Part shown: positions 1 through 40,528 of the stretch, piece after piece
Numbering within the stretch: position 1 is the first letter of the stretch
Layout: the number at the start of each line of letters is the position of its first letter
From: a virus
IMG/VR virus record: IMGVR_UViG_3300006100_000006
Span: 1 to 40,528 of that record
Length of the DNA: 40,528 nt
Strand: one strand, 5' to 3'
Program-made: the position numbers and the translations under genes
The notes under the pieces: generated by a model
Seen by the model: only the letters and a program-made list of their open reading frames with translations
Databases searched by the model: none
What the model was told of the DNA's origin: nothing

Positions 1-7062: not shown

Positions 7063-7281
7063 TCAGCTCCCGGCCTGTTGTGGGGTCCCGTCATCGACGG
7101 GAACGGGAGCTTCTTCCCCCACTTGGCGGGCGATCTTGCGCATAGTCGTGCGGGTCACTCCGAAGTCCAGAGCGATGCTCTCTTCGGTCTCGCGGGTTTC
7201 CTTCCGGGCGAAGTAACGCCGAGCCAGCGCTTGCCGCTGGTCGGGCGTCAACTTGTACCGCCGATCAATGATCAGGCTCAT
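7063..7281 (-). CDS. Small HTH regulator, divergent from the repressor (Cro-like position)
   Basis: A 72-residue protein with a helix-turn-helix: ARKETRETEESIALDFGVTR followed by TTMRKIARQVG, where the second helix pair is a typical recognition helix. It is the first leftward gene and is divergent from the LexA/CI-like repressor across an 83-bp operator region, the place of cro in lambdoid phages. It probably controls the early promoters, but that is inferred from position. The C-terminal 15 residues are acidic and disordered. No strong ribosome-binding site is visible upstream. Confidence 0.7.
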   Translation of the reverse strand: MSLIIDRRYKLTPDQRQALARRYFARKETRETEESIALDFGVTRTTMRKIARQVGEEAPVPVDDGTPQQAGS

Positions 7282-7283
7282 CA

Positions 7284-7356
7284 GTAACCACTATACACGA
7301 AACACTACCCAAACACTAACCAGCGGTAGGAAATTGGTTAGTAACTGCCGTAATAT
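7284..7356. promoter_or_regulatory. Divergent promoter/operator region left of the repressor
   Basis: ACTAACCA (7315-7322) and TGGTTAGT (7335-7342) form an 8-base inverted repeat, and GTAACCA at 7284-7290 is a related half site. The same word recurs on the other side of the repressor gene. On the plus strand TAATAT (7351-7356) is a likely -10 box only 8 bases before the repressor ATG, suggesting a leaderless or nearly leaderless mRNA. On the minus strand TATAGT just upstream of the Cro-like gene is a possible -10. Confidence 0.65.
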
Positions 7357-7364
7357 GGGGCGGC

Positions 7365-8045
7365 ATGATTGCGTGCATGGAACACACAGATCCAAGGGCA
7401 AAACTCGTCGAGTCCACTTTGACTCGATATGGCCTGTCGTATCGGTGGCTAGCCGATCGGATGCATGTTACGCATCACACTATCATTAGCTGGTTGCAAG
7501 GTCGTTCGAGACCCAAGGACCAATTGGTGTGGCGGCAGATGCTCGAAATTTTGGGCGAGTACGAAAACGCCGTGCAATCAAGCCCGCACATCAAAGTGCG
7601 ACGTGTGGGAATAAGAGAAATCCCCCTTTATGGCGGTATAAGTGCAGGAATGCCACATTCTCAAGAATCAACAGTTGAGATCATGCAAGTCATGGACTGG
7701 GGATCAACAAATGAGCGTTGGGCTCGCATCATTGAAGGCGAATCCATGTCTCCTTTGTTGCAACCCGGCGATATCGTCGTGTTTGAAGATCGAAAATGGG
7801 ATCAAGGGCACGTTGTTCACGCATTTGACGGCGGCGAGGATTTGGTAAAGGTGGCGCGCGGCTTTGGTGAGGATGTGCGCCTCATTCCGGTCAATCCCGA
7901 ATATCCAGTGATTTCCGGCAAGACCATGAACATTAAAGGGGTTGCCGTCGAGCGAATCCGGAAGCTGGCGAACGACGTGACCGAGACGCAAACATTCCGC
8001 CACGGGATGCGCCACTCGGTCTCAACGGGACTCCCCAATAACTAA
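7365..8045 (+). CDS. LexA/CI-like prophage repressor with S24 self-cleavage domain
   Basis: A 226-residue protein that maintains lysogeny by binding early operators. The N-terminal HTH is at about residues 20-60 (LSYRWLADRMHVTHHTIISW). The C-terminal S24 peptidase domain has the expected Ala94-Gly95 cleavage site (GGISAGMP), nucleophile Ser127 (EGESMSPLLQPGD) and general base Lys162 (DLVKVARG). It should therefore be inactivated by RecA after DNA damage. A second in-frame ATG lies at 7377. No ribosome-binding site precedes either start, which fits leaderless translation as known for lambda cI. Operator repeats flank the gene on both sides. Confidence 0.88.
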   Translation: MIACMEHTDPRAKLVESTLTRYGLSYRWLADRMHVTHHTIISWLQGRSRPKDQLVWRQMLEILGEYENAVQSSPHIKVRRVGIREIPLYGGISAGMPHSQESTVEIMQVMDWGSTNERWARIIEGESMSPLLQPGDIVVFEDRKWDQGHVVHAFDGGEDLVKVARGFGEDVRLIPVNPEYPVISGKTMNIKGVAVERIRKLANDVTETQTFRHGMRHSVSTGLPNN

Positions 8046-8095
8046 CCACTTTTCTCCCAAAATCCTAACCAAAAACTAACCAGTGGTGATACACT
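8042..8095. promoter_or_regulatory. Right operator cluster and early rightward promoter
   Basis: Three direct copies of CTAACC (8042-8047, 8065-8070, 8076-8081) follow the repressor stop. The last lies in ACTAACCAGTGGT, almost the same as ACTAACCAGCGGT in the left region. GATACACT (8088-8095) may hold the -10 box of the rightward recombination operon. Shared operator words suggest that the repressor controls both early promoters. Confidence 0.6.
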
Positions 8096-8101
8096 GATTC
8101 T

Positions 8102-8124
8102 TGCAGGCAGCACAACGGCCTGCA
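8102..8124. other. Hairpin at the ribosome-binding site of the first rightward gene
   Basis: TGCAGGC (8102-8108) pairs with GCCTGCA (8118-8124), and AGGAG follows from 8124. The stem ends exactly at the ribosome-binding sequence, so it could tune translation of the next gene. Confidence 0.4.
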
Positions 8125-8135
8125 GGAGATCAGTG

Positions 8136-8402
8136 ATGAAACACGATTTATCGTCTGAAAAGCCTCGACTGAACCGAGTCGCCCGATCCCGGACCAACCG
8201 CGTCCGGTACTCTCCCGCCCCGCGCGCCGTGTTGCGCGCCGCCGATACCGACCGCGCCGATCGCGCCGAGCTGCGCGACTATATGACGCCCGTTATGCCC
8301 GCCGGTTGGTCGCTAGAAATCCCCGACGTCGATGCGCTGGCCGCCGACGCCGAAGTTCGCCATGCCTGGCAGGTTTGCTGCCGCCTCCACGTCGCCGCCT
8401 GA
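8136..8402 (+). CDS. Hypothetical early protein
   Basis: An 88-residue, Arg-rich protein starting at an ATG 7 bases after AGGAG. The N-terminal half is strongly basic (RLNRVARSRTNRVRY), and the C-terminal half is a small mixed domain (AGWSLEIPDVDALAADAEV). It is the first gene of the rightward operon, right after the operators, and lies 17 bp before the ATPase gene. The function is unknown. A small nucleic-acid-binding regulator would fit its charge and place. Confidence 0.55.
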   Translation: MKHDLSSEKPRLNRVARSRTNRVRYSPAPRAVLRAADTDRADRAELRDYMTPVMPAGWSLEIPDVDALAADAEVRHAWQVCCRLHVAA

Positions 8403-8419
8403 CGCCCCAAGAAACCATC

Positions 8420-9748
8420 ATGCCTACCCAAAATTACCGACTGTTATCGATGACCGTCCGCGACTTCAAACGCATCAAGTTTGCTGAGATCGACCTCAGT
8501 AACAGCCTGACGATCATCGGCGGCAAGAATGCCCAAGGCAAATCCTCCGCCATCGACGCGCTGGTCAGCGCGATCGGCGGCAAAACTTACGCCCCATCGA
8601 TGCCCATCCGTAAGGGCGCCGAGAAGGCGGAAACCATCGTCAAAATCGACACCCCGCGCGGTGTGCTCACCGTCCGCCGCTACTTCACCGCCGCCGGTTC
8701 GGCCGTCGAGGTGCGAAACGAGGAAGGCATGAAGCCCACCGCGCCCCAGGCGTTGCTCGACAGCCTCATGAGCACGGTCGCCCTGGATCCGCTCGCGTTC
8801 ACCCGCAAGGACCCAAAGAAACAGGTCGAGGACCTGAAGCGCATGGTCGGGCTCGACTTTTCCGAGCTCGACCGCAAAGCCGCCGCCCTCACCGACGCCC
8901 GTAAAATCGCCAACGCCAAGGTCAAGGAACTTGAAGCCAAATTCCGCGACATGCCGCCGATCCCGGAGGGCACGCGTGACGAGGAAGTCAGTCTGTCGGC
9001 ATTGTCCGAAGAGCTGGAACGCGCTTACCTGCACAACGCCGAACGCGACCGACTCGACGCCGAAGCCGACCGGCAAAATGAACGGCTGAGAACCGCCGAT
9101 CTTTGGATCAGCCAAGCGGAAAGCAAAGTCATCGAGCTCCGCAATCAGCTGGCCGAAGCGGAAGTTACGTTAGCCCGTTACCAAGCCGGTCGTGGGCCCA
9201 TTGAAGCCGAAGCGCAAGCCGCCGCCGCTGCGGTCGCCGCATTCGAGCTCAAAGACACCGACGCGCTCCGCGCCGCGATCGCGTCCGGCGAGATGATTAA
9301 CCGATCCGTACGGCAAATGCGCAAGGTCCAAGCCGCTCGCGAGGAATGGCGCGCCGCGGCTCAGCAAGCCGAAGCACTCACCGCCGAACTGGCCGCCATT
9401 GATGAGGAGAAGCGCAAGCAGTTGGGCGCCGCCAAGTTCCCCGTGGATGGACTGACGTTCGACGAAACTGGCTTGTTCCTCAACGGCATTCCGTTTGCGC
9501 AAGCGAGCAGCGCGGAACAGCTCCGCGTATCGGTCCCACTCGCGTTTAGCGAAGCGCCGAACCTCAAATTCGCCATCATCAAGGATGGCAGTCTGTTGGA
9601 TCACGACAGCCTGGCGCTGGTGGCCGAACTCACCGACAAGGCGGGCGGCCAGCTCATCCTTGAGCGCGTCGGGTCCGATGACATGTGCTCGATCGTGATG
9701 ACCGAGGGCGTCGTCGAAGGTCAGCAGCCGGAATTGGAGGTTGCGTAA
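8420..9748 (+). CDS. SMC/RecF-like AAA ATPase
   Basis: A 442-residue protein with the SMC/RecF/Rad50-type fold order. Walker A GGKNAQGKSS lies at residues 34-43. A long coiled coil spans about residues 150-360 (ELEAKFRDM to EALTAELAAIDEEKRK). Then comes a signature-like segment (ASSAEQLRVSVPLAF) and a degenerate Walker B (FAIIKDGSLLD). Such ATPases accompany phage PD-(D/E)XK nucleases in recombination cassettes and probably act on DNA ends. I chose the ATG at 8420; the open frame upstream is the shadow of the preceding gene. Confidence 0.75.
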   Translation: MPTQNYRLLSMTVRDFKRIKFAEIDLSNSLTIIGGKNAQGKSSAIDALVSAIGGKTYAPSMPIRKGAEKAETIVKIDTPRGVLTVRRYFTAAGSAVEVRNEEGMKPTAPQALLDSLMSTVALDPLAFTRKDPKKQVEDLKRMVGLDFSELDRKAAALTDARKIANAKVKELEAKFRDMPPIPEGTRDEEVSLSALSEELERAYLHNAERDRLDAEADRQNERLRTADLWISQAESKVIELRNQLAEAEVTLARYQAGRGPIEAEAQAAAAAVAAFELKDTDALRAAIASGEMINRSVRQMRKVQAAREEWRAAAQQAEALTAELAAIDEEKRKQLGAAKFPVDGLTFDETGLFLNGIPFAQASSAEQLRVSVPLAFSEAPNLKFAIIKDGSLLDHDSLALVAELTDKAGGQLILERVGSDDMCSIVMTEGVVEGQQPELEVA

Positions 9749-9749
9749 C

Positions 9750-10013
9750 ATGCGCCTCGTTGGTGTGCACGTTGTTTACGTCCAGTCGTCGAACATTACG
9801 CGACTGGCCTACCATGCGGAATCCAACCGCATGCAAGTCACGTTCCGGGCCGCGAAAGGCCCGGGCACGACCTACGAGTACGACGCCGTCCCGCGCAATG
9901 TCTGGGACACTTTTCACGCGTCGGACAGCAAAGGATCCCACTTCGCCAACCACATTCGTGGTCACTTTGCCGGCCGAAAACTGGACATTTTCCAGGACGA
10001 GGTGTGGGCATGA
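9750..10013 (+). CDS. KTSC-domain protein
   Basis: An 87-residue protein matching the KTSC pattern: SSNITRLAYHAESNRMQVTF, a Tyr-x-Tyr strand (TYEYDAVP), then ASDSKGSHFANHIRGHF. KTSC domains are often found next to recombination or lysyl-tRNA synthetase genes, and their role is not well defined. The ATG follows the ATPase stop by one base. The stop overlaps the nuclease start (ATGA). It lies in a coupled recombination operon. Confidence 0.75.
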   Translation: MRLVGVHVVYVQSSNITRLAYHAESNRMQVTFRAAKGPGTTYEYDAVPRNVWDTFHASDSKGSHFANHIRGHFAGRKLDIFQDEVWA

Positions 10014-10963
10014 TCGCGCTCGCCGAAGCGGAAGTTTACAGCCGTCGCAACCGCGACGGCCATTACACGTGGGGCGGCGTCAAGCTGCCCAGCGTCACCA
10101 CCGTACTCGGTCTGATCGGTTCCGACCACCTGTACATGTGGTACTCGAAGATGGTGGCCGAAGAGGTCGCCCAGCTCGTCACGCGCCGCGCGGAAGGCTT
10201 TCTCGACCCCGAGGAGTGCGATGAAGCGCTCCTCGACTGGAAGTCCCGCATGACCGCGGCGGTCCGCTATCGCGACCACAAAGCCGCGATCGGGTCCATT
10301 ACCCACCATGCCATCTATGAGCGTGCGATGGGCATCAGCCCCGGTCACGACGCCATCGAGAACCTGATGCGGATCGGCATTGAGATCGGCGTCATCGACC
10401 CGAACAAAGACACCGACCCCGCCGACCCGTACGGTCAGCGACTGGCGCGTGAGGCTCGCCACTACGTCGAGTCCGCCTACCGGTGGCTCGACGACGAGGT
10501 GCCCGACTTTGAAGCGATCGGTCAAGAAGCGGTGTGCGTTTCGCTCACCCATAGTTACGCGGGCACAACCGACGCGATCGTCAACCGCACGCGCAAGTCC
10601 AACCGACGGCTGCACCTCGACTTCAAGACGTCGAATTCCATCGACGAAAAGAAATTCCGGATGCAAATCGAAGCGTATCGCCGCGCGGACTTCATCGGTC
10701 TTATGGCCGACGGATCCGAGCACGAGGTTCCGCCGACCGACGGCGTCGGCATCGTGTGGGTTCGCCCGATGGATAAGACGACCATCCACGAGTTCGACGT
10801 CAGCGACGAGCTTTTCGAGGGATTTCTGAGCGCTCGGCACCTGTACGGCGTGCTCCACGAGATGCCCAAGGCCAACCACCGACCCCGCGCCGCCCGCGCC
10901 GACCGTCCCGCCGCCGCTGCGCGGACCGAGAAGGCTCGACAGCCTAAGGAGTGCCCGTTCTAA
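10010..10963 (+). CDS. PD-(D/E)XK nuclease (recombination exonuclease)
   Basis: A 317-residue protein. The core motifs are visible: SYAGTTDAIV with the first Asp, LHLDFKTS (the D-x-K pair), and QIEAYRRA (the Q-x-x-x-Y helix that follows it in lambda-exonuclease, RecB and Cas4 folds). The N-terminal SVTTVLGLIG and GSITHHAIYE are typical of phage members. It probably resects DNA ends for recombination, with the neighbouring ATPase. The C-terminal 45 residues are a basic Ala/Arg-rich tail. The start overlaps the KTSC stop, and the stop overlaps the next start (TAATG). Confidence 0.8.
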   Translation: MIALAEAEVYSRRNRDGHYTWGGVKLPSVTTVLGLIGSDHLYMWYSKMVAEEVAQLVTRRAEGFLDPEECDEALLDWKSRMTAAVRYRDHKAAIGSITHHAIYERAMGISPGHDAIENLMRIGIEIGVIDPNKDTDPADPYGQRLAREARHYVESAYRWLDDEVPDFEAIGQEAVCVSLTHSYAGTTDAIVNRTRKSNRRLHLDFKTSNSIDEKKFRMQIEAYRRADFIGLMADGSEHEVPPTDGVGIVWVRPMDKTTIHEFDVSDELFEGFLSARHLYGVLHEMPKANHRPRAARADRPAAAARTEKARQPKECPF

Positions 10964-12246
10964 TGCCGCTCCTCGACATCCAAACCGCAAACAACCAGAT
11001 CGGCAACATCCGGATCGGCGCGAAAAAGGTGTCCGCCAAGTCCGGCAAGGAATACCCGGCCGCCCTTGACACGTTCCGGTTCACCAGCCACGTAAAGAGC
11101 GCGATCGACGAGTGCGCCCGCGTGTTTGGCGGCGAGGTCGTCCCCTGGGACGGCCACCCCGGCCAGTGGGAGGTGATCACCGAGCGCAAGGAAATCCGCG
11201 CGCTTGCCCACGGTCGCCACTCGCTGAGCCAATGGTACGAGCAGTGGGTAAGCGGAGGTTGTACGCATCGATGCGACGGCGTCACGTGCACGCGTCGCGA
11301 TGCCGACGGCACCGAGTACCAGCAAGACTGTACGTGTGATCCTGAGCTTCGAGGCAAGGTCGAGGGCCGTCGGATCCTCGGCTGCAAACCGTGCTCCCGG
11401 CTGAGCGTGATGCTCACCGAGATCAACTCGACGGGCCGGTGGTTGTTTACGTCGGGCGGCAAAATCTTCGCGACCGAGATCGCCGGTTACTTCGAGACGT
11501 GCCAAGCGCTGAACCTTCCCGATTTCTTATTCGTGGTCCTGACGCTTGAAGAGGAAGAGATCAAGAAGCCCGGTCAGAAGCCGGAGAAATTTGTGGTGGT
11601 GCGGTGCAACCTCGACCCAAACCCGCCTAACTTCCTCGGCCGCATCGTCTCGCTGGTCCAAAGCTCGCAGTACGTGCTGCCGTCGTCCAATCCGGGCGCT
11701 CCCGCGATTGGCGCCGGTCAAGCTCCGGCCTTCGGTGCCGGAGTGCCAACCGACCAAAAAGCGGCCGCGGCCCAGTATCTCCGAGACATTGGGCTGACCG
11801 AGGACCAAAAGCGGCGACTCGCCGCCACGGTCAAAGCGGCCGGCAAGACGTTGACGCATACCGTGCTCGCCGCCAAAGCGGCCAACCTGCGAACGTTTGC
11901 CGAGATGAGCCGGTTTGCGCAACGTGAAGAAGCGAGCGGGGACGATGAGTCCCCGTTCCCGCCGTCCGAACCCGCGCCGACGCCGACCAGCAATCCCGCG
12001 CCCGTCGCTCCCTCCGCGATCATCGAAGCGGAATTTGTAGCCGACGCGGAAACGCCAAACGCTTACCTTAAAGGCATCGGCATCGAAAGCGAGTCGGATT
12101 TCTTCGACCTAATTGCCAAACTTGACGAGGTCGGCCTGCCGTTTGAGAAGACAATTCACGACGCGGAAACCGGCGGCATCAGCACCGTGGCCGGTTTGTA
12201 CGACTACATTGAACACCTCACCCACCGGCAAGAAGGTCTGTTTTGA
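10963..12246 (+). CDS. Gp3-like (recombination directionality factor-like) protein
   Basis: A 427-residue protein. The conserved part (about residues 70-180) has the Cys-rich Gp3-like signature: WYEQWVSGGCTHRCDG, further paired Cys (DCTCD, CKPC), then RLSVMLTEI, TGRWLFTSGG and ATEIAGYFE. Members such as the phiC31 and Bxb1 directionality factors assist serine integrases. This phage has a tyrosine integrase and the gene sits between two nucleases, so a replication or recombination role is more likely here. The C-terminal third is Pro/Ala-rich and then helical. Coupled starts on both sides (TAATG, TTGA). Confidence 0.75.
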   Translation: MPLLDIQTANNQIGNIRIGAKKVSAKSGKEYPAALDTFRFTSHVKSAIDECARVFGGEVVPWDGHPGQWEVITERKEIRALAHGRHSLSQWYEQWVSGGCTHRCDGVTCTRRDADGTEYQQDCTCDPELRGKVEGRRILGCKPCSRLSVMLTEINSTGRWLFTSGGKIFATEIAGYFETCQALNLPDFLFVVLTLEEEEIKKPGQKPEKFVVVRCNLDPNPPNFLGRIVSLVQSSQYVLPSSNPGAPAIGAGQAPAFGAGVPTDQKAAAAQYLRDIGLTEDQKRRLAATVKAAGKTLTHTVLAAKAANLRTFAEMSRFAQREEASGDDESPFPPSEPAPTPTSNPAPVAPSAIIEAEFVADAETPNAYLKGIGIESESDFFDLIAKLDEVGLPFEKTIHDAETGGISTVAGLYDYIEHLTHRQEGLF

Positions 12247-12926
12247 GCCGGTCGATTTGGTTTGCGCCGTCGCAGTTGGCTTACCTTTGGATGGAGTGCA
12301 AACGGTGCTACTGGCTCCATCACAAAGGGCTCAAACGCCCCCGCACCGAATTCGCGCCGATCTTTAACCGGCTCGACCAGGCGCTAAAGAAGGAGTTCGC
12401 AAAGGGCATGCGGCTCGACTGGCTCGGGATCCCGGGCCAGGTCCACAGCACAGGCGGCAAGGTTTGCAGCGTCGATCTTGGCCGATCTGGCATCGAAGCC
12501 CGCGTGTTTGGCGAGTACGACCTTCTTGTCACCATGGAAGGCGGGGGATTTGGAGTCTACGACTTCAAGGTCACGCGGCCCAACACCGAAAAAATCGCCA
12601 AGTACACGCCACAGCTCAGCGCGTATGCGTTCGCGCTAGAAAACCCGGACCGGCACAAACCGATGTCCGTCACGGCGGCCGGGTTGATCTACGTCGATTT
12701 CAACCTGGCGACCCTCGTCGAAACCCCGCCGACGCTGACCGATATGTACACGCTCTCCCACGAGCCGGTCCCGCTCGACGTCCCCGGATTGCGGTCCGTG
12801 TTGGCCGAAATGCTCGACGTCATCGACCGCGACCGTCCCCCGGCCAGTGGTCCCGACTGTCCGTATTGCGCCCACGCCAACCGTCTCGCCGCGCTGGCCG
12901 CCGATCTTCGAGGTGCTCACCAATGA
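12243..12926 (+). CDS. Cas4-like PD-(D/E)XK nuclease with predicted Fe-S cluster
   Basis: A 227-residue protein. The N-terminus FAPSQLAYLWMECKRCYW has two cysteines (Cys19, Cys22), and the C-terminus has DCPYCAH (Cys206, Cys209). This is the four-Cys layout of Cas4/AddB-type nucleases that bind a [4Fe-4S] cluster. Active-site residues are in GEYDLLV (Asp93), YDFKVTR (Asp107, Lys109) and the Gln helix TPQLSAYAF. The start is a TTG overlapping the previous stop (TTGA). No cas genes or CRISPR array are present, so the role is likely end-processing in the phage recombination cassette. It is the second PD-(D/E)XK nuclease in this operon. Confidence 0.78.
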   Translation: MSRSIWFAPSQLAYLWMECKRCYWLHHKGLKRPRTEFAPIFNRLDQALKKEFAKGMRLDWLGIPGQVHSTGGKVCSVDLGRSGIEARVFGEYDLLVTMEGGGFGVYDFKVTRPNTEKIAKYTPQLSAYAFALENPDRHKPMSVTAAGLIYVDFNLATLVETPPTLTDMYTLSHEPVPLDVPGLRSVLAEMLDVIDRDRPPASGPDCPYCAHANRLAALAADLRGAHQ

Positions 12927-13378
12927 TTACCTTTAACCTGGCCCCCACCATCCACGCCGACCCAGTCACCGCTCCGACGATGTACATTTACCACCCATTC
13001 GACTCGCTGCCGGATAACGCCGCCTGTTATCCCGACCTGCACGACATCGCCGCCCGCATGGCCGACGCCGACGCGACCACCGGCCGAGTCCGGTTCGGCA
13101 CGCCGCTATTCTGGGAGTTCCGCAACCTGTCGGCCGAGCAAACCGACCGGCTCAGCTGGTTTCTTAGCGGCGCCCGCTACCAGCGGTCCCAAATGGTCGA
13201 GACCGACCAAATGGGCGACACGCCCCCCGGCGAACCGGTGGTCACCGTCGGCCAATGCATCGCCATCGCCATCGTCGCGATGATGGCGATCCTCCTCGTG
13301 ACCTGCATCCTGTTTGGCCTAGCCCTCCTCAACCAAGCCAACGCCCCGTCCAGCTTCATTGGGGGAGGGGTGATTTAG
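12923..13378 (+). CDS. Hypothetical protein with C-terminal membrane helix
   Basis: A 151-residue protein starting with an ATG that overlaps the Cas4-like stop (ATGA). The N-terminal 100 residues are soluble (MYIYHPFDSLPDNAACYPDL; FWEFRNLSAEQTDRLSWFL). Residues about 112-140 (QCIAIAIVAMMAILLVTCIL) form one membrane segment, so the protein is probably tail-anchored with its N-terminus in the cytoplasm. It is not recognised. Its place between recombination genes and a methyltransferase gives no clear role. Confidence 0.6.
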   Translation: MITFNLAPTIHADPVTAPTMYIYHPFDSLPDNAACYPDLHDIAARMADADATTGRVRFGTPLFWEFRNLSAEQTDRLSWFLSGARYQRSQMVETDQMGDTPPGEPVVTVGQCIAIAIVAMMAILLVTCILFGLALLNQANAPSSFIGGGVI

Positions 13379-13379
13379 T

Positions 13380-14807
13380 GTGGTTACACGTCCCTTTACC
13401 GGAATTTCGGTCTGCAGCGGTTACGGGGGAATCGACATGGGACTCAACCTTGTGTTCGGCCCAACTTTTCGCACGATCCTGTACTGCGAGAGGGAAGCAT
13501 TCCTCGCCGCTAATCTGGTCCAGAAGATGGAAGACGGCCTCTTGGATGAAGCTCCTATCTGGAGCGATCTTGCCTCAATCACAGATGCAAGCGTCCGCAA
13601 TTACGTTTGGGCGGCAACTGGGGGGGGCGTCGGAATTCTCTTCGGCGGAATCCCTTGTCAACCTCATTCCGTGGCCGGAAAGCAGCTGGGTGCGGCAGAT
13701 GATCGCGACCTTTTGCCAGATTTTCTCGTCGCCGTCGATGCGTACGATCCCCAATCGATCTTCGTCGAAAACGTCCCAGGGGCGCTTAACACTGGCTTTC
13801 TCGGCCGAATCCGATACGAATTGGAAGGAAGAGGCTACGCAGTTAAAGCAGGACTATTTAGCGCGGAGGAAGTCGGCGCGTCGCATTTACGAAAGCGGCT
13901 TTATGTCTTGGCCATCCGCCAAAGTCTCGCGCGGCGGTTACTGCTACAGTCGCGGCGACCACGACGACACGATCTTAACTCTGGAAGGAGCAGCCGCCAT
14001 GTGGGCGACCCCGCAAACGCCGAACGGCGGTCGGACGTTGACGCCGCAACAACTGGCCAACCATGGTTTGACGGAAACCGGGAAGCGACAAGTCGGGCTG
14101 GAGAATTTGGCGACCGCGTGGGCGACGCCGACTGTTTGGGAATCCAGACAAGAGGAGACAAGTCCGGCGGACCTGCATCGCAAAACCCCGGGCCTCAGGG
14201 CGGAAGCCCAATTGTGGGCGACGCCAAAGACGTCGGACACAAACGGGATCCGGAAGGACGACGAGAAACGTGGTGTGGGGCTGAACACGGAAACGGCCAA
14301 CTGGGCGACCCCCAGAGCAACGGACGGGGAAAAGGGCGGACCGAACCAAACCTTTGGGACGGGCGGCACGCCCCTGCCAGCGATGACGGCCAGTTGGCCG
14401 ACGCCGACGACGATGGACGCAGGACGCGTGACGAAATTTGCGCAGGGTGGGACGCCGTTGCCGATGGCGGCAAACCATTGCCTCTCTTCCCTCCGGGCCC
14501 AGGATTGGGTGGTTCTGGCGTGGTCGCTGACATCCGAAAACTTTACCGACGCGACCCTCAGCGAGCTTTCCGACGTTTTAGAGCGGAATTTGCCAACACG
14601 CTCAGATGGCTCGAAATCCTTGAAATCGCCCCCGACCTTGCGCCGGCGGTTGAACCCGAAATTCGTGGCGTGGCTGATGGGCATTCCCATCGACTGGATG
14701 AACTTCGGGCACTTGGAAACGGAGTCCTGCCCATCAACGTCGCGCTCGCATTCGTTAGCCTTCTCGCACAGTTCATGGAAGGCGGCGATGCGGATTCGGC
14801 TGCATGA
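13380..14807 (+). CDS. DNA cytosine-C5 methyltransferase
   Basis: A 475-residue protein that adds a methyl group to cytosine C5. Motif I is SVCSGYGGIDMGLN; motif IV is FGGIPCQPHSVAGKQ with catalytic Cys93; motif VI is FVENVP; motif VIII is LRKRLYVLA; motif X is LGNGVLPINVALAF. Between VIII and X lies a long low-complexity region (about residues 180-400) with repeated GD/AD words (VGDPAN, VGDADC, VGDAKD, LADADD), in the place of the target-recognition domain. Start is GTG at 13380, after a GGGGGAGGGG tract; later ATGs would lose motif I. A second long frame overlaps the 3' two thirds (13903-14880). Confidence 0.85.
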   Translation: MVTRPFTGISVCSGYGGIDMGLNLVFGPTFRTILYCEREAFLAANLVQKMEDGLLDEAPIWSDLASITDASVRNYVWAATGGGVGILFGGIPCQPHSVAGKQLGAADDRDLLPDFLVAVDAYDPQSIFVENVPGALNTGFLGRIRYELEGRGYAVKAGLFSAEEVGASHLRKRLYVLAIRQSLARRLLLQSRRPRRHDLNSGRSSRHVGDPANAERRSDVDAATTGQPWFDGNREATSRAGEFGDRVGDADCLGIQTRGDKSGGPASQNPGPQGGSPIVGDAKDVGHKRDPEGRRETWCGAEHGNGQLGDPQSNGRGKGRTEPNLWDGRHAPASDDGQLADADDDGRRTRDEICAGWDAVADGGKPLPLFPPGPGLGGSGVVADIRKLYRRDPQRAFRRFRAEFANTLRWLEILEIAPDLAPAVEPEIRGVADGHSHRLDELRALGNGVLPINVALAFVSLLAQFMEGGDADSAA

Positions 14808-14880
14808 CGTGCAACAACGCCGACTATCCGATCCCGAATACGCCCCCAAGGTGGAGATCATCAAACGGGAGGGAGAATGA
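13903..14880 (+). CDS. Overlapping frame: WATP-repeat protein within the C5 methyltransferase gene
   Basis: This frame, shifted relative to the methyltransferase, is open for 325 residues from the ATG at 13903 (the opening itself extends back to 13255, where it is a shadow). It carries five WATP/WPTP words (WATPQT, WATPTV, WATPKT, WATPRA, WPTPTT), a GGYCYSRGDHDDTILTLEG segment and FVAWLMGIPIDWMNFGH. As I recall, all three are characteristic of annotated phage proteins, usually called cytosine methyltransferase. Its stop overlaps the next gene's ATG (ATGA), like most genes here, whereas the methyltransferase stop lies 69 bp earlier. It lacks catalytic motifs. It may be a separate protein, or the product of a frame change from the upstream frame. 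Confidence 0.5.
   Translation: MSWPSAKVSRGGYCYSRGDHDDTILTLEGAAAMWATPQTPNGGRTLTPQQLANHGLTETGKRQVGLENLATAWATPTVWESRQEETSPADLHRKTPGLRAEAQLWATPKTSDTNGIRKDDEKRGVGLNTETANWATPRATDGEKGGPNQTFGTGGTPLPAMTASWPTPTTMDAGRVTKFAQGGTPLPMAANHCLSSLRAQDWVVLAWSLTSENFTDATLSELSDVLERNLPTRSDGSKSLKSPPTLRRRLNPKFVAWLMGIPIDWMNFGHLETESCPSTSRSHSLAFSHSSWKAAMRIRLHDVQQRRLSDPEYAPKVEIIKREGE
14001..14406. repeat. Dispersed GTGGGCGACNCC repeats in both methyltransferase frames
   Basis: Near copies of GTGGGCGACSCC start at 14001, 14118, 14214, 14301 (CTGGGCGACC) and 14394 (TTGGCCGACGCC). Each reads (V/L)(G/A)D in the methyltransferase frame and W(A/P)TP in the other. The spacing (117, 96, 87 and 93 bases) is divisible by three, so both frames keep register. 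Confidence 0.8.
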
Positions 14881-15242
14881 CTAGTAATATTGCGGCAACA
14901 GTTCAAGACGGGTACCGGAATTTGATCCATTTGATTGACATTGATTTGTGGGATCTTCAGCCGGGTTCACCGGAGGCGTGGGAAGCCTTCCGATCCTACA
15001 AACAAAACATTGAATCTAAGTGCCCTAACTGGGTGCCAAGCGAATACGCCGTAGGATTTAGCGGTGCCAAGCCGGCGTTTGAGGGCGAGCGTACGGCGGT
15101 TGCTAAGTTGTTCGCGCTGATGGTCCGAGCGTGCGGATACGTTGAACCTCACTCGCATGAGTGGCTTGGCTATCGTTGGAGCATCAAGGATCGCCAATTG
15201 GTGTCCGTGCCTGTGAGCGAAGAAGCGCAATGTGACTTTTGA
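14877..15242 (+). CDS. Hypothetical protein
   Basis: A 121-residue protein starting with an ATG that overlaps the stop of the WATP frame and is preceded by GGGAGGGAGA. It begins MTSNIAATVQDGYRNLIHLI. The later part holds aromatic/His segments (CGYVEPHSHEWLGYRWSIKD). No known motif or membrane segment is seen. It belongs to a chain of small coupled genes between the methyltransferase and the integration genes. Confidence 0.6.
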   Translation: MTSNIAATVQDGYRNLIHLIDIDLWDLQPGSPEAWEAFRSYKQNIESKCPNWVPSEYAVGFSGAKPAFEGERTAVAKLFALMVRACGYVEPHSHEWLGYRWSIKDRQLVSVPVSEEAQCDF

Positions 15243-15381
15243 GCAACCTATTCATGGAACAGCCCATTGGCACTCGGCAATGGTGGCCAAAGTTCTCAAG
15301 GATGGCAGCACGCTTAATGATTGGGTCACCGCGACAACGACGGGCTCAACAAATGACAAACCCCAGGAGGCGAAACCTTGA
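15232..15381 (+). CDS. Small hypothetical protein (49 residues)
   Basis: A GTG at 15232, eleven bases before the previous stop, opens a 49-codon frame starting VTFEQPIHGTAHWHSAM and ending at a TGA that overlaps the next gene's TTG. A competing frame from 15239 is Arg-rich and looks like a shadow. The Shine-Dalgarno sequence of the next gene (AGGAGG) lies in its 3' end. Its function is unknown. Confidence 0.5.
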   Translation: MTFEQPIHGTAHWHSAMVAKVLKDGSTLNDWVTATTTGSTNDKPQEAKP

Positions 15382-16001
15382 CTACCGAACAGAAGAACGA
15401 GTTGATGACGCTTTGGTTAAATATGATCGACGGCAGGGACCGTAACTACCAGAGTTGGCGAAGCGATCCCGAATTGTTGCACCGGTACGATTCTCTTGGC
15501 ATTGAGAACCGCACATGGTTAACGGCTTTTGACGATGTTTTGGGCAGTTACGCGCGGGTTCGGCTGACCGCACGTTTTCTCTGCGTCCGCATCCTTGAGA
15601 TTTTTGAGTTGGGGATCAAGCACACAATCAACAACCAAGATCCGCAGGTTGTTGAGGCGGTGAATGCCATCTACGCTCAGCCGACCGGGTTTGAACCCGA
15701 GCTACTCTCGACGTTCGCGCTACTGGCGCAAGACGCAAGGGACTTTGCCGATCGGGCGGTTCTGATCAAATTCTTTGAACCAAAGATCGGAGACCGAGCG
15801 GTCGTTCGGGGGGAGGAATCGCTGGAAATGTTTACGGTCGCTGACGTGAAACCTGGCAAATATGGGGACGCTATAGTCACGTTTTGCCGACCGCTATGGG
15901 GCTTTACGGTTTGGTCATCTAGACATATCGTGAAGCGATTAAAAAGCGGTGAAACCCTCAAAGATTGGTGGCCAGCCCCTACCGAGGAGAAGAAGTCCTG
16001 A
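15378..16001 (+). CDS. Hypothetical protein
   Basis: A 207-residue protein starting at a TTG, supported by AGGAGG 8 bases upstream and the TTGA overlap with the preceding stop. It begins MTTEQKNELMTLWLNMIDG and is mostly alpha-helical, with a compact beta-rich C-terminal part (VADVKPGKYGDAIVTFCRPLWG). I do not recognise a family. The C-terminus (WWPAPTEEKKS) overlaps the next gene by four bases. Confidence 0.65.
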   Translation: MTTEQKNELMTLWLNMIDGRDRNYQSWRSDPELLHRYDSLGIENRTWLTAFDDVLGSYARVRLTARFLCVRILEIFELGIKHTINNQDPQVVEAVNAIYAQPTGFEPELLSTFALLAQDARDFADRAVLIKFFEPKIGDRAVVRGEESLEMFTVADVKPGKYGDAIVTFCRPLWGFTVWSSRHIVKRLKSGETLKDWWPAPTEEKKS

Positions 16002-16231
16002 GGCGGGCTCCCGAATCCCCCGTTGTCCTGGTGGACCGCATCCTGTCCCGCCACGGGCTCACGCGAACCCCCGAGGTGAACGCTTACCTCAACGCCACGG
16101 TGGACACCATCGCCCACGGACTCACGCGCAAGGACATGGATCGCCGCCACGCCCACCGAGTTGCCGCCGGAATCTCCGGCCCGATTGATATGGAAATCCT
16201 TGCCGTTCTGCAAGCCGACCGCGATGCCTAA
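15998..16231 (+). CDS. Small hypothetical protein, probable CTG start
   Basis: A 77-residue protein (LRRAPESPVVLVDRILSRHG as read) that is basic and helical. A GTG at 15965 would give 11 extra residues inside the upstream gene. However, GAGGAG at 15984-15989 lies 8 bases before a CTG at 15998 that overlaps the upstream stop as CTGA, the same four-base coupling used by its neighbours with ATGA, GTGA and TTGA. A CTG start is therefore likely. Function unknown; it lies directly before the excisionase-like gene. Confidence 0.55.
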   Translation: MRRAPESPVVLVDRILSRHGLTRTPEVNAYLNATVDTIAHGLTRKDMDRRHAHRVAAGISGPIDMEILAVLQADRDA

Positions 16232-16574
16232 CATCATCCAAATTGACCCGACTCCCGTTCCGTTGGCGCAATACGCCCGCGCGATGGGGGTGGCCGAGGA
16301 AACCCTTCTTGCGTGGCACGCGACAGGGGAATTTCCGGTCCTTCAGCGGATTGGACGCCGGTGGTTTGTCATGCCCGCGCTCGTGATAGGATTATCCGCA
16401 GATGGCAACTCTAAGGAAGGACGGCCGATATCAGGCGGTGTACAGGGACCCGACAACGGGCCAGCGCAAGACGGTGTACGGAATGACCAACCGCGAAGCC
16501 GAGGACGCCAAACGGGTGGCACTGCAAGCGGCAAACGCAACAACCGAGGGGAATGGACCAACCCCCTCGATTGA
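16224..16574 (+). CDS. Excisionase-like HTH protein, overlapping the integrase gene
   Basis: A protein of up to 116 residues. Residues 10-55 (PVPLAQYARAMGVAEETLLAW, then GEFPVLQRIGRRWFV) match the MerR/AlpA-type winged HTH found in phage excisionases. Its place just before the integrase gene supports a role in excision or integrase control. The ATG overlaps the previous stop by 8 bases. The frame does not stop until 16574, 173 bases inside the integrase gene, giving a Gly/Arg-rich tail that looks unstructured. The tail may be a consequence of a lost stop codon rather than selected sequence. Confidence 0.65.
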   Translation: MPNIIQIDPTPVPLAQYARAMGVAEETLLAWHATGEFPVLQRIGRRWFVMPALVIGLSADGNSKEGRPISGGVQGPDNGPAQDGVRNDQPRSRGRQTGGTASGKRNNRGEWTNPLD

Positions 16575-17481
16575 GCTGACATTGCACGACCTCGCGGGGC
16601 TGTTATGGTTTCCCGAAGTCCTTGCCAGCGCCCGCCCCAACACGATCAGAAAATACCGGGTGGCCTATGATCACCACATCCGGCCACGTTGGGGCAGCCG
16701 GACAATCGACACGATCCGCCCCGCCGAGGTGCAACGCTGGATTAACGATATGATGGCGACCGGTATCCCACCGGCGAGCATTTCGTTCTATCGCGGATTG
16801 CTAAGCGGCATCCTGAAGCGATGCGCGCGGGAAGGCATCGTGGCGACAAACGCGGCCAGTTTCGCCCGAATGCCCAAGCGCCCGAAAAGGGTCCGGTACG
16901 CGGACATCGACACCATTAAACGGCTGCTTGCCTCTGTCGAGGGTACGCCGCTCGCCGCCCCCGTATTTCTCGCCGCCGTGCTGGGGATGCGCCGAGGTGA
17001 AGTGTGTGGACTCCGATGGACCAACATCGACCGCGACCAACGGCGAATTAGAGTCAGCGAACAAAGGATGATGCAGCGGCAGCCGGTCAAAGGCAAACAG
17101 GTTCGCACCGGCGAACTGAAAACCGCCGCATCAGTCCGTTCGTTCCGCCTGCCGCCGCTCCTATTTGACGCTTTGGAGCGCGTCGGGAACCTTGACAGCG
17201 ATTATGTGTGCACGGGTCCGACCGGCAAACCCTGGAATCCCGAAAAGTTGACCGAATATTGGGCGCATCGCCGCGACGAGTTGGGCTTTGCCGACTGGCA
17301 TTACCATGATCTGCGCCACGCCGCCGCTTCAACGCTCGCCGCCCTTGGCGTGGATCTTCTGACTATTGCGTCGATTCTTGGCCACCAAAAAGTGGACATG
17401 ACCCAGGTCTACGCCCACGCTCAGGAACGGACCGCGAGTATAGGGTTTGATGCGCTCGCGAAAGCAATTTTTGGCTCATAG
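16402..17481 (+). CDS. int: Tyrosine recombinase (phage integrase)
   Basis: A 359-residue site-specific recombinase that inserts the phage into the host chromosome. The N-terminal arm-binding segment reads MATLRKDGRYQAVYRDPTTG. The SAM-like core-binding domain is at about residues 60-155. The catalytic domain carries Arg197 (LGMRRGEVCGLRW), Lys240 (ELKTAASVR), His302-x-x-Arg305 (HDLRHAAAS), His328 (LGHQK) and the nucleophile Tyr337 (TQVYAHAQ). All catalytic residues are intact. Its stop codon adjoins the attP arm repeats. The start at 16402 gives the standard N-terminus of the family, although the upstream gene runs 173 bases into it. Confidence 0.93.
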   Translation: MATLRKDGRYQAVYRDPTTGQRKTVYGMTNREAEDAKRVALQAANATTEGNGPTPSIELTLHDLAGLLWFPEVLASARPNTIRKYRVAYDHHIRPRWGSRTIDTIRPAEVQRWINDMMATGIPPASISFYRGLLSGILKRCAREGIVATNAASFARMPKRPKRVRYADIDTIKRLLASVEGTPLAAPVFLAAVLGMRRGEVCGLRWTNIDRDQRRIRVSEQRMMQRQPVKGKQVRTGELKTAASVRSFRLPPLLFDALERVGNLDSDYVCTGPTGKPWNPEKLTEYWAHRRDELGFADWHYHDLRHAAASTLAALGVDLLTIASILGHQKVDMTQVYAHAQERTASIGFDALAKAIFGS

Positions 17482-17643
17482 TATGTCAATGACATACCGA
17501 CAGAGAGGAATTTGAACCTATTGGCGGAGAGGGAGGGATTCTCCATCCGTGGGTTCAAAACGGTCGATTAGGCTCAAAGTTCGGCGGTTTAGGCGGGTTT
17601 GACACACCTTGAGCCGGGCAATTGACATACCGCGAGTGTGTCA
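17481..17643. other. attP: attP site with tRNA-Ser core and integrase arm repeats
   Basis: The 20 bases at 17522-17541 (TGGCGGAGAGGGAGGGATTC) equal the reverse complement of a typical bacterial tRNA-Ser 3' end, so this is the likely crossover core. Arm-type repeats flank it. On the left are GTATGTCA (17481-17488) and TGACATACC (17490-17498), facing each other. On the right are TGACACACC (17600-17608), TGACATACC (17623-17631) and the inverted GTGTGTCA (17636-17643). Integration would restore the tRNA 3' end. Confidence 0.85.
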
Positions 17644-17652
17644 CCCGATTGC

Positions 17653-17880
17653 CTACTTTTTGGGCTCCTGAATCGCCAGCAAAACCCACACGATGGCGGA
17701 TGGCGCTTTGCGGATCGCGGACAACACGGCAGCCAAAACGTCGCGTTCTTGCTCGGTGACACGCCACTGGATCTTTTCGCTTTTGGGGTTGTCCTTCGGC
17801 GGTCGGCCACGTGGTCGCGTCGGCTGCGGACCGATAATGTGGCCATCGACGTGTAAAAATTCGTCGGGTTTTTGTTGACC
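17653..17880 (-). pseudogene. Small DNA-binding-like frame without a normal start
   Basis: A 75-codon open frame on the minus strand reads HIIGPQPTRPRGRPPKDN, then EKIQWRVTEQERDVLAAVLS, ending AIQEPKK. The AT-hook-like RPRGRPPK and the helical segment look like genuine protein of a small phage regulator. However, a stop at 17883-17881 closes the frame upstream, and no ATG, GTG or TTG occurs until about two thirds through. It is either a decayed gene, cut when the adjoining promoter region was acquired, or it starts at a rare codon such as ATT. It lies beside the right attP arm. Confidence 0.45.
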
Positions 17881-17884
17881 TTAC

Positions 17885-17913
17885 TTGTGTCAGCAGGTTT
17901 TATGTTATATAAT
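17885..17913 (+). promoter_or_regulatory. Promoter of the post-attP accessory genes
   Basis: TTGTGT (17885-17890) and a perfect TATAAT (17908-17913) are separated by 17 bases, in an AT-rich tract unlike its surroundings. Transcription would start about 20 bases before the ribosome-binding GGGAGA and the ATG at 17939. These genes may therefore be expressed from the prophage. Confidence 0.7.
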
Positions 17914-17938
17914 ATAAAACGTAAGGGAGATCACTGCC

Positions 17939-18202
17939 ATGACCACTCAAACGACCTTTAACCGCAGCCAAGTTTTCGCCATTATGCTCGCCGCCGGTTT
18001 TGATAACACCGAAGCCGCCGGCCGAATCCGAATCGCCGCCGACGACCGAACTCGACTTTATGTCTCCCCGACCCGGACTCTTAAGCCCCTTGACGGCAAT
18101 GGCAAAGTCTGGGTGGACGTCGCCCCTTCCCGCTGGGATGATCCAACCTACGTCGACGGGCTGGAGAAACAAACGTTAAAGCGAATGGGAGCTCGCTTCT
18201 AA
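17939..18202 (+). CDS. Hypothetical accessory protein
   Basis: An 87-residue protein starting MTTQTTFNRSQVFAIMLAAG after AAGGGAGA. The first part reads as a helix likely to bind or recognise something (AAGFDNTEAAGRIRIAADD). The rest is beta-rich (YVSPTRTLKPLDGNGKVWVD). It is not recognised. It is the first gene behind a strong promoter next to attP, a usual place for lysogenic-conversion genes. Confidence 0.65.
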   Translation: MTTQTTFNRSQVFAIMLAAGFDNTEAAGRIRIAADDRTRLYVSPTRTLKPLDGNGKVWVDVAPSRWDDPTYVDGLEKQTLKRMGARF

Positions 18203-18215
18203 AATTCGTCAGCCA

Positions 18216-18231
18216 GGCCGGTCAATCGGCC
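18216..18231. other. Intergenic hairpin
   Basis: GGCCG and CGGCC pair around GTCAAT in the 53-bp gap between two accessory genes. No T-run follows, so it may modulate the downstream message rather than end it. Confidence 0.35.
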
Positions 18232-18255
18232 ATGACCACCAATAGGATTACTGCC

Positions 18256-18909
18256 ATGACCACTACCAACACCACCGACAACCTCGTCATTGTTACCGAC
18301 CTGATCGCCAAGGAAATTGCCGAACTTCAAGGATCGGACGCCAACCAATTTGCACAAATCCATTCGACCAGCCGGGGCAACAATTTCGCCGCCCTCATCC
18401 TGGGACCGCGATACATCAAGGTCGCCGAGCGCTGGTCGGACGACAACACCACTCTGCACGACGAATATTACGGGATTGACAAGATCGTTCGACTCGGCAA
18501 CCCAGACGCCCACGAGATCGCTGATTTCATTGAGGAGAATCGCGACATGATCGCCAAGATCATGGTTGGCGCGGACAAGGCATGGACCGGCTCCGATTAC
18601 GCCCCTGATTGGTCCGACGACGCAATCGACGCGATTGAAGCGCTCCGCTCCAAGGTTGGCCCGTACCGATTTACGCCGGTTGTCGCTGGCGATCGCGACA
18701 TGGCGGACGGCTGGGTGGATGCATCGGCAAACGAAATTGTCGCCGGGCTCGGTCGGGGAGTAGTTGCGACCGAGTTGCTCGAAAAAGAAATCGCGTCGAT
18801 CGATTTAGAATGGATGGACGACGATGTCCGAATCGTTGTTGATGCCAACGACCTCCGGGAGTGGATCACGGCGCGAGTGGCCAAAATCCAAGAGGCCGAG
18901 ACCAATTGA
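18256..18909 (+). CDS. Hypothetical accessory protein
   Basis: A 217-residue acidic protein of unknown function. I chose the ATG at 18256 over 18232: the context AGGATTACTGCCATGACCACT almost copies that of the preceding gene (GAGATCACTGCCATGACCACT), including the ribosome-binding site. Segments include LIAKEIAELQGSDANQFAQI, ADFIEENRDMIAKIM and EWMDDDVRIVVDANDLREWI. It has no cysteines, membrane segments or known motif. The stop overlaps the next ATG (TGATG). Confidence 0.65.
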   Translation: MTTTNTTDNLVIVTDLIAKEIAELQGSDANQFAQIHSTSRGNNFAALILGPRYIKVAERWSDDNTTLHDEYYGIDKIVRLGNPDAHEIADFIEENRDMIAKIMVGADKAWTGSDYAPDWSDDAIDAIEALRSKVGPYRFTPVVAGDRDMADGWVDASANEIVAGLGRGVVATELLEKEIASIDLEWMDDDVRIVVDANDLREWITARVAKIQEAETN

Positions 18910-19109
18910 TGCCGACCCCCACCCCACCCCGAAAGGGAGGCGCCCCCCGAAAATCTCCCGGGGGCGTCGTCAACCGCTCGATCACGCTCCCCCGGGAGAT
19001 GGTCGAGCGGATCCGGCAGCTGGTGGCCGCCGGCCATGCCGCCTCATTCTCCGATCTAATCGTTCGCGCCGTCAGGTCGGCTTACCCGGAAACAGATATC
19101 GCGCCCTAA
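18909..19109 (+). CDS. Ribbon-helix-helix (CopG/Arc-type) DNA-binding protein
   Basis: A 66-residue protein. After a basic N-terminus (PRKGGAPRKSPGG), the sequence VVNRSITLPREMVERIRQLV, followed by SFSDLIVRAVRSAY, matches the strand-helix-helix pattern of RHH repressors. It may autoregulate the accessory promoter at 17885. The start overlaps the previous stop. The final stop overlaps the stop of the convergent minus-strand gene (19106-19109). Confidence 0.75.
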   Translation: MPTPTPPRKGGAPRKSPGGVVNRSITLPREMVERIRQLVAAGHAASFSDLIVRAVRSAYPETDIAP

Positions 19110-19339
19110 CCCCAACCGAACTCGGCCGCCAGGCGGGCCAGGTGCGCCACATCCGTGCCACTAAAACCTTCCGGCTGGTCGATCCATTCGATCACGCCAA
19201 ACTGGCGGTCGTCAAAAAAAACGCACCCCGCCAAGGGCTCGACCAGGCGCGGATCCGCCGGACCGTCCACCGGCGCCAATCGAAACCGTGGCTTGGCCAG
19301 GTGGACGACGACATGGCCCTCTAAGCGGAATTTGATCAT
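19106..19339 (-). CDS. Small hypothetical protein
   Basis: A 77-residue protein (MIKFRLEGHVVVHLAKPRFR, then FFDDRQFGVIEWIDQPEGFS) with a beta-rich N-terminus. It follows the methyltransferase by 10 bp on the same strand, so the two are likely cotranscribed. It is not recognised. It ends convergently against the RHH gene with overlapping stop codons, and no terminator is visible there. Confidence 0.6.
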   Translation of the reverse strand: MIKFRLEGHVVVHLAKPRFRLAPVDGPADPRLVEPLAGCVFFDDRQFGVIEWIDQPEGFSGTDVAHLARLAAEFGWG

Positions 19340-19348
19340 GGCGCCAGT

Positions 19349-20023
19349 TTAGCCCGCCTGCAGCCGCTTGGCCGCGATCTCGCAGTTGCGTTCATCGATG
19401 TCGATCCCCACCGACGCCAGGCCGAGCCTGGTGGCCGCGACTAGCGTCGTGCCGGACCCCATGTAAGGGTCAATGATTAACCCCGGCCGCTTGTAGAACC
19501 CGATGCACCATTCCATGAGCGCGATGGGCTTTTGGGTCGGATGCACCCGGGGAACGCCCTTTTCGCTCGCCTTCCGGAAACCATCCCATAAGTGGTGAAA
19601 AATCCGGTCCGCGCGGCCGCCCGTGCCTTTCGCCCAAGCGATCTCGACGCACGACATGGCGTTTACGTTGCCGCTTCGCTTATCCCAAACCAACCATCGG
19701 CCGCCCTCCGGCAGCCGGGACGCGTAGTGACCGGCGCCCCACAGCAGCACCTGGCGGTACCGCAACCATGGCCGGGGATCAAACGGTTTGTCGTCCCCGA
19801 TGATCCGCATCCCCGCAAATTTGGTCGTCCGAAAGCACCGATGGACGTAATTGATGCCGTAGGGCGGATCGGAAATTACAGTCCCTTCAAACTGGTCGAC
19901 GGCCTCCCGACAATCGCCATGGTAGATCCGGGTCGGTCCGATTTCGCAGTACAACCGGATGCCCGGGGAGGACGAATGTTTGCTCGGAGCCATGGCCCAT
20001 GGTTGCATCGGACCGCCGCCCAT
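19349..20023 (-). CDS. DNA methyltransferase (N6-adenine or N4-cytosine, DPPY type)
   Basis: A 224-residue DNA amino-methyltransferase with the catalytic motif DPPYGINY (motif IV, residues 52-59) before the AdoMet-binding motif DPYMGSGTT (185-193). This is the order of the beta class. HPTQKP (161-166) is also characteristic. Target and base cannot be read from sequence. Possible starts are ATGs at 20023, 20008 and 19993; GGGCGG before the second would allow 20008. It lies after the late-operon terminator, so it needs its own promoter. It may protect phage DNA against host restriction. Confidence 0.85.
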   Translation of the reverse strand: MGGGPMQPWAMAPSKHSSSPGIRLYCEIGPTRIYHGDCREAVDQFEGTVISDPPYGINYVHRCFRTTKFAGMRIIGDDKPFDPRPWLRYRQVLLWGAGHYASRLPEGGRWLVWDKRSGNVNAMSCVEIAWAKGTGGRADRIFHHLWDGFRKASEKGVPRVHPTQKPIALMEWCIGFYKRPGLIIDPYMGSGTTLVAATRLGLASVGIDIDERNCEIAAKRLQAG

Positions 20024-20070
20024 ATCTACGGATAGGTAAACATGCGTCTACTATTTCTGGCAGCGGCAAC

Positions 20071-20104
20071 AAAAAAGCCCCCCGGCCATTATTCGGACGG
20101 GGGG
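20071..20104 (-). terminator. Rho-independent terminator after the tail-fibre gene
   Basis: On the minus strand six C (genome G's 99-104 of this block) pair with six G, with further CG pairs inside, followed by CTTTTTTG. It lies 22 bases beyond the fibre gene stop and would end the long leftward late transcript. Confidence 0.85.
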
Positions 20105-20125
20105 AAGATTAAAACTCCGGATTTG

Positions 20126-21898
20126 TCAGAGTTTTGGCAACACGTTCAATCGAAACCAATTGGCAAACCGATCCGCGATGTACTGCATGCACCGCTCGGT
20201 CGGGTGGGTTTTGTCGCCGGTAATGTATCGGGTGTTGATATCGCCATCCCCCGCCGTGTAAGCGCCACCAAAACCGGTATTTCCCGTTCCTGAAAGCCAT
20301 CGTCCGCTTGCGTCTGTCGAGATCGGCATGTAGAACAGGTAGGGATCTGTGGTCAGCGGCAGCGCGGCTTTTTCCTCGGTCTCTACGGCAATGTAAGTGG
20401 CGAGGTCGGTGGACAAAATGTTAGGCGTAAAAACACCAGTGACAATGATCGGCACCGACGAGTAAACCGCCCGGATGGCGTTATACAAGGCCTTCATCGC
20501 CGTGCCCGCTTGGCCGTAGACCAACAGCTTGCCACCGTTGGTGTAGGCTGCGTTTCCAGAAACGGGCGTTGTTAGAGCGGCGTCGGAATAAAGCCCGAAT
20601 GTGGTCGAGCTGTAGCCGGTGACTTTCATGTAATAGGTTCCGTTCGCCGCCGTGTTGCCGTTAACCGACGACACCAAAACCTTGTTTCCGTCGGCTCCGT
20701 TATGCGCGATCGTCGTGGTGCAAACGATCGGCGTTGCGTTCGTGGCGTTGCTGATCGTGCGGCCGTTGTCGTTGACGCTGCCCATGACGACAATCACGTC
20801 GGGGGCCTTGTAAGGGACAATGGTCGTCATGCCGCTCGGCACGATAACCGACTGCCCAAAAAGATCTTGGGCCGCTCGACCGCCGTATGTCGGGTTAAGT
20901 TGCGACGGACCGGTCGCCCATAGCCCCGTGCCGCCAACACCCGAGGTCACGCAATCAGACCACCCGAGCCGGTCGGCGGCTTCCTGAGGCCACGTGCGCG
21001 AAACGGTGATGGGAAATCCGCCACCGCCCGCGCAATACGAGTCCCCGAGGAACACAACCCGCACTTGGTCCGAATCTGCAACCGGCCACACGCGGTAGCC
21101 GGTTGCGACGTAAACACCATTAAATTTGGAGCCTAGTGCGAACTCAATCGTGTATTTCCGCACGCGAGCGCCGCCCGTGCTGGAAAAGTCAAGTTTAACG
21201 CCGCCGACACCTGAACCCGATCCGATTTTTTGCGCGCCCGTGGTCAGCGGTACATCGTTGATGTAAATTTTGACCTGCGGGGTCGCGACGGTCGAGATGG
21301 CGACCGCCGGAGCGTCAGACATAAACGACACTTTGCGGAACGTGCCGTTAACGCCCGTCCCGATGTTTCCGACGTTGGACGAGCCAATGTGCGACGAAAT
21401 GCCCAAAGCGCCCTGGAGCGACGACGAATAGACCCAATATTGCGCCGATTGGTAGGTAAACGCGGAATCGTTGGTGCCCGCTACGTATCCGTTGCTGAGC
21501 CCGCTTGGCGTGCTAGTGTAATACGAGAGCGCCGGAATGTCGAACGCGTTACTTGACGGCTGCACCGGGCCAAGATAGACCCATGAGCACGTGTTGTCCG
21601 TGACCGGCTGCGTTGGGTCAGTGCTCGACGGGCCAGAACCCGAAGACGCCGTAGTCCCACCGGACGACGAAAACAGCGCGTACATGTTGCCGCCCGCTTG
21701 AACCACGCTGCCCATATCGCCTGCCGTGTACGTCGTGTTTATTGCCCACGCGGGGGGCTGCGTCAAGGGCGTAACTGTTGCTCGATTGTTCGTGAGCGAA
21801 CGGGCGGCAAGGCGTCGAAGGCGTTCACCGAGCTGGTTAATAAAAAACGGGGCTCCCGCCCCGTAAAGTTCGCCACGACTCAAAGGGGTTGTGCTCAT
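20126..21898 (-). CDS. Tail fibre / receptor-binding protein with SGNH esterase domain
   Basis: A 590-residue protein. The N-terminal part includes a small phage structural module with WAINTTYTAGDM and NMYALFSSSGG. Residues about 280-590 form an SGNH/GDSL hydrolase: block I VVFLGDSYC (Ser287), block III VMGSVNDNG (Asn376), block V DKTHPT (Asp562, His565). A 75-residue insert (about 388-463) resembling a repeated phage beta-domain (NTAANGTYYMKVTG) interrupts it. The enzyme probably removes acetyl groups from the host surface glycan. It is the last late gene, before a terminator; the ATG overlaps the previous stop. Confidence 0.8.
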   Translation of the reverse strand: MSTTPLSRGELYGAGAPFFINQLGERLRRLAARSLTNNRATVTPLTQPPAWAINTTYTAGDMGSVVQAGGNMYALFSSSGGTTASSGSGPSSTDPTQPVTDNTCSWVYLGPVQPSSNAFDIPALSYYTSTPSGLSNGYVAGTNDSAFTYQSAQYWVYSSSLQGALGISSHIGSSNVGNIGTGVNGTFRKVSFMSDAPAVAISTVATPQVKIYINDVPLTTGAQKIGSGSGVGGVKLDFSSTGGARVRKYTIEFALGSKFNGVYVATGYRVWPVADSDQVRVVFLGDSYCAGGGGFPITVSRTWPQEAADRLGWSDCVTSGVGGTGLWATGPSQLNPTYGGRAAQDLFGQSVIVPSGMTTIVPYKAPDVIVVMGSVNDNGRTISNATNATPIVCTTTIAHNGADGNKVLVSSVNGNTAANGTYYMKVTGYSSTTFGLYSDAALTTPVSGNAAYTNGGKLLVYGQAGTAMKALYNAIRAVYSSVPIIVTGVFTPNILSTDLATYIAVETEEKAALPLTTDPYLFYMPISTDASGRWLSGTGNTGFGGAYTAGDGDINTRYITGDKTHPTERCMQYIADRFANWFRLNVLPKL

Positions 21899-22335
21899 CG
21901 CCGCGCCCTCCCGAATTCAGCCTGGGAACCCACGTACAACCGGGTTGGCGTATTGGCCGATGCTCCGTAACCCGCGGCAAATCCCGTGGTAGAAGTCCCC
22001 GCCGAGCCGTCGATCGTGCCGCCAAAATTTACGCTGCACGTGGCGTTAGCGGGCGACGCGCCGACCGTGGCCGAAACGCGAACGCAGACCGCGCCCGTAG
22101 GAAGGCTGGTAATGGCGTTTGTGCCGTCCGGCTTGACTTGGTTAAGGAGTGCCCACGAAATGCCCCACGTGGTCGAGGCGGGGACGGCGACCGAAACCGA
22201 GTCCCAAAGCACACCGGCGGCGTCGGTGACCGGCAACGGATTGCCCGCGCCATCCTCAAACGCAATCAGACACGTCGTTCCCGATCCCGACAAATCGCGG
22301 ATCGTCAGGGCTAATGGATTAAAGTTAAGTTCCAT
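21895..22335 (-). CDS. Putative tail/fibre accessory protein
   Basis: A 146-residue beta-rich protein (MELNFNPLALTIRDLSGSG; TCLIAFEDGAGNPLPV; LPTGAVCVRVSATVG). Such immunoglobulin-like all-beta sequences are common in phage fibres and baseplates. It lies between fibre genes and its stop overlaps the SGNH fibre start (ATGA). No specific family is recognised. Confidence 0.6.
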   Translation of the reverse strand: MELNFNPLALTIRDLSGSGTTCLIAFEDGAGNPLPVTDAAGVLWDSVSVAVPASTTWGISWALLNQVKPDGTNAITSLPTGAVCVRVSATVGASPANATCSVNFGGTIDGSAGTSTTGFAAGYGASANTPTRLYVGSQAEFGRARR

Positions 22336-22338
22336 GCG

Positions 22339-22707
22339 TTAGCTCGATAGGACGGTATCCGCCGTCGCTCGGTAAAAATTGGTGCCATCGCACCAAACAA
22401 AAGCGCCCCGCGCGTTCGCAATGACGATCCCGGTCCCGGTCGCGCCGATCACGTTGATCGCTTGCGATCCGGTGGTTTGGTTGGCGACAAAATGCCATCC
22501 GGCCACCAGCGGCAGGATGAGTTTTCGCTGCGCCGAAAGCGTGCCAATGACTTGAATGATGTGGTTTTGGTAAACCGCCGCCGCCGGGGTGTAGTCGGCG
22601 TCCGACGGGAAAACCGCCGCCCCGATCGGCGAGCCTGGCGCAACGCCGTTTCCGGCCAAAGAATTGATTAGGACGTCTCCGCCCGATACGTAGAGGGTTC
22701 CTGCCAT
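22339..22707 (-). CDS. Putative tail/fibre protein
   Basis: A 122-residue beta-rich protein. It begins MAGTLYVSGGDVLINSLAG and contains AQRKLILPLVAGWHFVANQT and ends GAFVWCDGTNFYRATADTV, a terminal GTNFY motif often seen in phage fibre and spike modules. The start overlaps the previous stop (TAATG), and three bases separate it from the next gene. A small adhesin or fibre-tip role is inferred. Confidence 0.6.
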   Translation of the reverse strand: MAGTLYVSGGDVLINSLAGNGVAPGSPIGAAVFPSDADYTPAAAVYQNHIIQVIGTLSAQRKLILPLVAGWHFVANQTTGSQAINVIGATGTGIVIANARGAFVWCDGTNFYRATADTVLSS

Positions 22708-23501
22708 TAGGGTGTGATCCTTAGCCGTCCGGCCACGGTCAAAGTCGCTCCGGTTTCCACCGTCAGCGAGTCAAACATCAAAAGTTGATGATCCAGAGGC
22801 ACATAGCCCGAATCACCCGATCGAAAATGATCCTTATTGGCGACCACTGGCCCGCCGAGCCGCACGTATTTGCTGCCATCCCAAAGGTAGTTGCCGGCCA
22901 AAGTCTGCGTAATGAAGACCGTGTTGGCGCTCGGCGAGTCGCCCGGCTGCCCGACGTCTGCCGTTGACCGCATTGGGATTGCCCCCGCCAACGAAACCAC
23001 GCCGGACGTGTCGAACGACGTCACTGAACCGCCCGAAGTCACGCAAGACCCAAGAAATACGCCCGTCCCGGCGGTCGGCGTCGTCGAAGGTGGCGCAGTC
23101 GTCGTGGTGTAAGTCAGCGAAACGCTCGGCGTCGAGCTAACCACCTGATATTTCAACCAAAGGTAAACCCGCGCCGTGTTGTTCGGTACCGTGATTGTCC
23201 CGCCGCTGGGCATATCGACAAGTCCGTAGATCATCGCTTGACCGGCGCCGACCGTGACCAAAAGCCCCGACGCCGATAGACCAAAACCCCAAAGCACGCC
23301 AAATCCCGAGCCGTAGGCAGTTGCAATATCGCCGCGCGTGGCGGCATTACCCAATTTCCAAAGAAGCGCTGAACTGTCCGCCGGTAGGACCTGCGGGGTG
23401 TTGGGCGAATTAGGTGTTGGCGACGATGCCGATGGGAGGGTGTAATGGGCGTTTGGCCCGGTCGGAATCGGCAGGTTAGCCGCAAGAAGTGAAATGCTCA
23501 T
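22707..23501 (-). CDS. Putative tail fibre / receptor-binding structural protein
   Basis: A 264-residue Ser/Thr/Pro-rich, beta-forming protein. The middle (FGVLWGFGLSASGLLVTVGAG, then DMPSGGTITVPNNTARVYLW) resembles the collar-like modules of phage receptor-binding proteins. The C-terminus has NYLWDGSKYVRLGG and a small repeat-like end (VETGATLTVAGRLRI). It starts 2 bases after the tail-tip gene. The call rests on composition and position. Confidence 0.6.
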   Translation of the reverse strand: MSISLLAANLPIPTGPNAHYTLPSASSPTPNSPNTPQVLPADSSALLWKLGNAATRGDIATAYGSGFGVLWGFGLSASGLLVTVGAGQAMIYGLVDMPSGGTITVPNNTARVYLWLKYQVVSSTPSVSLTYTTTTAPPSTTPTAGTGVFLGSCVTSGGSVTSFDTSGVVSLAGAIPMRSTADVGQPGDSPSANTVFITQTLAGNYLWDGSKYVRLGGPVVANKDHFRSGDSGYVPLDHQLLMFDSLTVETGATLTVAGRLRITP

Positions 23502-23503
23502 AG

Positions 23504-26500
23504 TTAGCTAAGCCGCCTCCATGTGCGGCCGTTGTCGTCCGAGCGCCAATCCGACGGCCCGGTATCTCCATCAATTTGAGGGGCAAACGTTAGCTCACCC
23601 TGGGCCGAAATCGCGAACGCCACGTTAGACATTCCCCCGTCGGCGATCACCAACGGCGTACCGCTGGTATCCACGAACGTAAACGCCGAGGACCATGCGG
23701 TATCGCCCACGTCGCGGAATTGGCCCATTGCCGAGCCCGGCCCGCTGGTGCCCGAGTCGTAGACAAACCAAACCCGCATTTTCTCGCCGAACGGCCCCGA
23801 TGCGGTGTAAAACGGTCCCGCGTTGCTCACAATTACCCCCTGATCGGCCCACGTTTGGCCGTCGTCGTCGCTGTATAGCCAGCTCACCGTTCGCCCCGAT
23901 CGAACGACATAAAGGTCGTACCGATGGGTCGTCGGGTCGAGCTCAAAGCAACACTGCATCGCGTCGCCGTAGCTCGTGGCTTGGCCGGTGTAAACCCACG
24001 TTGGGCGGCTGCAATCCGATCGATAGAATTGGACGTCCCCGTTCATGACTGTGCCACGGTGATAGCGTCCGTGTTTGTCTTGGACAATCCAGCTTTGCGA
24101 ACCGGAAATAGGCGGCCCGACGTAACCAGCGAACACCCATCCGCGCCACGGCCTTACGCGCGCGTATTCGGCGCCTCTCACCTGAACTAAGTAATTCTCG
24201 GACTCGATGTTAGATACGCGCCCCCGAAAATATTGAACGTTCCAGCCGTTTACCGCATCGGTGGAAGAGGTCGTCAGCACGTTGTGACCGCCGGTCCCAT
24301 CAGGTGCGCCGGTCGGCGCGATCAACGCCACCGATGGGCGCGAGACGATGTACCGGCGCGTCGATCCGGTCATGTAGCCATACTGTCCTAGCCCGCTCCC
24401 GCTCCAATTCGACGGCGAACGCAAGGGTTCCGGGCATAGCGCCATCGGAGGAATGTTGCGGTAGGTGTTGTTGAGTACAAAGACCAGCGAAGGTCCGAGG
24501 GCGTAACCGGTCGTGAGTTGCTCTTGGTTAAACGGATCTTGCCAAAAATGCTTTAGCTGGGACCATTCGATCGTGCCCGAGGTGCCGTAGACAAACAGGC
24601 TCGCCGCGAGGTCGTGGAGGTGAACCGTGGGCTGCTGGGCTTGAAACACGGACAGGTAAAGCGCCATGTAGTCACCCGCCGACGCTTGTCCCGGCCCGAT
24701 GTCCGTGTTTACCAGCGGGGTGTCTAACACCGTCGCGGTGATGGGGTCAAAAAATTGGAGCGGCCCCATCATAAGGCTTGGCCCGTTGGCGATCAGCAAA
24801 ACCTGGTCCCGGGCGTTCAGTTCGAAGACCTTCATGTCCCCGATCGGGGCGGCATTGAGGACCAGCGGCGCGAACGTTACCGGCTGTGTGGTGTCGGTCG
24901 GGACGACCGTTAGCCGGAGCTTTGTCCCTTGACGAGTGTAGATCTTGCCCGTGGTTGCGAGTAGCCACGGATCGCCGCCATAGACCGTGCCGGAATCGTC
25001 GGAAGACGCGACCGATACGTAGGTGTCGGTGATGATGGAACTATCCCCGAACTGCATGGCTGCCGAGATGGACCAATGGTTATCGGTGCCGCTGGGTAGA
25101 CGGTACGTTCCGGCCGAGGTGGCCACTTTGGCGGTCTGGCCGGTCTCCGACACAAGGTCAAGCCGCCACGAGGTGCAATTGGTAAGGCTCCCGGCGATTT
25201 GGACCATCTGCACGATGGCGCAATAGCCAAAAGGGTAGACGTCCCACCGGGAAAGGTCGAACTGCGCCACGTTGGCCCCCGCCGGGATCGTGATCGCGGT
25301 ATCGGTCACCGAACCACCGGTTACCGGGGTGGTGCCGTTCAAAAACGACCATCGAGGAGCGGACGACGCACCTAAAGTAACTGACGGAACCGGGTTTGGC
25401 ACCAGCCAGACCGAACCGTTTGAGCCCCACCAATACGACCCGGTGAACCCGCTCACGGTGTCCATCAGCGCCCCCAACGCCCGTTCCTGAAACGGCGGGA
25501 CGACGTGCTCCGCGCGATGCTGGGTCCGCTCGCCGGATGGGATGATGCTGTCGTCGTAGGTCTGCCGGACGTCGTTAAAATAGCCCGCCGTCCCATCGCC
25601 GTTAACCCACAACTGGACCGATCCTTCAAGTTCCATGGACTGGACCGCGTAGAACGCGGACCAGTGAGCATGGTGCCAGCCGTTGTAGAGTTGAAACGGG
25701 ACGTAAAGGTCCTGCAGATAAGGCAACGTCGCGGGCGGGTTCGGGAAGTGCGGGGAAAACGTGTAATGCGTCGTGTCAGCCGTCGTCCCCGCGCCGCCGT
25801 AGTCGGGATCGGTCGAAGGAATCGCAATCGACCCCGTGTCCACTGTGTCAAGACTCCAAGACGACGGCGGCGAGCCGTCGGAGTTGGGCGGAACCCAAAT
25901 CGTCGCCCCGCCGCCGGTCAACGTTTCTTTGAACCAGTTGTAAGTGTGACTTCCCGGCAAAGTACCGCCCATCAGCGTCGTTTCCGGGGTCACCGCGTTG
26001 TCCCGAACGAGGTGGTATGACGTGCCAAGCGGGCCAAGCAGATTGGTGTACTGCCAATACGGATCGCCGCCGTCGTACATTTGCGTCGCGAGCTGGGCCG
26101 TGTCTTGCCCGTAAAACACAACGGGCGCTTCCGCGTCGGGGGCCAATCGAGTGGTCGATCGCGGATACGAAGGCAACATTGTAAAGTAAAACGTATTGGT
26201 CTCGGTCGTCGCGCTTCGCACGCCGCATAAGTAGTAGGGATGGCCAGAGCTATCGGTACGGTGCGAGGACGTGCCAAATACGCCGTACGTGGTAGCTCGT
26301 CGCGAATGAACCGTAACATCCGGAAGCCAAGTTGTCCCCGTGCCGCCGATGGCCGAATCTGCCCACGAAACCGGCGGCGTGATCCAGTTCGTCCCGTCCA
26401 CCGACGCGCGCCAACCACACAACGCGTTAAACGTGGCGTTGACGTCGTAATACGCGCCATCGGCGAATTTGACCCGCCCGTAATTGGTCGAGGTCACCCC

Positions 26501-27028
26501 CGCGAGACATGAGCCCGTAACGTCAAGCGTGCCATTAAAGATCGGGACGCCGCTCGGCAACAATTCCCCGAGCCCATTGGCCGATGATCCCGCGCCCGCG
26601 AGCGCAAGCAATAACGTGCCGTCCGATTTGTACCAATTCACGGCATCCCATTTAGTGAGGAATTCTTGCGCCGACGTCACCCATATCTCAAAATTAACGA
26701 ACTCTATGTAATGCCACGCGGTGGTAGGAAGGGCGCTTTCCGTGTGGGTGTGGCTGACCGATCCCCATTTGGCCGTGTATGTGATCGTTGGATAACCCGC
26801 AGACCATCCACCGCCGCCAATGTAATCGTCGTTGGCTTGCCCTACCGCATCAAGATTTAATTGGAACTTGGACGTGGTGCCTGCCGCCGAGGAATAAAGC
26901 CCGTTCACCTTTAGGTGAAACGCGACGTTTTTCACGCCGATCAGGTCGGAGTAAAACGACCACGACGCCGCGTCGTATCCGCATCGAACTTGAAGCTTGG
27001 CGTAATGCCGAATTCGCCCGGCAAACAT
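23504..27028 (-). CDS. Large tail-tip protein with C-terminal Asp-box (BNR) repeats
   Basis: A 1174-residue protein, the largest of the phage. The start overlaps the previous stop (TAATG). Most of it is beta-rich without a family I can name. Near the C-terminus two Asp-box-like motifs, SDDDGQTW and SDDNGRTW, appear in a propeller-like region (YDLYVVRSGRTVSWLYSDD and following). Asp-boxes occur in sialidases and many glycan-binding propellers, so the protein may bind or process surface carbohydrate. Its place after the tape measure and hub-like gene fits a tip or baseplate component. No intramolecular peptidase or lysozyme motif is visible. Confidence 0.65.
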   Translation of the reverse strand: MFAGRIRHYAKLQVRCGYDAASWSFYSDLIGVKNVAFHLKVNGLYSSAAGTTSKFQLNLDAVGQANDDYIGGGGWSAGYPTITYTAKWGSVSHTHTESALPTTAWHYIEFVNFEIWVTSAQEFLTKWDAVNWYKSDGTLLLALAGAGSSANGLGELLPSGVPIFNGTLDVTGSCLAGVTSTNYGRVKFADGAYYDVNATFNALCGWRASVDGTNWITPPVSWADSAIGGTGTTWLPDVTVHSRRATTYGVFGTSSHRTDSSGHPYYLCGVRSATTETNTFYFTMLPSYPRSTTRLAPDAEAPVVFYGQDTAQLATQMYDGGDPYWQYTNLLGPLGTSYHLVRDNAVTPETTLMGGTLPGSHTYNWFKETLTGGGATIWVPPNSDGSPPSSWSLDTVDTGSIAIPSTDPDYGGAGTTADTTHYTFSPHFPNPPATLPYLQDLYVPFQLYNGWHHAHWSAFYAVQSMELEGSVQLWVNGDGTAGYFNDVRQTYDDSIIPSGERTQHRAEHVVPPFQERALGALMDTVSGFTGSYWWGSNGSVWLVPNPVPSVTLGASSAPRWSFLNGTTPVTGGSVTDTAITIPAGANVAQFDLSRWDVYPFGYCAIVQMVQIAGSLTNCTSWRLDLVSETGQTAKVATSAGTYRLPSGTDNHWSISAAMQFGDSSIITDTYVSVASSDDSGTVYGGDPWLLATTGKIYTRQGTKLRLTVVPTDTTQPVTFAPLVLNAAPIGDMKVFELNARDQVLLIANGPSLMMGPLQFFDPITATVLDTPLVNTDIGPGQASAGDYMALYLSVFQAQQPTVHLHDLAASLFVYGTSGTIEWSQLKHFWQDPFNQEQLTTGYALGPSLVFVLNNTYRNIPPMALCPEPLRSPSNWSGSGLGQYGYMTGSTRRYIVSRPSVALIAPTGAPDGTGGHNVLTTSSTDAVNGWNVQYFRGRVSNIESENYLVQVRGAEYARVRPWRGWVFAGYVGPPISGSQSWIVQDKHGRYHRGTVMNGDVQFYRSDCSRPTWVYTGQATSYGDAMQCCFELDPTTHRYDLYVVRSGRTVSWLYSDDDGQTWADQGVIVSNAGPFYTASGPFGEKMRVWFVYDSGTSGPGSAMGQFRDVGDTAWSSAFTFVDTSGTPLVIADGGMSNVAFAISAQGELTFAPQIDGDTGPSDWRSDDNGRTWRRLS

Positions 27029-27276
27029 TAGGCAATCACATCCGGACCGCCGACTGCCGAGTATCCGGCCATAAAATAGAACTTCCCAAATGTGCTCGAT
27101 GCCGGGTTAAGATCCTGAACCGCCGGTACCCGAACGTGCGGCAGTTTGAGAATCTCGGCCATGTTGCTCGCGAACTGGTTGTTCCCCGCCTGGTGCCGTA
27201 CGTAATTCTGCACGGTGCCCACCTGCTGGGAAATTTGCCGTTCTTGGGATTTTCTGAGAAGGGTTAAAGCGTCCAT
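27028..27276 (-). CDS. Small tail protein, hypothetical
   Basis: An 82-residue protein starting MDALTLLRKSQERQISQQVG at an ATG overlapping the previous stop (TAATG). The longer open frame upstream is a shadow. The N-terminal half is helical and the C-terminal half carries VRVPAVQDLNPASSTFGKFY. It lies between two very large tail proteins and is translationally coupled to both, which suggests an assembly partner. Not recognised. Confidence 0.6.
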   Translation of the reverse strand: MDALTLLRKSQERQISQQVGTVQNYVRHQAGNNQFASNMAEILKLPHVRVPAVQDLNPASSTFGKFYFMAGYSAVGGPDVIA

Positions 27277-29933
27277 TAGAAAACAATTTCCTGAGCTTCG
27301 TACATGGCGAATTGCTGCGAGTCTTTCTCCGCACACGGATTTTCGGACCGAATGAGGAACGGCGTGCCGTCGATCGTCACCGGATCGTAATAGAGAAACC
27401 CGCGCTTTCGGTTTGAGTCCAATTCGTGCGTAATGAAGGCCTGCGGTGACTTCCAACTCGCCATTGTGAAGCCATGACACGTGAGGTCGTACTCGCGTCT
27501 TGCCGCCCAAGCCAACGCGTTGCCCGCTTCGCCTTCGCTGCCAAACTGCCCGGCGAGAACCGGGTTCATGTAATAAAGCGGGATGAAGCGCCCCAAATAA
27601 TCCGGCGACGTCGGGTCAGCCGTCGGGACGCCGGGGTAAAAGTTGTAGCTTTTGACGTTCACCAGATCCACTGTCGAAAGGGACGCCGGGCCCTGAGGGT
27701 TGACGATGCCCATACATGAGGCATGGACAAAGTTGGCCTCCGGAGCGCGGGGATAACTGCGCAAGGTGCTTTGCCCGTGCTCGTTGAAAATCGGAATCAC
27801 CGGAGCGTCCGACGTGTACGTATGCCCATCGCCGAGCGTCGAAGCCAAAGGGTAGGAAGGCAACGCCGACGGTACGCGCAAACTGCTATCGGTTTGCTGC
27901 GGCCCGGTGGTGACAAACGCCGCCCGGTATGTGTACGGAGCCGTCGGAGGGACAACGAGCCGCCATTTCCCGTACGTGCCGATGTTGTTATCAAACGTCA
28001 GAAACATCCCTAGGTAGGTGCTGATGACGTATTGCAAGTAATCGGCCATGTTTGTCAACGGGTTAAGAGTTGACTTGTCATCCGGGCCTTTGCCAAACAA
28101 CCGAACCGCCGAGTAGGGTAACTCAATCATGTCGTCCCCGAAACCGCAACAGTTCAACACGCCCCGCACGACGTCCGTGACCAAATAGGGGCCATCGGGA
28201 CCATAAAACGTTTGCTGCAATCCGGCGAACGTTTGCTCTTGAAGTCGCTGCCACATCCCCGACGCGCGAACGCTTAGCCGATAAGCAAGCGGACCGGGAT
28301 AAACACGCCCCAAACCGCCGGGATAACGCTCCGACTCAACGCGGTTGACATAGCCCCGAAACAAGACGACTCGCTTTGAAGCGTCGGACGCGTCATATTC
28401 GGTTTCGATGCGGATGGGCATTTGCGACCGGACGCGAAGGGTCGGTAACACGTTGGCAAAGTCCACCGCATCCACCATCGCCATGCTGTGCGACGGGTCT
28501 CGATCCTGTCCGGTGATGCTGTATCCGAGCGCCCCTTTAACCGGCAAATGCAAGCCCGATCCGGTATCAAGTAGTTCGAACGGCGTCGTTGTCGTGATAT
28601 CAAGCAACGCGTCACGGCTGATGCGCCATTGCGTCCAAATGGGCGTTTTGCTGCCGTCGGTCGAAGATGTGAACGAGCCTTTGACGTAATAGGACATCGG
28701 CGGTCCCGACGTGCCCCACGCGGGCGGGTTGTATTGCTTAAAGTTGTCCGCCGAGACCGCCGGCGATAAAACCGCACCCGTTTCCGCGTTGTAAAGATCG
28801 CAGGTGAACGTACTATCGCCGGGTGTTTCGGAGATCCAGTAAAGGGTGAACGGGTTCGCGGGATCAAACAGTCCCGACGGGGTGAACACGTCGTCCTTGA
28901 GCGTGCCCGAGGCGTAGTAATGCGGGGCGCCGATCGACACAATGCACGATCGGATATCCCGGCGGATGTCCACGCGAAGTGGGCAATCAACCGACGCCAC
29001 GCCTTCCGATGACACCGACGGGACCGCGTAACTGTAGGTCTGGGTCTCGATGTCGTGACCCAAAATCGAATTGATCGCGTAGTTGGTCAGCGTTTGAATT
29101 AGGCCAGGAGCTGCGGCCGCACCGCATTGAATTAAGATGCTTCCCACCGGTCCACTGCCGCGAGTGGTGTACGGGCTGCACATGATGCGGATGTTGTGCT
29201 CAAAGCCGAACACGTGCCCGGCGGCCGCATAGCGAAAACTGGATCGGTTGACGAACAACCCAGTGTTGGCATCTTTCTCCAAGAGAAACGCCCGTCCGTC
29301 GCCGCAGAAGTGAACCGCGTATTGGCCCGTGCCTGTTGAATCCTTTGTTTCGCCCGCCGGGCCGGGGAAATAGAACGTGGTGATGCCGTCGGTCGAGTGA
29401 AACGGGGCGGCCAGCGGATTGAAGCTGAACGCAAACGCTCCAAGCGCCTGATACGTGGCGTTGGTGTGGATCACCCGATCCATCGGGTAATTGGCCGTCG
29501 GCAACACCGGCGACGGAAACGCCGTTTGGTCTGCCGTAAGAATCCCGGTGTCCCAATTGCCGCCCGAGACGAACTTTTTGAACCGTGGCGCGCCGGTGGA
29601 TTGAACGCCCGAATCAGGATTAACGTTCGGAGCTTCAGAGTTGGTGAGCGACCGGTAGGAATTGATCTCGGCGATACAATCGCCCACCGTAAGCGCCGAA
29701 GAGTCCAAGTAGGATGTTGCACCTTCCGTGCGTTCCATCATCACGCCCGCGGCGTCGGCATAATGGCGCAAAGTCCACCCGATGCCTTGCCGTTTTTCGA
29801 CGTTGCTTAGCTGGGCCGATGTGCTGCGGGCGAATTCGTTGTACTGCTTTTCGTAAGAGTACGCGGGCTGAACGAGGGCATATTCCGCATCGTCAAAAAC
29901 GACGTGGGTCTTGCGGTTTGGCGTGACATCCAT
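27276..29933 (-). CDS. Large tail protein, baseplate/hub candidate
   Basis: An 885-residue protein starting at the ATG overlapping the tape-measure stop (TAATG); a longer open frame adds only shadow sequence. It begins MDVTPNRKTHVVFDDAEYAL. Its middle is beta-rich (GDSTFTCDLYNAETGAVLSP), and the later part contains RIETEYDASDASKRVVLFRG and a helical LTNMADYLQYVISTYLGMFL. In siphoviruses this place after the tape measure holds distal-tail and hub proteins, so a hub role is likely. I do not see the standard Dit or Tal motifs. Confidence 0.6.
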   Translation of the reverse strand: MDVTPNRKTHVVFDDAEYALVQPAYSYEKQYNEFARSTSAQLSNVEKRQGIGWTLRHYADAAGVMMERTEGATSYLDSSALTVGDCIAEINSYRSLTNSEAPNVNPDSGVQSTGAPRFKKFVSGGNWDTGILTADQTAFPSPVLPTANYPMDRVIHTNATYQALGAFAFSFNPLAAPFHSTDGITTFYFPGPAGETKDSTGTGQYAVHFCGDGRAFLLEKDANTGLFVNRSSFRYAAAGHVFGFEHNIRIMCSPYTTRGSGPVGSILIQCGAAAAPGLIQTLTNYAINSILGHDIETQTYSYAVPSVSSEGVASVDCPLRVDIRRDIRSCIVSIGAPHYYASGTLKDDVFTPSGLFDPANPFTLYWISETPGDSTFTCDLYNAETGAVLSPAVSADNFKQYNPPAWGTSGPPMSYYVKGSFTSSTDGSKTPIWTQWRISRDALLDITTTTPFELLDTGSGLHLPVKGALGYSITGQDRDPSHSMAMVDAVDFANVLPTLRVRSQMPIRIETEYDASDASKRVVLFRGYVNRVESERYPGGLGRVYPGPLAYRLSVRASGMWQRLQEQTFAGLQQTFYGPDGPYLVTDVVRGVLNCCGFGDDMIELPYSAVRLFGKGPDDKSTLNPLTNMADYLQYVISTYLGMFLTFDNNIGTYGKWRLVVPPTAPYTYRAAFVTTGPQQTDSSLRVPSALPSYPLASTLGDGHTYTSDAPVIPIFNEHGQSTLRSYPRAPEANFVHASCMGIVNPQGPASLSTVDLVNVKSYNFYPGVPTADPTSPDYLGRFIPLYYMNPVLAGQFGSEGEAGNALAWAARREYDLTCHGFTMASWKSPQAFITHELDSNRKRGFLYYDPVTIDGTPFLIRSENPCAEKDSQQFAMYEAQEIVF

Positions 29934-31003
29934 TAGCCTGCAAAATTCCCGTGGAACTGGGCCTCGCGTATCATTGCCGCCTGGTTTCCATACCAACCAA
30001 ACGCGGGGGCAAACGCGCCCCGAGCCCGACCGCCAAACCCGAACGCGCCCCGCATGTCCTTAGCCGCGTAAACCAATTGCTCGGCGGCGTCGCTAAGTTT
30101 GTCCGCCGCTTTCTGTTGTGCCGCCGCTTGTCGCTCGGCTTTTCCGGGAACGCCGGGGATGGTTGATACGGACGAATGGGGCAGCAAGTCGGTGAGTTTG
30201 CCGAGCCCGTCAATGGCATAAATCGCGAACTTTTGCGCCAATCGTTCGGCTTGCTGCTTGTAGCTGTCAAACTTGGCCAAAATCTGGTCCGCCTCTTTTT
30301 GTTCGTTAGCGTTTGGCCCCGAGAACGCTAAAGCATCCTGCAATTGGTCGGGGTTAAGGCTGCGCAACCGTCGGTATTGGTTAAGCCCCAACGCCTCGCC
30401 GAATCGCGCCGCCTGCTGCGGGTCTTTGATGTTGACGAATTGCTTGATCTGGTCGATAAGCTGGGCCGCGCCGCCAGGTCGTCGAGCTGCATCCTCGGTT
30501 ACTTGATCAAGCGAAACACCTGCCGCGCCAGACAACCCCGCGAGCTTTGACGCATCGGCCAGATTGGCCTTTCCCCTGAATTGAAAATCGCCAAACTCCG
30601 TGATCGATTGAACCGCGTTTCCGGCCACGACCGCGAGCCCGGCAATTGCCGCCGTGACCAACGCTACCGGGTTGTCAAGATTTTTGAATGCAAACGTGGC
30701 TAAGTTAATTGCGCCAACGAGGCTGCTCGCGTTGCTTCCTGCTCCGATGGCCGTGGTCAGCGACGGAATAGATCCGGGAACGGGAGCATTCGACGGCGGC
30801 GCGGGAAGCTGCTGCGTCACTGCACCGGCATCCGTCGGGACTTTGATGGTGACGTTTGACAACCCACGACCGGCGGACGCCACCTGCTGGAATTTGGTGG
30901 TCACATCGTCGAGTTGTTTGCCGATGCCGGTCAGCGATTTGGAGATCAAATCAAACGAGGCGGCGATCGCTTCGGCTCCGGTGAGTTTCAGTTCAAAAGT
31001 CAT
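29933..31003 (-). CDS. Tape measure protein (short)
   Basis: A 356-residue helical protein. The N-terminus (LISKSLTGIGKQLDDVTTKF) is coiled-coil-like. A hydrophobic segment of about 25 residues (PVALVTAAIAGLAVVAGNAV) lies near residue 120. More amphipathic helices follow, with an Ala/Lys/Gln-rich part (AERQAAAQQKAADKLSDAAE). Together with its place after the tail chaperones this supports a tape measure. At 356 residues it is short for the family and implies a short tail. It is separated from the chaperone gene by an opposite-strand gene. Confidence 0.7.
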   Translation of the reverse strand: MTFELKLTGAEAIAASFDLISKSLTGIGKQLDDVTTKFQQVASAGRGLSNVTIKVPTDAGAVTQQLPAPPSNAPVPGSIPSLTTAIGAGSNASSLVGAINLATFAFKNLDNPVALVTAAIAGLAVVAGNAVQSITEFGDFQFRGKANLADASKLAGLSGAAGVSLDQVTEDAARRPGGAAQLIDQIKQFVNIKDPQQAARFGEALGLNQYRRLRSLNPDQLQDALAFSGPNANEQKEADQILAKFDSYKQQAERLAQKFAIYAIDGLGKLTDLLPHSSVSTIPGVPGKAERQAAAQQKAADKLSDAAEQLVYAAKDMRGAFGFGGRARGAFAPAFGWYGNQAAMIREAQFHGNFAG

Positions 31004-31034
31004 TGTTTCTGCCTTTGTGGGCTAAAATGAATCC

Positions 31035-31418
31035 GTGACGCCCCAATCGGGTTTGTGCCCTAACTGCCAAAATGTCATCTGGCTAACGGGCCATGCGTGC
31101 CCGCATTGCGGAGCTATGCCGTTCCCGCCTTCGCGCGAAATGATTGCCGGGATGTGGGGATGTTTCTTTTTGGGCGTCTTTGTTGGGCCAAACGGGTCTG
31201 CGCCCGTGATGACGTTTTGCCAAATCGCTTGGCTGGTGTCGATCACCCTTTCGATCTATCTTGCTTTGAGGCAAAATCCGACCGACAAACGCCATGGCAA
31301 AATTTGCCTTATCCTGAATTTGGTGATCGTGGCGGCAGTGATTTTGCTACTGCCAAGCCATCCGAAAGCGCCGCCGCCTGCGCCGGTACCGGATGATCCT
31401 ATTCTCCAATCTCGATGA
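31035..31418 (+). CDS. Zinc-ribbon membrane protein, inserted on the opposite strand in the tail module (moron candidate)
   Basis: A 127-residue protein on the plus strand amid more than 20 kb of minus-strand late genes. The N-terminus has a zinc ribbon, CPNC then CPHC 12 residues on. Three membrane segments follow: MIAGMWGCFFLGVFVG, FCQIAWLVSITLSIYLAL and ICLILNLVIVAAVILLLPS. The tail is Pro-rich. The start is a GTG; TAAAAT lies 6 bases upstream as a possible -10 box, suggesting a leaderless message. The 3' end overlaps the frameshifted chaperone gene by 20 bases in antisense. Own promoter, own direction and membrane location are the marks of a lysogenic-conversion or exclusion gene; the function is unknown. 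Confidence 0.7.
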   Translation: MTPQSGLCPNCQNVIWLTGHACPHCGAMPFPPSREMIAGMWGCFFLGVFVGPNGSAPVMTFCQIAWLVSITLSIYLALRQNPTDKRHGKICLILNLVIVAAVILLLPSHPKAPPPAPVPDDPILQSR

Positions 31419-31949
31419 TGTCGTCAAGCCATCGGCTCGACGGCTCCGGTACGTCGAGACCTTTGCGCCCCGCTAAACGTTCGTTGATCGACCACAGCAA
31501 GCGGTCCTGCCGCACGTCGAGGTAAGGGTGGCGGCCGTGATTAGCCACCACCGTTTGCGCTAACCGGCTAGGGCCTTTTTTTTTGAAAGGAGATTCCGCG
31601 CGTCGTTGGTGATCTGGTCGAACTCGTCCTCGGCGGCGACGCTCATTGCCACGAAGTCCTCCCACTCCCAAGGCTGCCAGCCCGGCTGTCCGTTGTCGGT
31701 TTGCATCATGACAAGCGTAGCCGCAGATTGAGCAAGCGAACGACTGATAGGCACCGCGCGCCCGCCAATCGCCGGGAAACACGTGTCCGAATCGGGACCG
31801 TAGATTTCCAGCTTTGCGGCCGCCAATTCGGACGCATACATCTGCTCGGCAATCCCGATCGCGCGAAGAATGACGCGCCCCGAAACCCCAAAATCGCGAG
31901 CGATTTCGGGGCGCGGAGCCAATTCCATTGAAAAGAAGTTGGGTTTCAT
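31399..31949 (-). CDS. Tail assembly chaperone GT fusion, made by -1 frameshift
   Basis: The product of slipping at 31575-31581. The first 125 residues are the same as the short chaperone. A -1 shift then adds 58 residues from the overlapping frame (GPSRLAQTVVANHGRHPYLD to SRWLDDIIEIGE), ending at a TAG at 31401-31399 and giving about 183 residues. In siphoviruses the G and GT proteins bind the tape measure and recruit the major tail protein. The gene order, major tail protein then G/GT then tape measure, is the classic one, which supports the frameshift. Confidence 0.8.
31560..31949 (-). CDS. Tail assembly chaperone (G protein)
   Basis: A 129-residue protein, the unshifted product (MKPNFFSMELAPRPEIARDF to KKKALAG). 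It is helical and acidic (EDFVAMSVAAEDEFDQITND). The ATG overlaps the major tail protein stop (TAATG). Ribosomes that do not slip stop at the TAG four codons past the A-run. It is not homologous to G proteins by any motif I can name; the call rests on position and the slip site. Confidence 0.75.
   Translation of the reverse strand: MKPNFFSMELAPRPEIARDFGVSGRVILRAIGIAEQMYASELAAAKLEIYGPDSDTCFPAIGGRAVPISRSLAQSAATLVMMQTDNGQPGWQPWEWEDFVAMSVAAEDEFDQITNDARNLLSKKKALAG
31575..31581 (-). other. Programmed -1 frameshift site A_AAA_AAG
   Basis: Nine A residues followed by GG on the minus strand contain the heptamer A_AAA_AAG in phase with the upstream frame, the most efficient class of bacterial slippery sequence (as in dnaX). 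The -1 frame is open across it and ends at 31399. Confidence 0.85.
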
Positions 31950-32470
31950 TAGGAGAACGCGGGGTTGGCGATGTAAGAGCCAGACGAGGACACGGCGACG
32001 GTTTCAACGGTCATCTGTCCAACCGTCTTGCCTTTGCGGTACGACGGGTTGTAGCGAATCCATTTCACGTAGGCGGTTTCGGTTCGCACCGTGGTTCCCG
32101 CGTTATTCTTCCACGTGGCAACGAGCTTGATGTAACGCGACGTGCGGGCCAGCAAATCAAGGGCGTTGGCGCTTGCCGTTACGCCCGTGCCGCCGGTCGG
32201 AGCGAGTGCCTGCATGATTTCGCTCAGCGTGTAGGTAGTTTGCTGGGTGATATCGACGTTATTCACATAACCGCAGTCCATCGGAGAGATGTTCTCCATT
32301 TGGTATTCGGTTTGAGCGTTTTGCCCCGCGTCGCCGTCGAGGATGCCGGTAAACACGACCGGTCCGAGACTGTTGTCAGACAAAATGCCAGTGGTCGCGG
32401 CAACATCTTGCGGGGTGGCCGCAAACGTTACGTTTTTACCCAAAAAGGGAATGAGGATGGCGTTAGACAT
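31949..32470 (-). CDS. Major tail protein
   Basis: A 173-residue protein with the beta-rich composition of tail-tube subunits: MSNAILIPFLGKNVTFAATP at the N-terminus, ETAYVKWIRYNPSYRKGK and TVETVAVSSSGSYIANP at the end. It would polymerise into the tail tube. Size and position, directly before the chaperone gene, match siphovirus organisation. Start and stop overlap neighbours as TAATG. Confidence 0.75.
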   Translation of the reverse strand: MSNAILIPFLGKNVTFAATPQDVAATTGILSDNSLGPVVFTGILDGDAGQNAQTEYQMENISPMDCGYVNNVDITQQTTYTLSEIMQALAPTGGTGVTASANALDLLARTSRYIKLVATWKNNAGTTVRTETAYVKWIRYNPSYRKGKTVGQMTVETVAVSSSGSYIANPAFS

Positions 32471-32610
32471 TATTGCTGCTCCTGCGCGGGCGGCTGGGCC
32501 GGTTGCTCAGTCGGCGTCGTTTGAGGATCAACCACGACGCGCGGGTCGTTGTCCTCGACTTCAATAATCTGGGTTTGGCCCCCAAACCCGTGAATGGTTA
32601 GCGTTTTCAT
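32470..32610 (-). CDS. Small hypothetical protein (46 residues)
   Basis: MKTLTIHGFGGQTQIIEVED followed by a Pro/Gln/Glu-rich, probably disordered tail. The ATG overlaps the preceding stop (ATGA) and the stop overlaps the major tail protein start (TAATG). It is coupled on both sides, so it is likely translated. Function unknown. Confidence 0.5.
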   Translation of the reverse strand: MKTLTIHGFGGQTQIIEVEDNDPRVVVDPQTTPTEQPAQPPAQEQQ

Positions 32611-33122
32611 ATCTGATTGATCCTGTCTAGAGCCTGCTGCAAATTGGACATCCGCACCGGCAAAACCTCGGCTTCGGCGCGCTCGACGATCGGCCGCCGG
32701 ATCTGTAAATTTGTCGGCGTCGCGTCGAGAAATTGGGCGTGCTGCGTGTTGTTGACAACTTGGTTTGTCATCGCGTCTCCCTGGAAATATCCCGGCTGCT
32801 GCTGCCACCCCGCCGCGAATTCGCCGGTTTGGATGTTGATCACGCCCGCGTCGCCCCCGTTGGGGATTGGTCCGCGCGGCCCGGCTGCGCCAATCGGTCC
32901 ATAGCCGTACGGATGGCCAAAACCTCCGCGCGCCACCGGGGTTGATAACATGCGTTCGGTCGCCGTGCCCGATGACCGGCGGTGCAACACGTCGGCGGCA
33001 AAATCAAGCGTTTTATGCTCCGCAAATTCCAATTCGGCGAGCGCCTCGGCTTTGGCTTGTTGCACGGCTTTTGCGGCTTCGGCAAACGTCACGAGTTGTC
33101 CCTGGGCAATAGCTTTTGCCAC
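32607..33122 (-). CDS. Hypothetical tail-module protein with Gly/Pro-rich segment
   Basis: A 171-residue protein whose start lies 34 bp inside the upstream gene. The N-terminal 45 residues are an Ala/Glu helix (FAEAAKAVQQAKAEALAELE). A Gly/Pro-rich stretch (YGPIGAAGPRGPIPNGG) resembles a short collagen-like linker, followed by a Gln/Asn-rich part and a final helix (RMSNLQQALDRINQI). It lies between the tail-terminator-like and major tail genes. Not recognised. Confidence 0.6.
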   Translation of the reverse strand: MAKAIAQGQLVTFAEAAKAVQQAKAEALAELEFAEHKTLDFAADVLHRRSSGTATERMLSTPVARGGFGHPYGYGPIGAAGPRGPIPNGGDAGVINIQTGEFAAGWQQQPGYFQGDAMTNQVVNNTQHAQFLDATPTNLQIRRPIVERAEAEVLPVRMSNLQQALDRINQI

Positions 33123-33580
33123 GAAACCGACCCACCCACCGCGCGAACCTGCGACATCACCGCGAGAACCTCGTTTGCCGGGTTCATGTCGGACGAATCA
33201 ATCGTTGCCTGTTCCACCTCAGTGAAAGTTGTGAACCCGCGCGAGTAGACATAGCTGGACAACGCGTACAATTTGGCGTTAACGGTGAGCTGCGTCGCGC
33301 CGTTGGCCTCCGAATCGATGTAGAACACCGTCACTGGAGCCCATGTTACGTGCCGATCCATGCACCAAGCGGGCTCATTGACGAGGTGGCCGAAACACAG
33401 AAACGCGTACGGCAAACTCGGCGATCCGTCGGCCATGCGGTTAACAATGTTGGTCCGCAGAGCTTGCAACGCCGTGAAGAAGTTCGAGACCGACGCCGAG
33501 CCGGGAAGAACGATTTCCGGCCACACCGTGTTAATGGTGGACATCCACTCGGCTTGAAACGCGGGTAGAAAATCGCTCAT
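33089..33580 (-). CDS. Tail completion / tail terminator-like protein
   Basis: A 163-residue protein (MSDFLPAFQAEWMSTINTVW; HLVNEPAWCMDRHVTWAPVT). Its place as the third small gene after the capsid, before the major tail protein, matches tail-completion proteins that cap the tail tube. The N-terminal helix and following beta strands are consistent. The ATG overlaps the previous stop (ATGA). The assignment is by position, not by a specific motif. Confidence 0.55.
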   Translation of the reverse strand: MSDFLPAFQAEWMSTINTVWPEIVLPGSASVSNFFTALQALRTNIVNRMADGSPSLPYAFLCFGHLVNEPAWCMDRHVTWAPVTVFYIDSEANGATQLTVNAKLYALSSYVYSRGFTTFTEVEQATIDSSDMNPANEVLAVMSQVRAVGGSVSWQKLLPRDNS

Positions 33581-33963
33581 AAGGTGTAAACCAACGGCGC
33601 GGGTGTCGGGGTCATGTACCAGGTTTGGTAACCGGTAATGGGCCGTACGTCCGGCTCACCGACAACGGTCATCCACATTGTGCGGCCATCGCGCGTGGTG
33701 ATAAAAAGGACGTCTTCCGCGTTAATATCCAGCGACATCGGGCCATCGCCCACGTCCGACGTCACCAGGTTTTGCCGCTTCAATACCACGGGGATTGGGC
33801 CTAACTTTTCGTCAAAGTTCTTGGTTCCGTGATGAAAAAATTTGTAGCCAGAGTGAACCTTTTTGTACCCTTGGTTCCAGTTGCCCGCCGAATCCCGCGC
33901 GGTGTTTTGCAGCCGGTACACGTCGCACGTGTCAAGGTCGTTGGCGGTCGTACGGGTAATCAT
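33577..33963 (-). CDS. Head closure (stopper)-like protein
   Basis: A 128-residue protein starting MITRTTANDLDTCDVYRLQN at an ATG overlapping the preceding stop (ATGA). DTCDVYR near the N-terminus, then NWNQGYKKVHSGYKFFHHGT and VLFITTRDGRTMWMTVVGEP, give the beta-barrel pattern of head-tail stopper proteins (SPP1 gp16 / lambda FII group). It would close the head after packaging. The gene order supports it. Confidence 0.65.
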   Translation of the reverse strand: MITRTTANDLDTCDVYRLQNTARDSAGNWNQGYKKVHSGYKFFHHGTKNFDEKLGPIPVVLKRQNLVTSDVGDGPMSLDINAEDVLFITTRDGRTMWMTVVGEPDVRPITGYQTWYMTPTPAPLVYTL

Positions 33964-34637
33964 ACGAACGGGGCCTCGGTTTTTCGGAGGAATTGGCGGA
34001 GCGGTCGCCGGTACAGGTTGCAAACGTCGTCGAACGTCGCCCGCCAGTTAGCAAGCTGCCCGATCGGCGAATCAGAGTAGGTTGCAGAATAATCCATATC
34101 CTTGACGCTAATCTGAACGCCGTCGGCGGTGGTTCGGTAAGCGTCGGCAATGTCGGCCGCTGCTTTGCCTCGCACGGCGTCCCACACGTCGGGGATGATT
34201 GTCGCGCCGTAACCCCACGTGCCGGTGATCGCCACGTTACTCCTTCCCTGCGGCCAGTAAGTGAACCAACCGTAAAGCACGTTTGGCGGCCCTTGAAGAA
34301 TCTGGATTTTGTTGTTCGCAAAGAGGTTCTGCGAAACCGTGTAATACCCAAGAAGGTTAATGGGCGTCGCCTGCGGCACCGTGAAAAGCGTAATCTCGCT
34401 GACGCTTACATAATCGTCCACAAACAGTTCACCGGTACCCGATCCGTCGAAGTATCGGGTTTCGCCGTCCGAGCCTTTGAGAAATTGCCGGTTGGTTTTC
34501 TTTGTCAGCGTTTGAACGGCGGCGTTTATTTTGACGGTAATTTCGTCGTCCGACACGCCTGATCCAAGCGTGATTCGGGTAGCGGCAATTAGGGATCGCA
34601 CGTCCGACGCGGTGGGCCAAACGGTGTAGGTAGTCAT
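33960..34637 (-). CDS. Head-tail connector (adaptor) protein
   Basis: A 225-residue protein. MTTYTVWPTASDVRSLIAAT and SDDEITVKINAAVQTLTKKT give the N-terminal helices of gp6/gp15-type connectors that bind below the portal. A beta segment (GELFVDDYVSVSEITLF) and a C-terminal helix set (DAVRGKAAADIADAYR) follow, as in that family. I chose the ATG at 34637; one at 34658 is possible but falls in the loop of a stable hairpin. The stop overlaps the next start (ATGA). Confidence 0.65.
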   Translation of the reverse strand: MTTYTVWPTASDVRSLIAATRITLGSGVSDDEITVKINAAVQTLTKKTNRQFLKGSDGETRYFDGSGTGELFVDDYVSVSEITLFTVPQATPINLLGYYTVSQNLFANNKIQILQGPPNVLYGWFTYWPQGRSNVAITGTWGYGATIIPDVWDAVRGKAAADIADAYRTTADGVQISVKDMDYSATYSDSPIGQLANWRATFDDVCNLYRRPLRQFLRKTEAPFV

Positions 34638-34646
34638 TGTAGGGAT

Positions 34647-34665
34647 GGGGCGGGACATCCGCCCC
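34647..34665. other. Hairpin between capsid-side and connector genes
   Basis: GGGGCGG and CCGCCCC pair perfectly around a 5-base loop, just upstream of the connector gene. There is no T-run. It may reduce read-through or protect the upstream capsid message. Confidence 0.5.
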
Positions 34666-34678
34666 GAGGTCGTGCCCG

Positions 34679-35065
34679 TTAGGGCATTGCGTTACCGACG
34701 GTCGCCGAATAGGTGATGGTCGGAGTAGAACCACTGCCCGCGACTGTGGCCGTCAGACGGATGGTCGCCGCCGTATTCGGTACCGCCATAAGCGGCGTGA
34801 CGAACGGGATGTCAATCTCACCGGCTTGCGCGGTCGTGCTCAACGCGATGGGCGCGGCTGCGCCGATGTTCTGGTAGGTCGAGCCGTCGGGCGCAAAATC
34901 GATGTTAAACGTCACCGAGTTATTGCCCGAAACGTTGGTCGCGGCAGAATAGAGAATCCGCGCAACCAACGGCTTTCGGTTGCCGTTGGGCCAGGAAAGC
35001 CCCGACCCGCTGTAGGTCGAGGTCTGAGTCGTCGAGGTCTGAAGGACTAGAAGGGCGTCAACCAT
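34679..35065 (-). CDS. Hypothetical head protein (possible decoration protein)
   Basis: A 128-residue, Ser/Thr-rich, beta-forming protein (LSWPNGNRKPLVARILYSAA; SVTFNIDFAPDGSTYQNIGA). I chose the ATG at 35065, four bases after the capsid gene stop; the longer frame overlaps the capsid gene. Genes directly after the major capsid gene often encode decoration or head-fibre proteins, and the composition fits, but no family is recognised. Confidence 0.55.
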   Translation of the reverse strand: MVDALLVLQTSTTQTSTYSGSGLSWPNGNRKPLVARILYSAATNVSGNNSVTFNIDFAPDGSTYQNIGAAAPIALSTTAQAGEIDIPFVTPLMAVPNTAATIRLTATVAGSGSTPTITYSATVGNAMP

Positions 35066-35069
35066 TTCG

Positions 35070-36086
35070 TTAAGCCACCTTGATATCGTAGATGCGGCCA
35101 ATTCCGCGCGTGTACTGCTGGTAGAGACCGATCGCCCATTCGAGGAAGATTCGGTACATGTTGGGTTCGTCCGGTCGAAGGCCAATGTTCTGAGCGCGAA
35201 ACGGCTCCATCTGCCAACCGGCGAACGAGTCCTCGCCGTACTTCACGCCGTAGACCGAAGTGTAAGTCGAGGAGCCATTGGCACCCGCCGAGGTCTCCGT
35301 GTTGGTGATAATCTCGGTCGTCTGGTCGGCCTTGACACCGATGGAACGCACGATTGCGTTTCGGTAGGTCATCACGCGGCGCTCAAACGCGTCTTTGGTC
35401 ATGTCAAAACCGCCGCCGGCACCGAGCAACCGAATCGCTGCGGCAAGTCGCCGGCGGAGGTTTCGGTTCATGTAGAGCGTTACGTTATCGCCGTCCGGGG
35501 ACCCGATTTCGTCCAAAAGCTGGTCAATGTAGCGAATGAACGTGTTCGCGTTGGTCGCGCTCATGCCCGAGTCCGACAAATCCACGCCGCCCGCGTTGAT
35601 TTTGCACGCGGAATTGGTGCCCCACGACGTGGTGTCGTCGAGTCGTTGCCGAATGCCAACAAACGAATCCGCGTTACCGGACGCGTGGTTATTGTTGAAG
35701 AACTTGTCCGTGATATCGTAGCTAATCGCCCTAAGTTGCATATTCACCTGGACTTCGGCGGGGTTGCCGACCGCGTTTTTGTCCATGAGAAGAAGCCGGT
35801 CGATATCCACGAGCTGGGACAATACGTACGCCTGTTCGGAAAACGGCGAGGACGAACCCGAAGAAACCACTGCCGAACCGTTTAGTTTGCGCCAGTTGAC
35901 CGCCGGGAGGTTTCCGACGACGCGCGAACCGTTGGCTTTTAGCGTCGGGTTAGTCTGGAAAGGGATGTCATTCAGAACGGAATGCACATCAAGCAGGGAA
36001 AAAACGACACGCTGGATTAGCGATTCGTTGGAGATAGCAGCGTATTGCTGCAATGTCATCGAAGATGACGAAATACCGGTAGGCAC
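35070..36086 (-). CDS. Major capsid protein
   Basis: A 338-residue protein, by position and pattern an HK97-fold capsid subunit. The N-terminal arm (SLIQRVVFSLLDVHSVLNDI), middle region (DITDKFFNNNHASGNADSFV, GIRQRL) and C-terminal beta/helix part (EPNMYRIFLEWAIGLYQQYT) are as in short capsid proteins that use a separate scaffold gene. Start is a GTG with the strongest ribosome-binding site of the late region (AAGGAG, spacing 8), as expected for the most abundant protein. No N-terminal delta domain is fused; the scaffold is encoded upstream. Confidence 0.8.
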   Translation of the reverse strand: MPTGISSSSMTLQQYAAISNESLIQRVVFSLLDVHSVLNDIPFQTNPTLKANGSRVVGNLPAVNWRKLNGSAVVSSGSSSPFSEQAYVLSQLVDIDRLLLMDKNAVGNPAEVQVNMQLRAISYDITDKFFNNNHASGNADSFVGIRQRLDDTTSWGTNSACKINAGGVDLSDSGMSATNANTFIRYIDQLLDEIGSPDGDNVTLYMNRNLRRRLAAAIRLLGAGGGFDMTKDAFERRVMTYRNAIVRSIGVKADQTTEIITNTETSAGANGSSTYTSVYGVKYGEDSFAGWQMEPFRAQNIGLRPDEPNMYRIFLEWAIGLYQQYTRGIGRIYDIKVA

Positions 36087-36169
36087 TTTGTTTGCTCCTT
36101 TTTAGTGAGCCTCACCCCAAGGGTTAGCGCGGGTGGAACGCGGTCAAAGTGTCTCGCTCGTGTTCTAGA

Positions 36170-36188
36170 GGCGCGGAGCGGTCGCGCC
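36170..36188. other. Hairpin upstream of the major capsid gene
   Basis: GGCGCG and CGCGCC pair around a 7-base loop, six bases beyond the scaffold stop. It lies in the one sizeable gap (108 bp) of the late operon, so RNA processing or attenuation that raises capsid over scaffold expression is plausible. Confidence 0.45.
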
Positions 36189-36194
36189 CTGGGC

Positions 36195-36815
36195 TTACTG
36201 CGGCTTGACGCCGGTAATGGTCGTTCCGTCAAGGGCTTTGACGGTGGTGGTTTCGGGAGAAACTAGGGAGTCGCGAAGACTGATCCCGCCCCATTGGCTG
36301 GGTGGCATTGACGCTTTGGGCTCGGCCACATGCGAAACGGAACCCGGCTGCGCGGGCTGCGTCACCGTTCCCGCCGATCGAATCACGGCGGGGACGATTA
36401 GATCTTTGGCCGTACGCAAGGCGTCAAGTCGCTCGGCATAGCTGCCCGTCGAGGACAGTTTCGCGACTTTCTCGCGGGCGGATTCCGGCAAAGACGCCAT
36501 TTCCGCGTCGTAAAGGTTTCGAAACGCCGTCTCGTATTTGGCCGTTTCGCCTTGCAACGCTTCGGCTTTGGTTTTAAACCCCAAAAGATCCTCGCGTTCG
36601 GCCTTGAGTCGGTCGATTTCATCGAGTTTGGCCCGTTCGATTTCGGTCAATTTGGCCCGCAATTGCTCGGCCTCGGCAGCTTTGGACTTTAGCCCTTCGG
36701 CTTCGCGTAAAGCCTCATCCCGCTTGCGGATCTCTTCGCGAAGGCTTCGGATTACGGAGTTGTCTTCACCGCCCGATCCCGCGCCGGTGTCTGCGTTTCG
36801 ATAGATTCCCTTCAT
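36195..36815 (-). CDS. Scaffolding protein
   Basis: A 206-residue protein with a long charged coiled coil (IRSLREEIRKRDEALREAEG through EIERAKLDEIDRLKAERED), then a helical part (NLYDAEMASLPESAREKVAK) and a flexible Pro-containing C-terminus. This layout, directly before the major capsid gene, is typical of phage scaffolds that direct prohead assembly. The ATG at 36815 overlaps the upstream stop (ATGA); an extended frame upstream is a shadow. Confidence 0.75.
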   Translation of the reverse strand: MKGIYRNADTGAGSGGEDNSVIRSLREEIRKRDEALREAEGLKSKAAEAEQLRAKLTEIERAKLDEIDRLKAEREDLLGFKTKAEALQGETAKYETAFRNLYDAEMASLPESAREKVAKLSSTGSYAERLDALRTAKDLIVPAVIRSAGTVTQPAQPGSVSHVAEPKASMPPSQWGGISLRDSLVSPETTTVKALDGTTITGVKPQ

Positions 36816-37135
36816 GCTTCCACCCGCCGGTAAACGCTGCAATGGGTTGCGCTGTCCCATTCCACCCATTGGACTTTCACCCCGCCCAATTCCACGGCAA
36901 TTTGATTTTCGTCGAGGTACGGGGCGCAAGGTGTGCTTTTACCCGTGAACTCGTCGATCCGTGAATTTCGGTGCGGGTTGCCCTGCCACGGCTGCCCAAA
37001 CCAGACAAACGCGTCGGATGGGCCGGAAAAGCCCAATTCGGGGTCAAAATGAGCGACGTAACCGCGCGCCTGATCGGCGCGCCAATCGCCTAAACTCTCC
37101 GCTTTAGCCTGCGGGTCGGCAGTTGTTCTTGCCAT
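36812..37135 (-). CDS. Hypothetical protein in the head module
   Basis: A 107-residue protein starting MARTTADPQAKAESLGDWRA at the ATG at 37135; a longer frame overlaps the MuF gene. It is rich in Trp and Gly (AFVWFGQPWQGNPHRNSRID, then VKVQWVEWDSATHC). The stop overlaps the scaffold start (ATGA). Not recognised. It lies where some phages carry a head protease or small capsid accessory gene, but no protease motif is seen. Confidence 0.55.
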   Translation of the reverse strand: MARTTADPQAKAESLGDWRADQARGYVAHFDPELGFSGPSDAFVWFGQPWQGNPHRNSRIDEFTGKSTPCAPYLDENQIAVELGGVKVQWVEWDSATHCSVYRRVEA

Positions 37136-37176
37136 GAGGTTTTGTGTTGCTCCGGATAACGCCGGGTCGTTTGCCG

Positions 37177-37863
37177 TCAGAAACTGATAAATTGGCCGTC
37201 CACGCGAAGGCGGCAATGGCAGAAAACTTTGCACTCGCTTCTGCCGTCACCCGGCACGGCGGGAAGGGTGTCAACGGTATACGGACCGGCGGCAGCCCAT
37301 GCGGGGCAGTCCATGCAATGGTCTTCGTTGTCACCTGGCACCCAATCGATCGGGACATATGGTGCAATACCAAGAAGCAAACCGACATTTGCACTGCCGC
37401 GAGTTCGCTCGGCGTACATTAATGCCCGATTGGTGATTGGCTTTTCGCGCGCCTCCTCTTTGCCGTCGTCGGTCAACGTCCAGTAGCGCGGGTCGCGGTT
37501 TTGTAGCTCTTCCATGAAGAACCGAAGGAAGTCGGCCTGGGCCGACATTGTTTCGGCGGTTTCGTTTATCGCCGCTTGCGTCCCGACCTGAACGCCCATG
37601 CTTGCCGCCCCAGCTTGGTAAGCCCTAGCGTGCGCCGGTTGCAACGTCGCCAACATGTTCGCGCCAAATTGACTCGGGCTAATGACCTGCGACGCAAGGG
37701 CGATCGAATGGGCCCGAACTTCTAACTCGGTCGTCGAAAGCAACGTGGCAAAGATCGCCGCCCAATATCGCCGATGAGCGCCTCGGTTATGCGGGCTGAT
37801 TTCGATGATGTGGCCGCGCCGCCGCTCCAGCGTTTGCGTGCGGAATCGCTCGTTAACTTTCAT
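37177..37863 (-). CDS. MuF-type minor head protein (head morphogenesis)
   Basis: A 228-residue protein. The C-terminal part (NEDHCMDCPAWAAAGPY, then ECKVFCHCRLRVDG) has the Cys/His cluster typical of the Phage_Mu_F / SPP1 gp7 domain, likely binding zinc. The N-terminal region is helical (VRAHSIALASQVISPSQFGA). MuF proteins bind the portal and assist DNA delivery and prohead assembly. It starts 11 bases inside the portal gene. There is no toxin or ADP-ribosyltransferase extension. Confidence 0.75.
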   Translation of the reverse strand: MKVNERFRTQTLERRRGHIIEISPHNRGAHRRYWAAIFATLLSTTELEVRAHSIALASQVISPSQFGANMLATLQPAHARAYQAGAASMGVQVGTQAAINETAETMSAQADFLRFFMEELQNRDPRYWTLTDDGKEEAREKPITNRALMYAERTRGSANVGLLLGIAPYVPIDWVPGDNEDHCMDCPAWAAAGPYTVDTLPAVPGDGRSECKVFCHCRLRVDGQFISF

Positions 37864-39349
37864 CCGTCATGCCCCGCCGAGCCCGCTCAAAGTTGCTCGC
37901 GGCGGTCGCGGCCATTTCTTTTTCGGCGACTTCTTGTTCAGCTTTGGCTTGTTCGGTTTCCGCGACCAACGCGTCAACATCAATAATGTTGTCCTGCTCG
38001 GCGATCGCCATCACGGCGCGCGGGTGAGTCGTGAGACCGTTGTTAAGCAACGTGACTTCATAGGTAGCGATCTGGTTCTTTTCTTCGGGCGTCAGCGGCC
38101 AGTACGGTCCCCAGTGGATCTGGACGTCATCCACTTTGGACCATCCTTTAATGCCGAGATGCGCCATTCCTTGCGCCATCCGTTCAAAAAACACACAGAT
38201 TCCGTCCTCGCCATACGTGGTCCGCTTGCTGTCGGTCATTTCAATCAACGGCGCGTAAAGTTGGGTCAGGACCGCGCTGGTGAGATTTCCTTTATTTGTC
38301 ACTTCGCCGGGATTGATCTCGACGCTGCCAACGCATTCAAGAATCATGCGTTTGAGGTCCTGAGCAAATTCGCGAAGGTGCGGCCGCAAACCCACATCGG
38401 CGGTCAGGGTTTCAATTCGCCCCGGCGGTCCGTCGGCATTCTTGGACTCAAGAACCTGCGTGCCGAGTGGTCCATCCGCGCCAGCGGAATCCTCCGTTGG
38501 GGCCTGAAGGTCGATGTACGCGCGCTTCGGCGTGATCGCAGATTGGTTATTCTTATGCGCGAGGTCGTACGTAAAATTGAAGAGGTCGATGACGTGATAC
38601 ACGGACCATAAATCACCTTCGCCGGTCTCGCGTCCTACTTCTTGGTTTTTGATGTACCAGAGCGGGATAACCCCAAATTCGTTGGGCCGTCGCTCGCTTG
38701 GCTCCCATTTGTCGTACACATCAACGATGTTGGCGACGCTGTTAGGATCGTTGCCCCATGCCTTCTCAAGCACCATCATCGGCAACGGCTTGTAAAGTTG
38801 AAGCGTCGTGTCTGTCCAGTCCTCGCGGTACCAGTTCCAAACGCCGTTTTTCGCGTCGTACATTGGAAACTGTACGCGAGCCATAAGGAGATTTTGCGAA
38901 TCTGCCGGGTCCCAGTAAAACCGCACATACTCGGCGGGGTCAAGCACATGGATTCGGATTCCGCCTTCGTCTTCGTTGTAAGACCACTTAAGCGCCACGC
39001 CGCCACTGAGCGCCCCGGTAACGGCCATCGCTTTGGCCCGGCTCGCCATGTTATTGGCGGTCCACGCGTCGTTTACTAGCTCGCCCACCTGGTTGTTTTT
39101 GGGGCATCGAAACGTGACGCCTTTCCCAAAGAGCCAAGTTGCGCCGCGGCTGACGATTTTGCGAGGCAGCGGCAAACATCGCGGCAACGGGCCGCGCTCT
39201 TCCGTTTTCCATTCCGCCGTCATCGCCGAATACACGGGATAGGGCGCAAGGTTGTGATACGCTCGCGCGGCTCGGCTGATAATTCGCACGGCGTCAAACC
39301 CCGGCGGATTGTTGCGGGTGCCGATAAGGTCGTTAGGGTTCTGAATCAT
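37853..39349 (-). CDS. Portal protein (SPP1 gp6-like)
   Basis: A 498-residue protein that forms the dodecameric DNA gate of the head. Pattern features include KIVSRGATWLFGKGVTFRCP near the N-terminus, ALKWSYNEDEGGIRIHVLDP, a long helical stem, and the helix-rich C-terminus ending EMAATAASNFERARRG. Length and position between terL and the MuF gene agree with the SPP1-type portal family. The ATG overlaps the terL stop (ATGA). Confidence 0.85.
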   Translation of the reverse strand: MIQNPNDLIGTRNNPPGFDAVRIISRAARAYHNLAPYPVYSAMTAEWKTEERGPLPRCLPLPRKIVSRGATWLFGKGVTFRCPKNNQVGELVNDAWTANNMASRAKAMAVTGALSGGVALKWSYNEDEGGIRIHVLDPAEYVRFYWDPADSQNLLMARVQFPMYDAKNGVWNWYREDWTDTTLQLYKPLPMMVLEKAWGNDPNSVANIVDVYDKWEPSERRPNEFGVIPLWYIKNQEVGRETGEGDLWSVYHVIDLFNFTYDLAHKNNQSAITPKRAYIDLQAPTEDSAGADGPLGTQVLESKNADGPPGRIETLTADVGLRPHLREFAQDLKRMILECVGSVEINPGEVTNKGNLTSAVLTQLYAPLIEMTDSKRTTYGEDGICVFFERMAQGMAHLGIKGWSKVDDVQIHWGPYWPLTPEEKNQIATYEVTLLNNGLTTHPRAVMAIAEQDNIIDVDALVAETEQAKAEQEVAEKEMAATAASNFERARRGMTDES

Positions 39350-40528
39350 AAAAAAGATTGAGCATTTGCCCTAAGCGGGGTTCCGCGTCGTTTGGTAACT
39401 CTAATTTCGTTGACCGCATCGGCGAACGCGTCGGCCTGGTCGTCGTAAAAGTGATCTTCATCCGCGCGGAACTGCCGCAATTCTTCGGAGAAAGGCCAGT
39501 TCCATTCCCCACGAACCAAAAACACGTTGCTTTCGTTGACCAGCTCGGCGGCATTTTCACCGCGCGTGGCTTTCTTGCCAGTCACGGGTTTTGAAACCAC
39601 GTCAAATCCGGCCAGCATTTCCTTGAGCGCCACCACCTGAAAAGAACCAGCTTGCGCCGGATCTTCGGGAAGGTGGGTCTTTGCCGTGCCTTTGGCCGCA
39701 TGGGCAAACGAAAACCGCTCTGCCCCACCCGCACGAAAATAACCGCGATCATCAATGTCGTCGGGGCCGTAAACCTTAAACTGCGCATCACGTCGAGCCG
39801 TGCGAAGGATTAACTCGCGAACGCCGCGCGGCTCGAACTGGTGGCGTACGACGTCGAGCACGTAGATTTGGCCATTCTCGGCTGCCCCAACAAGCACACC
39901 AACAGTCCAGTCGCCGCCGTTTTGTGTCGCGGCAAGATCCCACGCCCGAACGAGTCGGAGCTTGACGCCTGGCGGAATTGCGTCCACGTATTGCAAACGC
40001 GTGTGGTCGTAAAAGAACCCGTTCGCGCCACTAACCTCGTGCTGAGCTTCGCGTCGAAACGCCGACCATCCCCATTGGATAATTTGGCGTTGGCACGTTT
40101 CAAGCGACTGTCCCGCCCATGTCGGCGTGCCCCCGATTATGCGTTTGTAGGTGCGGCCATTGGGCAGCGTCGAGTCTTCGACTTGCAGATTTTCGACCGC
40201 CGGAATCGGCCCCACGATATCCGCGTCAAGCAAATAATCCGCGCGGCGATGAACAATCCGCGCCACGATCCCATCATCAATGATGAGGTTTTGCAGAAAC
40301 AGAATCACGCAGTCCGACGATCCCGCCGGAAGCAGTGATTGCGTGATGGCAACCTCTTTTTTACCGGTCGTCGCGGGCGTGTCTCGGCGAGAATCGATGT
40401 CGTCGAATACGATGATGTCGGGCCGAAACTCGTCGAGCTTGACACCACGCGCCGCGACGTCCAGCCCAATGCCCGCCAAGTTAAACCCGTTCGACGCGCG
40501 AAGCTGATCACGCCGCCAGCCTTTGGAA
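39346..40528 (-). CDS. terL: Terminase large subunit, C-terminal part (gene enters from the right edge)
   Basis: Continues the frame of 1-529 across the circle junction. It contains Walker B DIIVFDDID (about residues 187-195 of the joined protein) and the RNase H-like nuclease with first Asp in VRAWDLAATQNGGDWT (about residue 337) and final acidic cluster DDQADAFADAVNEI. The stop overlaps the portal ATG. The internal TTG at 40479 is an artefact start within the continuous frame. Confidence 0.9.
   Translation of the reverse strand, partial: SKGWRRDQLRASNGFNLAGIGLDVAARGVKLDEFRPDIIVFDDIDSRRDTPATTGKKEVAITQSLLPAGSSDCVILFLQNLIIDDGIVARIVHRRADYLLDADIVGPIPAVENLQVEDSTLPNGRTYKRIIGGTPTWAGQSLETCQRQIIQWGWSAFRREAQHEVSGANGFFYDHTRLQYVDAIPPGVKLRLVRAWDLAATQNGGDWTVGVLVGAAENGQIYVLDVVRHQFEPRGVRELILRTARRDAQFKVYGPDDIDDRGYFRAGGAERFSFAHAAKGTAKTHLPEDPAQAGSFQVVALKEMLAGFDVVSKPVTGKKATRGENAAELVNESNVFLVRGEWNWPFSEELRQFRADEDHFYDDQADAFADAVNEIRVTKRRGTPLRANAQSFL
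40449..40528. repeat. Terminal direct repeat, right copy
   Basis: An exact copy of bases 1-80, inside terL. It closes the circle; see the left copy. Confidence 0.95.

What the first reader, a model, noticed from the sequence alone, without database searches (positions are those of the whole stretch)
31035..31418. Opposite-strand zinc-ribbon membrane gene inside the tail operon
A well-formed plus-strand gene sits exactly between tail chaperone and tape measure, where siphoviruses normally have no gene. It has a CxxC-x12-CxxC ribbon, three membrane helices, a possible own -10 box and a likely leaderless GTG start, and its end is antisense to the GT frame. This is the mark of a moron expressed in the lysogen, perhaps for superinfection exclusion or envelope change. 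Its transcript could also interfere with late messages at the frameshift gene.
Basis: partly seen in the sequence, partly recalled or inferred. Interest (0 to 1): 0.75.

Follow-up and report, generated by a model that had tools for sequence, protein, structure and literature searches.

The report
Membrane-protein moron beside tape-measure gene
A temperate phage from an uncultured host carries, backwards inside its tail-gene block and right next to its tape-measure gene, a small extra gene with its own promoter that makes a membrane protein, and related phages repeatedly carry other, unrelated membrane-protein genes at the same place, as expected of genes that protect the host cell from further phages.

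Summary
The plus-strand gene at 31035-31418 is real by every test I could run, apart from expression. It fills a 395-bp insertion between the tail-chaperone (GT) frame and the tape-measure gene (TMP). In relatives with that site empty, GT and TMP overlap or abut. The protein has 127 aa: an N-terminal zinc ribbon (CxxC-x10-CxxC, not x12) and three predicted membrane helices.

It belongs to a pattern. Of 13 distinct phages with this tail type, 8 carry one inserted gene (or small cassette) beside TMP: GT|TMP in three, TMP|next gene in five. Each of the eight encodes a predicted membrane or lipoprotein, against 15 of 191 other genes (p about 1e-8). Six are opposite to the tail operon. Four of those have the same N-terminal ribbon. 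In the five closest carriers, a TANAAT -10 box lies 6 (once 7) nt before the start codon, the known signature of leaderless genes. No other ORF of at least 35 aa in those loci has this.

E. coli phage HK97 has its superinfection-exclusion moron gp15 between the same two genes. So this is an autonomous moron, most likely an HK97-gp15-like exclusion protein acting at DNA entry. The exclusion function is inferred. Antisense regulation of GT has no support.

The parts
31035..31418 (+). moron gene (P0001, 127 aa): N-terminal zinc ribbon, three predicted membrane helices, Pro-rich C-terminal tail
   Evidence: 100% identical copy in IMGVR_UViG_3300006071_001706
31023..31028 (+). -10 box TAAAAT exactly 6 nt before the GTG (leaderless-type promoter; no -35 seen)
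   Evidence: TANNNT about 12 bp before the start codon marks leaderless genes
31004..31398 (.). 395-bp insertion relative to relatives in which GT and TMP overlap or abut (-41 to +4 bp)
31056..31109 (+). zinc ribbon CPNC-x10-CPHC (residues 8-25)
   Evidence: sub-threshold Pfam matches DZR_2 2.6e-4 and zf-ChsH2 4.3e-4
31134..31349 (+). predicted membrane helices, residues 34-50, 55-78, 82-105
   Evidence: low confidence; hydropathy
31399..31418 (.). 20-bp overlap of the moron 3' end with the end of the GT frame (antisense)
31560..31949 (-). tail assembly chaperone G (129 aa)
31399..31584 (-). GT extension in the -1 frame; A9 slippery run at 31576-31584 (minus)
   Evidence: C-terminal homology to relatives, motif WSINERLAG
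29933..31003 (-). tape-measure-position gene (356 aa, one hydrophobic segment)
   Evidence: synteny with L029, L007, L011, L012, L032
27276..29996 (-). next tail gene (about 900 aa); the TMP|next junction is empty in the window but occupied in five relatives

Best explanation
The gene is an autonomous phage moron: a foreign gene with its own leaderless promoter, inserted backwards between the tail chaperone and the tape measure of a temperate siphovirus-like phage. Facing against the late operon, it would be transcribed from its own -10 box by host RNA polymerase while the late genes are silent, that is, in the lysogen. It makes a small inner-membrane protein. By the positive-inside rule the zinc ribbon would be in the cytoplasm and the Pro-rich tail outside. 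I think it most likely blocks DNA entry of superinfecting phages by disturbing the tape-measure channel at the inner membrane, as HK97 gp15 does. Its place beside TMP would keep it linked to the matching tape-measure allele. Shown: gene, insertion, promoter motif, family-wide pattern. Inferred: expression in lysogens, topology, exclusion, TMP as the target.
For: Insertion and empty site: the GT stop to TMP start distance is -41 to +4 bp in the relatives with an empty GT|TMP site, 395 bp in the window. Temperate phage: S24 repressor, tyrosine integrase. Recurrence: 8 of 13 distinct phages with this tail type have a gene or small cassette inserted beside TMP: GT|TMP in the window, L029 and L032; TMP|next in L011, L012, L098, L099 and L101. 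All eight encode membrane proteins or a lipoprotein, against 15 of 191 other genes, several of those being TMPs (Fisher p 9e-9). Promoter: in the window, L011, L012, L029 and L032, a TANAAT box 5-8 nt before a start codon of an ORF of at least 35 aa occurs exactly five times, and these are the five inserted genes. L032 and L011 inserts end in clear intrinsic terminators (read by eye). Precedent: HK97 gp15 lies between the -1 frameshift tail gene and H, with its own terminator; gp15 and Ltp block DNA injection, and changes in tail tube or tape-measure genes escape them (PMC10883804). SNIPE, a membrane nuclease, also contacts TMPs (PMC13190303).
Against: No homologue of P0001 was found outside one identical record, so selection on the frame cannot be measured. 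Codon bias is weak and an overlapping minus frame scores higher. No -35 box or terminator was found at the window gene. No match to known exclusion or defence families was found. The eight inserts are mostly unrelated in sequence, so a shared function is inferred from location and membrane nature only. The host is unknown.
Confidence: 0.5

Rival explanations
1. It is a lysogenic-conversion moron that changes the host envelope for another benefit (stress, surface, metabolism) and has nothing to do with superinfection; the tail operon is simply a tolerated landing site.
For: The inserts are diverse (zinc-ribbon/TM, BamE-domain, lipoprotein, multi-TM) and resemble ordinary bacterial envelope proteins. 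Morons in general have varied roles.
Against: Does not explain why inserts concentrate on the two junctions of TMP and are all membrane proteins, nor the match with HK97 gp15.
Confidence: 0.3
2. The plus-strand transcript is a regulator: antisense to the GT end and head-on against late transcription, it tunes tail-chaperone frameshifting or keeps late genes silent.
For: The 3' end overlaps GT by 20 bp and no terminator is seen, so the transcript may run into GT.
Against: Most relatives with G/GT lack any insert there; where inserts exist they may be on the same strand (L011, L032) or at the other side of TMP. RNA folding at the 3' end is unremarkable (z -1.1). A protein-coding frame with ribbon and helices is not needed for this.
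Confidence: 0.07
3. It is a neutral or decaying hitchhiker with no present function.
For: Narrow distribution and weak codon signal.
Against: Intact frame, intact ribbon and helices, precisely placed -10 box, and a recurrent pattern in relatives.
Confidence: 0.1
4. It is a holin-like lysis protein (small, three helices).
For: Size and helix number.
Against: It faces against the late operon, so it would not be made with late genes; a cytoplasmic zinc ribbon is not a usual holin feature (general knowledge).
Confidence: 0.03

Closest known systems
HK97 gp15 (moron, superinfection exclusion, E. coli phage HK97)
   Same: Same slot between the -1 frameshift tail chaperone and the tape measure; small inner-membrane protein in a temperate phage; moron
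   Different: gp15 is on the same strand as the tail genes, has one predicted helix (own knowledge), is half the size (62 aa), has its own terminator and no zinc ribbon; no sequence similarity detected by the searches made
TP-J34 Ltp lipoprotein and Tuc2009 Sie2009
   Same: Membrane-tethered exclusion proteins of temperate siphoviruses; Ltp acts on TMP. The relative L032 carries a lipoprotein gene in the window's slot
   Different: ltp lies in the lysogeny module, not beside TMP; Gram-positive hosts; different proteins
HK97 gp23 'reverse moron' and morons in general
   Same: Opposite-strand gene inserted in the tail operon
   Different: Other position (before J)
Bacterial zinc-ribbon membrane proteins (Zn_ribbon/DZR families)
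   Same: N-terminal CxxC-x10-CxxC followed by membrane helix or helices
   Different: Matches stay below the curated Pfam cut-offs; in a phage tail operon
Leaderless genes with a TANNNT box about 12 bp before the start codon
   Same: The first T of TAAAAT is 12 nt before the GTG
   Different: Host phylum unknown; transcription start not measured

Membership tests
phage moron | extra gene between two genes that are adjacent in related phages | tested here: met
   empty GT|TMP site in L007/L009, L011, L012, L018, L058, L068/L070, L098, L099, L101, G014
phage moron | own promoter | tested here: met
   TAAAAT 6 nt before the GTG; same arrangement in the other four close carriers and in no other ORF of at least 35 aa there; motif only, no transcript data
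phage moron | own terminator (usual, not present in every moron) | tested here: inconclusive
   none found in the window; present in L032 and L011
phage moron | expressed in the lysogen | not testable with these tools
   no RNA data; phage is temperate
HK97 gp15-type exclusion protein | position between frameshift chaperone and tape measure | tested here: met
HK97 gp15-type exclusion protein | membrane protein | tested here: met
   hydropathy and model
HK97 gp15-type exclusion protein | sequence homology to gp15/YebO | tested here: not met
   no gp15 or HK97 match in tblastn of phages at E 10 nor in Pfam/NCBIfam; so not filed as a member
HK97 gp15-type exclusion protein | blocks DNA entry; TMP-dependent | not testable with these tools
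   needs lysogen and infection assays
zinc ribbon | two CxxC knuckles with ribbon spacing, significant family match | tested here: inconclusive
   motif present; Pfam E 2.6e-4 to 4.3e-4 but below curated cut-offs
leaderless gene | -10 box with its first T about 12 nt before the start codon, no SD | tested here: met
   compared with PMC3160421 and PMC12340547

The most novel reading that the evidence does not exclude
The two junctions of the tape-measure gene in this phage group are a dedicated, exchangeable locus for self-exclusion proteins. Unrelated membrane proteins, mostly written backwards and, in the close group, driven by leaderless promoters, are swapped in and out, each matched to the neighbouring tape-measure allele (a tape-measure immunity locus).
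Probability: 0.3. Interest if true: 0.75.

Novelty: new variant of a known kind. Interest (0 to 1): 0.58.

Why it matters
HK97 gp15 is the precedent I could find for a membrane moron beside a tape measure. Finding, in a group of phages from uncultured hosts, that eight of 13 carry a membrane-protein gene on one or other side of TMP and never on both makes a general rule testable: exclusion genes sit next to the tail gene they act on. It also gives a way to find new entry-blocking proteins in phages by position alone, and a clean promoter signature to recognise genes probably expressed in lysogens within late operons.

Tried and rejected
Homologue searches for P0001 in viral contigs, phage and plasmid records, PDB, Pfam, PHROGs, NCBIfam and PADLOC: nothing beyond the identical record and sub-threshold ribbons. 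Fold search with the low-confidence model: nothing. Antisense-RNA role: no terminator, no unusual structure, not conserved. A motif scan for more members of the L012/L099 ribbon family found only those two. An alignment of the next tail gene was too divergent to search with. The first gene-calling pass preferred an antisense 74-aa frame (31022-31246 minus) over P0001; I kept P0001 because of the -10 placement, ribbon, helices and exact fit to the insertion.

Full report
WHAT THE WINDOW IS. The window is a whole virus record of 40,528 bases with an exact 80-bp terminal repeat, so it is probably a complete, circularly assembled phage genome. It has an S24-type repressor (7365-8045 plus), a tyrosine integrase (16402-17481 plus) and an RDF-like gene, so it is temperate. 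The late genes run on the minus strand: terminase, portal, capsid, connectors, tail tube, G/GT, tape measure, tail tip. The only near copy of the region is a 16.6-kb record with 100% identity.

THE OBSERVATION. The plus-strand ORF 31035-31418 encodes 127 residues. Helices are predicted at 34-50, 55-78 and 82-105 (single-sequence model, pLDDT 62.9), the last two also by strict hydropathy. The GT frame of the chaperone is entered by a -1 shift, with an A9 run at 31576-31584 on the minus strand as the likely slippery site. It ends at 31399, so the moron's last 20 bases are antisense to it. Codon usage gives little support by itself (0.033 per codon, like the repressor at 0.036). Among 6,876 ORFs of at least 100 aa in Markov-random sequence, none combined such a ribbon with at least two helices.

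EMPTY SITES. The capsid protein led to 79 loci in viral contigs, and a conserved motif at the end of GT (WSINERLAG) led to five new ones. In the relatives with an empty GT|TMP site the GT stop overlaps or abuts the TMP start: -8 (L007, L009, L018), -1 (L012), +3 (L011), -23 (L058), -32 (L068), -41 (L070). L098, L099, L101 and G014 also have it empty (at most +4 bp). In the window the distance is 395 bp, and the moron fills it. This is a clean insertion.

THE PATTERN. Thirteen distinct phages with this tail type have both TMP junctions in view (in L098 and L012 the locus ends soon after TMP). Five are empty at both (L007/L009, L018, L058, L068/L070, G014). Eight have a gene or small cassette inserted at one junction, never both. 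GT|TMP: window (reverse, ribbon plus three helices), L029/L030 (reverse, one helix; followed by forward fibre-like genes), L032 (forward lipoprotein MRVFLLAMLTIGLIGC). TMP|next gene: L012 (reverse, ribbon plus helix, with a second tiny ribbon ORF overlapping its stop), L099 (reverse, ribbon plus helix), L101 (reverse, ribbon plus helix), L098 (reverse, multi-helix, cut by the contig end), L011 (forward, helix plus BamE domain, E 2.7e-11). All four ribbons have the same x10 spacing. All eight are membrane proteins or lipoproteins, against 15 of 191 other genes, of which seven are TMPs (p 9e-9). A more distant phage, L051, also has a reverse 48-aa one-helix ORF between GT and a Pfam-recognised TMP.

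THE PROMOTER. In the five closest carriers (window, L011, L012, L029, L032), the start codon is preceded by TANAAT at 6 nt (7 in L011). Over all 10,028 possible start codons of these loci on both strands, TANAAT at exactly 6 nt occurs four times, and these four are four of the inserted genes. A TANNNT box about 12 bp before the start codon is the published mark of leaderless genes (PMC3160421; PMC12340547 shows that a -35 box is often absent). L099 and L101 lack this signature, so it is a feature of the close group. L032 and L011 genes also end in intrinsic terminators as read from the sequence; the window gene has none that the scan recognises.

HOW IT MOST LIKELY WORKS. Facing against the late operon, the gene can hardly be made with the late genes. 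Its own promoter makes expression in the lysogen the natural reading (inference). The loop between helices 2 and 3 (RQNPTDKRHGK) is positive, so the ribbon end is probably cytoplasmic and the Pro-rich tail outside (inference). HK97 gp15 lies in the same slot; [quoted passage not shown] TP-J34 Ltp, a lipoprotein, is escaped by TMP changes (PMC10883804; PMC3952083). The TMPs of this group often contain a hydrophobic segment. I therefore favour exclusion at DNA entry, with the tape measure as target. The moron reading itself I hold at about 0.85; exclusion at about 0.5.

COMPARISON. It works like HK97 gp15 by position and membrane nature, but it is not filed as a member: no homology to gp15 was found. 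It differs in orientation, in its ribbon, in its promoter type, and in being one of a set of unrelated membrane proteins exchanged at both flanks of TMP in one phage group.

LIMITS. The host is unknown, no RNA data exist here, and no diverged homologue of P0001 was found. The gene caller is home-made, and hydropathy is a rough helix predictor. The 13 phages come from metagenome contigs, and near-identical records were counted once.

Noticed in passing
L012 11258-11761 and just downstream (about 11170-11260), minus strand: Reverse ribbon-plus-helix gene whose stop overlaps the ATG (TAATG) of a mini ORF with a second CxxC-x10-CxxC (MWQCKRCRNILVPYYPVCQWCGE...), a possible two-gene cassette.
   Followed up: partly
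L029 15417-17567 (plus), between the reverse moron and TMP: Three forward genes, one with a collagen-like GPTGPQGPAGADG stretch, inserted in the same GT|TMP slot: a fibre-like cassette.
   Followed up: no
L051 17198-17344, minus strand: Reverse 48-aa one-helix ORF with a good SD between GT and a TMP_3-type tape measure in a more distant phage.
   Followed up: partly
window 17521-17541: TTGGCGGAGAGGGAGGGATTC just after the integrase stop looks like a tRNA-Ser 3' end read backwards: a likely attP core.
   Followed up: no
window 1-80 and 40449-40528: Exact 80-bp terminal repeat: the record is probably a complete genome, with the terminase gene split across the ends.
   Followed up: partly
window 13380-14807 (plus) and 19349-20023 (minus): By eye, a C5-cytosine DNA methyltransferase motif (CSGYGGIDMGL) and a second methyltransferase-like ORF (GPTRIYHGDC).
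   Followed up: no
window 5013-5561, minus: Pentapeptide-repeat protein (Pfam E 4e-16) next to a 428-aa gene without a Pfam match.
   Followed up: no
L016 2910-3827 and L073 11451-12179, minus: Reverse-strand genes that look like GIY-YIG homing endonucleases just after the capsid gene; L084 12414-13430 has another reverse gene with an HTH-like start.
   Followed up: no
L010 10812-11066, minus: Reverse 84-aa ORF without a membrane helix inserted between two connector genes, not at TMP.
   Followed up: no
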